A DNA stretch of 59,769 nucleotides, from NCBI GenBank assembly GCA_024226255.1, contig JAAELU010000187.1, positions 1 through 59,769 on the forward strand, given 5' to 3'. Below the pieces are notes generated by a model, which did not search any database, was not told where the DNA came from, and saw only the letters and a program-made list of their open reading frames with translations. A program made the position numbers and the translations under genes. The stretch's first letter is position 1. Each line of letters starts with the position of its first letter. Below, piece after piece: positions 1-59,769 of the stretch. This stretch comes from a bacterium (lineage in GTDB: Bacteria > Actinomycetota > Acidimicrobiia > Spongiisociales > UBA5794).

Positions 1-95
1 GGGACGAAAGGATCGGGTTCCTGGAGGACGCCGAGGACTCCAATGCTCTGGCAGTCCAGGTACAACGCGTCCTCAAGGCGGTCGACGCCCGGTAG
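1..95 (+). CDS. C-terminal end of an unidentified protein (partial)
   Basis: The frame starting at base 3 is open from the window edge to a TAG at 93-95 and encodes about 30 residues ending KAVDAR. The acidic and hydrophobic composition looks like an ordinary C-terminal helix. It ends 50 bases before the convergent sulfotransferase gene. The visible part is too short to name; glycosyltransferases often end in similar helices, but that is only a guess. Confidence 0.45.
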   Translation, partial: DERIGFLEDAEDSNALAVQVQRVLKAVDAR

Positions 96-144
96 GTCGG
101 CGAAGCAGCCGAGAACGGGCCTGAGCCGGACCAGGTCTACCGGG

Positions 145-1089
145 CTACTCGTATCCGAAAGCGCCCCGATACGGCGCGGTGATGCGGTCCACCATGCGAC
201 GAGTCTTTTTGGGCATTTCGCTGCGCCACGCATCGTCAAGCACCAGGTCCACAGGACCGGTAACGAACCTCGACGGATTGCCCGACACGGTGTGGTTCTC
301 CTGCAATACAACTCGGTTGCCTTCGATCGCGGCGTTGGCGACCTCCGGCACGTCGGCCATGGCGAGGATGTCTCGCACGCTGCTCGCGGGTTGGGCGACT
401 AGATCCTCGTAGCGCAGCAGGAGGTAGCGGTCGGAGTTGCTACCGAACAGTGAGCGAGTCAATCCATTGAACGCAACCCAGTCGACTGCGGCGCGGCCCG
501 GGCTGGTTGGCCGCATCGGACGTGCGATCGTCGTGTCCAGTTGGGCCTTGGTGCGTCCTGCCGAGTAGACCGCGGCTCGAGGATCACGCACGAGATGAAC
601 GACACGAAGGTCGATGGATGGATTCTTGGAGAGGATATAGAGGTACGTCGACAGCTTGGAGGAGTCGACGATGAAGTTCGCATCTGTTTCTCGGGAAATC
701 GTTTGATACAGAGGTCCAACGACATCTGCAAGTGGTGTCAGCATCCGATCGTAGATGCCGTGGAGTGCTCGGATGCGAGCGAGCGGTGCATAGCGGAGCC
801 GAAGCCGGCCGCTAGCGGCTGCCACCTCGGCAACGTCCACGCCGGCCGGAAAGGCACGAGCGAGGATCCGCGTCCACAGCTCACAATCCGGGAGTGGAGA
901 CGAACACCCACACAGCCGTCGCTCGATGAGGCCGCGCTGCCAAAGCCAGCGAACCTCGCCGGCCGAGAACCCGCCGTCGAAGCTGCCGAGAATGCCGTCG
1001 AGAATGGTGCTGCCGCTGCGCGCCGAGCCCGCAATTGCGATTACTTTCACAGCCGATGGGGCCGGTTGCTCGTGATCAGTTGTCCCCAA
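145..1089 (-). CDS. Sulfotransferase family protein
   Basis: The protein is predicted to transfer a sulfuryl group from PAPS to a hydroxyl or amine acceptor. A 5'-phosphosulfate loop, GSARSGSTILDGIL, lies near residue 21, and a 3'-phosphate region, VHLVRDPRAAVYSAGR, lies near residue 165. At about 314 residues it has the usual length for bacterial sulfotransferases. The start drawn is TTG at 1089; an in-frame GTG at 1050 would begin the protein directly at the conserved first strand (MKVIAIAGS) and is a real alternative. The acceptor is unknown. The 13.0 kb gene is a second sulfotransferase of a different subfamily. Confidence 0.85.
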   Translation of the reverse strand: MGTTDHEQPAPSAVKVIAIAGSARSGSTILDGILGSFDGGFSAGEVRWLWQRGLIERRLCGCSSPLPDCELWTRILARAFPAGVDVAEVAAASGRLRLRYAPLARIRALHGIYDRMLTPLADVVGPLYQTISRETDANFIVDSSKLSTYLYILSKNPSIDLRVVHLVRDPRAAVYSAGRTKAQLDTTIARPMRPTSPGRAAVDWVAFNGLTRSLFGSNSDRYLLLRYEDLVAQPASSVRDILAMADVPEVANAAIEGNRVVLQENHTVSGNPSRFVTGPVDLVLDDAWRSEMPKKTRRMVDRITAPYRGAFGYE

Positions 1090-1256
1090 TTGTCATCCAA
1101 ATCCGCGAGCTCGTTGTGCCCGCAACGGCAGAAGTTGCCGTTGCGAGAGAAGCCAAGGGTACTGACTATTCATGGCGACAACCCAGAACCGGTCTGCCGT
1201 TACCTCGCCGGAATCGTGGTGTCGGCCCCGCAGGGGGCCGACACAGACACTGCGGG

Positions 1257-2030
1257 TCAGAGTGGCGAGATTGTGTGCGTGTGCGCCGGCAGGTTGGCGA
1301 CCGAGATTGTGGTTGTCTCCGAACCGCCTCTTTCACCAAGACGACGATTCGAGAGCCCTGGGCCAGTTCCCATGTGGATCGGCGAACGGCCGCGCATATC
1401 GGGGAGCGCAAACGTCGTGCGCCCGTCACCGCCGTACGTCGTGCCGAGTACGGAGAACAAGGCCGGGTTCTGGCTGATCTGGAGCAATTGGCCGTTGCAC
1501 AATGCCCAGCCACGAGGGGCGAAGTTACCGGCGAACCACGAGATCTCGCCGAGATATGGATCGGTTCCGAGGAGCTCGCTTTCTGCCTCTGGACTGTCAT
1601 TCCGAGGGGGGAAGGTGCCCTGAACAGCAATGATGCAGTTGATCCCCAGATACGGGTCCATGTTGTTGACGGCCTGGCCCGAGCCGGTCGCATCGGTCGC
1701 GGCTGGAACCACTCCGGGGGGACCTTGCGGGCCTTCAGGCCCCTCGCGGCCTCGGCGACCCCTAGCGCCCTGTGGTCCGATTGGCCCGTCCGCATTCCAG
1801 GTCATTTCGACCTGCACGTCGTTGCAGGGTCGGGCCGGTTCGGTACCAAGCGCCACGCGCCGAATCTTGCCTAGGGGTGTTAGACAACCTGTGTACTGGT
1901 CGGCCGCCACCTCTTCGACGGTCGATCCATCGGAGGCAGCACCGAGAGCGGCACCTGCCAGAACTGACGCAAAGAGAGCACCGACAGCAATTAGCACGAT
2001 GAGCGACGACGACTTCCATGAGCGACGCAT
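1257..2030 (-). CDS. Anchored collagen-like protein with a circularly permuted phage tail-collar domain
   Basis: The ATG at 2030 is preceded by a strong GAGGAGGT ribosome site, so the longer upstream reading is rejected. An N-terminal hydrophobic helix (about residues 7-32) anchors or secretes the protein. A Cys-containing segment follows, then about eight Gly-X-X triplets (GPIGPQGARGRRGREGPEGP and onward). The rest is a microcystin-dependent-protein/tail-collar domain with FAGNFAPRGWALCNGQLL, LGTTYGGDGRTTFALPD and a terminal LPAHTH. The motif that normally ends this family (NNMDPYLGINCIIAVQG) lies before the collar core here, so the domain looks permuted. It is probably a surface adhesin or structural protein; the function is unknown. 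Confidence 0.75.
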   Translation of the reverse strand: MRRSWKSSSLIVLIAVGALFASVLAGAALGAASDGSTVEEVAADQYTGCLTPLGKIRRVALGTEPARPCNDVQVEMTWNADGPIGPQGARGRRGREGPEGPQGPPGVVPAATDATGSGQAVNNMDPYLGINCIIAVQGTFPPRNDSPEAESELLGTDPYLGEISWFAGNFAPRGWALCNGQLLQISQNPALFSVLGTTYGGDGRTTFALPDMRGRSPIHMGTGPGLSNRRLGERGGSETTTISVANLPAHTHTISPL

Positions 2031-2228
2031 TGCGCTCACCTCCTCTATGGCGTGACGGCACCCCTCACAGAGTTGACTGGAGACCATCGCACCGCCCTTG
2101 TCATCGAACATACCAGTCTGCGCAGGCTGAGTCTGGATGCTCTCGGCTCGATTCCTTCACGAGTCGAGTAGCTCCGATTTCGCGACCACGCGATCGCGCT
2201 TTCATGCGCTACAGTCATCTTCCGATGT

Positions 2229-2330
2229 ATGAGGTGTCGTTACCCCGAGCGTTGCCGTCCTGGCGGACGGCTTTTTTTCTGCCCGGATTCGATTCCTCAA
2301 CGGGATGAGTTGCTGGACTCGTCTCGATGA
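2229..2330 (+). other. Candidate pyrB leader peptide ORF
   Basis: A 33-codon ORF (ATG 2229, TGA 2328-2330) runs through the terminator hairpin and reads its T-run as GRLFFCPD. It stops 24 bases before pyrB. An overlapping ATG at 2225 opens another short frame through the same hairpin. Neither has a visible ribosome site. In enterobacterial pyrBI, a leader ORF crosses the attenuator in a similar way; the parallel here is inference. Confidence 0.3.
2254..2278 (+). terminator. Intrinsic terminator in the pyrB leader (candidate attenuator)
   Basis: A perfect 7-bp stem (GCCGTCC/GGACGGC) with loop TGGC is followed directly by seven T. It points toward pyrB, and no plus-strand gene is visible between 96 and pyrB whose transcript it would end. 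Its position 77 bases before the pyrB start suggests premature termination control. Confidence 0.75.
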
Positions 2331-2354
2331 AATGAACAACAAGGAGTACATCGG

Positions 2355-3332
2355 ATGACAACGCGGCGGCTGACGGAACACCTCCCCTTCGGAGAAAAGC
2401 GGGACCCTCGATTTTTCGGACAGGACATCTTGTCGGTGTCCCAGTTCAATCGTGAGGACCTCGAGACCATCTTCGAGGTAGCCCACGAGATGTACGGCAT
2501 GGTGGAACGGATCGGAACCTTCGATCTGCTCAAGGGCAAGGTACTGACCAACCTCTTCTACGAGCCATCGACTCGAACGTCGTCATCGTTTGTGGCTGCA
2601 ATTGAACGACTCGGCGGCAGTGTCGTGCAGATCAATAACGTCAAATACTCCTCGGTTTCCAAGGGTGAGACTCTCGAGGACACCATCAAGACGATGGAGT
2701 CCTACACCGACGCCATCGTGCTGCGTCATCCGGAAAAGGGCTCCGCAGCCCTGGCCGCGGCAGCGGCAAGCAAGCCGGTCATCAACGCTGGTGACGGGCC
2801 GGGCGAGCATCCGACGCAAGCACTACTGGACACCTACACCATCAGTGAAGAGATGGGAACCATCGACGGCCTGACCGTCACGATGCTGGGTGACCTCAAG
2901 TACGGCAGGACTGTGCACTCATTAGCCAAGTTGCTCACGCTCTTCGATGTGAAGATCAACTACGTCTCTCCCGAGGCTCTGAAGATGCCAGAGCTCCTGA
3001 TCAAGGAAGTCGATGCCGCCGGTATCGACCAGTACGAAACCACGGACCTAGACGAAGTGCTTGCCGCCACCGACGTGCTCTACGTCACCCGGATTCAGAA
3101 GGAGCGTTTCGAAGATCCGAGCGAGTACGACGAGGTCAAGGATTCGTACATCATCACCAACGAGACGTTGCGGGCCGCCAAGGAGGACATGATCGTGATG
3201 CACCCGCTCCCCCGAGTTGGCGAAATCGCAACCGAGGTCGACAGCGATCCGCGAGCTGCTTACTTCCGCCAGATGGAATATGGCATGTACGTGAGGATGG
3301 CGTTGCTGTCCCTCGTTTTGGGTCGCGCGTAA
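2355..3332 (+). CDS. pyrB: Aspartate carbamoyltransferase catalytic subunit
   Basis: Condenses carbamoyl phosphate with aspartate in de novo pyrimidine synthesis (cytosol). The carbamoyl-phosphate motif STRT is at residues 72-75, HPTQ at 152-155, [14 protein letters not shown] near 179 and HPLPR at 283-287. These last motifs match the E. coli PyrB/eukaryotic CAD type rather than the Bacillus/Mycobacterium type that carries HPGPxNRG. AAGGAG at 2341 fixes the ATG start. No pyrR, pyrC, pyrI or carA lies nearby, so the gene stands alone behind its leader terminator. Confidence 0.96.
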
Positions 3333-3450
3333 CGTTCAAGCTGCAAGGGCCGGGAAGTGACGCCAGTGGCCACCCCCGCGCCGATCGAATGGCAGCGGGC
3401 TAATACATGTCCGGTACGTGACGGCAGGGACGGCTAGGTGGTCCGTCTTG

Positions 3451-3813
3451 CTACTTCTTGGTCGGCTTGGGGTCCAGGGTGCCGATCCAGTTGAAGCTCC
3501 TGTCGAACCACTCCCCCAGCTCTGCCGCGTTGGCGAGTAGCTCCTCGGGCACCGATAGGTATCCGCGCATGACGCTTCCGTACTGCAGAACGGGCCCGCT
3601 GTCATAGAGCTCGAGGAACTCCTCTTGGAGTTCATCTGAGAGTCGCAACGCCATTGAGCCATCGGCATCGAGAAAACTGAACATGTGTCCGTTGCGCGAC
3701 GTGTACGGGTTCTTGGCACCCTTCAGCTCAGCATCGCTCGGACTGCCGTCAACGACAGCGGCGTACAGCTCGAGCGCGGCAGGCGGCCCCTGGTAGTCGG
3801 ATCCTCTCGGCAT
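3451..3813 (-). CDS. Small TfoX/YjbR-like protein, function unknown
   Basis: The protein has 120 residues and no signal peptide or membrane segment. The layout (MFSFLDADGSMALRLSDE, then VMRGYLSVPEELL and a C-terminal helix with a Trp) resembles small TfoX-N-terminal or MmcQ/YjbR-like proteins, in which a basic, aromatic-rich alpha/beta fold is typical. A clear GAGGAGGT ribosome site precedes the ATG at 3813. It is the last gene of a minus-strand run and lies 22 bases after the dienelactone-hydrolase-like gene, so the two are probably cotranscribed. The family call is tentative. Confidence 0.65.
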   Translation of the reverse strand: MPRGSDYQGPPAALELYAAVVDGSPSDAELKGAKNPYTSRNGHMFSFLDADGSMALRLSDELQEEFLELYDSGPVLQYGSVMRGYLSVPEELLANAAELGEWFDRSFNWIGTLDPKPTKK

Positions 3814-3835
3814 ATCTACCTCCTCGCCTTCCAGC

Positions 3836-4435
3836 CTATTCGCCCGAGAGTCCGTCCACCGGCCTGGGGGTCAAACCAGCGAGAAACGCGCGAGTACGGG
3901 CGAGAATCTGCTCGGCGTATACGGGTTGATAGTCCGCGGATGTCACATCGGCAATCAAGTGCCCCGGTCCCGGATAGAGGAACAACTCCCCGGGAGCATC
4001 GGCTGCGAGTTGGCGAGCCGCCTCGAGATCTTCCACGACCAGCTCATCATCTTCCCCAAGGTGGATCTGCAGACCTACCCCGGACGGCCATCCGTGTGCG
4101 AAGACATCGATCGGGATCGCTGAATGGCACAGCACGGCTGCCAACACATTGGCGTTGGTCTGGGCGAGCTTCTGTGCCGGCAGCACACCAAGGGAAAACC
4201 CGACCACCGCGAAGTGACCTGGGATATCGGCGGCGTAAGCGACGCCACGTTCGATCAGCGTATCGAAACCAATTGCCTCCGCGTGGCGGACACCATCGGC
4301 AACCGAGTGGAACCGGGCGCCTCCGTAGAGATCCGGTGTCGTGACGTGATGGCCTGAGGCGCTCAGCTCATCGGCAAACGCAACCACACCATCGGTGAGT
4401 CCGAGAGCATGGTGGAACAGCAGGACATCAATCAT
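3836..4435 (-). CDS. Dienelactone hydrolase family protein
   Basis: An alpha/beta-hydrolase of about 199 residues. The nucleophile elbow GFSLG carries Ser where classical dienelactone hydrolase has Cys. The Asp of the triad is probably in the HLGEDDELV segment and the His in PGPGHL. A GTG 15 bases upstream is possible, but the ATG at 4435 has GGAAAG at the right distance. The protein is cytosolic; the substrate could be a lactone or a small ester. It lies between the TfoX-like protein and a small membrane protein gene. Confidence 0.8.
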   Translation of the reverse strand: MIDVLLFHHALGLTDGVVAFADELSASGHHVTTPDLYGGARFHSVADGVRHAEAIGFDTLIERGVAYAADIPGHFAVVGFSLGVLPAQKLAQTNANVLAAVLCHSAIPIDVFAHGWPSGVGLQIHLGEDDELVVEDLEAARQLAADAPGELFLYPGPGHLIADVTSADYQPVYAEQILARTRAFLAGLTPRPVDGLSGE

Positions 4436-4473
4436 GAATGTGCTTTCCACCGCTTCGGCTCCGAGCCGCTGCG

Positions 4474-4632
4474 TTAGTCATCATCCAGGCTCGCCTTGAA
4501 GGCGATTGATGACCCGGCGATGATCGAGATGACCAGCGCAATCGTGCCGCCGAGCACTATCCAGCCGAGGACCGAGACGGTCCCAACCGCAATCGTGAAT
4601 GGCGCCATTGGTGTCTGTTTTAGCCAATTCAT
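4474..4632 (-). CDS. 52-residue membrane protein
   Basis: The ORF reads MNWLKQTPMAPFTIAV and then a long hydrophobic stretch (about residues 11-45) that can form one long or two short transmembrane helices, ending KASLDDD. A TACGGT box sits seven bases before the ATG with no Shine-Dalgarno, the same leaderless layout as several larger genes here. This supports a real, separately transcribed gene. No family was recognised. Confidence 0.6.
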   Translation of the reverse strand: MNWLKQTPMAPFTIAVGTVSVLGWIVLGGTIALVISIIAGSSIAFKASLDDD

Positions 4633-4707
4633 CGCAGGGACCGTACCAGCCGACGCGAACGAATGCGGCGGGGAGCCTACTCACGCGCCCGTCCTATCCG
4701 AGCCGAG

Positions 4708-5082
4708 CTACATCTGTGCGGTCAACTGAATCTCGACACTTGCGCCGAGCGGCAAGGCCGCCACTCCAATAGTCGTTCGTGCCGGGTAGGGCTCGGTGAA
4801 GTGCTCGGCGTAGGCGACATTCATCTCCGAGAAGTCGCTCATGTCGGTCAAGAAGACCCCCACCGAAACCACCGCCGACCCGTCGAGCCCGGCTGCCGCG
4901 AGAACGGCGAAGAGGTTGGCGAAACACTGCCTGGTCTGGTCACCGACGCCGCTGTCGACCAGCGAGCCTGTGGCCGGATCGATCGGCGTCTGGCCGGAGC
5001 AATAGAGGACTCCCTGGCTGGCTATGGCCGGGCTGTAGGGGCCGACCGACGCCGCTCCCGGCGGCGAGATGGCTTCGCGCAC
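4708..5082 (-). CDS. RidA family protein (enamine/imine deaminase)
   Basis: YjgF/UK114 family, 124 residues, the normal length. RidA hydrolyses reactive enamine/imine intermediates released by PLP enzymes. Family signatures visible are GPYSPAI, YCSGQTPIDPATG and the C-terminal YPARTTIGVAALPLGASVEI, with the conserved Arg and Glu. The start is GTG at 5082 with AAAGGAG seven bases upstream. It lies 61 bases downstream of the DUF1905 gene in the same minus-strand series. Confidence 0.93.
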   Translation of the reverse strand: MREAISPPGAASVGPYSPAIASQGVLYCSGQTPIDPATGSLVDSGVGDQTRQCFANLFAVLAAAGLDGSAVVSVGVFLTDMSDFSEMNVAYAEHFTEPYPARTTIGVAALPLGASVEIQLTAQM

Positions 5083-5143
5083 GACTCTTCTCCTTTGTGG
5101 TTATGTCGCCCGAAGCTAGCCGGTCGGCAGGTTGCCATCAGGG

Positions 5144-5443
5144 TCAGTCGATCTCGAGGTGGAGGGCAACCTTCACTGTGTCGCCCGGCCCGATCTTCTC
5201 CTTAGTGCGTACTGCCTTCTTGACCGGAAGGAGGTAGGCGCCCAGTTCCTTGCTCGGGAAGAGGGAGGTCGGCCACTCGGTCGTTCCAATCTTGGCCATT
5301 ACCCGCACCGATCCGAAGCCAGGACGCCGCGGAACCAGCTCGAGGATCTCGTCGGATTCAGCGGAGGGAACAGCTACGAAGACCCAAGGATCTTGGGCCG
5401 CGGCGAGGAACAGCTCACCGCTGAAGCGATAGCTCTCACTCAC
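5144..5443 (-). CDS. DUF1905 domain protein
   Basis: A compact beta-rich protein of 99 residues. The DUF1905 pattern is visible as RVMAKIGTTEWPTSLFPSK, then GAYLLPVKKAVRTKEKI and GDTVKVALHLEID. The molecular function of the family is unknown; it is sometimes fused to YdeI-like domains. The GTG start lies seven bases after the stop of the upstream ATPase gene, so the two are almost certainly on one transcript. Confidence 0.88.
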   Translation of the reverse strand: MSESYRFSGELFLAAAQDPWVFVAVPSAESDEILELVPRRPGFGSVRVMAKIGTTEWPTSLFPSKELGAYLLPVKKAVRTKEKIGPGDTVKVALHLEID

Positions 5444-5450
5444 CTGAATC

Positions 5451-6071
5451 TCAGTCCCACAGAGTGGGGTGGAGCGTCACGGACTGGGCAACAGGCTGCT
5501 CCCCGGGCTCAGGAGGTCCGACGAGGCGTTCGAGTAGTGCCGCCCAATCAAATGCCTCGTTCACTTCCGACGCCTGCACGGTGACGATTCGGTCAGCACG
5601 CACGTAGTTCGGAAGCATGTCGTCGAGAATCGCTTCGATTTCGTCCCGGAATTCGTCATTGACGCTGCGAACTCCGTCAACCTTGAGCGGGACATCGGGA
5701 AGGAGTCGCACGTACAGGTCGTATGTATTCGCCCAATTCTGGATGAGCGGGGTCACGTTGAAGGGGTCCACTCCCCCGGTCGACCGCAGGAAGTACGCGA
5801 AGTTGTCGACGACGGCGCGATCGGTGACGAGTACGTCGGCACGGTTCCGCAACTCCAGTTCCTGCTGAATCTGGGCCATGATCACCCAGAGCTGAGCTTC
5901 CGGGGTGGAGCCTTCGTTGAGCCCGAGCGGGTTGAACCTAATAACCTCTCGTCCAACCTCCACGCTGCGGCCGCTACGCCCAACGGCGCCGGCGAAAGAG
6001 TGGACCGCATTGGTCTTGCGGACTGAGTGCGACCCGATGAAGGCGATTTTGAGAGATGTCGGCGAACTCAT
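5451..6071 (-). CDS. AAA_28-like P-loop ATPase/kinase with an altered Walker A
   Basis: The true start is probably the ATG at 6071 (MSSPTSLKIAFIGSHS); the longer frame upstream only shadows the PfkB gene. The protein has about 206 residues. The Walker A region reads GSHSVRKT, with Arg where the last Gly of GxxxxGK[ST] is expected. DVLVTDRAVVDNFAYF resembles the Walker B/lid region of nucleoside-kinase-like AAA_28 proteins. It is placed between PfkB and DUF1905 in one minus-strand cluster. A kinase or NTPase role is inferred; the substrate is unknown. Confidence 0.7.
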   Translation of the reverse strand: MSSPTSLKIAFIGSHSVRKTNAVHSFAGAVGRSGRSVEVGREVIRFNPLGLNEGSTPEAQLWVIMAQIQQELELRNRADVLVTDRAVVDNFAYFLRSTGGVDPFNVTPLIQNWANTYDLYVRLLPDVPLKVDGVRSVNDEFRDEIEAILDDMLPNYVRADRIVTVQASEVNEAFDWAALLERLVGPPEPGEQPVAQSVTLHPTLWD

Positions 6072-6132
6072 CGCTGCTTTCGTTTCTGCGTCGGGTCGCA
6101 CGCTACTGGCCCAGCTGCCCGGTTCGATCTCA

Positions 6133-7065
6133 TCAGCGGTCCAGAAGAGAATCGACTTGGGCGCTCGTGGGCGTCGCCCGGGCCCCAGGCTGGGCCACCG
6201 ACAGTGCCGCCACCGCATTGCCCCGAGCCAGAGCGCCGGCCAGATCGTTTCCGGCCAAGCGCGCTGCAATGAAGCCGGCGTTAAACGCATCTCCGGCGCC
6301 GACAGTGTCCACCACATCGACGGGGTAGCTCGGCGCAGAGGCCACTCCGTCCGTCGAGCACGCCATGGAGCCGTCGGCTCCAAGTCGCGCTATGACGATT
6401 CGATCGTTGCCGGCAATCGACAGGGCAGCTTCTACCGGGTCGGTCTGTTCGGTCAGCGGGACGATTTCATCGGCGGCAGCTCCAAAGACAATGTCGGACC
6501 GTTCGACCGCGGCGTCAACGACCTGACGGAATTCGTCCTCCCAGCCCCAATTCTCCAAGCGCAGATTGAGATCGAAAGAGACGGTGGTTCCGGCTGCATT
6601 GGCCTGCTCCATCGCTTCCAAGATCGCCTGGCGCGCCGGATCTACCCGCAGACACAGCCCCGAGACATGGAGCCAGTCGGCATCTGTCGAGCCAGCGAGG
6701 GCTTGCTCGGCCGATAGAAGCGCATGGGCGCCCCCCGAGGGTGGCCAGACGTAGATAAGCCGGTCGCCGTCGGCAGGGACCACCACGATCACCATCACCG
6801 TCGGGCTGCCCTGGACCGTCGCCAGGCAACTCGTGTCGACCCCAGCGCTTGCCAAGCTGGCAACCGCGAATCGTCCGTAGTCATCATCCCCGACTGTGCC
6901 CACGAACCGGCACCGCTCACCCAGGCGCGCCAAGGCCGCCGCGGTGTTGGCGGCCGATCCGCCGCCGAACAGACGAGGCTCCGGATTGGCATGCGTCGGC
7001 TTGGAGTCATGCGGGAGACGGATCTCCATGTCGACGTTCACGTCGCCGATCACGACGACGCTCAA
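6133..7065 (-). CDS. PfkB family sugar kinase
   Basis: A ribokinase-like ATP-dependent kinase of 310 residues. The N-terminal GDVNVDMEIRL and GGGSAANTAAALARLG form the sugar site. The C-terminal PfkB signature, DTVGAGDAFNAGF, carries the catalytic Asp. The start is TTG at 7065 and shares four bases (TTGA) with the stop of the TrpF-like gene, so translation is coupled and the two proteins are probably needed together. The substrate cannot be read from sequence; ribokinase, fructokinase and KDG kinase are all possible. Confidence 0.9.
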   Translation of the reverse strand: MSVVVIGDVNVDMEIRLPHDSKPTHANPEPRLFGGGSAANTAAALARLGERCRFVGTVGDDDYGRFAVASLASAGVDTSCLATVQGSPTVMVIVVVPADGDRLIYVWPPSGGAHALLSAEQALAGSTDADWLHVSGLCLRVDPARQAILEAMEQANAAGTTVSFDLNLRLENWGWEDEFRQVVDAAVERSDIVFGAAADEIVPLTEQTDPVEAALSIAGNDRIVIARLGADGSMACSTDGVASAPSYPVDVVDTVGAGDAFNAGFIAARLAGNDLAGALARGNAVAALSVAQPGARATPTSAQVDSLLDR

Positions 7066-7745
7066 GCCGAGACCTCGTTCCGGGCCGCACCCGCGAAGGC
7101 TGCCACCTTCTCGAGGTCCTTACGGAATCCGCCGTCCGCCGTGGAACGGTTGGTATGGGTCAAGGAATCGACCGCCCAGGGCTTGACTGCGGCGATCGCG
7201 TCGGCAACGTTTTCTGGCGATAGGCCGCCAGCCAGAACGACCGGGATGTCCACAGCGTTGACGATGGCGGCGCTGATCTCCCAGTCGTGGGTGGTTCCTG
7301 CCGCTCCGATGCCGTCGATGGCGGGATCCACGGAGTCGAGGATCAGGTACTCGGCGACTGCAGCGTATGTCACTGCTGCTTCGATTGCCTCTGGACCGGT
7401 CACTGCCACTGCCTGCATGATTGGGAGGCCGGGAAGTTGGCGACGCAACTTGGCGACGGCTTCTGCGTCCATGGCCCCGGGAGGCCCGCACAGATGAAGA
7501 ATGTCGGGCCTGACGGTTGCCACCATTTGCTCGATGAGCATCAGTTCGACTTCAACACTCAACGCGACACTCACGGCCTTGCCCTTGACCGCGTCACAGA
7601 TTGCGCTTGCCGTGGCCAGGTCGATCTCGCCGGGTAGGCCACGGTCGGATGGGGTCACACCCACATGGTGAACACCTCGAGCGGCAACGGCCAGGGCCTC
7701 ATCGGGCGACTGCATGGTGTAGATCTGCACGCGGGGTTGGTTCAC
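7062..7745 (-). CDS. TrpF-like TIM-barrel protein lacking the catalytic Cys
   Basis: It aligns over its whole length with phosphoribosylanthranilate isomerase. AEYLILDSVDPAIDG corresponds to the strand with the catalytic Asp, and LAGGLSPENVADAIAAVKPW is a typical TrpF phosphate-binding segment. However, the family KICG motif is replaced by QIYT, removing the catalytic Cys, and the usual DVSSGVE is replaced by DSLTHTN. TrpF activity is therefore unlikely. The start is GTG at 7745 with TACGAT six bases upstream (leaderless pattern). Its coupling to a sugar kinase suggests a sugar-phosphate isomerase role (inference). Confidence 0.75.
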   Translation of the reverse strand: MNQPRVQIYTMQSPDEALAVAARGVHHVGVTPSDRGLPGEIDLATASAICDAVKGKAVSVALSVEVELMLIEQMVATVRPDILHLCGPPGAMDAEAVAKLRRQLPGLPIMQAVAVTGPEAIEAAVTYAAVAEYLILDSVDPAIDGIGAAGTTHDWEISAAIVNAVDIPVVLAGGLSPENVADAIAAVKPWAVDSLTHTNRSTADGGFRKDLEKVAAFAGAARNEVSA

Positions 7746-7914
7746 GAGCGCATCGTACCGCCGGGAGGATGCTGTCTAGTCCTAGGCCGAAAGGGTGCCG
7801 GCTCGACAAGCGCACCGGGGCACACGACTGCATGTTGGGGGTATTTCGTCTCTGGCCGAGGCGCAGCGTCAGGAACACACTGCGAGTTGACGACCGACTA
7901 CTGCAAAGGAACGC

Positions 7915-8760
7915 ATGTTCACGATTCTGGAGTCCCGGGACCTTGCCCCGTCGATTCGATACCTACGCGTTGCGGCTCCAAAGATCGCCCGTCGTCGTAA
8001 GGCGGGCCAGTTTGTCATTGTTCGAGTAGACGGTGACGGAGAGCGGATTCCGCTGACGATTGCGGATTCCGACTCCACCGAGGGGTGGATCGCATTGGTC
8101 GTGCAGGGCGTTGGCAAGACAACCAAGGCCATCAATCTTCTCGAAGCCGGGGATTCACTTTCGGACGTAGCGGGACCGTTGGGCATGCCCTCGCGTATCG
8201 ATGAAGTCGGTACAGCTGTCGTCATCGGTGGTGGCGTGGGTACGGCGATCGCCTACCCGACTGCGGTCGCCTTGAAGGAAGCCGGCAACCACGTCATTTC
8301 GATTATCGGTGCTCAGACCGGCGCCCAGATCGTTCTCGAGTCCGAGATGGAAGTGGCATGCGACGAGGTGTACGTCACGACTGACGACGGATCCGTCGGG
8401 TATCACGGCTTCGTCACCGGCAAGCTTTCAGAACTGATTGACGAAGGACGCCAGCTCGACCTCGTGATCGCGATTGGGCCAATACCGATGATGAAGGCAG
8501 TCGCCGAGGTGACCCGTCCCTGCGCTATCGACACGATCGTCAGCCTGAATCCGATCATGGTCGACGGAACTGGGATGTGCGGCGGCTGTCGGGTCGTCGT
8601 CGGCGATGAAACCAAGTTCGCCTGCGTCGACGGGCCGGAATTTGATGCCCATCAGGTCGACTTCGACCTTCTCGAGCGTCGCAATCGAGCCTACGCAACC
8701 TTCGAGCATCAGCGGGATTCCGATATGCAGGCGGCCATCGATCTACAGAGTGCTTCATGA
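7915..8760 (+). CDS. NfnA/SudB-like ferredoxin-NADP reductase subunit (FAD, 2Fe-2S)
   Basis: A ferredoxin reductase-like fold of 281 residues. The N-terminal flavin domain contains RIPLTIADSD and the nucleotide domain has VVIGGGVGTAIAYPTA. The C-terminal iron-sulfur region is GTGMCGGCRVVVGDETKFAC. This is the small subunit of NfnAB/SudAB-type enzymes, which exchange electrons between NAD(P)H, ferredoxin or sulfur species; it is also related to PyrK. AAAGGA precedes the ATG. The stop overlaps the start of the next gene by four bases, consistent with a heterodimer. Which reaction it performs in this organism is uncertain. Confidence 0.88.
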   Translation: MFTILESRDLAPSIRYLRVAAPKIARRRKAGQFVIVRVDGDGERIPLTIADSDSTEGWIALVVQGVGKTTKAINLLEAGDSLSDVAGPLGMPSRIDEVGTAVVIGGGVGTAIAYPTAVALKEAGNHVISIIGAQTGAQIVLESEMEVACDEVYVTTDDGSVGYHGFVTGKLSELIDEGRQLDLVIAIGPIPMMKAVAEVTRPCAIDTIVSLNPIMVDGTGMCGGCRVVVGDETKFACVDGPEFDAHQVDFDLLERRNRAYATFEHQRDSDMQAAIDLQSAS

Positions 8761-10196
8761 ACGAACTCACCAAACGAGAACGTATGGCAATGAGCCGGTC
8801 CGAGATGCCGGCCCGCCCCGCCGACGAACGCAATTCCGATTTTGGCGAAGTGAACCTGGGCTTCACAGCGGGGCTGGCCGTGCTCGAAGCGCAACGTTGT
8901 CTCATGTGTCGGCGACCGGTGTGCATCGAAGGATGCCCCGTGGGCGTACAGATCACTGAATTCATCGACCTGGTGGCTGCCGGCGACTTCGGCGAGGCCG
9001 CCAAGGTAATCAAGCGAGACAATTCGCTGCCGGCTATCTGCGGAAGGGTGTGCCCCCAGGAGGACCAGTGCGAAGGCGCTTGCGTCCTCGCCAAAAAGGG
9101 CAAACCGATCGCGATCGGGGCTCTGGAGCGATTCGTCGCCGACTTCGAGCGCGAACACGATCTGATGCACGCGGAGCCCACAGCGATCCGGACTGGCAAG
9201 TCGGTTGCCATTGTGGGCAGTGGGCCCGCCGGTCTGGCCTGTGCAACCGACCTGGCCAAGCTGGGTCACGACGTGACGGTGTTTGAGGCGCTCCACGAAT
9301 TGGGAGGTGTTCTCTCCTACGGGATACCGGAGTTCCGGCTCCCCAAGGAAATCGTCGCTGCCGAGGTCGAGCAACTCGAGCTCCTCGGAGTGCGCTTTGT
9401 CACCAATGCAGTCATCGGCATGATGGACACCATTGACGACCTGCTCGATGAGGAGGGGTTCGATGCGGTGTTCATCGGCGTTGGAGCCGGGCTACCCCGC
9501 TTTCCCAACGTCCCCGGTGAGAACCTGATCGGCGTCTATTCGGCCAACGAATTCCTGACCCGGATCAATCTCATGAAGGCCTATCAGGTGGGCTCTGACA
9601 CCCCTATCTTCGACGTGACGGGCAAGGCGGTGGCCGTGTTCGGGGGTGGCAACACCGCAATGGACGCGATCCGCACCTCGCTCCGTTTGGGAGCATCGAC
9701 GGCAACGCTCGTGTATCGCCGGTCGCGAGAGGAGATGCCTGCGCGGCACGAGGAGGTTGAACACGCCGAAGAGGAGGGCGTCGGTTTCCAAATGTTGACC
9801 GCTCCACTCGCATTCCTTGGAGATAACGATGGTTTCCTCACGGGTATGCGCCTTCAGGCTATGCAACTCGGGGAACCCGACGAAAGCGGCCGAAGACGCC
9901 CGGTTCCCGTTCCGGGAGCCGTGACGACAAAGGACGTCGACATGGTCGTAATCGCAATCGGCAATGCTCCCAACCCGCTATTGGCGAAAACGGCTCCGGA
10001 TTTGGAACACACCCGATGGGGGACTCTCCTGGCGGACGCGACGACGGGCCGCACCTCGAAACGAGGGGTCTTTGCCGGCGGCGACATCGTTACCGGTGGA
10101 GCAACAGTGATTCTGGCAATGGGTGCTGGTCGGACAGCTGCTGCGTCCATCGACGAGTTCCTGCGAACCGACGACTGGGAGCGGAGCGTCCAGTGA
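8757..10196 (+). CDS. NfnB/SudA/GltD-like NADPH oxidoreductase subunit
   Basis: A GltD-family flavoprotein of 479 residues. The N-terminal Cys clusters CLMCRRPVCIEGCP and CGRVCPQEDQCEGAC should bind two 4Fe-4S clusters. A first Rossmann motif is VAIVGSGPAGLACA; a second is VAVFGGGNTAMDA. It is annotated in many genomes as glutamate synthase small subunit, but no gltB is present. Pairing with the adjacent NfnA-like gene (ATGA overlap) fits NfnAB or sulfide dehydrogenase better. Confidence 0.9.
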   Translation: MNELTKRERMAMSRSEMPARPADERNSDFGEVNLGFTAGLAVLEAQRCLMCRRPVCIEGCPVGVQITEFIDLVAAGDFGEAAKVIKRDNSLPAICGRVCPQEDQCEGACVLAKKGKPIAIGALERFVADFEREHDLMHAEPTAIRTGKSVAIVGSGPAGLACATDLAKLGHDVTVFEALHELGGVLSYGIPEFRLPKEIVAAEVEQLELLGVRFVTNAVIGMMDTIDDLLDEEGFDAVFIGVGAGLPRFPNVPGENLIGVYSANEFLTRINLMKAYQVGSDTPIFDVTGKAVAVFGGGNTAMDAIRTSLRLGASTATLVYRRSREEMPARHEEVEHAEEEGVGFQMLTAPLAFLGDNDGFLTGMRLQAMQLGEPDESGRRRPVPVPGAVTTKDVDMVVIAIGNAPNPLLAKTAPDLEHTRWGTLLADATTGRTSKRGVFAGGDIVTGGATVILAMGAGRTAAASIDEFLRTDDWERSVQ

Positions 10197-10329
10197 CGAT
10201 CTGCTGCTTGGGTGCGGCGACGACGTGATAGCCGGCGGACACGGCACGGACGACCTCCGGGACAACTTCGGCAACGATCAATGTGAAACCGGGACGAAGC
10301 ACGCGTCTTGCGAGACAATCACAACGCAG
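10192..10329 (+). pseudogene. Remnant of an RTX calcium-binding repeat protein
   Basis: In the frame starting at 10192 the sequence reads SDDLLLGCGDDVIAGG, then GTDDL, GNDQCETG and a final Cys-containing tail. This matches the last repeats and C-terminus of secreted RTX proteins such as the one at 30 kb. There is no start, no upstream half and no signal peptide, and it begins inside the last codons of the oxidoreductase gene. It is best read as a decayed gene end left by a deletion. Confidence 0.5.
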
Positions 10330-10460
10330 GTCGTGCTGTGGGCCGTCGGTATCGGGCGTCTCGGACTCCCAGATGCAAGCGACGTTGAGGCCCGACGGCG
10401 TTGCTATTCGACGGGGAGGCGTTAGCTATGTCGCCGACATCTCCCCGCTAGCCTGCGCTC

Positions 10461-11789
10461 ATGTCAGCTACAGACCCAGTTCCAGTAATCATCCTGGGTG
10501 CTGCGGGCCGTGACTTCCACGACTTCAACACGATGTATCGGGATGATGCATCTCACCGAGTCGTCGCGTTCACCGCCACCCAGATACCCGACATCGCCGA
10601 CCGCCGCTACCCGCCCGAATTGGCGGGACCACTCTATCCGGACGGCATCCCGATTCACGCCGAAGACGATCTCGAAAAGCTGATCGCTGAGGACGGTGTG
10701 ACTCAGGTGCTCTTTGCATATAGCGACGTCAGCCATGAGCACGTGATGCATCTGGCTGCCAGGGCCAATGCCGCCGGTGCCGATTTTCTCCTGCCGGGCG
10801 ATCGGGCCACGCTCCGTTCGACGAAGCCCGTGGTTTCGGTGACAGCCGTGCGCACCGGATCTGGAAAGAGCCAGACCGCTAGAAAGATTCGCGCCGTGAC
10901 AAACGCTGCGGGAGCTCGGGTCGCTGCCATCCGTCACCCGATGCCGTACGGCAATCTGGTGCTCCAACGATTACAGCGCTTCGAGACTTTCGCCGACCTC
11001 GAAGCGGCCGACGTCACTATCGAGGAGCGCGAGGAATACGAGCCGTACATCCGGGACGGGGCTGTCATCTTCGCCGGCGCCGACTACGAGGCGATTCTCC
11101 GAGCTGCCGAGCAGGAAGCCGACATCATCATCTGGGATGGTGGCAACAACGACACGCCCTTCATCATGCCCGACGTTGACCTCTGTGTGGTCGATCCACA
11201 TCGAGCCGGTCACGAAACGCGCTACTGGCCCGGCGAGGCCAACCTGCGGCGCGCCACGGGGATCATCATCAACAAGGTCGCCACAGCCGAAACCGAAGCT
11301 CTCGAACGGCTGCGAGCCACCATTGCGGAAGTCAATCCGATGGCAACGGTGACGGAAGCGGCATCGACGGTCCGAGTGGACGATCCCTCGATGATTGACG
11401 GCAAGCGTGTCTTGGTTGTGGAGGATGGTCCGACGACCACCCACGGCGAGATGGCCTACGGAGCCGGCTGGGTGGCTGCGAAGCAGTACGGCGCGGCCGA
11501 GATAGTCGATCCCCGGCCCTACGCAGTTGGCACGATCGTTGATGTATTCGAGCGTTTTGGACACCTCGAGCGAGTCTTGCCCGCCATGGGCTACGGAGAC
11601 GCCCAACGCGACGATCTCCGAGAGACCATCCATCGAGCGGCCGCGGACGTTGACGTAGTGGTCATCGGGACGCCCATCGACCTGGCACGAGTGCTCGCCT
11701 TGGAGGCGCCGAGTGTGCAGGTCTACTACGACCTGGAGGAGCTCCGCGGTCCGACGCTCGACGATCTGCTCCGGCCTGTGCTGCCCTGA
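10461..11789 (+). CDS. Cyclic 2,3-diphosphoglycerate synthetase-like P-loop protein
   Basis: A protein of 442 residues resembling the cDPG synthetase/COG2403 family. It has an N-terminal Rossmann-like domain (VIILGAAGRDFHDFNTMYRD), a P-loop RTGSGKSQTARKI near residue 132, DADIIIWDGGNNDTPF-type Walker B surroundings, and INKVATAE as a base-recognition-like motif. In methanogens this enzyme cyclises 2,3-bisphosphoglycerate; bacterial members are mostly uncharacterised. TAGCCT six bases before the ATG suggests a leaderless transcript. Confidence 0.82.
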   Translation: MSATDPVPVIILGAAGRDFHDFNTMYRDDASHRVVAFTATQIPDIADRRYPPELAGPLYPDGIPIHAEDDLEKLIAEDGVTQVLFAYSDVSHEHVMHLAARANAAGADFLLPGDRATLRSTKPVVSVTAVRTGSGKSQTARKIRAVTNAAGARVAAIRHPMPYGNLVLQRLQRFETFADLEAADVTIEEREEYEPYIRDGAVIFAGADYEAILRAAEQEADIIIWDGGNNDTPFIMPDVDLCVVDPHRAGHETRYWPGEANLRRATGIIINKVATAETEALERLRATIAEVNPMATVTEAASTVRVDDPSMIDGKRVLVVEDGPTTTHGEMAYGAGWVAAKQYGAAEIVDPRPYAVGTIVDVFERFGHLERVLPAMGYGDAQRDDLRETIHRAAADVDVVVIGTPIDLARVLALEAPSVQVYYDLEELRGPTLDDLLRPVLP

Positions 11790-11851
11790 GCTCGAACGAA
11801 CCCGGGTCTTTGGTCTCTTCTCGGTAGCCCGGTATCGCCGTACGCTGGCTC

Positions 11852-12382
11852 ATGATGGAGACCCAATCCGCCGAGCGTGTCATTACGGGGCATATCGAGA
11901 TTCGTCGAGTCGGCCGCCGCGGTTTCCCGGTCGCGGAGCTATTGAGCGACGGCGTAACGATTGCCAGCCTTGGGCGGGACAGCTCGTTCAACATCTTCTT
12001 TGGGCCGGGACGACTTGTGGTCTTGGCCGACGGCACCGAGTGGCGGATCAAGGCGGCCAATTCCAATCGCCACATCGTGCCGATCATCAAGTCCGAAGTG
12101 GGCACGGTGGCCTTCTCCGGTCCGCTCTACGGGAAACGAAGCTACGGCATAACGGGTCGTGATTACGGGTACAGCTTGATGCCGCTCGGCCGGATCGGGC
12201 TGAGGAGCCCCGGTATCTGGACTCTGCGGCAACATGAGACCGACATTGCCAGCGTTGATGACCGACAGATGCAGATCGAGGCGCTGCAACCGGTACCAAC
12301 AGCGGCGGTTCTGTTGGTGTTCACGCTCGTGAATCACGGTGTGCCGGGCGAAGCCGATCTCATGCCCCGGGTCGGCTGGTAG
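11852..12382 (+). CDS. Hypothetical protein
   Basis: A protein of 176 residues that I do not recognise. It is beta-rich, with ITGHIEIRRVGRRGFPVAEL at the start, a Gly/Tyr-rich centre (YGITGRDYGYSL) and a hydrophobic stretch near residues 147-160 that may pack against or enter a membrane. It has no signal peptide. TACGCT five bases before the ATG pair suggests a leaderless start. It lies between the cDPG-synthetase-like gene and a P-loop kinase gene, all on the plus strand but with separate predicted promoters. Confidence 0.7.
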   Translation: MMETQSAERVITGHIEIRRVGRRGFPVAELLSDGVTIASLGRDSSFNIFFGPGRLVVLADGTEWRIKAANSNRHIVPIIKSEVGTVAFSGPLYGKRSYGITGRDYGYSLMPLGRIGLRSPGIWTLRQHETDIASVDDRQMQIEALQPVPTAAVLLVFTLVNHGVPGEADLMPRVGW

Positions 12383-12431
12383 CCCAACGGTCGGCACGGC
12401 AACGGCAGGGACACGTCGGTAGCCTCTTGGA

Positions 12432-13055
12432 ATGGACGACAGCCACGTACTCCTGATCGGCGGGCCCCCCGGCGCCGGCAAGACCACTTTGGGCCGGGCC
12501 GTTGCGGCGGCCACGGGCGCCACTTCCGTCACCGGCGATGTTCTGGCGACGGCAATACGCGCCGTCACTTCCCGAGACTCCCACCCGGCGTTCTTCCGGA
12601 TGGTTGGTGGCGGCCACACGAGCTACTTCACGGATAGTTCGCCAGAAACTCTGATCAAGGACGCCGAAGTCCTAGCGGACGCCATGTGGCCGGCCGTAGA
12701 ACGTGTCGTGAGATCTCACCTCGCCCAGGGCGAATCCATGGTCCTCGACTGGTGGCTCTTGTCCCCCCGCCGGGCCGCGGAGCTCGACGACGTTGCCGTC
12801 TCGTCGGTATGGATGTGGATTGATCCGGCGATGCTCGAAGCCCGCGAGCGGCTCAACGCGGGTTTTCTGGAGGGTTCCGCCGACCCTGATCGTATGTTCG
12901 GCAACTTCATGCACCGCAGTCTCTGGCGCAACGAATACATCCAAGGTGAAGCGGCTCGGCTTGGGCTTCCGATTCTCCGACAATCCGGCGGAAGTTCTGT
13001 GGCTGACTTAGTAACCGAAGCTCTCATCGCGGTTGGGCGTCCTCTCATCTCCTAG
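12432..13055 (+). CDS. P-loop kinase (AAA_33/zeta-toxin-like)
   Basis: A single-domain NTPase of 207 residues. Walker A is GGPPGAGKTTLG near residue 10. VTGDVLATAIR follows at the usual acceptor-binding position, and GESMVLDWWLLSPRR is the likely Walker B. Related folds include shikimate/gluconate kinases, zeta toxins and 2-phosphoglycerate kinase. Its place 640 bases after a cDPG-synthetase-like gene makes a phosphoglycerate role worth testing, but nothing in the sequence proves it. TAGCCT six bases before the ATG suggests a leaderless transcript. Confidence 0.75.
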   Translation: MDDSHVLLIGGPPGAGKTTLGRAVAAATGATSVTGDVLATAIRAVTSRDSHPAFFRMVGGGHTSYFTDSSPETLIKDAEVLADAMWPAVERVVRSHLAQGESMVLDWWLLSPRRAAELDDVAVSSVWMWIDPAMLEARERLNAGFLEGSADPDRMFGNFMHRSLWRNEYIQGEAARLGLPILRQSGGSSVADLVTEALIAVGRPLIS

Positions 13056-13065
13056 CATCGCTCTG

Positions 13066-13953
13066 ATGCCGGATCTGCCCACGCCCTATCGCTCGAGCGA
13101 CGATGACAATGCCCGGTGGCACGGATTCCCGTTTCGCGATGGAGACATCGTGATCAGCACCCGCTCCAAGAGCGGTACGACATGGATGCAGATGATCTGC
13201 GCCCTCCTCGTATTCCGCTCGGCAGAGCTTCCGGCTCCGCTGGCCGAGGTCTCACCGTGGTTGGATTGGCTCGTCGAGCCGCTCGATGACGTCTTGGTCC
13301 GGCTCGACGCGCAGCAGCATCGTCGTTTCATCAAGACGCACACTCCGCTTGATGGCCTCCCTCTCGACGCTCGAGCGACTTTTGTCGTCGTGGTGAGGCA
13401 TCCACTGGATATGGCGGTGTCCTTGTACCACCAAGGCGACAACCTCGATTCGGCGAGAATTCGTGAGCTGACTGGTCAGGTGGCAGAAGTTGGGGATCCC
13501 TGCCCTCGCCTGTCGCTGCAGGACTGGCTGCACAACTGGATCACGTGGGATGGGTCGCCCCAAGAGAGCCTCGATTCCCTGCCGGGTGTGATGTGGCACC
13601 TATCGGACGCGTGGCGCCGGCGCCGTCAAGGCAATGTGATTCTTGTCCACTACGCCGATCTCAGCGCGCATCTTGTCGGGGAGATGGGGCGCATCGCTGA
13701 TCTCCTGGGGTTCGATATCGACGAGACTCTTATTGAGGTCCTGGCACCGGCAGCGGCCTTCGATGCGATGAAGGCAAGGAGCTCCGCTTTGGTTCCCGAT
13801 CGGGGCGGCGTCCTCAAGGATCAGAGCACGTTCTTTCGGCGCGGTTCGTCGGGCGCCGGCTCTGAGGCACTCGGCGAGGTCGACCTCGCTGCATACGAGA
13901 GGCGCGCCGCAGCACTGGCACCGGCCGACTTCCTCGAATGGCTGCATCGGTGA
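13066..13953 (+). CDS. Sulfotransferase domain protein
   Basis: Sulfotransfer_1-type enzyme with a PAPS loop, TRSKSGTTWMQMICALL, and the 3'-phosphate motif VVVVRHPLDMAVSLYHQ. His in IKTHTPLDGLPL is the likely catalytic base. It resembles eukaryotic-type cytosolic sulfotransferases more than the 0.1-1.1 kb sulfotransferase does. The start chosen is the second in-frame ATG at 13066, eight bases after TAGCAT, because the first lies inside the preceding gene. The C-terminus overlaps nothing; the convergent ABC-F gene ends 12 bases away. Confidence 0.88.
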   Translation: MPDLPTPYRSSDDDNARWHGFPFRDGDIVISTRSKSGTTWMQMICALLVFRSAELPAPLAEVSPWLDWLVEPLDDVLVRLDAQQHRRFIKTHTPLDGLPLDARATFVVVVRHPLDMAVSLYHQGDNLDSARIRELTGQVAEVGDPCPRLSLQDWLHNWITWDGSPQESLDSLPGVMWHLSDAWRRRRQGNVILVHYADLSAHLVGEMGRIADLLGFDIDETLIEVLAPAAAFDAMKARSSALVPDRGGVLKDQSTFFRRGSSGAGSEALGEVDLAAYERRAAALAPADFLEWLHR

Positions 13954-13965
13954 TCCGATCCGGGC

Positions 13966-15705
13966 CTAGGTCGCCAGTCGCTCAGCCTTCTCAGTGAGTT
14001 CCAGCCAGCGGGTTTCCGCGTGGTCGAGCGCCTCGAGGGTACCGGCAAGCTTCGTCGACAATTCAACGGAGCTCGAGTAGCTGCTGCCCGAGGCGTGCAA
14101 TTGCGCCTCCAGCTCGGCTCGCCGACTCTCGAGGACAGGAAGGCGCGCCACCAGTTCCTCGAGCTCGCGTTGCTCTTGGTAGCCGAGCTTGCGCGCAATC
14201 GGCTTGAGCCTGGTGTCGGCACTCTTGGATCTCTCTGGTGCGGTGGGGCGGTCAACCACAGATTCGCGGTACGCAGTCCAACCACCGGGGTGGTGACGCA
14301 CCGACCCATCGGCCTCAATGGAATAGATGTCCGAACAGGTGCGATCGAGGAAGTATCGGTCGTGGGTGGCCGTCACCACAGCCCCACTCCATGCGTCGAG
14401 GTACTCCTCGAGGATGTTGAGAGTGTCGATGTCGAGATCGTTGGTCGGTTCGTCCAGAAACAGAAGGTTGGGGGCCTCCAGAAGGCAGAAGACCAACTCG
14501 AGACGGCGTCGCTCGCCTCCGGAGAGGTCCCCGACTTCGGATTGCTGTTGGTCTCGGGTGAACTGAAACCGCTCCAGCAACTGACCGGCCGACACGCGGA
14601 TCCCACTCTCTAGCAAGACGTCGTCCACGTGGGCACGGACCGCCGCTTGTACTCGAGTCTGTAGCGGTATCGGACGAGGTTCCTGGCCATACCAGCCCGA
14701 GTGGATTGTCGCCCCCACTGCAATTGACCCCTCGTCGGAAGCGATTCGCCGGGCCATGAGGCTCAGGAGTGTGGTCTTGCCGGCGCCGTTGGGTCCGACG
14801 ATGCCGATTCGGGCATCGGACTGCAGCTTGATACCGACATGGCGCAGAACCCACAAATCACCATATCGTTTACCAGCGTTGTGGAGCTCGACGACCTTGG
14901 AGCCGATTCGGCGTGATGGGAGATCGATTGTCAGCGCGCTTCGAGCAGATCGCCGCTGCTGTGCCAACAGGTCCTGTGTTCGATTGACTCGCGCTCGTGA
15001 CTTCGTTGTTCGCGCCTTGGGCGACCGTCGCAACCACGTCAGCTCCGTCTTGATACGTTGCTGCAGACGATGCTCGGCCGCAGTCTGCTGTTCGAGGCGC
15101 GTGGCGGCGGCCTCGAGGTAGTCCTCGTACGTCCCCTGGTGCGAATAGAGGTTCTGATCGTGCACCTCAATCACCCGATTGACGACACGATCGAGAAGGA
15201 AACGGTCGTGCGTGACGAGCAGCAATGCCTCCCTCCGGCTACGCAAGTGCTCCTCTAGCCAATCGATCGAATCGACATCAAGATGATTCGTGGGCTCATC
15301 AAGGATTAGAAGATCACATTCAGCCCCCAGCGCGACGGCCAAGGCAAGCCGCTTACGCTGGCCTCCCGATAGCGCCGAGCAGCGTGCTTCGGGGTCCTTG
15401 AGGCCCAGGCGGTCCGCCAGTGAGATTGCTTGGCGATCGTGACCGACAACGTCGCCGACGGTGGCCTCATTCTCGAAGACCGGGTCCTGTTCCAACTGGG
15501 TGACTCGCAGACCCCTGGCGCGGACAATGGAACCGCCATCGGGTTCCTCACTCCCCGCGATGATGCTGAGCAGGGTCGTCTTGCCTGACCCGTTGCGCCC
15601 AATCACGCCGATCCGCTCAGCTGCCGAGATTCCGAGAGACGCCTCCGTGAGTACATCATTCTCCGGGTACGACTTCGATATGTTCTCGAGGCTCACCAAG
15701 TGCAT
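13966..15705 (-). CDS. ABC-F family ATP-binding protein
   Basis: A soluble protein of 579 residues with two ABC domains and no membrane segments. Walker A motifs are GRNGSGKTT (near residue 37) and GPNGAGKTT (near 315). Signatures are ALSGGQRKRLAL and DLSGGERRRLEL. A charged linker joins the domains and a C-terminal coiled coil follows (Uup-like). ABC-F proteins act on the ribosome in translation rescue or antibiotic resistance, or on DNA (Uup). TAGCCT six bases before the ATG supports the start. Confidence 0.93.
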   Translation of the reverse strand: MHLVSLENISKSYPENDVLTEASLGISAAERIGVIGRNGSGKTTLLSIIAGSEEPDGGSIVRARGLRVTQLEQDPVFENEATVGDVVGHDRQAISLADRLGLKDPEARCSALSGGQRKRLALAVALGAECDLLILDEPTNHLDVDSIDWLEEHLRSRREALLLVTHDRFLLDRVVNRVIEVHDQNLYSHQGTYEDYLEAAATRLEQQTAAEHRLQQRIKTELTWLRRSPKARTTKSRARVNRTQDLLAQQRRSARSALTIDLPSRRIGSKVVELHNAGKRYGDLWVLRHVGIKLQSDARIGIVGPNGAGKTTLLSLMARRIASDEGSIAVGATIHSGWYGQEPRPIPLQTRVQAAVRAHVDDVLLESGIRVSAGQLLERFQFTRDQQQSEVGDLSGGERRRLELVFCLLEAPNLLFLDEPTNDLDIDTLNILEEYLDAWSGAVVTATHDRYFLDRTCSDIYSIEADGSVRHHPGGWTAYRESVVDRPTAPERSKSADTRLKPIARKLGYQEQRELEELVARLPVLESRRAELEAQLHASGSSYSSSVELSTKLAGTLEALDHAETRWLELTEKAERLAT

Positions 15706-15799
15706 TACATGAGGCTAAGCGTTCCGACGAGGACGTCCCGCCAGGCCGAGCCTCCCGAACGGGATAGAGTCCATGACCAACCACCAGGGAGATTCCACA

Positions 15800-16675
15800 T
15801 TGGACCTCGGAGTACATGTCGCCAGCTTCACATTTGCCGACAGCCCCCTTTCGACCGCATCCGTCCTCGGCGACATTGCCGCCGCGACGGACTCCGGCGG
15901 CTTCGTTTCGCTATCGGTGATGGATCACTTCTTTCAGCTCGATCAGTACTTCCCGGCCGAAGAGCCAATGCTCGAGGGCTACACCACGCTCGGCTATCTG
16001 GCGGCTCTGACCAAGAAGGTCCAACTGCGCCTCCTGGTGACCGGGGTCACGTATCGCCACCCGGGCCTCCTCGCCAAGATCGTCAGCACGGTTGACGTGT
16101 TGTCGCAGGGGCGCGGTGAGCTGGGGATCGGCGCCGCGTGGTACGAGCGCGAGCATGTTGGTTTGGGCGTTCCGTATCCGTCAACCTCGGAACGGTTCGA
16201 GCAGCTGGAGGAGGCTCTCCAGATCTGTCTGCAGATGTGGAGTGACAACGATGGTGCCTATTCCGGCAACCACTTCCAGCTTGCGGAGACCCTGAGCCAG
16301 CCTGTCTCGCTCAGCCAACCCCATCCCCCGATCATGATCGGAGGCAGTGGCGAGAAGAAGACCTTGCGACTCGTCGCCAAGTACGCCGACGCATGCAATC
16401 TGTTCGTCAACACCCCCGCAGAAGCGACCCACAAGCTCAATGTGCTGCGCGGCCATTGTGAGACGGAGGGGACCGACTACGACGCTATCCGCAAAACCGT
16501 GCTCTATACCGGGATGACCCTCATTACGGGGGATGACTCGGCGTTCGTCACCGACATGAGTGACCTGGCATCCGTTGGCATCGAGGAGGTACAGATCATG
16601 CCTTACGGACCCGATCCAGTCGGACTCATCGAGCGTGTCGCCGAATCCGTTCTGCCAGCGCTTGAAGAGCTCTGA
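15800..16675 (+). CDS. LLM-class F420-dependent oxidoreductase
   Basis: A luciferase-like TIM-barrel flavin/F420 enzyme. Signatures visible are SVMDHFFQLDQYF, VTYRHPGLLAKIVSTVDVLS, RGELGIGAAWYEREH and HPPIMIGGSGEKKTLRLVA. The start drawn is TTG at 15800, with AGGGAG eight bases upstream; the ATG at 15773 lies only two bases after a TAGAGT promoter box and would be too close to the transcription start. The substrate is unknown. Confidence 0.87.
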   Translation: MDLGVHVASFTFADSPLSTASVLGDIAAATDSGGFVSLSVMDHFFQLDQYFPAEEPMLEGYTTLGYLAALTKKVQLRLLVTGVTYRHPGLLAKIVSTVDVLSQGRGELGIGAAWYEREHVGLGVPYPSTSERFEQLEEALQICLQMWSDNDGAYSGNHFQLAETLSQPVSLSQPHPPIMIGGSGEKKTLRLVAKYADACNLFVNTPAEATHKLNVLRGHCETEGTDYDAIRKTVLYTGMTLITGDDSAFVTDMSDLASVGIEEVQIMPYGPDPVGLIERVAESVLPALEEL

Positions 16676-16700
16676 GCGGTCGCCAGGTCGCATACCTGCA

Positions 16701-17390
16701 ATGACCTACTCGACCCTTCTCTTCGATCTGGACCATACGCTCCTCGACTCAGTGGAGTCGGAGCGGCTGGCCTTCGAGGCGGCGCTGGCTGCCGCCGGCA
16801 TCGCTAGGCCTTTCGACTACTTCTCGGTCTACAGTCGGATCAATCGTGCGTTGTGGGCGGCAGTCGAACGGCAGGAAATCGTACCCGACGATGTTCGGGT
16901 CACGAGGTTCGAGCAGCTTGTCGACCAGACAGATCTGGATGCCGATCCGGTCGCGCTGGCCGACGAATTGGTCGCCGGTTTAGGAGCCTACGGGCAGCTC
17001 TACCCCGGCAGTCGGGACGTTCTTGACTCCTTGAAGGGCACAGTCGCGTTGGCCATGGTTACCAACGGAATCGGCGAAGTGCAGCGGGCTCGGATCGAGC
17101 GACTCGATCTCGAGGGCTATTTCGGGGCGATCGCCATTTCAGGCGAACTGGGCACCTCGAAACCGGGGACCGACATCTTTGACTTTGTTTTTGAGGCTTT
17201 GGGATTCCCCAGCAAGGGCGGGACCCTCATGATCGGTGACAGCCTCGCGTCCGACATTCAGGGCGGCAACAACTTCGGAATAGCCACGTGCTGGTACAAC
17301 CCCGACGGGCAGCCGGCCGGCTCAGGCGTGAGATTCACTCACGAGATCGGAAGCCTCCGAGAAGTACTCGATCTCACCGTTGTCCGATGA
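16701..17390 (+). CDS. HAD-superfamily hydrolase (YjjG-like)
   Basis: A phosphatase of 229 residues. Motif I is LLFDLDHTLLDS, with nucleophile Asp and general acid Asp. A helical cap follows. Motif II is MVTNG; motif III Lys is in GTSKPGTDIF; motif IV is IGDSLASDIQGG. The closest named relatives are pyrimidine 5'-nucleotidases of the YjjG type. The ATG at 16701 is chosen because the longer frame shadows the oxidoreductase gene. The stop overlaps the start of the next gene (ATGA), so translation is coupled. Confidence 0.88.
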   Translation: MTYSTLLFDLDHTLLDSVESERLAFEAALAAAGIARPFDYFSVYSRINRALWAAVERQEIVPDDVRVTRFEQLVDQTDLDADPVALADELVAGLGAYGQLYPGSRDVLDSLKGTVALAMVTNGIGEVQRARIERLDLEGYFGAIAISGELGTSKPGTDIFDFVFEALGFPSKGGTLMIGDSLASDIQGGNNFGIATCWYNPDGQPAGSGVRFTHEIGSLREVLDLTVVR

Positions 17391-17803
17391 GCGATGGCCT
17401 CCATCCCTGGTTGGCGCGACTGATCGCTCTCAACCTCCCGCCACACGACTATGCGCTCTTTGGGAGCGGCCCGCTCCTGGTTCGTGGCTGGATATCGGAG
17501 GTAGGCGATCTCGACGTGCTCGCCCGCGGCGCCGCCTGGGAACAGGTGCTCCAATCAGGCCGACTGGTGCATCTCGATGCCTTTGACGTGGACGTCGTGC
17601 TGATCGGTGAACACATCTCGGTGGGCACACGTTGGGGTATCGGCCATTTCGACGTCAACCAGTTGATCGATGACGCCGAGCTGATCAAAGGAATCCCTTG
17701 TGTTCGCCTCGACCATGTCGCCGCCTACAAACGCATCGCGGGCCGGCCCAAGGACGATGCGCACCTCCAGATCATCTCGCGACGCGCTGCCGACGGGGGC
17801 TAG
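17387..17803 (+). CDS. Nucleotidyltransferase-like protein
   Basis: A protein of 138 residues of the DNA polymerase beta-like nucleotidyltransferase fold. FGSGPLLVRGWISEVGDLDV gives the GS...DxD metal-binding pattern, and VDVVLIGEH supplies a possible third acidic residue. LDHVAAYKRIAGRPKDDAHL is a typical C-terminal helix. The ATG at 17387 overlaps the HAD gene stop by four bases. It might modify nucleotides or proteins, or be a degenerate regulator; no partner HEPN protein is visible. Confidence 0.72.
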   Translation: MSDGLHPWLARLIALNLPPHDYALFGSGPLLVRGWISEVGDLDVLARGAAWEQVLQSGRLVHLDAFDVDVVLIGEHISVGTRWGIGHFDVNQLIDDAELIKGIPCVRLDHVAAYKRIAGRPKDDAHLQIISRRAADGG

Positions 17804-17899
17804 AGCGCCTGCGGCCTCGATCCGGTGCGTGGTCGGAATACAGTTAGGTTTGGTGCACGTGGGAATAGCGGGCAATCGTTCGGGAAGAGGAGACCTGCA

Positions 17900-18655
17900 G
17901 TGAAGATTCGGCGGGGACAAATAGTGAAGGCCGCACTGGCCGGCTCGGTGGTGCTGGCGGTAGCGATGGCAACGCTACCGGTTGTCGCCGACGTTGGGGA
18001 CAGCGTTCTACAGGGTCGCATCAACCGGGTCGACCGAAAGACAGTTCTGAGGGGCTCGGCGCCAAATGCCCCCATGCTCAAGATCGTCAATACCGCGCCT
18101 GATGGCATCGGCATCAGGGTGCTTGTGGCCGATGGGCAAGCTCCGCTGTCGGTGAATTCCGATGCACTGGTCAGGAATCTCAATGCTGATCTGATCGACG
18201 GCATGTCCGGCGGAGACTTGCTCCCGGGCGGCACACTTCCTGCCGGGGGTTCGATACGCGGCACCTATGCAATGGGCGGCAGTGCAGGAACGGTAGGCGA
18301 CCTCGCTCTGTCAGAGATCAGCTTCGGCTTCACCCTCTCTTCTCCCCCGACCGTCCACTTCGTCGAGTCCGGCGAGACACCACCCAGCGCTTGCCCAGGC
18401 TCATCGACGTCGCCCCAGGCGGCCCCTGGCCATCTGTGTGTGTATGAGGCGGAGGTGATCGCTGCCGGGCTGCGCGACACCAACGCCGGCGGCGGGGACG
18501 GAACCTCCTACGCTTTTGGCGCCCGGTTGTTCGTCCGGTCCGCGGCCGCAGGCGATTTCTATTCGATGGGAACGTGGGCGGTTGCGGCAGCTGCCATCGG
18601 AGCTGATCCGGCACCAACCCCGAAATCGAGTTTCGTATTCGGTGTTGCCGACTGA
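17900..18655 (+). CDS. Secreted protein with NSD-NLNAD motif
   Basis: The GTG at 17900 has GAGGAG at the correct distance, so the longer frame is rejected. It has a signal peptide or anchor near residues 10-30 (AALAGSVVLAVAMATLPVVA) and then the motif VNSDALVRNLNADLIDG, common in actinobacterial and Chloroflexi surface proteins. The C-terminal half is Gly/Ala/Ser-rich with three Cys. No catalytic motif is visible. It is probably extracytoplasmic; function unknown. Confidence 0.78.
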   Translation: MKIRRGQIVKAALAGSVVLAVAMATLPVVADVGDSVLQGRINRVDRKTVLRGSAPNAPMLKIVNTAPDGIGIRVLVADGQAPLSVNSDALVRNLNADLIDGMSGGDLLPGGTLPAGGSIRGTYAMGGSAGTVGDLALSEISFGFTLSSPPTVHFVESGETPPSACPGSSTSPQAAPGHLCVYEAEVIAAGLRDTNAGGGDGTSYAFGARLFVRSAAAGDFYSMGTWAVAAAAIGADPAPTPKSSFVFGVAD

Positions 18656-18739
18656 CGCAACACTTGGTGACGGAGCGTGGTTTTGTGGGCCCACAGAGGA
18701 GTAGCCTGAGGGCAATACGATCCCGAGCTGGAGGTTCTG

Positions 18740-19921
18740 ATGTTTCGACGTTATCGACGGCGACTTGGCTTGATTGCGATCATCGCGATGGCCGCGACGC
18801 TCCTGCCGGCGGCGGCTGCGCTATCGACCCATAGGCACCGGTTTGGGCGGACTGTGACCGATGTCGAGTTCCTCGGCGAAGTCATCGTTCCGACGGGCAC
18901 CATGTTCGAGGATACGGAGATCGGTGGACTCTCGAGCATCACGTATGGCGGCCACGGCACCTACTACGCACTATCGGATGACCAGGGCAATCGCACCGAT
19001 GCCGACGGCACCTGGAACGGCGATCCGGTTCGCTACTACACACTGCGAATCAACCTGCATGACGGCTCGCTAGATGACGGCGATGTGGACTTTGTCGACG
19101 TCACTCAGCTATTCGACTCAAAGAAGACTCCCTTTGCGCCGGGTGGCCTCGACCCTGAAGGTTTCGCCCTGGCCCGTCGCGGTCAGTTCTATATGTCCTC
19201 GGAGGGAAACATATTCGCGGATCCGATCATCGATCCGTTCATCCGGCGCTATAACCGCCGGGGTCGCACAACCGCCACCCTGCCGATTCCCGACCACTTC
19301 ATCTCGAACGGCGTGGATCACGGTGTCAGGTTCAACTTGGCGTTCGAGAGCCTCAACCTGACGCCAAATCAGCGCACCTTGGTTACAGCCGGTGAGGGTG
19401 CATTGTTCCAAGACGGACCAGCGTCGACCTTCACCAATGGAAGCTTCGCCCGAATCCTCACCTACGACGCCCGCAAACGGGTACCGACAGCCGAGTACGT
19501 GTACGACGTTGCTCCGTGGGCTGAGCCATCGAGCATTTTTGGTGTCAACGGGATCGTTGAGGTGCTTCCAATCGACAATCATGGGACGATGCTTGTGATG
19601 GAGCGCTCCTTCTCCGTCGGAGGTGTGCTTGGCGGAGGCACGGGCAACGTCGTTGTCATCAATGAAGTGTCCACCAAGGGCGCTACGGATGTCCTCGAGC
19701 TCGACTCTCTAGCCGGGGCAACCTTCACGCCGGTCACCAAGCGCGAGGTGTTTGCGTTCGATGATCTCGGTATCCCGATCGACAACATCGAGGGAATGAC
19801 CTTCGGCCCACGGCTACGCGACGGCCGTCGGACTGTTGTCATCGTCAGTGACAACAACTTCAGCCCGGGTCAATTCACCCAGTTCATAGTTCTGGCGATC
19901 GACGCCAAGCGCACCCGGTGA
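18740..19921 (+). CDS. Secreted esterase-like phytase-family protein
   Basis: PF13449-type (esterase-like activity of phytase) protein of 393 residues. A signal peptide is visible (LGLIAIIAMAATLLPAAAAL). The beta-propeller-like body contains GGLSSITYGGHGTYYALSDD, LDPEGFALARRGQFYMSSE and DNIEGMTFGPRLRDGRR, the family hallmarks. GGAGG precedes the ATG. It probably acts outside the cell on phosphate esters or esters; direct phytase activity is not established for this family. Confidence 0.85.
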   Translation: MFRRYRRRLGLIAIIAMAATLLPAAAALSTHRHRFGRTVTDVEFLGEVIVPTGTMFEDTEIGGLSSITYGGHGTYYALSDDQGNRTDADGTWNGDPVRYYTLRINLHDGSLDDGDVDFVDVTQLFDSKKTPFAPGGLDPEGFALARRGQFYMSSEGNIFADPIIDPFIRRYNRRGRTTATLPIPDHFISNGVDHGVRFNLAFESLNLTPNQRTLVTAGEGALFQDGPASTFTNGSFARILTYDARKRVPTAEYVYDVAPWAEPSSIFGVNGIVEVLPIDNHGTMLVMERSFSVGGVLGGGTGNVVVINEVSTKGATDVLELDSLAGATFTPVTKREVFAFDDLGIPIDNIEGMTFGPRLRDGRRTVVIVSDNNFSPGQFTQFIVLAIDAKRTR

Positions 19922-19959
19922 ACTAGCGGCCGCGACGTATGCGGCTGGGGGCCAGGCAA

Positions 19960-19996
19960 GGCCTCCGTGGCGTGAGCAGATCACTTCACGGAGGCC
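19960..19996. terminator. Hairpin between convergent genes
   Basis: A perfect 10-bp inverted repeat (GGCCTCCGTG/CACGGAGGCC) with a 17-base loop lies between the phytase-family gene and the convergent ABC exporter gene. It has no T-run on either side, so it is only a candidate bidirectional terminator. Confidence 0.45.
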
Positions 19997-20021
19997 ATGC
20001 CGCCGTTGGCGTGCTGCTGGG

Positions 20022-21869
20022 TCAGCTCGGCGGCGAAGCGTCGTCCTCCGTTCCCGGTCCGAATTGTCGCTCTGACAGATCGGCATAGAGACCACCAAGC
20101 GCAGTGAGCGACTCATGGGTGCCCTCCTCGACGATCCGCCCCTCATCCAAGACCAGGATTCGGTCGGCTTCTCGCACGGTGCTGAGTCGATGGGCTATCA
20201 CAAAGGTCGTGCGGCCCCTCATCAAGACGGCCAAGGCATCTTGCACTACCGCCTCCGACTCAGAGTCAAGGGCACTTGTCGCCTCATCGAGAATGAGGAT
20301 TCGGGGATCCTTGAGCAAAGCTCGGGCGATTGCAACGCGCTGGCGCTGTCCGCCCGACAGCTTCACGCCACGCTCCCCGACCATCGTGTCGTACGCCTCG
20401 GGAAATGCAGAGATGAACTCATCAGCGTTGGCGGCGATCGCAGCATTCTGCACCGCTTCCAACGAGGCCGCAGCGTCTCCCATGAGGATGTTTTCGGCAA
20501 TTGAACCAGAGAACAGGTGGGTGTCCTGGGGAACTGCGGCCATGTGTGAGCGGAGCTCTGCCACCTTCACCCGTCGGATATCGACGCCGTCCACCTGTAT
20601 CGAACCGGCGTTGGGATCAAAGAAACGCGCAATGAGCTGAACCAGAGTTGATTTCCCGGCACCACTCGGCCCTACCAGGGCGATCACTTCGCCAGGCGCC
20701 GCTTCGAGCGATACGCCTCGCAGGACGTCACCAGTTCGATCGGAGTACGCGAAGGAAACGCCGTCGAACGTGACGGTCCCATCGACGTCGGCGAGCGGAC
20801 GAGCCTGCTGAGGATCCTCGATATCACTGACTTCATCGAGCATCTCAAAGATGCGGCGGGTGGATCCGAGTGCCTCTTTGAGCTGCCCATAGAGACCGCT
20901 GAAAGTACCGATGGCGCCGGCGACGGTGAACGTATAGAGCAGGAAGGTGACGAGGTCGCCCCCGGATATCTCCCCGGCCAAAACGAGGCGGCCACCGAAC
21001 CACAGAACAAGCGAGATGGTGGCAAACACTGAGAACTGCACTGCCGGAACGAACAACGCTCGGAGGCGGGCGCGGCGTAGTGCCAAGCGATACGACTCGG
21101 CAATGGATCCTGAGTAGCGATCGACCAGGGTTCGTTCAGCGCCGAACCATTGCACGACCCTGATCCCGGCGATCGCCTCCTCGGCGACGGCGTTGGCCTC
21201 GGCAACACGATCCTGAAAGGCGATCGAGAGCTTCTCGAGCCGCTTGCCGAAGTAGCGGGCTGCGCCGATGAGGAGCGGCAGGACGATCAAGACAGCACCC
21301 GACAATTTGGCGCTGATGACGAAGAGCATCACCACTCCCCCCACAAGAGTTAGCGCCTGGCTGGCAACTTGGGCAATGGATTGGCTAACGGTCGTTTGCA
21401 CCACGGCGACATCGGAGGTCAAGCGGGACGTGATCTCGCCGGTCTTGCGCGACTCAAAGAACTTCACCGAGAGAAGCATCAGATGGCTGTAGAGGCCGGT
21501 ACGCAGATCTGCGACGACTCCCTCTCCGACGGCGGCCAACTGATACTGCTTCACATAATTGAAGAGTGCTTGTACCGCAAAGACAGCGAGTAACGCCAAC
21601 GCGATCCGGTTCAGCGTTGAAGTGTCGCCGGCGGCACTCTCGAGAAGCGCCGAGTCGACAAGGCGCCCGATCACCAGCGGGAAGACCAGACCCATGGCCG
21701 ACGCAACAACAACGGCTCCGATCGCCATTGCGAGACGGCGGCGGTAGGGCTTGAGAAACCAGGCCAGACGCCTGAGCTGGCGAAGCTCTCCAAGCTTCAG
21801 CGGTTCGTCGGACTCATCTTCTTCGGCACCGCTCTCGGGAGAGCGGTGCCGTCGCTGGCGGCCGCTCAT
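20022..21869 (-). CDS. ABC transporter, fused permease and ATPase (exporter)
   Basis: A half-transporter of ABCB/MsbA type with six transmembrane helices (about residues 50-310) followed by an ABC domain: Walker A GPSGAGKSTLVQL, signature [17 protein letters not shown], Walker B RILILDEATSALD. The N-terminus is charged and cytoplasmic. The start drawn is ATG at 21869; a TTG at 21905 would overlap the upstream maf gene. It likely works as a homodimer exporting a lipid or drug; substrate unknown. It lies 19 bases after maf and may be cotranscribed with it. Confidence 0.92.
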   Translation of the reverse strand: MSGRQRRHRSPESGAEEDESDEPLKLGELRQLRRLAWFLKPYRRRLAMAIGAVVVASAMGLVFPLVIGRLVDSALLESAAGDTSTLNRIALALLAVFAVQALFNYVKQYQLAAVGEGVVADLRTGLYSHLMLLSVKFFESRKTGEITSRLTSDVAVVQTTVSQSIAQVASQALTLVGGVVMLFVISAKLSGAVLIVLPLLIGAARYFGKRLEKLSIAFQDRVAEANAVAEEAIAGIRVVQWFGAERTLVDRYSGSIAESYRLALRRARLRALFVPAVQFSVFATISLVLWFGGRLVLAGEISGGDLVTFLLYTFTVAGAIGTFSGLYGQLKEALGSTRRIFEMLDEVSDIEDPQQARPLADVDGTVTFDGVSFAYSDRTGDVLRGVSLEAAPGEVIALVGPSGAGKSTLVQLIARFFDPNAGSIQVDGVDIRRVKVAELRSHMAAVPQDTHLFSGSIAENILMGDAAASLEAVQNAAIAANADEFISAFPEAYDTMVGERGVKLSGGQRQRVAIARALLKDPRILILDEATSALDSESEAVVQDALAVLMRGRTTFVIAHRLSTVREADRILVLDEGRIVEEGTHESLTALGGLYADLSERQFGPGTEDDASPPS

Positions 21870-21888
21870 TGGCGTGCTCTCGTCTGAC

Positions 21889-22557
21889 TCATCTCTCTCT
21901 TCCAACAGACGGCATCTCCGACCGGCGATCAGACGGCGCGATTGGCTGGATCTCTGCAGGAAGGATGCCGAGCTCCGCCAGAGCCTTGGTCATGGCTTCC
22001 ATTGGCAGCCCCATTACGTTTGTGAAGGAGCCCACGGTTGACGCAACAAAATGACGGGCACCACCTTGGATGGCGTAGGCGCCGGCTCGATCCATGGGTT
22101 CGCCGGTGGCGATGTATCTCTCGATCTCTGAGTCAGATAGATCGCGAAACGTCACCTGCGTTGTGCCGATGCCAGAAGCCACCATCTCTCCGCGGCGACT
22201 GATGCACCACCCCGTCAGCACACGATGACACCCGCCGCTCAGAGAGCGCAACATCAGAGACGCTTCGCCACGCGTGCGTGGCTTGCCGAGCACCAATCCG
22301 GCGTTTACAACGATCGTGTCAGCTCCGATTGTGAAGCCGTCGCCCCCGACGGCACTGAGGGACTTTGCGCTCGAAACCCGCGCGACATAGGTCTCGGCGG
22401 CCTCACCCTCGAGCTGGGTCTCGTCCACTTCTGGCGCCACAACGTCGTGGAGGTAACCGGCTTCGGTGAGCAGCAGGTGGCGACGCGGCGAGCCGCTGGC
22501 GAGGGTCAGCGGTGGACCCAATTGCCCGGTCGTGTTCTCGGGCGGCTCTTCGTGCAT
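21889..22557 (-). CDS. maf: Maf family nucleotide pyrophosphatase
   Basis: Hydrolyses non-canonical or modified nucleoside triphosphates to monophosphates. The N-terminal LASGSPRRHLLLTEAG is the Maf signature. FTIGADTIVV holds the catalytic Asp, and GLPMEAMTKALAELGI is the usual C-terminus. The ATG at 22557 gives about 222 residues, slightly longer than typical because of a 16-residue lead-in. It is divergent from the class V aminotransferase over a 94-base gap. Confidence 0.93.
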   Translation of the reverse strand: MHEEPPENTTGQLGPPLTLASGSPRRHLLLTEAGYLHDVVAPEVDETQLEGEAAETYVARVSSAKSLSAVGGDGFTIGADTIVVNAGLVLGKPRTRGEASLMLRSLSGGCHRVLTGWCISRRGEMVASGIGTTQVTFRDLSDSEIERYIATGEPMDRAGAYAIQGGARHFVASTVGSFTNVMGLPMEAMTKALAELGILPAEIQPIAPSDRRSEMPSVGRER

Positions 22558-22651
22558 GCTCCCATTGTGGCATCGAGTCGGCACTGGAAAGTTGGATCTG
22601 CCGATGAGCGCCACCTGCTCCGGCCGGCTCCGAGGTGTAATACTCCCGGAC

Positions 22652-23821
22652 ATGATTGACGTTGCGCAGGCCAGAGCCGACACGCTCGGATGCGAATCCG
22701 TAGCCCATCTCAACAACGCCGGCTCGTCGCTGCCGCCTCGGCAAGTCGTAGATGCGGTAGTCGACTACCTGCGCGTAGAAGAGATGATGGGCGGCTATGA
22801 AGCCGCAGCGCACGCCGGCGCAGAGCTCGACGCGGTCTACTCGTCTGCGGCGCACATGCTCAATTGTCGGCCGGATGAGATCGCGTTCACAGCAAACGCG
22901 TCGGATTCCTGGTGGAGAGCGTTCAGCTCGATCGCGCTGCAGCGAGGTGACCGAGTCCTCCTTGGGCACAGCGAATTCCAGTCCAACGCGTTCGGACTGT
23001 TGCAGGCGGCCGAGCGCGGCGTCCTTCTCGACGTTGTCCCCAATACGCCGACGGGAGAGATCGATCTCGAGGCCCTCGACCGACGGTTGAACGACGACGT
23101 GAAGCTCGTATGTCTGACCCAGATTTCGATGGCCAATGGATCCATCCATCCGGCCGCGGCCGTCGGCGAACGGGCTCGGTCGGTCGGCGCCACCTACCTT
23201 CTGGACGCTTGCCAGGCGGCAGGGCAGCTTCCGCTCGACGTCGAGGAGTTGGGATGCGACTTCCTCGCATTCACCGGACGCAAGTTCATGAGAGGTCCTC
23301 GCGGCACGGGAATTCTCTATGCCCGCGAATCGATTCATGACAGATTGCACCCGTCACCTTTTGTTGACGGCAGGTCGGCGGAGTGGACCAGCCCAATGAC
23401 GTACGAGCTCCAACCCGATGCCCGCCGTTTCGAATTCGGTGAGCAGAACTTTGCCGGCAAGATCGGCCTCGCTGTTGCCATCGACTACGCCTTGTCAATC
23501 GGGCTTGAACCGATCGCTGCCCGCGTCGGAGAGCTGGCCGCTGAGCTGCGTCGTCGGCTCCGATATCTGCCGGGTGTCGAAGTGCGCGACGAGGGACAGC
23601 ACCAATCAGGAATCGTTACCTTCACGTTGGACGGCCATGCCCCGCTGGAGGTGCAGGGCGAGCTGGGGCGCCATGGCGTCAATGTCTCGGCTCCCGGCAG
23701 ACGAAATGCCCAACTCGATCTGGGTGTTCGCGGCCTCGACGCCGTCGTACGGGCCGGCATCCACTACTACAACACCGAGGACGAGATTCAACGCCTGGTC
23801 GCCGTGGTCGCAACCATGTAG
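22652..23821 (+). CDS. Aminotransferase class V PLP-dependent enzyme
   Basis: A fold-type I PLP enzyme of 389 residues resembling cysteine desulfurases and isopenicillin N epimerases. HLNNAGSSLPP binds the substrate side, LDACQAAGQLPLDVEE has the PLP-binding Asp, and FTGRKFMRGPRGTGI holds the Schiff-base Lys. No catalytic Cys loop typical of IscS is clear, so a lyase or epimerase role is as likely. TAATAC about eight bases before the ATG suggests a leaderless transcript, so the longer frame is rejected. Confidence 0.9.
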   Translation: MIDVAQARADTLGCESVAHLNNAGSSLPPRQVVDAVVDYLRVEEMMGGYEAAAHAGAELDAVYSSAAHMLNCRPDEIAFTANASDSWWRAFSSIALQRGDRVLLGHSEFQSNAFGLLQAAERGVLLDVVPNTPTGEIDLEALDRRLNDDVKLVCLTQISMANGSIHPAAAVGERARSVGATYLLDACQAAGQLPLDVEELGCDFLAFTGRKFMRGPRGTGILYARESIHDRLHPSPFVDGRSAEWTSPMTYELQPDARRFEFGEQNFAGKIGLAVAIDYALSIGLEPIAARVGELAAELRRRLRYLPGVEVRDEGQHQSGIVTFTLDGHAPLEVQGELGRHGVNVSAPGRRNAQLDLGVRGLDAVVRAGIHYYNTEDEIQRLVAVVATM

Positions 23822-23892
23822 CCGACTGCCGACGGGTCCAGGTCGGCAGCCGTACACTGGCCCGAACATCTCCTCGCGACGATGGGCAGCGA

Positions 23893-24009
23893 ATGGACAA
23901 ATCGCCAACCAGCTATGCCGAGCCAACCAATGAGGATCGCACGGCCGCCCTCTCCGATTCCCGACTCCTGCCTATCGCCGCGATCGCGCATGGCGAGAGA
24001 GGGACATGA
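23893..24009 (+). CDS. Small ORF coupled to the GNAT gene
   Basis: A 38-residue hydrophilic ORF (MDKSPTSYAEPTNEDRTAAL then a short hydrophobic tail) whose TGA shares four bases with the ATG of the acetyltransferase. A TACACT box lies 34 bases upstream. There is no recognisable domain and only a weak ribosome site. It could be a translated leader or a real small protein. Confidence 0.35.
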   Translation: MDKSPTSYAEPTNEDRTAALSDSRLLPIAAIAHGERGT

Positions 24010-24701
24010 CACGTGTCAGCAGCTCTGGGCAGCCCATCGGGCCCGATCTTTCCGCGTGGCGGGCTCCCCCGACGCCCTCGGTCCGGGTCCTTCGAGGCGA
24101 ATACGTAACCCTGGCGCCGCTCGATACAGCAGTTCACGGACCAGGGCTTGCCGAGGCGTTCGCGAACGCTCCGGATTCGTTGTGGACGTACATGCCTTTT
24201 GGCCCATTCGCAGGGGCCGGCGAGGTAGCAGCAACCCTCGAGCACTTGCTGAGGTACCCGGACTGGCTGGTCTATGCCGCAACTGTGGATGGTCGGGCGG
24301 TTGGCTTCTTGGCTTATCTACGGATCGACGCCAGGGCTGGTGTGATCGAGATCGGGTCCATCGCCTTTTCCCCGGCACTGCAGCGCACCACCGCCGCCAC
24401 TGAGGCGATATACCTGCTGCTCGACAACGTCTTTGGCCTCGGCTACCGACGTTGTGAATGGAAGTGCGATGCGCTCAACGCTCCGTCGCGATCAGCCGCC
24501 GAACGTCTTGGCTTCCAATACGAAGGTACCTTCCGCAACGCTACGCATTACAAGGGCAGAAGCCGCGACACGGCCTGGTTCGCCATCACCAACGATGATT
24601 GGCCGCAGTTGATGCCTGCCTACCAAAACTGGCTGGCTCCGGATAACCATGACCAGGAGGGGCGGCAGCGGCAATCGCTGCGCGACATTGGGCGAACATA
24701 A
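24006..24701 (+). CDS. GNAT family N-acetyltransferase (RimJ/RimL-like)
   Basis: An acetyl-CoA-dependent acetyltransferase of 231 residues. LRGEYVTLAPLDTA opens the domain, GFLAYLRIDARAGVIEIGSI is the central beta hairpin, LQRTTAATEAIYLLL is the pyrophosphate-binding region, and CDALNAPSRSAAERLGFQYE is the late RimJ/L-type motif. It probably modifies an amine on a protein N-terminus or a small molecule. It lies downstream of the class V aminotransferase but is separated by 184 bases with a weak hairpin. Confidence 0.9.
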   Translation: MTRVSSSGQPIGPDLSAWRAPPTPSVRVLRGEYVTLAPLDTAVHGPGLAEAFANAPDSLWTYMPFGPFAGAGEVAATLEHLLRYPDWLVYAATVDGRAVGFLAYLRIDARAGVIEIGSIAFSPALQRTTAATEAIYLLLDNVFGLGYRRCEWKCDALNAPSRSAAERLGFQYEGTFRNATHYKGRSRDTAWFAITNDDWPQLMPAYQNWLAPDNHDQEGRQRQSLRDIGRT

Positions 24702-24844
24702 TCGACACGTAGGCAGAATGTGGGGCCATGGAGCTTCTGCTCGACGCCTCGACAGACGCAGGGGTCACGCATACGGGTCTACCCATACTTGGCTCTATGT
24801 GACGACCAGTTGACGCCGCACCGTTTCGTCGGGAGTATGCCCAT

Positions 24845-25351
24845 ATGATTGAGTCCCGCCCGAGGCCGTTTCCAGAGCGGGGCACGTCGTTGGAGCATTC
24901 AATCGGAGAGTTCCTCGAATTCGTCCAGACGACCTCGGTGAACAAGCTGGCGGGCCTCACCGAAGCGCAGGCGGGCGCCACACCCCTGCCGACCTCACCG
25001 GTGATGAGTCCGCTGGGCTTGGTCAAACATCTGACGGCCGTGCTCAGGCAACACATTCAGATCCACATTGGAGGGCACGAGCTGCCGAGTCTGTGGCGGG
25101 CTGACGACCACGACCATGAGTTCCGCCTCACTAGCAGTGACTCGATAGAGTCAGTGGTCGCAGCGTTTGATCGGGAGTGCGAGCTGTCGAGAGCGACCTT
25201 GTCGGGTGTCACCATGGACGCCGAAATCACCACATACGGCGAGCCCAATCGTGTCGGTCGCGTCTTGGTCGATGTCCTCCAGGAGTCGGCCCGCCATCTC
25301 GGACACATGGATATCCTGCGCGAGATGATCGATGGCTCAACGGGCGAGTAA
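24845..25351 (+). CDS. DinB/DUF664 family protein
   Basis: A four-helix-bundle protein of 168 residues. The metal-ligand His residues expected in this family are visible in GLVKHLTAV and SARHLGHMDILREMIDG. In actinobacteria DUF664/DinB proteins include mycothiol- or bacillithiol-dependent transferases, so a thiol-transferase role is plausible but unproven. The start is the ATG at 24845. The gene ends five bases before the convergent DUF3097 gene. Confidence 0.85.
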   Translation: MIESRPRPFPERGTSLEHSIGEFLEFVQTTSVNKLAGLTEAQAGATPLPTSPVMSPLGLVKHLTAVLRQHIQIHIGGHELPSLWRADDHDHEFRLTSSDSIESVVAAFDRECELSRATLSGVTMDAEITTYGEPNRVGRVLVDVLQESARHLGHMDILREMIDGSTGE

Positions 25352-25356
25352 CCCGA

Positions 25357-26172
25357 TCAATCGCCAATCGTCACAAAGTCGATCAGTTGCTCCACTGCAT
25401 TGACCAATGGGGTCGCTACATCCCGATAGCTGGAGACCGCTTCTAGGACCCTTCCCCAGAAGACACCCGTTTCCATCTCCAACCCGAGGGCCGCGAGAAC
25501 CCCATCCTTCCAAGGCGTGCCGCGGGGAACTTCCGGCCATGCCGCTATCCCGATGGCGCTCGGCAGAATTGCCTGCCAAATGTCCAGGTAGGGATGGCCG
25601 CATACGAGCACGTCGGTGTGCCGGACCGAGTCGGCAATCCGCGACTCCTTGGATCCCTCTACCAGGTGATCGAGCAATACCCCGACCCGACGTTGCGGTC
25701 CCGGCCCAAACTCCTCCACGGCCGCAGCCAAGTCGTCCGCCCCGTGCAAAGGCTCGACCACGACTCCCGCTTCGCGTAAGTCATCCCCCCAGATCTTTTC
25801 GAGAAGTTCGGCATCATGGATTCCCTCGACCCAGATGCGACTCGCCCGGGCCACTCGGGCCCGGCCCCCGGTGACATCGATAGAACCCGATGGCGTGAAA
25901 CGTCTGGTGGCCTGGCTCGCCGCCGGCGCCCGCAGCGCGACCCGAGCCGTTTTGTGGACAAAGGCCCCGTCGTGTGCCTTGAACAACTGACGGCTCCCCA
26001 AGTCGTTTTCCAGGATTACCTTGTCCGCCTCGGCGAATCCGACCACCTTCCCTGTGAATCGTGACCCGGTGTGGGTGAGCGTCATTCCATGAGTTACTTC
26101 GATCTCAGGGTATTGCGGCTCCTTGAAGCCCTCGAGAATGTCGTCCTGCGCCCAGCGGTCGGTTGGTTTCAT
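25357..26172 (-). CDS. DUF3097 family protein
   Basis: Actinobacterial family of unknown function, about 271 residues. Family blocks visible are RVARASRIWVEGIHDAELLE, then IWGDDLREAGVVVEPLHGAD, FGPGPQRRVGVLLDHLVEGS and ADVLVCGHPY-like text ending in IAAWPEVPRGTPWKDGVLAAL. The conserved acidic residues suggest a Toprim-like nuclease or DNA-related fold (inference). The ATG at 26172 is supported by TACGCT seven bases upstream; the longer frame is rejected. Confidence 0.9.
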   Translation of the reverse strand: MKPTDRWAQDDILEGFKEPQYPEIEVTHGMTLTHTGSRFTGKVVGFAEADKVILENDLGSRQLFKAHDGAFVHKTARVALRAPAASQATRRFTPSGSIDVTGGRARVARASRIWVEGIHDAELLEKIWGDDLREAGVVVEPLHGADDLAAAVEEFGPGPQRRVGVLLDHLVEGSKESRIADSVRHTDVLVCGHPYLDIWQAILPSAIGIAAWPEVPRGTPWKDGVLAALGLEMETGVFWGRVLEAVSSYRDVATPLVNAVEQLIDFVTIGD

Positions 26173-26316
26173 GGCGGCGAGCGTAGCTGTGAAGCACGCT
26201 TGGACCGACAACCTCGTTTGGCAGCTCCCGAGATTTCCGGAGGTTCCGAAGGCCTCGTAGGCTTAGGGTGCGCCTTCAGGCAAACGCGTCCGATATGAAA
26301 GGACACAGCGTCCATT

Positions 26317-28020
26317 ATGAGTGCCACGCTTGACCTCGCGATCGAGCAGCTGACGTCGAAGAAGGACGAATGGGCGACTCTGAGCATCAGCCGCAAGCTC
26401 GACTACCTCACAACCCTCCGCGACGCCGTCGCTGCCAAGGCAGACGAATGGGTGCGCGTCTCCAAAGAGGGCAAACATATTGAGCCAGACTCGCCGCTCG
26501 CCGGTGAGGAGTGGATCTCGGGACCGTACGCCGTGCTCATCGCCATCAATGCCCTCGTCGATACTCTCGGGGCGCTCGCGACGGGCAAGGATGTCCTCGA
26601 GGGGGCCACGGTGCGATCACGCCCTGATGGCCAGGTCGTGGTCGATGTGTTCCCGAGAGATGTCTTCGATCGGCTGCTCCTCAACGGTTATCGAGCGGAA
26701 GTCTGGATGCAGAAGGAGGTCACGCCGGCCAATCTCCGCGATCACATCGGCTCGTTCTACAAGCAAGTCGAACCGGACGGCGTTCTCGGCCTGATCCTGG
26801 GAGCGGGCAATATCTCGTCGATTCCGCTTCTGGACATATTGACCAAGATGTTCTCCGACGGTCAGGTCGTCATCGTCAAGATGAATCCGGTCAATGACTA
26901 TCTCGGTCCCGTGTTCGAGGAGGTATGTGCCGAACTCATCGATGACGGCTTCATTCGTTTCGTGTATGGCGGTAGCGACGTCGGGGCATACCTGACAAGC
27001 CATCCCGGGATTGATGCCATGCACATCACCGGCAGCGCCCACACCTACAACACGATTGTTTTTGGCCCCGGTGAGGAAGGCGACGCCCGGCGCGAGAGCA
27101 ACGAGCCCATCATTACCAAACCCTTTACGAGCGAGCTCGGCGGGGTTGGCCCAACCTTCGTGGTTCCCGGACCGTGGACTGAGGCTGACTTCGCCTACCA
27201 GGCGGAACACCTAGCTACCCAGAAATTTCACAACGCGGGCTTCAACTGCATCGCATCGCAAGTTCTGGTTCTTCCGGAGCGCTGGTACGGCGGTGACCGG
27301 TTGGTGGACGAACTCCGCAGGACCATCACCAGGATCCCGAAACGAGAGGCCTACTACCCCGGCGCCGGCGAACGTCACGAGGAGGCTGTGGCAAACCATC
27401 CGCACGCCGAGGCCCTCGACCCGGGGCCGATCCCGCGCACCCTCATTACCGACGTCGATCCTCTTGGAATTGACGAATACGCCTTCACCACCGAGTTCTT
27501 CGGGGGTGTGTACGCAACGACCCGGCTCCCCGCCAAGGACCCAATCGAGTTCGTAGAGGCGGCCGTGCGCTTCGCGAACGAGAAACTCGCGGGAACGTTG
27601 GGGGCGCAGTTCCTCATCCATCCCAAGACCATCGAGTACCTCGGTCCTGTTCTCGACCAGGCGATCGCTGACCTGAACTACGGCAGCGTCGGCATCAATA
27701 GTTGGACCGGTGCCGGATACTTGCTGCCGACGGCCACCTGGGGTGCCTATCCGGGCCACACCCGTGCCGAGATCGGTAGTGGTATCGGTGTCGTCCACAA
27801 CGCTCTGATGTTCGACTATCCGGAGAAGTCGGTCGTGTTTGCCCCGTTCCATCCAATGCCGCGCGCTCTGTGGAATGGCCAATTCCACCTGTCTCCCAAA
27901 CCTCCCTGGTTCGTGACTCATCGCCGTGCCGACAAGGCGGGAGAGAGGCTCACCCGCTTCGCCGCCAAGCCGGGCTGGAGTCACCTTCCCGGCATCTTCG
28001 CGGCTGCGGTGCGTCACTAG
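26317..28020 (+). CDS. Aldehyde dehydrogenase family protein
   Basis: NAD(P)-dependent aldehyde oxidation fold, 567 residues, longer than the usual 480-500. GLILGAGNISSIPLLDIL is the substrate/cofactor strand, MHITGSAHTYNTIVFG is the dinucleotide region, TSELGGVGPTFVVPG carries the expected Glu, and FHNAGFNCIASQVLVLPE carries the catalytic Cys. The nucleotide-binding region differs from classical ALDH (no GSTxxG; GSAHTYN instead), so the substrate class is unclear. A possible AAAGGA lies 13 bases before the ATG. Confidence 0.87.
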   Translation: MSATLDLAIEQLTSKKDEWATLSISRKLDYLTTLRDAVAAKADEWVRVSKEGKHIEPDSPLAGEEWISGPYAVLIAINALVDTLGALATGKDVLEGATVRSRPDGQVVVDVFPRDVFDRLLLNGYRAEVWMQKEVTPANLRDHIGSFYKQVEPDGVLGLILGAGNISSIPLLDILTKMFSDGQVVIVKMNPVNDYLGPVFEEVCAELIDDGFIRFVYGGSDVGAYLTSHPGIDAMHITGSAHTYNTIVFGPGEEGDARRESNEPIITKPFTSELGGVGPTFVVPGPWTEADFAYQAEHLATQKFHNAGFNCIASQVLVLPERWYGGDRLVDELRRTITRIPKREAYYPGAGERHEEAVANHPHAEALDPGPIPRTLITDVDPLGIDEYAFTTEFFGGVYATTRLPAKDPIEFVEAAVRFANEKLAGTLGAQFLIHPKTIEYLGPVLDQAIADLNYGSVGINSWTGAGYLLPTATWGAYPGHTRAEIGSGIGVVHNALMFDYPEKSVVFAPFHPMPRALWNGQFHLSPKPPWFVTHRRADKAGERLTRFAAKPGWSHLPGIFAAAVRH

Positions 28021-28094
28021 ACAGGCAGAAAGCCTCCCCGCATAACCTCCATTGGACTCTCGATGATGCGCCGCCCCCGGCCGATGATGGCTCT

Positions 28095-28658
28095 GTGCAC
28101 ATTCTCTTCAAGCCTCTGAACGCGTCCCGCCGCTCGTTGATGGCGGGCTCGATTCGCGAGCTCGTCTTCGGTGTCGAAGACGGCGTCACCCAGAACATGA
28201 TCCTGGTGGCCGGCATGGTCGGGGCCCAATTGTCGGTTCGGGTGATCGCCATCGTTGCCGGTATCAATGGAATCGCCGGAGTTCTTTCGATGTCCATGGG
28301 GACTTACCTATCGTCAAAGGCGGAGCAGGACGTAGGTCGAGTCAATGACAAGACGGTTGAATCCAGCGCCAGATCCCCACAACATGATGCGTTTGTCATG
28401 GCCGGCGCCTATGCCGCGGGGGCAATCATTCCGGTTCTGCCCTTCGCAATTGGTGTTGATTCGGCGGACGTCGCGTTGGGGGCTGCGGTAGTTCTGACGG
28501 CGTTGGCCCTGTTCGGCCTCGGGATGCTCAAGGCCTCATTGAGCAATGAGCCGCGACTGCGATCCGGACTGGAAATGATGCTCCTGGCATCGGGCGCCGG
28601 ACTTGCCGGCTATCTCATCGGAGTCGGTGCCCAGGCACTCTTTGATCTGAGTGTGTGA
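28095..28658 (+). CDS. VIT1/CCC1-type membrane transporter
   Basis: A membrane protein with about five transmembrane helices. SIRELVFGVEDGVTQNMILV matches the start of the VIT1 fold, whose members move Fe2+ or Mn2+ across membranes. SMSMGTYLSSKAEQDV is the conserved amphipathic segment. The start is uncertain: GTG 28095 keeps the residues that precede the conserved block, while ATG 28140 cuts into it. It lies 74 bases after the aldehyde dehydrogenase gene on the same strand. Confidence 0.82.
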   Translation: MHILFKPLNASRRSLMAGSIRELVFGVEDGVTQNMILVAGMVGAQLSVRVIAIVAGINGIAGVLSMSMGTYLSSKAEQDVGRVNDKTVESSARSPQHDAFVMAGAYAAGAIIPVLPFAIGVDSADVALGAAVVLTALALFGLGMLKASLSNEPRLRSGLEMMLLASGAGLAGYLIGVGAQALFDLSV

Positions 28659-28742
28659 ATCTAGGGCAATTCCAACGGAGCCGTCTGGCCCCGCACAAGC
28701 CTGCCCCGTAGTCTGACGTGACCGCGTCACAAGGAGACCCCA

Positions 28743-29960
28743 TTGAGCTTTGTCACCCACCTCGAGGCCGCCATCGACGGTACTCGACTCGATCACAATC
28801 AGCTACAGACGCTGCACGATGGCCGGCCGCTATGGGTGCGATATGACCTAGAGGCGGTCGGCTCGGCAATGTCCAAGGAGGCAGTAGCCGGCCGCGAACC
28901 AACCATGTGGCGCTACAAGGAGCTACTGCCGGTCGCGGACGAGTCGAAGGTCGCTTCCCTGGGTGAGGGTATGTCTCCGCTTCTCAAGTGCGACCGCCTC
29001 GGAGCGGCTTTGGGACTCAACGATCTGTGGGTCAAGGACGAGTCCCAATTGCCGACTGGTTCCTTCAAGAGTCGGGGCCTCGCGATGGCCGTCAGCCGTG
29101 CCAACGAACTCGGCGTCTCCCGCGTGGCGATTCCAACGGCGGGCAACGCCGGGGGTGCAATGGCCGCCTATGCGGCCCGCGTCGGCATGGAGGCGTTCGT
29201 CTTCATGCCCGCAGACACGCCCATAGTCAACCAATATGAGGCCTCCTACTACGGTGCCAACGCGTTTCTTGTCGATGGTCTGATAACCGATTGCGGAGCA
29301 GTTGTACGCGACGGAACCCCCCATATGGGCTGGTTCGACGTCTCGACGCTCAAAGAGCCCTATCGCATCGAAGGCAAGAAGACCATGGGCCTGGAACTGG
29401 CGGAGCAACTCGGCTGGGCCCTCCCCGACGTGGTTATGTACCCGACGGGAGGAGGGACCGGCCTCATCGGCATGTGGAAGGCCTTCGCCGAACTCGGCGA
29501 GCTCGGCTGGCTCGAGGATTCGCGGCGCCCTCGTATGGTCTCCTGCCAGGCGGATGGCTGCGCCCCCATCAGCAATGCTTGGGAAAAGGGCGAACGCTTC
29601 GCGGAACCGTTCCCGAACCCGACGACGGCCGCCAGTGGCCTGCGAGTGCCTGCCGCCGTCGGGGACTTCATGATTCTCGATGCCGTCAACGAGTCCGGGG
29701 GCCAAGCAAGAGCCTGTCCCGAGAACTCACTTCTCGAATGGGCCCGCCGCGGAGCGGCACTCGAGGGAATCGCGTTCGCACCCGAGGCCGGCGCGTGCCT
29801 CGGCGTCCTCGAAATGCTCGTCGCCGAGAAGGCAATAGATCCGAATGAGCGGGTCGTTGTCTTCAACACCGGAGCGGCCCAGAAGTACGTCGAGGTAATG
29901 GGAACCTCGCCCCTGTCTCAATTGCCCGATCCCGTTGACTGGAGAGCACTGGCGACATAG
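28743..29960 (+). CDS. thrC: Threonine synthase
   Basis: Converts O-phosphohomoserine to threonine with PLP. The protein has 405 residues. LGEGMSPLLKCDRLG starts the fold, LPTGSFKSRGLAMAVSRANE carries the Schiff-base Lys, IPTAGNAGGAMAAYAAR binds phosphate, and YPTGGGTGLIGMWKAF binds the PLP phosphate. The start is TTG at 28743 with AAGGAG six bases upstream. No other threonine genes are adjacent. The family also contains cysteate synthase-like members, which cannot be excluded. Confidence 0.9.
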   Translation: MSFVTHLEAAIDGTRLDHNQLQTLHDGRPLWVRYDLEAVGSAMSKEAVAGREPTMWRYKELLPVADESKVASLGEGMSPLLKCDRLGAALGLNDLWVKDESQLPTGSFKSRGLAMAVSRANELGVSRVAIPTAGNAGGAMAAYAARVGMEAFVFMPADTPIVNQYEASYYGANAFLVDGLITDCGAVVRDGTPHMGWFDVSTLKEPYRIEGKKTMGLELAEQLGWALPDVVMYPTGGGTGLIGMWKAFAELGELGWLEDSRRPRMVSCQADGCAPISNAWEKGERFAEPFPNPTTAASGLRVPAAVGDFMILDAVNESGGQARACPENSLLEWARRGAALEGIAFAPEAGACLGVLEMLVAEKAIDPNERVVVFNTGAAQKYVEVMGTSPLSQLPDPVDWRALAT

Positions 29961-29988
29961 GACCCGAATCGGGCCGACTCGGCTGCGA

Positions 29989-32448
29989 TCAGCTCTCGCA
30001 GCTGCTGGCCGTACCCGACCTGCAGAGGTCGAAGCCGGCGCCGCCCTCGAGCGTATCCGGGTCAGAACCGCCATAGAGTTTGTCGCGACCGGCCTGTCCG
30101 TGCAGGATGTCCTTGCCCGACTTGCCTCTGATGACGTCGTCATCCGGTCCGCCTCGAAGGAAGTCATTGCCACTGCCGCCTTCGATTGTGTCGAGGCCAC
30201 CATCGCCCCGTATCGTGTCAGCGCCTCCCCCACCATTGATGGTGTCGTCGCCGCTTTGGCCCCAGATCTTGTCGGCGCCACTTCCGCCTCTGATGGTGTC
30301 GTTGCCACCTTGGCCCTCGAGCGTGTCCTTGCCGCCGCGCCCCTCAATGACGTCCGCGCCGGCGCCCGCCTTGATTTCATTGCTGTTGCCATCGCCCCGC
30401 AGAACATCGGCATAGTCAGAGCCGACGAGGTGCTCGATGCTGGTGAGGACATCGCTGCCCTGTCCCGTGGCGGTGCCGCTTACGAGATCGACTGTGACAC
30501 CTGCATCGGATGTGTCGAAGCGAGCACGGTCCTCGCCGCCGTCGCCCCGCAACGTGTCGTTGCCTGCATTCCCGGCAATGGTGTCATCGCCGCCACCGCC
30601 CAACAGAGTGTCGTGACCACCTCCGCCGTGGATTGTGTCGGCGCCATCATTGCCGCAGATGGTGTCATTACCGCCGTTTCCATAGATGGTGTCGTTCCCC
30701 CCGGCGCCGACAATGACGTCGTTTCCGCTCGTGCCATGGATGACCTCGTTCGACTCAGATCCGACGATTGTCGCATTGAGGCCGTTGCAGGAAGTTGGCG
30801 CCGTCGTTGTCCCACAGCTTCTGTTTCCCCATGCCGTGCAGTCAACGAGGTCACGATGCGGGCTGAAGACCTGGATCTTGTCGTTGGAGAAGAGGATTTC
30901 CTGGGGTTGATTCCAATAGAGAGTGTTTCCCGAGTCGGAACCGCTGCCCACGTATATCCGGATCTTGGCACCGGCCGCGAGAACATGAGAGCTATCGAAG
31001 TTGTATCGATTCGCATTGTCCATGACCAGCCAATCGCGGAGGTCGACGGCCGTGCTGCCCTCGTTCTTGATCTCGAGCCACTCGTCGCGTGGATCATCCG
31101 GGCCGGGGCCGGCGTCCCATTTGTAGTCGTGGATCGTGATATCTGGGACCGGCCCGCACGGGTCGCAGGGCCAGGAGAAATCGCTGAGGATGATGCTGTT
31201 GTACGTAAGGATCGCGATGGACTCCGGCCCGTCGTTGGACAGGATCCCGCCCGATCGGCCCCAATGTTTCTTGAGTCGAGTGTCACTACCGCTGCCGATG
31301 TGGAGGCGCAGCCGCTCACCAGGATGAATGGTTGAGTTCGACGGAAAGGTGTACTGCTTGGCGCCCGAGCGCAGCAAATACCCGTAGAGGTTGAACGAAT
31401 TGTCTGAGATGTTGGTGATGTTGATCCACTCACCGTTGGGGTTGTCATTGTCGATGCCTTCGGCGTCGGCGTTGGCAGAGATGTCCATCGCGCCCTGCAG
31501 CTCATCTGAACACTCAGCGACGCAGGGATACGAGAAATGCACCCGGATGTCGCCGTCTGGATCAACCAGAAAGCCTGCATCGCCTATCTCGTTGTTGAAC
31601 AACGCGCGGTCGAGGCCGAGATAGACCTTGCTCGCCGAGTTGGTACCGCTTCCGACGTACACGGTCAGATATCCCTCGGCAGGAATCTGTGTTCCGGCCG
31701 GCAATTCGAATCTGCCGCGAGTGGCAGCTTCGCGGATGGTCCAACCGCCAACGTTCAGCTTCCTGGAATCGTCGTTGAAGACCCGGAACCATTCGCCATT
31801 CAGCGTTTCGGGTCCACCATCCACACCATCGGCATCCCAATTGATGATCATCCGCAGCGGTACGTTCTGGCGTGGTCCGTTGCCACAGAAATCGGTATCC
31901 CAGATTCGCTGCCCGGCTACCGAAGCCCAGTACGACGCAAGAGCATATTGCTCATCTCGCGACGTTTCCTGTGGGATACGGAAATGGAATCCGTGGCTTT
32001 CCTCGATCATGAGCAAGGACATGTCAACGCCGTTGCGCTCAACAAAACGGAGGTAGCGCCCGTCGAGGGCTCTCGAGTTCTCATCTTCGGCCTTGAGAGT
32101 GACCCACTTGCCTTCGACAAGATTCTGCAGGCGGTCGGTCGCCGTCTCGGCGTGGCATGTACCGGTCTCATTCGTGTTGACGCCAATGAGACGGACGGTC
32201 TGTTTGGTGCCCGAGGTCTGACCGGGTCCATACACCTCGACGGTGTCACCATCGAGCACGCGGGCCACCAGATGCTGCTCTTCGTAGCCAGCGGATGCAG
32301 ATGCCGAACCGGTGGCGGCCAGGTTCACTATGACGGTCGCCAACAAGGCCAGAGTTGTCAGAAAGACGAGGCGGCGATGAACGCGCAGCGTCGCCGCTGC
32401 CGAGATGTCGTGGCTCCGCATATCTGTGCTATCGGCAGGCGTAGGCAT
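29989..32448 (-). CDS. Secreted nuclease: SNase domain, three lamin-tail domains, RTX repeats
   Basis: A protein of about 819 residues. A signal peptide is visible near residues 25-56. A staphylococcal-nuclease-like domain follows (VARVLDGDTVEV, VRLIGVNTNETG, DGRYLRFVERNG). The equivalents of the catalytic Arg and Glu are present, but the Ca-ligand Asp of SNase is Asn here. Three lamin-tail domains come next, each with a NGEW/DEW start and YVGSGS end. The C-terminal third is a run of GGxGxDxI/L RTX nonapeptides, ending in a Cys-containing cap. The start drawn is ATG at 32448; GTG 32496 is possible. It probably degrades extracellular nucleic acid. Confidence 0.88.
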   Translation of the reverse strand: MPTPADSTDMRSHDISAAATLRVHRRLVFLTTLALLATVIVNLAATGSASASAGYEEQHLVARVLDGDTVEVYGPGQTSGTKQTVRLIGVNTNETGTCHAETATDRLQNLVEGKWVTLKAEDENSRALDGRYLRFVERNGVDMSLLMIEESHGFHFRIPQETSRDEQYALASYWASVAGQRIWDTDFCGNGPRQNVPLRMIINWDADGVDGGPETLNGEWFRVFNDDSRKLNVGGWTIREAATRGRFELPAGTQIPAEGYLTVYVGSGTNSASKVYLGLDRALFNNEIGDAGFLVDPDGDIRVHFSYPCVAECSDELQGAMDISANADAEGIDNDNPNGEWINITNISDNSFNLYGYLLRSGAKQYTFPSNSTIHPGERLRLHIGSGSDTRLKKHWGRSGGILSNDGPESIAILTYNSIILSDFSWPCDPCGPVPDITIHDYKWDAGPGPDDPRDEWLEIKNEGSTAVDLRDWLVMDNANRYNFDSSHVLAAGAKIRIYVGSGSDSGNTLYWNQPQEILFSNDKIQVFSPHRDLVDCTAWGNRSCGTTTAPTSCNGLNATIVGSESNEVIHGTSGNDVIVGAGGNDTIYGNGGNDTICGNDGADTIHGGGGHDTLLGGGGDDTIAGNAGNDTLRGDGGEDRARFDTSDAGVTVDLVSGTATGQGSDVLTSIEHLVGSDYADVLRGDGNSNEIKAGAGADVIEGRGGKDTLEGQGGNDTIRGGSGADKIWGQSGDDTINGGGGADTIRGDGGLDTIEGGSGNDFLRGGPDDDVIRGKSGKDILHGQAGRDKLYGGSDPDTLEGGAGFDLCRSGTASSCES

Positions 32449-32762
32449 AATCCTGAAGGTGCAATTGCTACTCTGGGTGGTCGTATTGTGGCACACTCGG
32501 CTTGCCCAAGGTGAGGACCCAACCGCCGCGACAGCGTATGTCGCAAGGCTGGCGAGAACGGACCATGTCTATCAGTGGTGTCCCGGAGGGAAGTGAAGAC
32601 ATGGAGATGCCGGCGGGCCTTGATCAAATCCGCACTACTGCCGTGTTCGACGCCGCCGGTGTTTCCCGCCGGATTGCTCCGAGCCCAGCGGTTGTCACAA
32701 CTAGGCGTCGCCATCACACCTTCAGAGGCGTGCCGATGCGCCCAGTCAGTGTGGGCAGTCCC
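32449..32762. other. Intergenic, no gene recognised
   Basis: Between the secreted nuclease start and a small membrane-protein gene. Several open frames cross it on both strands, but none has a convincing start signal, codon pattern or recognisable domain. It probably holds the nuclease promoter. Confidence 0.5.
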
Positions 32763-32966
32763 TCACGTCCAGCTCTTCTTCTCCCATCGATACCCAGCCA
32801 ACGCACCAACGACCGCACCCACAACGGTCAGCCAAATACTCGAGAAGCTCAATAGCGAGGTCGCAACGATTCCAAGAATGCCTCCGGTGAGCGCACCAAT
32901 CCTGAGTCCATTGAATCCGTCGTACGGTTGCCGGCCGGCCGGGAGTCGGTCTGGTGATTTGCTCAT
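32763..32966 (-). CDS. Small two-helix membrane protein
   Basis: 67 residues from the ATG at 32966 (MSKSPDRLPAGRQPYDGFNG). The second half has two hydrophobic segments (GALTGGILGIVATSLL and IWLTVVGAVVGALAGYRW) joined by a short turn, with a basic cytoplasmic end. No family recognised. The longer upstream frame has no support. Confidence 0.6.
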   Translation of the reverse strand: MSKSPDRLPAGRQPYDGFNGLRIGALTGGILGIVATSLLSFSSIWLTVVGAVVGALAGYRWEKKSWT

Positions 32967-33049
32967 AGACCCATGATGGCTCAGATTCGGGAACTTGCCA
33001 GGGCTGAACGTCCCATCGGGCTCGGGTCCCAACACCAACGCGGAACTGC

Positions 33050-34240
33050 TCAGGCCTTCAACCGATCCATGACGAAACCCGAGTAGAGAGCAACACCTGA
33101 TGCCATTGCGGCCTCGTCGAGGAGGACCAGGTTGGAGTGGTTCACCGGGGCGGTGGCGGGGTCAAGGTCCGGTGGGCACGCTCCGAGAAACGCCATAGCC
33201 GCGGGGATCTGCTGCATAACGTAGGACCAATCCTCAGCGCCCATGATGGGCGCGGGCATCTCGTGGATCATCTCCGACCCGAGCACCCGACCGGCCATAT
33301 CTCGAATGCTGGCGACAGTATCGGCGTGGTTCACACTCACCGGATAACCAGGATCGATCCGCACCTCAGCGCGCGCACCATGTGCGGCCGCGATGTTCGT
33401 TGCCACGCGGCGAGCAATCTCCTCTGCCAGGGACCGGGACTCTTCGGACACGGCCCTGATCGTCCCGCTCAACTCGGCCACCGGCGGGATGATGTTATGA
33501 GCAGTTCCGGCGGCGAATCGGCCAAAGGTGATCACTGCCGGCTCAAAAACGTTGATCCGTCGAGTCACGGCAACCTGGATAGCCAAGACGATCTCGGATG
33601 CGACCGCTATCGGATCAACCGCCTTGTAGGGCGACGACGCGTGGCCGCCGCTGCCATGGACCGTAACGTAGAGCTCGTCGGCTGAAGCCATCTGCGCGCC
33701 CGGACGGATGTGTACCTCGCCCGAGGTGTACGCCGGGGACACATGAATCGCGAATCCGGCTGATGCGGGAGTGCCCGCAGTGTCGAGCAGGCCTTCCTCC
33801 AGCATGAACTTGGCTCCGGCGTAGCCTTCTTCTCCGGGTTGGAACATGAAGATGACACTGCCCGCCAGATGATCACGTTTCGAGCTCAACAGCTTCGCGG
33901 CGCCGAACAGCATGGCGGTGTGAAGATCGTGACCACAGGCATGCATGGTGTCGCCAGTTTCGCTGGCAAAGTCGAGCCCAGTGTCTTCAGTCAAGGGCAG
34001 ACCGTCCATGTCGCCACGCAGAAGAACGGTGGGCCCTTCGGAGGCACCACTGAGCACAGCGGCAATACCGGACGTCGACTCGTGCAAAGTGAGTGTCAGG
34101 GGTAAGTCGTTGAGTGCCTCGAGCACCATCTCCCGAGTGCGCGGAAGGTGGTTGCCCACTTCCGGGAATCTGTGCAGGCGACGTCGCAAGCCGACCACGT
34201 CGTCCATCTGGTCTTGGGCTTCGGTGAGTAGTTCAGTCAT
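33050..34240 (-). CDS. M20 family metallopeptidase/amidohydrolase
   Basis: M20D-type enzyme of 396 residues that removes N-acyl groups from amino acids or related conjugates. The metal motif MHACGHD is at residues 99-105. FMFQPGEEGYAGAKFMLEEG carries the catalytic Glu pair, and a dimerisation lid domain with GSGGHASSPYKAVDPI follows. A late metal His is in VNHSNLVLLDE. The ATG at 34240 is supported by TAGTCT seven bases upstream. Substrates may include N-acyl amino acids, hippurate or auxin-type conjugates. Confidence 0.93.
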   Translation of the reverse strand: MTELLTEAQDQMDDVVGLRRRLHRFPEVGNHLPRTREMVLEALNDLPLTLTLHESTSGIAAVLSGASEGPTVLLRGDMDGLPLTEDTGLDFASETGDTMHACGHDLHTAMLFGAAKLLSSKRDHLAGSVIFMFQPGEEGYAGAKFMLEEGLLDTAGTPASAGFAIHVSPAYTSGEVHIRPGAQMASADELYVTVHGSGGHASSPYKAVDPIAVASEIVLAIQVAVTRRINVFEPAVITFGRFAAGTAHNIIPPVAELSGTIRAVSEESRSLAEEIARRVATNIAAAHGARAEVRIDPGYPVSVNHADTVASIRDMAGRVLGSEMIHEMPAPIMGAEDWSYVMQQIPAAMAFLGACPPDLDPATAPVNHSNLVLLDEAAMASGVALYSGFVMDRLKA

Positions 34241-34316
34241 GGCCACGAGACTAGGCGGCTGCCTAGACAGCTCTCTCCGGGGCGGACCCGTCACCTGTTC
34301 GGCGGGGCAAAACAAG

Positions 34317-34345
34317 AGGGGTCCTGGAGCAGCTCCAGGACCCCT
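34317..34345 (-). terminator. Intrinsic terminator after the BON-LysM gene
   Basis: A perfect 13-bp stem with a three-base loop; read on the minus strand the stem is followed by CTTGTTTT. It lies 22 bases beyond the stop of the BON-LysM gene and before the M20 peptidase gene. Confidence 0.8.
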
Positions 34346-34366
34346 ACGAGTTTGCTTGGCTCGAAA

Positions 34367-35008
34367 CTAGAGAGCCGGAATCCGCAGTACCTGGCCTGGG
34401 TAAATCAGGTCGGCGCTCTTGAGCATGGGCTTGTTAGCCTCGAAGATCTCGGGGTACTTCATTGCGTCCCCATAGAACTCCTTGGCGATCTTGGACAAGG
34501 TGTCACCCTTGACCACGGTGTACATCTGAGCCTCAGGCTCCGGCTCGACGACATCGAGTTCCTCGTCAACCTTCTCAACCCCGGCCACGTTGCCGACGGC
34601 GAGAATGATCTTCTCACGGTCTTCCTGGCTGGCGACAGTTCCCTCGACGTAGGCAACCCCGTCGTCGAATCGGATATCGAGGCCATCAGCGTGCAGGCCG
34701 AGGCCTTTCACAAACTTCTCGAGCTCGCGCGACTTGGCAGCCTCGGAGCGGCGTTCGGCGATCCTGGCGGCGCGCTCCCCGCGTGCTTCTTCCGCTTTGG
34801 CCGCAGCAGCGGCGTCGGCTTGCGATTCGCGGCGTTGGCGGGCGGCTTCGAGGCGCGCCTTACCGGCAGCCTCGAGCTTGGCGGTCTCAGCTGCTTCGGC
34901 AGCCTTCTCAGCGGCTTCCTTGGCTGCCTCGGCGGCGGCCTTCTCGGCCGTGCTGTCACCGATCCCGACTTTGGCGCCGGCATCGCGAATAAAATCAAAT
35001 ACGCCCAT
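34367..35008 (-). CDS. BON-LysM protein, Kbp (YgaU)-like, with Ala-rich insert
   Basis: A protein of 213 residues resembling the E. coli potassium-binding protein Kbp. It starts MGVFDFIRDAGAKVGIG, then has an Ala/Glu/Arg-rich helical insert of about 75 residues (near 19-95) not present in Kbp. A BON domain follows (IRFDDGVAYVEGTVASQEDR), then a LysM domain ending IFEANKPMLKSADLIYPGQV. No signal peptide, so it is probably cytoplasmic. Kbp binds K+, and a similar role is inferred. Confidence 0.85.
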   Translation of the reverse strand: MGVFDFIRDAGAKVGIGDSTAEKAAAEAAKEAAEKAAEAAETAKLEAAGKARLEAARQRRESQADAAAAAKAEEARGERAARIAERRSEAAKSRELEKFVKGLGLHADGLDIRFDDGVAYVEGTVASQEDREKIILAVGNVAGVEKVDEELDVVEPEPEAQMYTVVKGDTLSKIAKEFYGDAMKYPEIFEANKPMLKSADLIYPGQVLRIPAL

Positions 35009-35086
35009 GTGAACAGTATCCCTTCGTGGTCAAACATTGGTTCGACCCGGCTCAACGGCGAAAGTTCTGGGAATCTCCGCTGGATC

Positions 35087-35417
35087 TCAACGGCCGCCGG
35101 CTGATCCGTCGCCGCCGAGCCGACACGACAGCCGGACCGCTAGTTCTAGAGGGTGCGACTGGACGGCCTCCCCATCGACCTCGAAGGTGACGATCCCGGC
35201 GCGGTGATAGCTTCGCGCCTGGCCGTCCGATGTCTGCACTGCAATTCGGCGTCATCACCCGGTGCAACCGGGAGTCGGCCAATAGGTCGTCATCGAGCGG
35301 AGAACTAGGCGTTGCGAGGAATTCGTCTTTGGCGCGCCGCTGCTCGAGAAGGTTGTGATGTCCAGGGCAACTGCAACCACTGCATGCCCTTCGTCCAAGG
35401 CAGACGTGAGTGGTCAC
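35087..35417 (-). pseudogene. DUF1684-like pseudogene (frameshifted)
   Basis: One frame reads LEQRRAKDEFLATPSSPLDD on the minus strand, matching the start of DUF1684 proteins. Another frame continues with TSDGQARSYHRAGIVTFEVD and ends at a TGA at 35089-35087 without the family C-terminus. The two halves are in different frames and the middle is degraded. No single ORF covers the fold. The family assignment rests on my recognition of the pattern. Confidence 0.5.
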
Positions 35418-35457
35418 CGAACGCCGACCAACGCGACATGTCGTCGGTTCGTCCCCC

Positions 35458-36018
35458 CTACTCGGGACAGTTGAAGCTCACCCGCACGACTTCCTGCAAC
35501 TGCGACGGAATCCACGGCACATGCCGGAAACCCTCACGGTCCTCGGTCGCATCAATCTGGCCCTGAGCTGCGTAGCACAACTCTATCGCCTGCAGCTCGG
35601 CCGCCCGTACGGCCTGCGCCTCCGGACCCTCCCACACTTGGTCGAGTTCCTCTACCGACGACACTGTTTTTGCGAACGCGGCGCGAGCCTCCTCGGCAGT
35701 CAGCAAAGAGGCCAGAATCTCCTGCAGCGCAGCGTGCAACTCGACGACCTCGTCAGGGGGCTCCAGAGCGTCGATACCGTCTACAAGTTCGTGGTACCCA
35801 ATCACCCTGTCATCAAAGAACGCCTGGGTTTCCTCCACGTTTGGTGCGGCCGCCGCCAACCGCTCGGCGTGTGCATCAAGCCGGGTGTCGACGCTGATAA
35901 TGACCGTGGCCACACTGTCGGAGTATTCGGAGAGTGACAGGGTGTCACCGCCACACGCCGAGAGAAGAAGAGCGCCGAGCGCTAAGACCGCAAACATCCG
36001 TTTCACCCGCAAGAGCAT
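35458..36018 (-). CDS. Putative lipoprotein
   Basis: From the ATG at 36018 the N-terminus is MLLRVKRMFAVLALG followed by a lipobox (LLLSAC), so the mature protein should be lipid-anchored outside the membrane. The remainder (about 165 residues) is mostly acidic helix with no recognised domain and two further Cys. A second ATG at 35997 is possible. The neighbours are a pseudogene and the arsR gene, and neither suggests a role. Confidence 0.75.
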   Translation of the reverse strand: MLLRVKRMFAVLALGALLLSACGGDTLSLSEYSDSVATVIISVDTRLDAHAERLAAAAPNVEETQAFFDDRVIGYHELVDGIDALEPPDEVVELHAALQEILASLLTAEEARAAFAKTVSSVEELDQVWEGPEAQAVRAAELQAIELCYAAQGQIDATEDREGFRHVPWIPSQLQEVVRVSFNCPE

Positions 36019-36141
36019 AGGGAACACCACAACCTCACCCAAGAGCACCCCCAGTCCCCTGCTACGTGGATCGTGCGAATTGTCTTCCCGATTGACCACT
36101 GGTGGCGCGTAGCCTCATCCGATGCGCGCCTGCTGGACGTT

Positions 36142-36486
36142 CTACGGTCGCGCTCGCAGTGCTCTACTGAGGATATCCAGCCGCTCGGGGATCGGCACGT
36201 AGTAGATCCACCGGCCTCGTTTTTCGCTTTCGACGAGACCAGCTTCGCGGAGCACCTTCAGGTGATGGCTCACCGTAGGCTGCGATACGCCGAGCGGTTC
36301 GACGAGATCACATGCTGCACATGCCTCACCGGTTGCGGCGATGAGGCTGAGTAGCCTCAACCGCGTCGGGTCGGCGAGCACGCTATACCACTCGGCCAGC
36401 ATCCGGGCTTCCCCTTCGGAGAGGGCCTCTTCGAGGAGCGGCGCACAACAATCAACCACGGTTTGCATGCCTTGATCCTGCCACAT
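36142..36486 (-). CDS. ArsR-family metal-sensing repressor
   Basis: A winged-helix regulator of 114 residues. The HTH is LGVSQPTVSHHLKVLREAGL and the wing is EKRGRWIYYVP. Cys pairs at residues 13-14 (CCAP) and 56/59 (ACAAC, in the recognition region, as in ArsR) are likely metal or metalloid ligands. It is the second gene of an operon with the permease (nine-base gap). The palindrome at the operon promoter is its probable operator. Confidence 0.92.
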   Translation of the reverse strand: MWQDQGMQTVVDCCAPLLEEALSEGEARMLAEWYSVLADPTRLRLLSLIAATGEACAACDLVEPLGVSQPTVSHHLKVLREAGLVESEKRGRWIYYVPIPERLDILSRALRARP

Positions 36487-36495
36487 AGCGACGCC

Positions 36496-37470
36496 TCAGA
36501 GTACGAACTGGCTGAACCATCCCATGGCCAGCGCTCCAGCGAACAGAAGGGCGACCACGAGACCAACGACCCGCTTGCGCGCGATCACGAAGAGTCCGCT
36601 GATCGCTCCAATGCTGGTACCGGCCCCGGTCACTAGGAAGGCCATCGCTGGACCAGGGCCCATACCCCCGTCCATCAGCGCAGAGATGAGGGGAAGCGAG
36701 GCCTCGGTGTTGATGTACGCGGGGACCCCAAGGATCGCGGCGAGCGGGACGGCGAGCAGTGAGCCCTCCCCGAGGTAGTCCACCAGCCACGCGGTGGGAA
36801 TCGCTTCGATCGCTAGATATCCGACCGATGTGAAGGCAAAAAAGAAGAGGAGCAGCTTGCGTCCGACCGTCCATATCTCGTTCGTCAGCTCGTCGAGCTT
36901 CAAACGCTGTCGCCGCGTCGGGAACTCGGCGATGGAAGCAGTGCCGGGCCCGATGCTGACAGCCACTGGCTGCGCAACTTGGCAGCCACTAGCCGAGCAG
37001 CCTTCCTCATCGGGCTGGATACGGGCCTGGCCTTTGAGCCATCCGGCCTTGTCGAGGGCGCCCGCTACGGCGCCCGCGGTCAGTCCGAGGATGATGGTGC
37101 CGGAAAAGAAGATGGTGGCGAAGGGCCAGCCAAACAGACCGGCCGAAAACACCAGCTCCGAAGGGCTTGTCAACGGCGAGGCCACCATGAACGCCACGAG
37201 CGGTGCCCAAGGAGCAGAGGTTGCCAGCATCCCCAGCAGGACAGCCATGGTCCCGCAGGAACAGAAGGGCGTAAGAGCAGCTAACAAGACCACCGCAGTC
37301 ACCGCCACGGCACTACGCCGAGAAAGCATCTTGGAGACGCGCTCAGTTCCTAGGTACACCGAGACTGCCGCCGCGGCGATCACCGAGATCGCCAAGAAGG
37401 GCCACACTCGGGTGAACGTGGCTGCAACATCCGCATACACCCGCCCGAGAAGATCGAATAGCTGTTCCAT
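36496..37470 (-). CDS. ArsP/DUF318-type permease
   Basis: A membrane protein of 324 residues with about eight to ten helices. The family motif PFCSCG lies at residues 68-73, in a helix that binds the exported metal or metalloid. A cytoplasmic loop carries two more Cys (158 and 163). The ATG at 37470 has AGAGGA upstream; the longer frame would start inside the operator. Relatives include ArsP (organoarsenical efflux) and other CSCG permeases, so the substrate could be a metal ion instead. Confidence 0.88.
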   Translation of the reverse strand: MEQLFDLLGRVYADVAATFTRVWPFLAISVIAAAAVSVYLGTERVSKMLSRRSAVAVTAVVLLAALTPFCSCGTMAVLLGMLATSAPWAPLVAFMVASPLTSPSELVFSAGLFGWPFATIFFSGTIILGLTAGAVAGALDKAGWLKGQARIQPDEEGCSASGCQVAQPVAVSIGPGTASIAEFPTRRQRLKLDELTNEIWTVGRKLLLFFFAFTSVGYLAIEAIPTAWLVDYLGEGSLLAVPLAAILGVPAYINTEASLPLISALMDGGMGPGPAMAFLVTGAGTSIGAISGLFVIARKRVVGLVVALLFAGALAMGWFSQFVL

Positions 37471-37489
37471 GGGCAGTCCTCTACATATC

Positions 37490-37534
37490 GACGGTGGTCT
37501 ATATATAGAGTACACATATATAGACCACTGTCAA
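37490..37534 (-). promoter_or_regulatory. Palindromic operator over the permease-arsR promoter
   Basis: The two 17-base arms (37490-37506 and 37516-37532) mirror each other with one mismatch, around a nine-base centre. On the minus strand a TTGACA -35 box (37534-37529) precedes a -10-like box inside the palindrome, so a bound repressor would block the promoter. The sequence ends 20 bases before the permease start. Confidence 0.75.
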
Positions 37535-37768
37535 TACCTAACGGAACGTGGACGTTTCTGAAGGGTCCGCAACCGTTGCCGGATTCGGCTCGCTGTCACG
37601 ATGGCCTGGGCACTGCGCGACCCTGCCCAGTCCGGCCTGAGAGTCGGGCCGATTCACCGGCGCTACCTCGCTTCGTCGTTGCTAACGTCATGCGAAGAGG
37701 GAAGGCTGACACGAAGCCGGTCGCGTGGCGCGTTGTCCGATTTCGGGCATCCTGTCCGTTTCCGAGTT

Positions 37769-37787
37769 CCCCACGATCATCGTGGGG
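37769..37787. promoter_or_regulatory. Perfect palindrome upstream of the MMPL gene
   Basis: CCCCACGAT/ATCGTGGGG around a single central base, 88 bases before the MMPL start. It has no T-run, so it is more likely a protein-binding site than a terminator. Identity of the binder unknown. Confidence 0.5.
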
Positions 37788-37874
37788 CAAGTGTCACCAA
37801 TCTCTGGAGCGTGTGGCGAGGATGTGCCACCAGTAGTGGAGAGCGGCTCCGTTGCGGGTTGGGAAAGTGAGAGC

Positions 37875-40800
37875 ATGAGGATCCTGCGGATCGTATCGGG
37901 GGTGCTAGCTCTTCTGGTGGGTGCAGTGTTCGTCGCCGGGGCGATCGCCGGCTTCAGCGAGGACCGCGATGCTGACGACTTCTTTGTATCGGACGGGCAT
38001 CGATTCGTACGATCATCATTTGCAGTTACCTCGGAGGGCGTGGATGTCCTCGGGGACGCCCCGGGCTGGGTCGCGGATCGGTTGACCGATCCGGTTGATA
38101 TCCGGGTTAGGGGAGCTTCAAATAGCGGCTCAGACCTCTTCCTCGGGATTGCAGCCTCCGATGATGTTGAGGCCTACTTGGCTGGGGTCTCGTACGACGA
38201 GGTCGACAGGATCGAATTCGAGGGATCCGATATCGACTACGCGCATCACGACGGCACATCTGCTCCAAATCCCCCTGGTGCGGAGACGCTCTGGGCGGCC
38301 TCGGTCGAGGGTCCCGGCTTGCAGACGTTGGACTGGTCCATCGAACAAGGCGAATGGACCGTTGTCGTGATGAACGCGGATGGCGCGGCGGGGGTCGACG
38401 CCAGCCTGGTGCTCGGGGCGGGGATCTCCAACATCGTTGTAGTGATGTGGAGCGTCCTGGCGTTTGGCGGGATTCTGATTTTGGCCGGCGCCCTTCTAGC
38501 GTTGCGAGGGGCCGCGGGTTCGCGGCCGGAGCGCGTTGGGGGCTCGGAGCAGGCTCGTGAAGGAACACGGGATTGGCGGTTTTCTCAACAGAAGGGCGAG
38601 AGCGAAATGGGACAGAGGTTCTTTGAATGGGTAAACCGACGCTACGCCCGAATCACGGTGGGTGTCCTCATACTGGCGGTACTGATGGCCGGTGCGTTTT
38701 CCGCCTTAGGTTCTGATGAGGAGCCGCAGTTCGATCCGTCTGGCGAAATCTATGACACCGCCGAGCGAGTCGAAGACAATTTCGCATTCCGTGGGGGCGT
38801 TTCGCAGGCTGTCTTTCTGGTTGAGGGATCCGATGAGAGCGATGTACTGACCCGCAACGCCTTGCTGGAGTGGAAGACGAACTCGGAATCGCTGCGAACC
38901 GACACACGGGATGTTCGCGGTGACCCGCTGAACTCACATCTGGCAAAGGACTTCAACCGGGACCTCAATGTCGAGATCGACAGTGTGTATTCGATTGCAG
39001 ATGCTGTTGATGCGGAACTTGCAGGAGGTCTCGAGGGCGCTACGGACGCCGACGTCAAGGTGGCGCTGGATACGGTGCTGGGACCGAACTCACCCAACGT
39101 GGCTCTGCGGGGAACGTTGTCCCGCCTGGCAACGGCAACGCCGGGCACTGTTGCGGGCCGGGAAATTGAGGTCTGGGAGAGCCCCGCTTTCCAGGCGCTG
39201 GTTCTGTACGAATTCGACTCGTTTGAGGTAACAACGACGTCCACCGACGAGGATGTCATCGACTTCGAGCGTTTCGTCGAAGTGCAGCATTGGGCGCGGG
39301 CAGTGCAAACCGAGCTACGCGGAGATCAGGAGTACTACTCGGCGCTTGGGTTGGGTATCGACATTGACCTAGCGTTCGAGGAGCAGGCAGCAGAGGCCAT
39401 GCCGTTCATCCTCGGGGCAGTCGTCATCATCCTCATCGTCGTCGGTGCCCTGCTGCGCTCTTATTGGGCTGCGGTATACGTGGGCGCCGGTCTCACGGTG
39501 ACGACCATTATCTACAAGGGGATCTGGGCGTTGGTGGGGCTCAAGGGTGGCATGCTGCTCGGGTTCATCGTCCCGATTTCAATCATCAGCTTTGGTGTTG
39601 ACTTCTTCATTCATGCCATCGGTCGGGCTCGTGAAGCCCAGGTGCACGGCGAGAGTCGTGAACGGGCCTATCCCATTGGTATGTCCGCGGTGATCCTGGC
39701 TCTGTTGTTGGCAGCGCTCTCGTCGGCGGCGGCATTCCTGTCCAATGCCGTGTCTGGTATCGAGACAATCACCCAGTTCGGGCTGGGCGCCGCTATCGCA
39801 ATCCTGGTCGCCTTCGTGGTTCTGGGGCTGTTGGCGCCAAAGCTGGTCCTTGCGACCGAAGATGCAATGGGGCCGGTTCCCGTGCACCATGGTCCCCGGA
39901 TCCCGACCAAATTCGGGTTCCTGCTTGCCGCGCTTGTGGCAGGCGTCACAGTCGCCGGCTCAACACAATCGCCGATCATCGGGGTGGTAGCTCTGGTCGT
40001 GTATGCGACGCTGTTCATCTGGCTGCCCTTCCGTCACACCAGAAAGCGCAACACGCAGGCCGCAGAGAAGGGCATCGCCGCCGACGACACAATCAAGGGG
40101 GTCGGCCACGGGCTGCACGCCGCCGGTTATGTGGTTCACTTCCTGGCCCGGTGGCGTGTCGTTACCATCCCGGTGGTGGTTGCGCTGGCCGCAGCGGGAG
40201 TGTGGGGGGCGCTCCAGGTCAGGTCGGACTTCTCCTTCACAGACTTCCTATCGAGTGATTCTGATGCGGTGAAGAGCTTCGATCGCCAGGAGTTCCATTT
40301 TGGCGCTCTGGGGGTCGGAACCGGTTATATCTATGTCGAGGGTGATCTCACCGATCCGGCCACCTTGCAGGCGATGCAAGCTGCGGTCGATGAGGTGACG
40401 AACTCGGGCGTTGAGTTGTCCCGCGATTTCAACGGTGATGTAGAAGTGGTCCCCAACGCAGTGACCCTGGCACGGTTCGCCACGGTTTCAGCAGCCGCCG
40501 CGAGCGACGTAACGACCGCAACCGGGGTCGAGATCACAGACACTGACGGGGACGGATACCCCGACACCGCGGAGCAAGTGGCCGCTGTATATGCCACAGC
40601 GGCCGGAGACGGATTGCGGGATGACACCGGGCAGTTGGTCTACTCGCCCGAGACCGTCCAGCAGATCCTTTACCTAGATGGCGACACCCAAGGCACCCGG
40701 CTCGAGGTGGTGATCGGCTCGCTTACCGATGGCCCCCTCATCGACGCCAGCCAGGTGGCCCTCAACGATGCCGCCGCCAACCTGACCACAGCAACAGCTG

Positions 40801-41444
40801 GTACCGACATCGACCTGATCAGTGTTTCCGGCGAGCCGATCACGTTCCGGAACACGCTCGACGCCTTTACCAAGTCGATGTTGGTATCGCTGCCGCTTGC
40901 TCTGGTACTGACGTTCCTGATCGTTGCGTGGATGCTGAAGTCGATCAAGTACTCGCTGGTTTCGGTGACTCCGATCTTGCTGGTGGTGGCGTGGGTGTAC
41001 GGGTACATGTACCTCGCCGACTACACCATCAACCCGGTGACGGCGACCATCGCCGCCATCTCGATCGGAGTTGGTATCGACTTTGCGACTCACTTCACCG
41101 TGCGTTTCAAGGAGGAACTCGCCGGCGAACCCAGCCGTTTCCCGGCGCTGCGTCGAGCAGGTGAAGGCACTGGAGGGGCCCTGACACTCTCGGCGCTCAC
41201 ATCGATCGCCGGGTTCACAGTGCTCGGAATGGCACCAATGCCGATCTTCGCCGTGTACGGCGTCTTGACCGCAGTCATGATCGCGCTGGCAGTGTTGGTG
41301 ACCCTTCTGGTGTTGCCCAGCATGCTGCTGCTCGCCACTCCCTCACTCAAGGGCGAGGAGCGCGAGCAGCTCGAATGGGAGCGCACTCGCGGCGAGTGGG
41401 TCTACGAGCCCCACAAGCGCGAAACGGCAGCACAAGAGAGGTAG
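37875..41444 (+). CDS. MMPL/RND-family transporter fused to an N-terminal membrane domain
   Basis: A protein of 1189 residues from the ATG at 37875. Residues 1-230 form a domain with a TM at each end and an extracytoplasmic body (DDVEAYLAGVSYDEVDRIEF) that is a separate protein in some actinobacteria. From about 245 (MGQRFFEWVNRRYARI) it is a two-lobe MMPL transporter with some 12 TM helices and two large external loops. A Ca-binding-like DTDGDGYPDTAE lies in the second loop. It is probably an exporter of lipids or a polymer. Confidence 0.85.
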   Translation: MRILRIVSGVLALLVGAVFVAGAIAGFSEDRDADDFFVSDGHRFVRSSFAVTSEGVDVLGDAPGWVADRLTDPVDIRVRGASNSGSDLFLGIAASDDVEAYLAGVSYDEVDRIEFEGSDIDYAHHDGTSAPNPPGAETLWAASVEGPGLQTLDWSIEQGEWTVVVMNADGAAGVDASLVLGAGISNIVVVMWSVLAFGGILILAGALLALRGAAGSRPERVGGSEQAREGTRDWRFSQQKGESEMGQRFFEWVNRRYARITVGVLILAVLMAGAFSALGSDEEPQFDPSGEIYDTAERVEDNFAFRGGVSQAVFLVEGSDESDVLTRNALLEWKTNSESLRTDTRDVRGDPLNSHLAKDFNRDLNVEIDSVYSIADAVDAELAGGLEGATDADVKVALDTVLGPNSPNVALRGTLSRLATATPGTVAGREIEVWESPAFQALVLYEFDSFEVTTTSTDEDVIDFERFVEVQHWARAVQTELRGDQEYYSALGLGIDIDLAFEEQAAEAMPFILGAVVIILIVVGALLRSYWAAVYVGAGLTVTTIIYKGIWALVGLKGGMLLGFIVPISIISFGVDFFIHAIGRAREAQVHGESRERAYPIGMSAVILALLLAALSSAAAFLSNAVSGIETITQFGLGAAIAILVAFVVLGLLAPKLVLATEDAMGPVPVHHGPRIPTKFGFLLAALVAGVTVAGSTQSPIIGVVALVVYATLFIWLPFRHTRKRNTQAAEKGIAADDTIKGVGHGLHAAGYVVHFLARWRVVTIPVVVALAAAGVWGALQVRSDFSFTDFLSSDSDAVKSFDRQEFHFGALGVGTGYIYVEGDLTDPATLQAMQAAVDEVTNSGVELSRDFNGDVEVVPNAVTLARFATVSAAAASDVTTATGVEITDTDGDGYPDTAEQVAAVYATAAGDGLRDDTGQLVYSPETVQQILYLDGDTQGTRLEVVIGSLTDGPLIDASQVALNDAAANLTTATAGTDIDLISVSGEPITFRNTLDAFTKSMLVSLPLALVLTFLIVAWMLKSIKYSLVSVTPILLVVAWVYGYMYLADYTINPVTATIAAISIGVGIDFATHFTVRFKEELAGEPSRFPALRRAGEGTGGALTLSALTSIAGFTVLGMAPMPIFAVYGVLTAVMIALAVLVTLLVLPSMLLLATPSLKGEEREQLEWERTRGEWVYEPHKRETAAQER

Positions 41445-41454
41445 AGACAACGCT

Positions 41455-41487
41455 CCGAGAGGGCGGGCCGGTTCGCCGCCCTCTCGG
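41455..41487. terminator. Bidirectional hairpin between MMPL and Pat
   Basis: A perfect 12-bp stem (CCGAGAGGGCGG/CCGCCCTCTCGG) with a nine-base loop between the convergent MMPL and Pat genes. It has only a short A/T-rich tail on the plus side, so efficiency is uncertain. Confidence 0.65.
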
Positions 41488-41505
41488 AATTGATTTCCAA
41501 TCGAC

Positions 41506-44247
41506 CTAGAGCATCCGCCCGGGAACGTCCTTGCGACTCGGAAGGATCGAAGCCGTAACCGGGCGCAACATGATCCGAGCGTCAACCACCCGGACGCCGT
41601 CTCCCGGCGGGAGTACCTTCACCGGATTCAGGTCCATCTCGACGATCTCGGGCACGTCCTCGACGAGCGCCGAAACTCGAAGGAGTAGGTCCTCAAGCGC
41701 CGACACGTCTCCGGCCGGCTCGCCGCGATAGCCCGACAACAGCTTGGCCGCCTTAACGTCGTTGATCATCTCGTGCGCGTCCAGCTCGGAGAGGGGGTTC
41801 AGCCGGAAAGCCACATCCTGCATGAGCTCAACAAAGATTCCACCGAGGCCGAATACAACCAAGGGCCCGAATAACGGATCCTCGGTCATCCCGACGATGA
41901 CCTCATGGCCCCCTGGGATGAACTCCTGGATGACCGCTCCCTTTGCGTCATCGGCAACTGCGGTGACCGCCTCGAACGCAGCGCGGACCGCTTCGTCGCC
42001 GCTCACGTCGAGCGCCACGCCCCCGACGTCGGACTTGTGCACTGTTGTCGGGGACACGACCTTGAGCGCCACCGGACCATCGATGGCCGCTGCGGCGGCA
42101 ACGGCCTCGTCGGCTGTCGTCGCGACACTCGAGGTGACCGGGCCGATTCCGTACGCGCTCAAGATTCCATGAAGCTCGGAGTCGGACAGCCAACCTCCTT
42201 CAGAGCCAACCCGGGCCAGAGTGTGTCGAACGACAGATTCGGCTGCTACTCGATCGATGTCATCGGCTCGGGTAAAGCCACCTTCTGGTCGCCGGCGCCA
42301 TTCGGAGTAGCGGACCGCGGCGGCCAGGGCGGTGGCGGCCGCCTCCGGAAACTCATAGACCGGTATCGAATAGCGCGGCCCGTGGGGCGTGTCGTCAATT
42401 GCAGGAGCGCCGCCCATGTAGACCGCCATCAGTGTCTTGTGGGCGTCCGGATCGTTGCGGACCGCCTCCTCTACCGCGGCGGCAACTGTTCCCGATCCCC
42501 CCGGGGCAGTTGGAATGTGGATCACTATGACGGCGTCGACCTCGTCGGTCGCCAGTAGCTCCCCGAGACACTGTTCGTATTCCGTGGGACTCGCCGATGC
42601 CACCATGTCGATTGGATTGAGCGTGCTGGCAGTATCGAGTAGGTACTGGCCGAGCCGGCCTTGCAGCTCAGGCGAGAGTTCGGGCAGGACCAGTCCACGC
42701 GCTTCAAGCGCATCGGCCGTGAGAATTGCCGGCCCCCCGGCGTTGCTCAAAACGGCAACCCGGTTTCCCTCGGGCAGCGGTTGCTGTGAAAACAGCGACG
42801 TCACGGCAAACAGATCATCGAGAGATTCGGTCCGGATCACGCCGCTCTGTCGAAACAACGCGTCGACGGCCACATCGAGGCTGGCGAGAGATCCGGTGTG
42901 GCTACTGGCAGCACGGGCTCCTGACGACGATCGCCCTGACTTGACGACAACTATCGGCTTGCTTCGGCTGATGCGCCGGGCCAACCGGCCGAAACGGCGC
43001 GCATTTCCAAACGATTCCATGTAGAGCAGGACTACATCCGTACCTGGATCCTCCTCCCAGTACAGAAGCAAATCGTTCGCGCTGATGTCGGCTCGATTGC
43101 CCAGAGAGACGAAGGTGGATATCCCGATGTTCAGTTCGCCGGCCTGTTTCAGGATCGCCAAGCCGAGCGCTCCGCTCTGACTTGCCATTGCCACGTTGCC
43201 ACGTGGTGGAAAGATTGGTCCGAATTGGCCGTCTAGCTTCACCTTCGTGTCGGTGTTGAGGATGCCCATGCAATTGGGACCCACCATCCGCATTCCATAG
43301 CGGCGCGCGGTCGCCACGAGATTCTTCTCCGTACTCCCGCCATCGTCGCCGACCTCGCCAAATCCGGCTGAGATGACGACGACGCCCTTGACGCCTTTCT
43401 GGCCGCATTCCTCGATTACCGCTGGAACGAAAGGTGCCGGCACGACAATGAAGGCGAGGTCGACGGCGTCGGGTATGTCCAGGACCGACTGATAGGCCTT
43501 GACCGCGTGAACGAACGGAGCGCTCGGGTTGACCGGATAGACCGGTCCAGTGAATCCCCTCATCAGCAAGTTACGGAGTAGGCGACCACCGATCGAATCA
43601 TCGTCACGGCTCGCTCCGATCACGGCGATCGATGCCGGATACAGAATTGGCATGATCGAGGCCGTGACCGCACGCTTTTCGTGTTCCCACTCGGCCTCGC
43701 GAGCCTGCAACGAGTACTCAATCGGGAATTCGACCTCGTAAACGCCTTCCTCGAGCAGTCGCGTCAGTTTGTATCCGGATGCACGAAAGAGCCGCAGCAT
43801 GGCGTGGTTCTCGGATAGGACGTAGGCCTCGAACTCCGAGACGTTGTGAAGTCGGGCGTAGACAGTCAGGTGCTGGAGGAGATGGCTCCCTATCCCCCGT
43901 CCCTGGTAGTCGTCTTGTACGAGGAATGAGACTTCGGCAACCTTGCCACCGTCATTAGCATTTTTGCCCGGCAAGACGTCATATCGACCGACCGCGACCA
44001 TTGCGTTCCCGTCGATGGCGACAAATGCCATCCGGTCGTCGTAGTCGACATTCGTGAAGTAGCGGAGTTCCTCGGGACTGAGCTCTCTCTTGGAGTACAT
44101 GAATCGGAAGTAGGCGCTCTCAGGGCCTACCCGCTCGAAGAAGGCCTTCTCCCGCTCCATATCATCAGGTCGGATCGGGCGCAGGTGAAGCACGTCGCCG
44201 TCCCGGAGTAGGACGTCGAACTCGAACTCGGTTGGATAGGCGGCCAT
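41506..44247 (-). CDS. Pat-like fusion: GNAT acetyltransferase plus NDP-forming acyl-CoA synthetase
   Basis: A protein of 913 residues. The N-terminal GNAT domain (about 1-185) contains VSFLVQDDYQGRGIGSHLLQ. It is followed by a CoA-binding domain (ASIAVIGASRDDDSIGGRLL), a ligase/His-domain-like region (GNVAMASQSGALGLAILKQA) and a C-terminal ATP-grasp domain (VALKVVSPTTVHKSDVGGVA). In Salmonella Pat the GNAT domain is C-terminal; here it is N-terminal, as seen in other actinobacteria. It probably acetylates acyl-CoA synthetases and other proteins. Confidence 0.93.
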   Translation of the reverse strand: MAAYPTEFEFDVLLRDGDVLHLRPIRPDDMEREKAFFERVGPESAYFRFMYSKRELSPEELRYFTNVDYDDRMAFVAIDGNAMVAVGRYDVLPGKNANDGGKVAEVSFLVQDDYQGRGIGSHLLQHLTVYARLHNVSEFEAYVLSENHAMLRLFRASGYKLTRLLEEGVYEVEFPIEYSLQAREAEWEHEKRAVTASIMPILYPASIAVIGASRDDDSIGGRLLRNLLMRGFTGPVYPVNPSAPFVHAVKAYQSVLDIPDAVDLAFIVVPAPFVPAVIEECGQKGVKGVVVISAGFGEVGDDGGSTEKNLVATARRYGMRMVGPNCMGILNTDTKVKLDGQFGPIFPPRGNVAMASQSGALGLAILKQAGELNIGISTFVSLGNRADISANDLLLYWEEDPGTDVVLLYMESFGNARRFGRLARRISRSKPIVVVKSGRSSSGARAASSHTGSLASLDVAVDALFRQSGVIRTESLDDLFAVTSLFSQQPLPEGNRVAVLSNAGGPAILTADALEARGLVLPELSPELQGRLGQYLLDTASTLNPIDMVASASPTEYEQCLGELLATDEVDAVIVIHIPTAPGGSGTVAAAVEEAVRNDPDAHKTLMAVYMGGAPAIDDTPHGPRYSIPVYEFPEAAATALAAAVRYSEWRRRPEGGFTRADDIDRVAAESVVRHTLARVGSEGGWLSDSELHGILSAYGIGPVTSSVATTADEAVAAAAAIDGPVALKVVSPTTVHKSDVGGVALDVSGDEAVRAAFEAVTAVADDAKGAVIQEFIPGGHEVIVGMTEDPLFGPLVVFGLGGIFVELMQDVAFRLNPLSELDAHEMINDVKAAKLLSGYRGEPAGDVSALEDLLLRVSALVEDVPEIVEMDLNPVKVLPPGDGVRVVDARIMLRPVTASILPSRKDVPGRML

Positions 44248-44445
44248 TGTGCTCCTACTGGTACGGGTTCTGCTCCACCGGCATTCTCGGAAGAAGCTAG
44301 CCGGTGGTCACACCACCGCTGGCGAGACCGAATCACCTCATCAGGGCGCGCTCAGCTGCATTCCGTCGCCTGCATCTTGCGCCCAAACGCGACAGACAAC
44401 CAGTGACAGAGGCCCCCAAGGGATCGGTCCGAAGCCCCTACGAGG

Positions 44446-45684
44446 TCATTGTTGTTTTCGCAGTATGACCTCGCGCACCCGCTTCCGGCTGACCGCCGTC
44501 ACCATTGCCTCGAACTCGCCCACGCGGACGCGGTCACCGGGATGCGGAATGTCTCCAGCAAGCCCAACGACAAGACCACCGATTGTTCGCCACTCTCCTG
44601 CCGGCAGTTCGGCGTCGAGCGCTTCTTCGATTTCAGAGACGGGGACGGTCGCATCGATGCGCCACTCCCGCTCACCAACCTGCTCGAACGGCGCCGGCCG
44701 GTCTTCTCCCTCATCGGCGATCCGTCCGACGAGCTCCTCCACGACATCTTCGATGGTGACGATCCCGGCGGTCCCACCATGTTCATCGACCACGACGGCG
44801 AAGTGGCAGGCGTCGCGCTGCATCTCGCGTAGCAACTCGACCACTTTCTTGCTCTCGGGAGTAACCAGAATCGGAAGCGCTAGCTCGCCGACATCAGCCG
44901 AACGATTGTCTGCCACTGCACGTGCCAGGTCCCGGAGATGGACCACTGCAATGATGTCGTCGCTGTCTCGCCCGAAGACGGGCAAACGCCGGTGGCCGGA
45001 GTCGATGGCCCTATCGAGGGCGATCCGAGCCGAGGTGACGGAGGCCACGGCAACGATGTCGATGCGAGGGACCAGTATCTCGTCGACCCGTTTGTCGCCA
45101 AGTCGGAACGCCCGCTCCATCAGTTCTGCGTCACTTGGCTCTATCTGACCTGTCTCAGCTGCCTCAGCGGCCAACCGCCGTAACTCGTCTTCGGTGACGC
45201 CGGCGGTTCCTGCGATCCCTTGGCCTGGCGCCTGGAGGTCAGCGAACCAGATAAGGACTGACACCACTGGATGCAGCGCGGCCTTGAGAGCACCGACGAC
45301 CGGAGCCGTGATCTGAGCGACTCGTAGCGGGTGACGCAATGCATAGGTCTTCGGGATGGCTTCGGCATAGACAAACAAGGTGAGCGTCAGACCGATTGAC
45401 GCGATGGTGATCCCCAGGTTTCCGAAGTGGCGCTCGGCAAGGAGGCCGGTCACAGTGGCGGCCCCGATCTGGACGAGAAGAACGACCAAAAGGATCGTGT
45501 TCATGACGCGGGGCAGATCGTCAACGAGACCAAGAAGATGTTGGGCCCGGCGGTCGCCCCGGTCGGCCAGGACCTGGACGGCACTGGCGCGAACGCGCAA
45601 CATTGCCGCCTCTGCGGCACCGAGACACATTGCGGTCACCATCAGAGCGACGAGCAGCAGGACCATCGGGAGGCTATCGGCCAA
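44446..45684 (-). CDS. CorC/HlyC family membrane protein (CNNM, CBS pair)
   Basis: A protein of 412 residues. The N-terminal DUF21/CNNM membrane domain (about 1-150) contains AAEAAMLRVRASAVQ. A CBS pair follows (RVDEILVPRIDIVAVASV and ACHFAVVVDEHGGTAGIVTI), then a CorC_HlyC C-terminal domain. Family members are linked to Mg or Co ion transport. The start is uncertain: TTG 45684 is drawn, and ATG 45666 would also place the first helix at the N-terminus. Confidence 0.92.
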   Translation of the reverse strand: MADSLPMVLLLVALMVTAMCLGAAEAAMLRVRASAVQVLADRGDRRAQHLLGLVDDLPRVMNTILLVVLLVQIGAATVTGLLAERHFGNLGITIASIGLTLTLFVYAEAIPKTYALRHPLRVAQITAPVVGALKAALHPVVSVLIWFADLQAPGQGIAGTAGVTEDELRRLAAEAAETGQIEPSDAELMERAFRLGDKRVDEILVPRIDIVAVASVTSARIALDRAIDSGHRRLPVFGRDSDDIIAVVHLRDLARAVADNRSADVGELALPILVTPESKKVVELLREMQRDACHFAVVVDEHGGTAGIVTIEDVVEELVGRIADEGEDRPAPFEQVGEREWRIDATVPVSEIEEALDAELPAGEWRTIGGLVVGLAGDIPHPGDRVRVGEFEAMVTAVSRKRVREVILRKQQ

Positions 45685-45722
45685 TTATGCCCACCGCTGT
45701 GCCCAACTCATGTGTCCTCTTC

Positions 45723-46013
45723 CTAGTGGGCCGGATTCATGCCGGGACCGTCGACATCGCGGACATACTCCTCAACCTTGCCCTCTTCCCAGCGTTGGAG
45801 CCGAAGGCTTTGATCGAAGTAGAGCGCCACCGCATGAGCGGCAAGTCCCATACCCCACATGATGGTGGCCCAGTAGAACCACCATCCAGAGCCTGTAGCG
45901 AGGTCAACGATGAAGAGGCCGAGGTTTACGGCGACATAGATGGCCAAGTGGATGAACAGCCCTTTGACACCTTCAACCCGCTTCTTGGCCTCTTGGTAAC
46001 GGGAGTCAGTCAT
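45723..46013 (-). CDS. 2TM domain protein
   Basis: A small membrane protein of 96 residues. RYQEAKKRVEGVKGLFIHLA and the hydrophobic hairpin around LFIVDLATGSGWWFYWATIM match the 2TM family (PF13239-like). The start is ATG at 46013 with GAGGAGG six bases upstream; the longer frame is rejected. It lies 38 bases upstream of the HlyC-like gene on the same strand. Confidence 0.85.
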   Translation of the reverse strand: MTDSRYQEAKKRVEGVKGLFIHLAIYVAVNLGLFIVDLATGSGWWFYWATIMWGMGLAAHAVALYFDQSLRLQRWEEGKVEEYVRDVDGPGMNPAH

Positions 46014-46236
46014 CAGAACCTCCTCGACTCCAACTGTATAGGGTCCCTCCCGAATCGGTAGAGGCATAAGTCTCCGACGCGTATGTATCGATACCAGCCC
46101 CGAGCTCCGGCGCCGTATGCCGCTTCAGAGATCGCAAAGCACCGACACTCGTTCCCTCCAGCCTGCAAAGAGGCCGTTTGCCCCTGGCCAAGCCGTGCGG
46201 CGACGAGATACTGAAGAGGATTGTGGAAGGAGACCA

Positions 46237-46734
46237 ATGCGAGTTCTCGTTACTTATGGCAGCAAAATGGGCAGCACCGTTGACATTGCCGAAACCATTG
46301 CCGGCCGACTGAACGAACTTGGTTTCGCTACCGAGGTTGCTCCGGCAAGGGACTATGTCGATCCGTGCACGTTTGATGCGGTGATCGTAGGCGGGGCTCT
46401 ATACGCCGGCCGGTGGGTCAAGGAGGCACGGCGCTACGTCAAACGATTCGGTCCGGATCTACGGCCCAAGCCGGTGTGGTTGTTCTCCAGTGGCCCCCTC
46501 GACGATTCTGCATCCGAGCAAGAGATACCGCCGACGTGGCACGTCAAAGCCGCAATGAAAGAGGCCAATGCTCGTGGACATGCGACGTTTGGCGGGCGGC
46601 TCGATTCTGATGCCAGGGGGTTCATGGCCAGCGGTATGGCGAGGACAAACGCCGGCGATTGGCGGGACACGGGACAGATAGTGGCGTGGGCAACCGGCAT
46701 CGGCACCACGCTTGCCGCCCACGACGCTGCGTGA
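46237..46734 (+). CDS. Flavodoxin-domain protein (HemG-like)
   Basis: A short-chain flavodoxin-like protein of 165 residues. LVTYGSKMGSTVDIAETIAG is the FMN phosphate loop, and IVGGALYAGRWVKEARRYVK and FSSGPLDD bind the isoalloxazine ring. It resembles protoporphyrinogen dehydrogenase HemG-type flavodoxins rather than electron-carrier flavodoxins. AAGGAG precedes the ATG at 46237. Confidence 0.88.
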   Translation: MRVLVTYGSKMGSTVDIAETIAGRLNELGFATEVAPARDYVDPCTFDAVIVGGALYAGRWVKEARRYVKRFGPDLRPKPVWLFSSGPLDDSASEQEIPPTWHVKAAMKEANARGHATFGGRLDSDARGFMASGMARTNAGDWRDTGQIVAWATGIGTTLAAHDAA

Positions 46735-46762
46735 TTCGGGTCGAGCCCGCTCGACCGGCCCG

Positions 46763-47236
46763 CTAGCTGGCCGCGTCGTTTTTGGCCTGCAGGTAGCCGC
46801 GAGCCCTCTCAGCCATGGGATACCTGGCCACGAGATCCCAAAACGCCGTGCCGTGGTCCGATTCCACAAGATGCGCCAGCTCGTGGATGATGACGTAGTC
46901 GAGCACCCACTCGGGGTACGCGGCCACCCTGCTTGCGATCCGCACGCGGCCTGTCGACGGTGTACACGATCCCCACAGCGTCTTCTGTCTATCCGACCAC
47001 GAGATCTCACTCGGCTCCGGCAACTCGAATGCGGCGGACAGCTCTCGGCCACGGTCCTCGAGATTCACCTTGGCAGTATCTTGCCTCCTCTCGAACTTGG
47101 CTCGCATGACACCAACCCAGTGGTCTTCTTCGCTCGCGGACATGTGACCGGGAATCGCAACCTGCAGTACGCCGTCGACCATGCGGGCTTGAACGGTCTT
47201 GCGGCGCCGGGCACTCCTGGTGACTTCGATCTTCAT
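46763..47236 (-). CDS. YgjP-like M48-family metallopeptidase
   Basis: A zinc metallopeptidase-fold protein of 157 residues. VIIHELAHLVESDHGTAFW carries HExxH, with the third ligand His downstream, and WGSCTPSTGRVRIASRV is the family's upstream block. TAGCTT six bases before the ATG at 47236 supports the start. The biological substrate is unknown. It lies 79 bases after HrpA on the same strand. Confidence 0.9.
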   Translation of the reverse strand: MKIEVTRSARRRKTVQARMVDGVLQVAIPGHMSASEEDHWVGVMRAKFERRQDTAKVNLEDRGRELSAAFELPEPSEISWSDRQKTLWGSCTPSTGRVRIASRVAAYPEWVLDYVIIHELAHLVESDHGTAFWDLVARYPMAERARGYLQAKNDAAS

Positions 47237-47315
47237 GAGGTCAAGCTACCTGCCCGCGACGACAGAATCGGCGATTCGCGTAACGCCCGACAAGGCGGCC
47301 AGTCCGTCGCACCGG

Positions 47316-50300
47316 TTACCCTTCGAGTAGTTCGGCGAGGGCGCGCCGCACCCGCTTTTCACTGACGGACCCCTTGGCGCCGACCGGCTGAGCGAACAAG
47401 CTCACACGCAACTCCTGAAGCATCCATGTCACATCGAGCATCTGGTGGGTCCATGGGAGCGCCTCGATCAGGGCGTCCAGCTCATCTTCCAGGCTGCGCA
47501 CGAGCACCATGTGGGCGTAGTCCCGGTCCGGGTTCTCGGGTAGCTTGCTCAGTCGGTAGGCGGCCGCCCGCACATAGCGGTGAACATCGCCGAGCCGATC
47601 AGCCCCGACACCGGCAAGGAAACCCGGATATACGAACTGCCCGAGCTGGGCTCGCACGTCCTCCGCCGCATCCGTGAGCCGCGATCCAGTAGTCCGCGCC
47701 AGGAGTTGAGTCACTTCGTGGATGGCTGAGAGAATCGCAGCAGAACGGCCTCCAACCTGTTCGAGGGCCTCGGCCAGGTCATCGCGCACCGTCGTCAAGA
47801 GCCGATCAAAACCCGATGCGGTCCACACCAAGCCTCCAGCCCCCGCGATCACTTCGTCGAGGGCGCACGCCAGGCAGTCCGCCATCCACTCATCGCTCCC
47901 CGAGTACGGGCTGGACACCAGCGCGAGGCGAACGTCGTTGGTCAGTACCGCTCCGAGCAGCCTCGCCGGATTCGGCAGGCTCAGCAGTAGCAACCGGCGC
48001 AGCCCAATCCACGATGTCTCCGTCTGCTCCTGTCGATTGGCCAGCAGACGGATCGAAACCCGGTCGCCTCCGTCGACCAGCGCTGGATAGGCCACAACTG
48101 GGCGTCCATCGCCCTGCAGCGTCACCTGGTCCGGAAGATCCCCGAAGTCCCACTCGACGATGTTGTCCCGCTCGAGGGGATGAGACGCCGAAGAGACCAT
48201 CGCCCGCGCCTCGACGCGAAGCATTTCGCGCAGATCCTCGAGGTTATCGCCCTCGGCGACTACATCGCCTGCCTGGCCCACAATGCGAAATCGCGGCAAT
48301 AGATGCCGGGGCACGACCTGGCGGTTGAAGTCATCCGGTAGCACGACGACTCCGCTGCGCCTGGAGAGCTCGCGGCGCAAGGCCTCCGTCAGAGTCCCCT
48401 CCTCCGGACCGATCAAGCCGGCGATCGACTTCGCAGTATCGGGGACCGGAGCGAACAACTTGCGTTGGCGCTTGGGTAGCGACTTGATCAATGCAGCGAT
48501 CAGGTCATTGCGGAAGCCCGGAACGTTCCACTCCAAAACGCCCGGGTCGACTCGATCCAGAAGCTGGATCGGAATCTCAATCGTCACACCGTCGTTCTCA
48601 CTGGACGGATCAAATTCGTACGACAGATCTAGGTCGGCATCGCCCCAGTGCCACACGGGCGGGTACAGAGCGTCGTCTACGTCGACTGCGTCAACGGCAA
48701 CGAGGTCATCAACTGTGTAGTCGAGTAGGTGCGGCTGGTCTCCGACGATCTGATTCCACCATCTGTCGAAATGCCGAGTAGAAACGATATCGTCCGGGAT
48801 CCGCCCGTCGAAGAAGCGAACCAAAGCGTCTTCGTCGACCATCATGTCGGCCCGCCGCCCGCGAGCTTCGAGTGCTTCGACCTCCTCGATCATGGCTGCG
48901 TTTCTCTCCACGAAGCCGTGATGTGTCGACCACTCCCCTAGAACCAGCGCATGACGGATAAAGACGGCCCTGGCCCCTGAAACGTCGAAGCGATGGAACA
49001 TGACAATGCGGTTCGTCGCGAGGGGAACCCCGTAGATGCTCACCGTCTCATGAGCAACGACGGCCCCTTTGTCGGCATCCCACCACGGGTCGGACCGGGT
49101 GCGGTTCACGAGGTGCTCCCCCAGCTCCTCGACCATTGCCGGTTCGATCCCCGCAATCACGCGCCCCCACAGCCGGGTTGTCTCGACCAGCTCAGCTGCC
49201 ATGATCCACGGTGGCGCCTTCTTGAACAGGCTCGAGCCAGGATTGATGGCGAATCGTGCCGAGCGGGCACCCCGGTACTCGAAGCTGTCTGGATCTTTCA
49301 TGCCTATGTGGGACAGCAGTCCGGCCAGCAGAGCACGGTGTATCAGCTCAGGGGTGGCCGGCTGACGGTTCGACGTGAGACCGAGGTCATCGACGACACG
49401 TCGCAGCTGGGCGTGGATGTCTTGCCACTCACGGACTCGTCTCCAGTTCAAGAACTCATCACGGCACATCCTGCGGAATTGGTTCGAGGTGCGGGCTCGC
49501 CGCTCCTTCTCGATGTATTCCCACAGGCTGAGGATGCCAAGAAAATCTGACGAATCGTCCTTGAATCTTCGATGCATCTGGGCGGCCTGTTCCTCCTTGC
49601 CGGTTGGTCTCTCCCTGGGGTCAATAATCGATAGGGCTGCGGCAATGATGAGAACTTCGCGCAAACAAGCCTCGCCGTGAGCCGCCAGCAGCATCCTTCC
49701 CATGCGCGGATCAAGTGGAATCCTCGCCAACTTGGTGCCGGCATCGGTGAGCCACTCGCGACGGCCAACTGTCGAGCCTTCGACGGCCCCAAGCTCTTCG
49801 AGCAGGGCGATGCCGTCGCGGATGGTGCGCGTTTCCGGCGGTTCTAGGAACGGGAAGTCAGAGATGTCGCCCAATCCGATGGCGGCCATTTGGAGAATGA
49901 CCGAGGCGAGATTCGTGCGCAAGATCTCGGGATCGGTGAATTCAGGTCGTCCCAGGTAGTCGTCGAGGGCATACAGGCGAATGCAGACTCCCGGGCCGAG
50001 GCGGCCGCACCTGCCTGCTCGCTGGTCGGCAGACGCTTGCGACACGGCCTCAATGGGAAGCCGCTGCACCTTGGTCCGGCGACTGAACCGAGAGATTCTG
50101 GCGGTTCCAGCATCGACGACGTAGCGGACGCCGGGGACTGTCAGCGAGGTCTCGGCGACGTTGGTGGCGACCACGACCCGTCTCCCGGTATGTGCGGCAA
50201 ATACACGGTGCTGCTCTCCCGAGGAGAGCCGCCCGAACAACGGCAGGACCTCGGTATGCCTCAGTTCGAGGTTGCGCAAGGCTTCTGCGGCATCGCGGAT

Positions 50301-51200
50301 CTCGCGCTCTCCGGAGCAAAACACGAGGATGTCGCCGGAGCCCTCGGCACACAATTCGGTGACGGCCTCCACTATTCCATCGGTCTGATCCTTGGGTTCC
50401 CCGCCATCGGGATCAACCAGCGGCCGGTATCTGATCTCAACCGGATAGGTGCGACCTGACACTTCGATGATCGGTGCATTGTCGAAGTGCTCGGAGAATC
50501 GCTCCGTGTCGATTGTCGCCGACGTGATAATCACCTTTAGGTCCGGCCGTTTCGGCAGCAGCTGTTTGAGGTAGCCGAGCAGGAAATCGATATTGAGACT
50601 TCGCTCGTGCGCCTCGTCGATGATGATCGTGTCGTAACGGCTCAACATCCGGTCCCGCTGCAGCTCGTTGAGGAGAATGCCGTCCGTCATGACCTTTATG
50701 AGGGTTCGTTCCCCGACTTCATCGGTGAACCTCACGGTGTATCCGACGGTGGCGCCGACCGTGGTCCTCAGCTCTTCGGCGACCCTTTCGGCGATGGAGC
50801 GCGCTGCAATCCGGCGCGGTTGGGTATGACCGATGAGGCCATCGATGCCTCTGCCCAATTCCAGGCACAGCTTGGGCAGCTGGGTGCTCTTGCCGGAGCC
50901 GGTTTCGCCGGCCACGATGATCACTTGATTCGTTGTGATTGTGTCTTTCAGCTCGGAGCGCCAAGCAGTGATCGGCAGCTCGGGCGGGTAGGCAATCTTC
51001 TCGGGGGTGGCGGCCCGCCGGGCGGCAATACGAGCCTCAGCGGCTGCGAGGTCGGCTGTGATCCTGACTAGAGCCGACCGACGGCGTTCCGCGGTCAGCT
51101 TCTGAACTCCTCCAAGCCGACGCTGCAGAGAGCGTCGGTCAGCAGTCATGACCTTGGCGGCTCTGCTGCGTAGGTTCGAGAGAGATGGCGTTTTTGACAT
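47316..51200 (-). CDS. hrpA: ATP-dependent RNA helicase HrpA
   Basis: A DEAH-box helicase of 1294 residues, the expected length for HrpA. Motif I is GETGSGKST at about 98-106, motif Ia GHTQPRRIAARS, motif II DEAHER at 195-200, motif III ITSATIDTERF. The helicase C domain contains DQRAGRCGRLGPGVCIRLYA. OB and HrpA-specific C-terminal domains follow. It acts on mRNA or rRNA, probably in translation or RNA turnover. The ATG at 51200 is drawn. Confidence 0.96.
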   Translation of the reverse strand: MSKTPSLSNLRSRAAKVMTADRRSLQRRLGGVQKLTAERRRSALVRITADLAAAEARIAARRAATPEKIAYPPELPITAWRSELKDTITTNQVIIVAGETGSGKSTQLPKLCLELGRGIDGLIGHTQPRRIAARSIAERVAEELRTTVGATVGYTVRFTDEVGERTLIKVMTDGILLNELQRDRMLSRYDTIIIDEAHERSLNIDFLLGYLKQLLPKRPDLKVIITSATIDTERFSEHFDNAPIIEVSGRTYPVEIRYRPLVDPDGGEPKDQTDGIVEAVTELCAEGSGDILVFCSGEREIRDAAEALRNLELRHTEVLPLFGRLSSGEQHRVFAAHTGRRVVVATNVAETSLTVPGVRYVVDAGTARISRFSRRTKVQRLPIEAVSQASADQRAGRCGRLGPGVCIRLYALDDYLGRPEFTDPEILRTNLASVILQMAAIGLGDISDFPFLEPPETRTIRDGIALLEELGAVEGSTVGRREWLTDAGTKLARIPLDPRMGRMLLAAHGEACLREVLIIAAALSIIDPRERPTGKEEQAAQMHRRFKDDSSDFLGILSLWEYIEKERRARTSNQFRRMCRDEFLNWRRVREWQDIHAQLRRVVDDLGLTSNRQPATPELIHRALLAGLLSHIGMKDPDSFEYRGARSARFAINPGSSLFKKAPPWIMAAELVETTRLWGRVIAGIEPAMVEELGEHLVNRTRSDPWWDADKGAVVAHETVSIYGVPLATNRIVMFHRFDVSGARAVFIRHALVLGEWSTHHGFVERNAAMIEEVEALEARGRRADMMVDEDALVRFFDGRIPDDIVSTRHFDRWWNQIVGDQPHLLDYTVDDLVAVDAVDVDDALYPPVWHWGDADLDLSYEFDPSSENDGVTIEIPIQLLDRVDPGVLEWNVPGFRNDLIAALIKSLPKRQRKLFAPVPDTAKSIAGLIGPEEGTLTEALRRELSRRSGVVVLPDDFNRQVVPRHLLPRFRIVGQAGDVVAEGDNLEDLREMLRVEARAMVSSASHPLERDNIVEWDFGDLPDQVTLQGDGRPVVAYPALVDGGDRVSIRLLANRQEQTETSWIGLRRLLLLSLPNPARLLGAVLTNDVRLALVSSPYSGSDEWMADCLACALDEVIAGAGGLVWTASGFDRLLTTVRDDLAEALEQVGGRSAAILSAIHEVTQLLARTTGSRLTDAAEDVRAQLGQFVYPGFLAGVGADRLGDVHRYVRAAAYRLSKLPENPDRDYAHMVLVRSLEDELDALIEALPWTHQMLDVTWMLQELRVSLFAQPVGAKGSVSEKRVRRALAELLEG

Positions 51201-51394
51201 AACGCCTAGAGGTTAAGTCAGGATTCAGGAGCGGGTGGCAGGGCGGCAAGGGCCGGGGTCGGTGACGTCGAGTTCCGGGCCTCTCGCGTTCGTCACAGCC
51301 ACACGAGGAGATCCATGCAGGGCGCATCCCAGATGTTGACCGGCGGGCTCAGCAAGGACGGAACCGGGTCGGCCCTCTACCAAAGCACGCTGCC

Positions 51395-51505
51395 TCAGCT
51401 CTCGCTGAGCGCCGCGAATGCGTCCTCGAGAGTCGGGTACTGCCTGGGTTTCGCTGCTCTCCGGGGCGTTCCCGGAGCAGCCGCGGTAGCCTCGGCCTCC
51501 GCCAC
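51395..51505 (-). CDS. Possible 36-residue protein in the HrpA/oxidoreductase gap
   Basis: In the 318-base gap (51201-51518) one minus-strand frame reads MAEAEATAAAPGTPRRAAKP followed by a C-terminal helix RQYPTLEDAFAALSES. Composition and codon third positions look protein-like, but the only start is GTG and there is no ribosome site or promoter box. It could also be the tail of a decayed gene. Otherwise I see nothing in this gap. Confidence 0.25.
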   Translation of the reverse strand: MAEAEATAAAPGTPRRAAKPRQYPTLEDAFAALSES

Positions 51506-51518
51506 ACACGAGGTCAGA

Positions 51519-52373
51519 TTGCTTTACGGACTCGCCTATTTCCCTACCGACCTTGCCATGCAACCGATCCAATTCGGTGAGGCCGCCGAAGAAGCCGGCT
51601 TCGAGTCGATCTGGTTCGCTGAGCACAGCCACATTCCCGTGAGCCGCCGCACGCCCTGGGGTGGTCGCGAAGGAGCTCCCCCACTGCCCGAACAATATTG
51701 GCGGACCCACGACTCTGTTGTGGCGCTGGCGGCCATAGCGGCCCGGACAAGCTCCATCCGCCTCGGCACCGGCATCTCACTCCTGGCCCAGCACGATCCG
51801 ATATGGATGGCGAAGCAGATTGCGTCGCTCGATGTCATATCCGGTGGCCGCGCCATCTTTGGCATTGGCTATGGCTGGAATGTGGAGGAGATTGAAAGCC
51901 ACGGGGTCGACCCATCACGGCGGAGAGCCATCGTGCGGGAGAAGGCCCTAGCCATACGCGAGATCTGGACAAATGCCGAGGCATCATTTGTCGGAGACCA
52001 CGTGAACTTCGAGCCGATGTGGTCGTGGCCCAAGCCACTCCAGAAGCCATACCCACCCATCGTCATCGGCGGCAAGGCAACCCCGGTCACATTTCGCCAC
52101 ATCGTTGAGTACGGCGATGGCTGGATGCCCCTCTACGGCCGCTACCCGATTATGGATCACGTGGAACACCTGCGCGCGCAGGCAGATGCGGCTGGGCGCG
52201 ATCCTGCTTCCTTGGAGGTAACCGTCTACATGGCGCCGGCAGACGAGGCCGTGATCGAGGACCTACGAGCCGGCGGCGTCGATCGGGTCCTATTTGGCGT
52301 GGAATCGGTGGGCTCGGTCGAGGCTGCAGCCCAGATCGAGGATCTGCGTTTGCTGGCATCGAAACTCGGGTAG
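51519..52373 (+). CDS. LLM-class F420-dependent oxidoreductase
   Basis: A luciferase-like TIM-barrel enzyme of 284 residues. The fold begins LYGLAYFPTDLAMQPIQFGE; other blocks are RTSSIRLGTGISLLAQHDP, ISGGRAIFGIGYGWNVEEIE and HPPIVIGG-type text (YPPIVIGGKATPVTFRHIV). The start drawn is TTG at 51519 with GAGGT five bases upstream; the longer frame adds a non-conserved tail. The likely cofactor is F420; the substrate is unknown. Confidence 0.87.
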   Translation: MLYGLAYFPTDLAMQPIQFGEAAEEAGFESIWFAEHSHIPVSRRTPWGGREGAPPLPEQYWRTHDSVVALAAIAARTSSIRLGTGISLLAQHDPIWMAKQIASLDVISGGRAIFGIGYGWNVEEIESHGVDPSRRRAIVREKALAIREIWTNAEASFVGDHVNFEPMWSWPKPLQKPYPPIVIGGKATPVTFRHIVEYGDGWMPLYGRYPIMDHVEHLRAQADAAGRDPASLEVTVYMAPADEAVIEDLRAGGVDRVLFGVESVGSVEAAAQIEDLRLLASKLG

Positions 52374-52529
52374 CTCAGAGCCCGGCGTAGCGTGGCAACG
52401 TGCCGTGTGGCGAGTCGGCGACGAAGGTTTCCACTGGCTGTAGCCCCAATTCTCAACGTGCTCAACACTCATCGGGGAGCCAAGGCAGACATCGCCCACA
52501 TTGTGGGGAGGCGGCCACGCCGCACTTGT

Positions 52530-52564
52530 GGGTCCAAATGCCGAATCACCGGGCCGAACGGCCC
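52530..52564 (+). promoter_or_regulatory. Two DosR-like boxes upstream of the universal stress protein gene
   Basis: GGGCCGAACGGCCC at 52551-52564 is a perfect palindrome close to the DosR core GGGACTWWAGTCCC, and a weaker copy, GGGTCCAAATGCCG, lies at 52530-52543. Their centres are 21 bases apart, about two helical turns. The boxes end 66 bases before the stress protein start. DosR binding is inference. Confidence 0.5.
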
Positions 52565-52630
52565 TTACTGAGGCCGAGACGGCAGCTTACGTTGGCCCTA
52601 TGGACCGTGACCTCATGAATGGAGGCTGAC

Positions 52631-53080
52631 ATGGAAGAGACATACCGGCCCCAGATTCTGATTCCGCTCGATGGATCGAAACTGGCGCGCGCTGCCGTTG
52701 ACGAGGTACTACCCATTGCCAAGGCAACCAACGCTTTGGTCACCCTGGTTTCTGTCATGGAACCGATCATGGACCGCCACTTTGAGCCCTTCGCCCATGG
52801 CGAGGATGTCTCGATCAGCGAAGCCATTGAGATCTACCTGGAAGGCGAATCCAGACAACTCGCCGAAGATACCGGCCTCATCGTCACCTCGATGCTCCTC
52901 GGCGGATTCGGCGAAAAGCCGGGCGAAGTCATCGCACGGTTCGCGACAGATAGCGGCTTTGACATGATCGCGATGTCGACTCGCGGTTTGTCGGGCTTCA
53001 AGCGCCTGATAATGGGAAGTGTCGCCAGCCAGGTGCTCCACAGCGCTGAAGTAGCGGTGCTGCTAGTCCCTGCTGCATAG
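52631..53080 (+). CDS. Universal stress protein
   Basis: UspA-fold protein of 149 residues. ILIPLDGSKLARAAVDEVLP starts the domain, and the ATP-binding type signature STRGLSGFKRLIMGSVASQV lies near the C-terminus. The ATG at 52631 has GGAGG upstream; the ATG 12 bases earlier is less likely. Usp proteins of this type accumulate in hypoxia or stationary phase, which fits the DosR-like boxes upstream. Confidence 0.93.
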   Translation: MEETYRPQILIPLDGSKLARAAVDEVLPIAKATNALVTLVSVMEPIMDRHFEPFAHGEDVSISEAIEIYLEGESRQLAEDTGLIVTSMLLGGFGEKPGEVIARFATDSGFDMIAMSTRGLSGFKRLIMGSVASQVLHSAEVAVLLVPAA

Positions 53081-53199
53081 AGCCCGACAACATCGAGAGT
53101 GTTGTAGCGTCGGGCTGTGTCTGGAACATTCAACTCGAACACTCACAGAGAAGCCAAGCGATGTGGCAGCCGATTCTCGTTGGGGAATCGCGACTGCCG

Positions 53200-53652
53200 A
53201 TGACAACGTTTTCCCCTCTCGATCCGTCATATGAGGAGAAGGTGCGCGCCAGCTTCGCTCAGCAAGCCGCCATGGCGAGTCTTGGTATCGAGATGGTCGG
53301 CTTGGGCCCGGGTTGGATCGAATTGGCATTCGAGCCGCCACCCGGCTTCACCCAGCAGGATGGCTACGTCCATGCCGGCGTGGTGGCGACTGCCCTCGAC
53401 TCAGCGTGCGGGTATGCCGCCTACTCGCTGTCACCCCCGAACACAGCAGTCCTCACGTCCGAGTACAAGATCAACCTGCTGCGACCGGCTGCCGGCACCT
53501 CGTTTGTGGCCCGCGGTGTCGTTATCAAGGCTGGAAGAACCTTGACAGTCAGCCAAGGCGAACTGCGGACCAACTCGGATGGGCCGATACTCGCCATCAT
53601 GACTGGAACGATTCTTCTGGCCCCTCTGCCGACCGAAGGGCCTCCCACCTAG
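53200..53652 (+). CDS. PaaI-type hotdog thioesterase
   Basis: A hotdog-fold acyl-CoA thioesterase of 150 residues. DGYVHAGVVATALDSACGYA carries the helix with the conserved HAG and Asp, and SEYKINLLRPAAG is a typical strand. The start drawn is ATG 53200, which gives the usual family N-terminus (LDPSYEEKVRASFAQQ); ATG 53161 is possible. Its 3' end overlaps the convergent aminotransferase gene by four bases. Confidence 0.88.
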   Translation: MTTFSPLDPSYEEKVRASFAQQAAMASLGIEMVGLGPGWIELAFEPPPGFTQQDGYVHAGVVATALDSACGYAAYSLSPPNTAVLTSEYKINLLRPAAGTSFVARGVVIKAGRTLTVSQGELRTNSDGPILAIMTGTILLAPLPTEGPPT

Positions 53653-54911
53653 GCGAGAATCTCTTCGAGAGCCGACCCAAGGGCCTCAACGTCCTCCATA
53701 GTCGTGTAGTGGACGAACGAGACTCGGACCACGCCCGCCTCTGCCTCCAGGCCGGCGGCTTCGACGAGTCGGCGTGCATAGAAGTGCCCGGATCCCGCCA
53801 TGATGCGACGCTTGGCGAGTTCATCCACTACCGCGGCCGGCTTCCTGCCCGCCGGTTCGAAAGCCACTGTGGGACATCTGTGCAATCGGGCAGATTCGTC
53901 GACCCGATCAGGTCCAATCAGCCTGACTCCGGGGATGGCTCGTAACCGTTCGAGGAGAGGACCGAGCAGTCGGTTTTCGTGGTCCCGCCACAATTTGGAG
54001 ACCGAGCCGACAGATTGGCGAAGCGGGACCGAGGACTCACCGTGTCGTTGCGCCAGGACCTCGACATAATCGAGCACTGCGCCTGCCGACGCGATCTGAG
54101 CGTGATCCGGTCCTGCGGGAGTCAACCGCTTGCCGGACAACGCCGCATTGAAGTAGTGCCCTTGATTCGGGAGCTCATCAATCAGCCCGTTGCGGACAAC
54201 CATCAATCCCTGGTGGACCGAGTATGTCTTGTAGAGGCTGAATAGATAGACGTCGGGATTGAGTTCGGCGATGTTGGCGAGGCTATGGGGGGCAAAGGAC
54301 ACACCATCGACGATGATCCGGGCGCCAGACTCATGGGCCATTGCGGTCAGCAACTGCACGTCATTCTCGATGCCGACGATGTTGGACGCATGAGGAATGC
54401 TGACCAGCCGGGTCCGCGAATTGAGCAGCGAACCAAACACTTCCGGGTCAAGCAGTCCTGTCGAGGCATCCACTCCCCACTCATGGGTCCTAGCTCCGAC
54501 ACTGTCGGCAGCACGACGGACGGCCCCGGTGTTGGCCTCATGGTCTTGGTTGGTGACGATCACTTCATCACCGGGTCCCAGTATCTCGGCAAAGGCTTTC
54601 GCCAGGACATAGGTATTCATTGACGTCGAAGGGCCGAAGTGGATCTCATCGGCGTTGACCCCAAGAGCTTCTGCCCATCGTTGGTGCGCACGATCCATCC
54701 CTTGGCCCGCTGCCGCCGACGCCGGATAGCGGCCATAGGGTTGCACCTTGGTCTCCGTGTAGTACTCGGCGAGTGCGTCGATGGTTTGGCGGCACGCGTA
54801 CGACCCTCCGGCGTTCTCGAAGAAACGCCAGTCCTGCAGCGCCGATGTCCCGAACGCGGGGAACTGAGACCGTACGAAGTCAACATCGAGCGTCACATCA
54901 GCGTCAGGCAT
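53649..54911 (-). CDS. Aminotransferase class V family enzyme
   Basis: A fold-type I PLP enzyme of 420 residues. DWRFFENAGGSYACRQ starts the fold, RIIVDGVSFAPHSL has the PLP Asp, and LYKTYSVHQGLMVV carries the Schiff-base Lys. The ATG at 54911 overlaps the cupin stop (TGATG), so the two proteins are made together. Relatives include cysteine desulfurases and sugar- or amino-acid-processing lyases. It is placed beside a sugar ABC locus, so a catabolic role is more likely here. Confidence 0.9.
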   Translation of the reverse strand: MPDADVTLDVDFVRSQFPAFGTSALQDWRFFENAGGSYACRQTIDALAEYYTETKVQPYGRYPASAAAGQGMDRAHQRWAEALGVNADEIHFGPSTSMNTYVLAKAFAEILGPGDEVIVTNQDHEANTGAVRRAADSVGARTHEWGVDASTGLLDPEVFGSLLNSRTRLVSIPHASNIVGIENDVQLLTAMAHESGARIIVDGVSFAPHSLANIAELNPDVYLFSLYKTYSVHQGLMVVRNGLIDELPNQGHYFNAALSGKRLTPAGPDHAQIASAGAVLDYVEVLAQRHGESSVPLRQSVGSVSKLWRDHENRLLGPLLERLRAIPGVRLIGPDRVDESARLHRCPTVAFEPAGRKPAAVVDELAKRRIMAGSGHFYARRLVEAAGLEAEAGVVRVSFVHYTTMEDVEALGSALEEILA

Positions 54912-55276
54912 CAGATCCACACCTCTGCCGTGGCGGTGGCGGCATCCCCTGTATTAGGGGTCTCGGCGGGTTCGATAAGGAGGATTTCACACTCGGCATC
55001 CGCCACGGGTCGATGCTCGAGGCCGGCCGGAACCACAAAAAGGTCACCCGCAGAAAGGTGGGCGGAAGGCCTGTTGCGCATCTGAATCTCGACGCTCCCG
55101 CGGTGCACCAGAAACACCTCATCCGTCTCCTCATGCGTGTGCCAGAGGAATTCGCCGTGGGCTTTCGCGAGCTTCACATGGAGTCCATTGAACTCCGCCA
55201 CGATGTGTGGCGACCATGGTTTGTCGATCATCTTGAATTTGGATCGCAGCTCAACGACATTGCCCGGCATTGCCAC
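54911..55276 (-). CDS. Cupin-domain protein
   Basis: A small double-stranded beta-helix protein of about 121 residues. HGEFLWHTHEETDEVFLVHR gives the metal-binding HxHxxxxE pattern of the first cupin motif, and GDLFVVPAGLEHRPVADAEC gives the second. The start drawn is GTG 55276, five bases after AAGGGG; ATG 55270 is close behind. Its stop overlaps the start of the aminotransferase. Confidence 0.88.
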   Translation of the reverse strand: MAMPGNVVELRSKFKMIDKPWSPHIVAEFNGLHVKLAKAHGEFLWHTHEETDEVFLVHRGSVEIQMRNRPSAHLSAGDLFVVPAGLEHRPVADAECEILLIEPAETPNTGDAATATAEVWI

Positions 55277-55311
55277 AAGAACCCCTTTTGATCTCACTAT
55301 GTCGCTGGCAA

Positions 55312-55350
55312 TGTAACCGCTTTCAATATGGCGCATCGTTGGGCTAGAGT
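55312..55350. promoter_or_regulatory. LacI-type operator and promoter between cupin and ABC ATPase genes
   Basis: TGTAACCGCTTTCA at 55312-55325 matches the LacI-family operator TGAAACCGGTTTCA closely and has the central CG. It covers the -35 position of the TAGAGT box (55345-55350), which itself ends six bases before the ATPase ATG. The cupin gene starts 36 bases away on the other strand, so one regulator could control both. Confidence 0.65.
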
Positions 55351-55356
55351 CGACCC

Positions 55357-56541
<1,185 letters not shown>

Positions 56542-56565
56542 GGGCCAAAAACTGCAGGCTGCTCG

Positions 56566-57645
56566 CTAGCTCGGTAGCAATTCAGCGATCTCTACAACGC
56601 GGGCTTCGTCGATCGACTTGTGCGCCGCCTCGCCGATGATGACCGACCACAGACCGTCCTCGTAAGTGACCTTGGGTGCGGATCCGTGCAGAATGGCGTC
56701 CCGGAAGTCGACATGCTCGAGGTACGAAGCCCCGTGATGCATCCCGACGTGAGGGATGTGCGAGTCCTCTACGTCCGACCTTTCAATCAGACCGTCGGCT
56801 CGAGTGTTGACCTGGACAATGCCGGGTCGGCCCGTCTCGCCCGGTGGCACGAACGCTTCCACCTTGCCCATAGAGCCAGTGACGCTGATCTCCTGCTCGA
56901 ACGGGGATCCCTCGGCGAACATGCACAGGTCGAGATGGGCCCGGACGCCGTTGTCGTACTCGACCACCACAAGGGCATTGTCGAGGATGTCGCTGCGGCG
57001 TCCGTCATAGGTCTCACCGAGGTGGTTGACGTCTTGCCCTCCGGAGGCCATCACTCGAACCGCCCTGGCTCCGACGACCAGATTCATCAGATCGAAGAAG
57101 TGACAGCACTTCTCGACCAATGTTCCCCCGGTGTTCTCACGAAACCGATTCCAGTTACCCACCTTGGGCAGGAACGGGAACCGATGCTCTCGGATGGATA
57201 CCATCTTGACGTCGCCGGCGGCCTCGAGGCGCTCGAGTAGTGCCGCCACCGGCGGCATGTAGCGGTACTCGAGACCGACCCAATGCACCCGGTCACTCTT
57301 GGCAGCGGCATCGCGGACATCGGCGCACTGTCTCGCAGTCGTACACATTGGTTTTTCGGTGAGCACATGGACGCCAGCCTCGATGGCATCGAGCAGTATC
57401 TCGTGATGGTGATAGTTGGGGGCAACGACCACAACAGCGTCGCAGAGGCCGGAGCGGAGCAGCTGCTGATGCGTCGAGAAACCGGGCACGCCACGCGAGG
57501 CGTCAACGCCAATCGCTCGCTGGGTTTCGTCGGGGTCCGAGATTGCGGTCACTTCGGTGCCATCGAGCACTGCAATGTTGGCAATATGTTCGATGCCCAT
57601 CATGCCGGTTCCGATGATGCCGTACCGGAGGTTCTCGGTGGCCAA
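56566..57645 (-). CDS. Gfo/Idh/MocA family oxidoreductase
   Basis: NAD(P)-dependent sugar oxidoreductase of 359 residues. YGIIGTGMMGIEHIANIAVL is the Rossmann motif, HVLTEKPMCTTARQCADVRD carries the EKP motif with the catalytic Lys, and EYRYMPPVAALLERLEA is the C-terminal domain. The start is TTG at 57645 with GGAG upstream. It lies downstream of the permease genes, so it probably processes the imported sugar. Confidence 0.93.
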   Translation of the reverse strand: MATENLRYGIIGTGMMGIEHIANIAVLDGTEVTAISDPDETQRAIGVDASRGVPGFSTHQQLLRSGLCDAVVVVAPNYHHHEILLDAIEAGVHVLTEKPMCTTARQCADVRDAAAKSDRVHWVGLEYRYMPPVAALLERLEAAGDVKMVSIREHRFPFLPKVGNWNRFRENTGGTLVEKCCHFFDLMNLVVGARAVRVMASGGQDVNHLGETYDGRRSDILDNALVVVEYDNGVRAHLDLCMFAEGSPFEQEISVTGSMGKVEAFVPPGETGRPGIVQVNTRADGLIERSDVEDSHIPHVGMHHGASYLEHVDFRDAILHGSAPKVTYEDGLWSVIIGEAAHKSIDEARVVEIAELLPS

Positions 57646-57773
57646 TTCTGCTCCAATTCTGGGGGTTCAACGACAGCTTAGGATGCTCTTCCTGGCCCTC
57701 GTTTCCACCCAAAGCAGCCTGTCCACGACGTAACAACCCAGACTTCGCCGATCTGGTTCTGCCCCACATAGAG

Positions 57774-57802
57774 CACGGCCCGCTTCATCAGCGGGCCGTG
57801 CC
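57774..57802 (-). terminator. Hairpin after the MalG-like permease
   Basis: A perfect 11-bp stem (GCACGGCCCGC/GCGGGCCGTGC) with a seven-base loop, 25 bases beyond the permease stop. On the minus strand it is followed by TCTATGT, a weak T-rich tail, so the oxidoreductase may be only partly cotranscribed. Confidence 0.6.
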
Positions 57803-57826
57803 GGTTGCTTGACTTGGTTCTGTTCT

Positions 57827-58789
57827 CTATCCCTTGACCGAGCCGGCCAGGATTCCTCGCACGAAGAACCGTTGCAATGAGAAGAACACGATCAACGGAA
57901 TCACCGTCGAGATGAACGCCCCTGCCGCCAACAGGTGTTCTCTAGTGCCGAATTCGCCGGCCAGAGAGGCGATTCGAATCGTCACCGGCCAGGCTTCACC
58001 GTTGCCACCGATCATCGTCAGCGCGATCAGATAATCGTTATAGGTCCACAGGAACTGGAATATGGCGAATGCCGCCAGCACTGGAATGGACAGAGGCAGC
58101 ACCAGACGCCAGAACGTCGTGAAGTGATTGGCTCCATCGATCTGGGCCGACTCAAACAGGTCCTTCGGCAAGCCTGATATGTAGTTGTGCAGCAGGAATA
58201 TGGCGAACGGCAAGCCGAAGCCGGTGTGGGTCAACCACACCGCCGTGACCGAGCCTGCTAAGTCCAGATCAGGGAAGAACGTGATCGTCTTGTCGATGAA
58301 CGGAATGGTCCAATGGCCCCCTCCCGCAAAGATCTGCAACAAGGGAATCAACGACGTCTGCAGCGGAATCGCCAGCAGAGCCACGGTTGCGATGAACAGC
58401 CACTCGCGTCCTTTGAAGTCGATCCACGCAAACGCATAGGCCGCAAACGCCGCGATCGCGATCGGAATGATCGTCGCCGGAATCGCAATCGCGAGTGAGT
58501 TCAGCAACGCGTTTCCGACGCCACCGCCGACTTGTGCCGCCATTACGTCTGAATAGTTGTCTAACGAGAGCCCTTGGGGATCGTTGAACGCTGACCACCA
58601 TCCAGAGGCTCCCTGCGCCTCCTGCGTGCGGAATGAGTTCACGAACAAGCCGATGGTCGGAATGCTCCAAATGAACACCATGATCCACAAGACCCACGTC
58701 GGTATCGAGCGCAAGAATCCGTAGATGCGCTTTCCCATAGGGACGACTGCAGCGACTTTTGTGCTTTCTGGTGAAGTAGTTACTGCCAT
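57827..58789 (-). CDS. Carbohydrate ABC transporter permease (MalG-like)
   Basis: A permease of 320 residues with six helices and the binding-protein-dependent EAA loop, here ESAQIDGANHFTTFWRLVLP. The N-terminus is a cytoplasmic tail. It pairs with the MalF-like protein upstream; its ATG overlaps that gene's stop (TGATG). With the ATPase at 55.4 kb it forms a sugar importer. Confidence 0.94.
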   Translation of the reverse strand: MAVTTSPESTKVAAVVPMGKRIYGFLRSIPTWVLWIMVFIWSIPTIGLFVNSFRTQEAQGASGWWSAFNDPQGLSLDNYSDVMAAQVGGGVGNALLNSLAIAIPATIIPIAIAAFAAYAFAWIDFKGREWLFIATVALLAIPLQTSLIPLLQIFAGGGHWTIPFIDKTITFFPDLDLAGSVTAVWLTHTGFGLPFAIFLLHNYISGLPKDLFESAQIDGANHFTTFWRLVLPLSIPVLAAFAIFQFLWTYNDYLIALTMIGGNGEAWPVTIRIASLAGEFGTREHLLAAGAFISTVIPLIVFFSLQRFFVRGILAGSVKG

Positions 58790-59769
58790 CAGACTGCCGC
58801 CTTCTGCATACGCCGAATGTTGTAGAACATGATTGGGAGGATCGCCAAGAACAGAACAACCGCTAGCGCTGAACCCACACCGAAGTTGAACTCGGCGAAG
58901 GCCTTGTCATACATCTCGTTGGCAATCACGTTGGTATCGAAGTTGCCGGCGGTCATTACGCGGACAATGTCGAAGACCTTCATCACCGTGACAATCAGTG
59001 TGGTGACGACAACTCCGATCGTCGGAGCGATCTGGGGAATCGTGACCCTCCAGAACGTCTGCGATTCGGTCGCCCCGTCGACTCGGGCAGCTTCGATGAG
59101 TTCCTCGGGCACCGCCTTGATGGCAGACGAGAAGATCACCATGGTGAATCCGGTCTGGATCCACACCAGCACCACCATCAGCCAAATGTTGTTGAAGGGC
59201 ACCTCAGACGTGAACAGGATCGGGTTCGACTGGATGGCGCCGGTCGCCTCGACGACTGTGAACCCCCCAAGGCCTGGGCCCAAGAACCGGTAGATCAACC
59301 AGAGGAGCGGCAGAGCCGTCACGATTGATCCGACTGCGACGCCATTGGCGCCAGCCTTCCATCCGCGCCAAGCCAGATAGCCGAGGCCCGCCGCCAGGGC
59401 ACCCAGGATGATCGTCATGATCGCCTGGCCCGTTCCCGAGTTGCTTATCTGCCCGAGCCAGACCCATAGCGAGTTCATAACTCCGGTCTGGTCGCGCTGG
59501 GGCGGTCGAGCGATGTACATGAACCGCCAGATGATGCCGGCACCGACGAATGAGATCGCCATGGGCATGAAGATGATCGACTTGGCGATGTTCTCGTACT
59601 TGCCGCGGTCGGCCAGCACCGCAATCGCCAGGCCCATCGATGTAGCGACCGCAGTGACAGTGAACACCCACCACAGGTTGTTGATGATGGTGCCTCGCAA
59701 CGTGGCGAAGATTGCCATGGCGATGACGAACGACCCGATGACTATTGGGCTCAGCGTGCCGGCGCCGAA
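58789..59769 (-). CDS. Carbohydrate ABC transporter permease (MalF-like), partial
   Basis: The frame stays open to the window edge, so the true N-terminus and the expected solute-binding protein lie outside. The EAA loop is EAARVDGATESQTFWRVTIP near the C-terminus. Several helices are visible. It contains a large extracytoplasmic region (about residues 70-170 of the visible part), unusual but seen in MalF. It is the first visible gene of the permease operon. Confidence 0.93.
   Translation of the reverse strand, partial: FGAGTLSPIVIGSFVIAMAIFATLRGTIINNLWWVFTVTAVATSMGLAIAVLADRGKYENIAKSIIFMPMAISFVGAGIIWRFMYIARPPQRDQTGVMNSLWVWLGQISNSGTGQAIMTIILGALAAGLGYLAWRGWKAGANGVAVGSIVTALPLLWLIYRFLGPGLGGFTVVEATGAIQSNPILFTSEVPFNNIWLMVVLVWIQTGFTMVIFSSAIKAVPEELIEAARVDGATESQTFWRVTIPQIAPTIGVVVTTLIVTVMKVFDIVRVMTAGNFDTNVIANEMYDKAFAEFNFGVGSALAVVLFLAILPIMFYNIRRMQKAAV

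Follow-up and report, generated by a model that had tools for sequence, protein, structure and literature searches.

The window, the 59,769-nucleotide stretch of actinobacterial DNA analyzed here, encodes on its minus strand a TrpF-like protein and a PfkB-family sugar kinase, a partnership that recurs in other bacteria and in an archaeon. The residues, phylogeny and genomic context of the TrpF-like protein suggest that it is most likely an undescribed sugar-phosphate isomerase that takes no part in tryptophan synthesis. The fold and the kinase family are known; the changed active site and the recurrent partnership are new. We found no description of a TrpF-like/PfkB pair in the open-access papers searched, and within that literature the pair is apparently undescribed.

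The gene pair and the active site of the TrpF-like protein

The TrpF-like gene (7062..7745, minus strand) runs from a GTG start to a TGA stop and encodes a (β/α)8-barrel protein of 227 residues, identified from its open reading frame, Pfam PRAI match, PDB relatives and structural model. The kinase gene (6133..7065, minus strand) has a TTG start and encodes 310 residues with GGGSAANTA and DTVGAGDAF motifs. The preliminary description had placed both reading frames at 6133-7745 with stop and start overlapping by four bases, and the sequence agrees: the TGA stop of the TrpF-like gene and the TTG start of the kinase share TTGA at 7062..7065 (..GGCTTGAGC..). The homology of both proteins to their Pfam families is beyond chance, with 40.2 bits to PRAI for the TrpF-like protein (cut-off 22.7) and 193.6 bits to PfkB for the kinase (cut-off 25.8). 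Both genes are under purifying selection; dN/dS is 0.08-0.16 between close pairs (two pairs for both genes, two more for the TrpF-like gene alone), and they are therefore maintained, which rules out a pseudogene. No known RNA, riboswitches included, was matched by Rfam within the window. We propose that the genes, coupled in translation, act as one catabolic unit.

The AlphaFold2 model of the TrpF-like protein is a barrel (pLDDT 88.8, pTM 0.87). TrpF structures fill the first 11 ranks of its PDB matches, Thermotoga maritima TrpF (1nsj/1lbm) superposing with a TM-score of 0.79 by query and 0.87 by target. Residues 141-150, in the β6 loop, are of low confidence, and the active site is thus not readable in detail from the model; residues were mapped by aligning the family profile to T. 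maritima TrpF (1lbm/1nsj, E 7e-17), and counted in an alignment of 34 sequences that included TrpF controls. The substrate of TrpF is a 5-phosphoribosyl amine; the enzyme opens its furanose ring and moves the carbonyl from C1 to C2, an Amadori rearrangement in which a Cys is the base, an Asp is the acid, and an Arg holds the anthranilate carboxylate. The mapping places Tyr9 (codon 7719..7721, minus strand, as are all those that follow) at the catalytic Cys (C7 of T. maritima TrpF) and Gly39 (7629..7631) at the anthranilate-binding Arg (R36). Asp137, within LILD (7335..7337), is the equivalent of the general acid D126. The DVSSGVE of the TrpF β8 phosphate loop is replaced by D193-S-L-T-H-T-N199 (7149..7169); D178 aligns with D193, and S180-S181-G182 align with L195-T196-H197. 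The GGL phosphate loop is kept and SSG gives way to LTH inside D-S-x-T-x-T.

These changes characterize a whole clade. In a maximum-likelihood tree, 23 sequences form one clade apart from TrpF (support 99/97), drawn from the window lineage, Rhizobiaceae, genome G138 (Coriobacteriia-like, as judged from its gene content and size), another actinobacterium (G179), Halostella pelagica, a Limosilactobacillus plasmid, and a branch typified by locus L048. Their signature is QIY ... DSxTxT. Tyr occupies the Cys position in 22/22 members whose N-terminus is present, Gly or Ala the Arg position in 20/22, and Gln the position of K5 of TrpF; K, C and R are all present in every TrpF control. The equivalents of D126 and D178 are kept across the clade, and conservation is complete or almost complete at Asp137, Asp193, His84 and most positions of the phosphate loop. 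The alignment thereby bears out the preliminary description, which had read QIYT for KICG and DSLTHTN for DVSSGVE, with the catalytic-Asp strand and phosphate loop retained; what the alignment shows as kept is D137, D193 and the GGL loop. The loss of the anthranilate Arg (R36 to Gly39) is a further change absent from its list. Arg is kept only in the L048-type side branch (L048:8830-9489; L095:8670-9431; L096:9151-9807), where Arg36 stands alongside QIYEV and DSKTRTD and there is no kinase. One such copy lies on a Mesorhizobium plasmid near purH, SAICAR synthetase, a beta-RFAP synthase family gene and BtpA/SgcQ; two copies occur in one 8.8-Mb genome, at least one beside transposase-like genes.

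The window's genome contains a second PRAI match of 102.7 bits, above the cut-off, with KVCG and DASSGLE, lying in the order trpC-trpF-trpB on another contig. No trp genes surround the TrpF-like gene of the window. Because this genuine trpF exists elsewhere in the genome, the TrpF-like protein is unlikely, judging from sequence and context, to be needed for tryptophan synthesis. The claim made in the preliminary description that the protein lies outside this pathway thus gains support from the genuine trpF, from the clade-wide loss of Cys, and from the loss of Arg in nearly all members.

Distribution and pairing with PfkB kinases

The TrpF-like family is rare and patchy. Within the window's order it is present in 15/138 genomes, and in a phylum sample of 397 genomes five exceeded the threshold; the clade motifs occur in three of these five (G000, G138 and G179). 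G100, a weak match, has the TrpF-type KICG and falls outside the clade. Among 289 genomes of the Shinella class, the clade was found in Shinella alone, and seven genomes from the class around L019 gave no match, the L019 locus being an ordinary trpC-trpF-trpB. This patchy distribution suggests an accessory function. On a Limosilactobacillus mucosae plasmid (L047:8022-9784), the TrpF-like reading frame is truncated and the adjoining iron alcohol dehydrogenase is broken into two reading frames, a state that looks like decay of the module.

The preliminary description had coupled the TrpF-like protein to a sugar kinase and would have been refuted by a pair conserved nowhere; the pair is indeed conserved across genomes. 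Of the 15 carriers in the order, 14 have a kinase of matching type (55-68% identical) directly behind the TrpF-like gene. Ten of these 14 tandem pairs, like the Halostella pair, overlap by four bases with a standard start codon; in the other four, all from genus g24, there is no ATG, GTG or TTG at the exact overlap point. In the fifteenth carrier, G044, a different PfkB gene (32% identical) stands head to head with the TrpF-like gene. The order TrpF-like then PfkB recurs in G138, G179 and Halostella, with overlaps of 8, 8, and 4 bases, and in Rhizobiaceae the kinase and the TrpF-like gene share one locus, about 5 kb apart in its two divergent halves. When the partner kinases are placed in a tree with the other PfkB proteins of their genomes, they fall into three groups with unrelated paralogs between them: the window order with G138 (91/99), G044 with Rhizobiaceae (99/95), and G179 with Halostella (100/96). 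These groups are the reading of the best tree and not proof, since some paralog rows are fragments and the deep forks are weak. The window's genome has four PfkB matches in 5.0 Mb, and from gene number we estimate the odds of chance adjacency at roughly one in a thousand for each lineage. The pairing is beyond chance; the tandem arrangement in 14/15 carriers, its recurrence in other lineages with different PfkB kinases, and the four PfkB matches rule out chance neighbors.

The kinase itself falls far below every curated cut-off and so is not assignable to any one substrate-defined family. Its best NCBIfam score is to IolC (5-dehydro-2-deoxygluconokinase; 172 bits), followed by haloarchaeal ribose-1-phosphate kinase (152.7 bits, cut-off 330), fructokinase (148) and ribokinase (127); none of the equivalog cut-offs, about 300 to 450, is reached. 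Its nearest solved sequence, 1tyy, is recorded as a putative sugar kinase, which we take to be aminoimidazole riboside kinase. All of these proteins share the PfkB domain and motifs with the window kinase, but it lies under the equivalog cut-offs of IolC, ribose-1-phosphate kinase, fructokinase and ribokinase alike.

Gene neighborhoods and proposed function

The surroundings of the pair in the window comprise a pyrB-like gene, RidA, a dienelactone hydrolase, an AAA_28 gene and a glutamate-synthase-like pair, which name no pathway, and no nucleoside or transport genes lie beside the pair in the window lineage. The AAA_28 ATPase-like gene (5451..6071, minus strand; P-loop GSHSVRKT) lies 61 bases downstream of the kinase, and three relatives (G053, G047 and G040) have a homolog no more than about 6 kb from the pair; its relevance to the pair is uncertain. 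Further along the window, a 442-residue reading frame (10461-11789, plus strand) with a GSGKS P-loop has no Pfam match at 1e-4 and no NCBIfam match at 1e-5; it is reminiscent of cyclic 2,3-diphosphoglycerate synthetase.

In other lineages, the gene content of the neighborhoods appears to point to pentose or riboside catabolism. In G138 (L064), one strand carries an ECF transporter, the TrpF-like gene, PfkB, a nucleoside hydrolase (290.6 bits to UriH), a HAD phosphatase, an iron alcohol dehydrogenase, and a second, ribokinase-like PfkB (213.9 bits). The Halostella plasmid (L046), an unannotated record read from its open reading frames, has ribose-type ABC genes, a UlaG-like lactonase, a sugar-acid dehydratase and the D-xylose dehydrogenase Gfo6 (561.7 bits, over its cut-off) beside the pair, and a nucleoside hydrolase (Pfam, 276 bits), an ADP-ribosylglycohydrolase family protein and a BMP-type ABC system after PfkB. 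In haloarchaea other than Halostella, pentose oxidation is reported to extend to D-ribose (PMC8551123). The Rhizobiaceae loci (L043-L045) group PfkB, a methionine-gamma-lyase-like PLP enzyme, two sugar ABC permeases and a binding protein in one half, divergent from an RpiR/SIS regulator and the TrpF-like gene. For the PLP enzyme (L043:6669-7871), the score to methionine gamma-lyase is 383 bits where the cut-off is 549.7, and only 63/1412 plasmid records match it at 60% identity or more. A plasmid search with this enzyme and the solute-binding protein, for clusters in which another isomerase replaces the TrpF-like protein, returned the same loci, truncated remnants and distant homologs.

The retained phosphate side and acid, the changed base, the missing anthranilate Arg, the kinase partner, and the nearby nucleoside hydrolases and pentose genes together fit an isomerase that moves a carbonyl from C1 to C2. 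Catalysis, the order of kinase before isomerase, the base, and the class of substrate are what we infer from these features. The proposal of the preliminary description, an isomerase of another sugar phosphate working with a sugar kinase outside tryptophan synthesis, is supported in part. The PfkB kinase would phosphorylate the 5-OH of a pentose-containing compound, either a riboside or a pentose released from one, and the retained TrpF phosphate site would bind this 5-phosphate. Asp137 would serve as general acid in opening the furanose ring, and the carbonyl would be moved from C1 to C2 with the help of some base that is not Cys, with Tyr9 and the DSxTxT loop as candidates; the resulting ketose phosphate or Amadori-type product could enter central metabolism. 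We consider the chances of this riboside or pentose salvage route, in which the kinase makes a 5-phosphopentosyl compound for the TrpF-like protein, to be about even. A broader proposal, that bacteria and archaea share an undescribed riboside/pentose pathway built on a TrpF-fold isomerase with a new base that has acquired distinct PfkB partners on at least three occasions, is more tentative. The main loose end is the Rhizobiaceae PLP enzyme, for which plain ribose salvage does not account; what this enzyme acts on may point to the substrate of the whole locus.

That enzyme fits better with an Amadori deglycase, in which the kinase would phosphorylate an imported sugar-amine conjugate and the TrpF-like protein would reverse the Amadori rearrangement to free sugar phosphate and amine. 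The chemistry of TrpF is itself an Amadori rearrangement, and the Rhizobiaceae clusters join a sugar ABC importer, kinase, RpiR regulator and amino-acid PLP lyase; kinase followed by deglycase is the known logic for fructosamines (PMC9609667). This reading is nevertheless unlikely: the fructoselysine 6-kinase model gives the window kinase just 103 bits, below several other families, and the nucleoside hydrolase clusters need no deglycase. Distinctly unlikely is a ribose-1,5-bisphosphate (R15P) isomerase analog, whereby the kinase would convert ribose-1-phosphate to ribose-1,5-bisphosphate and the TrpF-like protein would convert this to ribulose-1,5-bisphosphate, as in the haloarchaeal pentose bisphosphate pathway. 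Haloarchaeal ribose-1-phosphate kinase, the second-best family for the window kinase, shares operons with R15P isomerase (PMC9700705), and the HAD phosphatase and iron alcohol dehydrogenase of G138 could belong to such a route. Yet the clusters contain nucleoside hydrolases and not phosphorylases, which would make ribose and not ribose-1-phosphate, and no aldolase was seen in them; the G138 HAD is nearest to phosphoglycolate phosphatase (85 bits), and the alcohol dehydrogenase reaches just 26 bits to glycolaldehyde reductase. Moreover, the R15P isomerase family was not found, the G138 and Halostella clusters having no isomerase besides the TrpF barrel.

A plain isomerase of ribose-5-phosphate or another pentose 5-phosphate, serving the kinase, would be the smallest chemical step away from TrpF and would suit the ribose-linked neighbors, but is very unlikely for ribose-5-phosphate or its relatives: RpiB is present in 7/7 carriers tested, G000 included, which would render such an activity on ribose-5-phosphate redundant. 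It is also highly improbable that the TrpF-like protein is a non-catalytic partner that binds the kinase to regulate or stabilize it. The lost Cys and the tight translational coupling are compatible with a TrpF-fold pseudoenzyme, and plants are reported to have another indole-pathway pseudoenzyme (PMC12727527); against this stand the near-invariance of Asp137, Asp193, His84 and most of the phosphate loop, the separation of gene and kinase in Rhizobiaceae, where the TrpF-like gene instead neighbors the regulator across a divergent promoter, and the origin of the partner kinases in three lineages. That the protein is a divergent working TrpF or a back-up for the tryptophan pathway, as the public annotation of its homologs as phosphoribosylanthranilate isomerase implies, is almost certainly wrong and is ruled out by the lost Cys and Arg, the genuine trpF, the absence of trp genes nearby, and a best NCBIfam TrpF score of 102.5 bits against an equivalog cut-off of 216.

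Comparison with known systems

The preferred reading, a sugar-phosphate isomerase acting with a kinase, bears on annotation. Under their current label, the clade proteins are counted as tryptophan genes in pathway predictions, which they very probably are not; the QIY ... DSxTxT signature makes the clade easy to re-annotate and test. Should the reading hold, the TrpF barrel, which serves as a model in work on enzyme evolution and design, would include a natural branch that uses another base on another substrate, and a route of sugar salvage spread from Rhizobiaceae to haloarchaea would have been overlooked.

With T. maritima TrpF the protein shares its fold, Asp126, Asp178 and the GGL phosphate loop; it differs in the replacement of Cys7 by Tyr, of Arg36 by Gly, and of SSG, in its location outside a trp operon, and in being a second copy alongside a genuine trpF. 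Nearer in the tree are Cys-less TrpF homologs with QVAG, which group with the clade at 97/90 under midpoint rooting and likewise have a ribose-linked context, in clusters of NRPS, upp and PsuG genes; they differ in having no kinase beside them, a DAHSLLE motif, and a minimycin-like gene set. These homologs (L087:7545-8414; L088:7746-8426; L089:7746-8426) come from Agrobacterium vitis, Streptomyces lavendulae and Corynebacterium aurimucosum, and each stands first in a set with upp, an NRPS, a tautomerase, a PsuG-type C-glycosynthase and an EamA transporter; the published five-gene minimycin cluster names no TrpF.

R15P isomerase belongs to the eIF2B-like family, and the FraB/FrlB deglycases are SIS-fold proteins. 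The R15P isomerase and deglycase readings both have precedents, each with another protein fold. The haloarchaeal operon of ribose-1-phosphate kinase and R15P isomerase (PMC9700705) resembles the present pair in joining a PfkB kinase to an aldose-ketose isomerase for nucleoside ribose, but its isomerase is of another protein family, it has a phosphorylase where the clusters here have a hydrolase, and its aldolase is missing here. FraD/FraB and FrlD/FrlB (PMC9609667) likewise place a kinase before an enzyme acting on a C1-C2 amine/carbonyl system, whereas here that second enzyme would be a TrpF barrel, and among the cluster proteins scanned a SIS domain occurs in the RpiR regulator alone.
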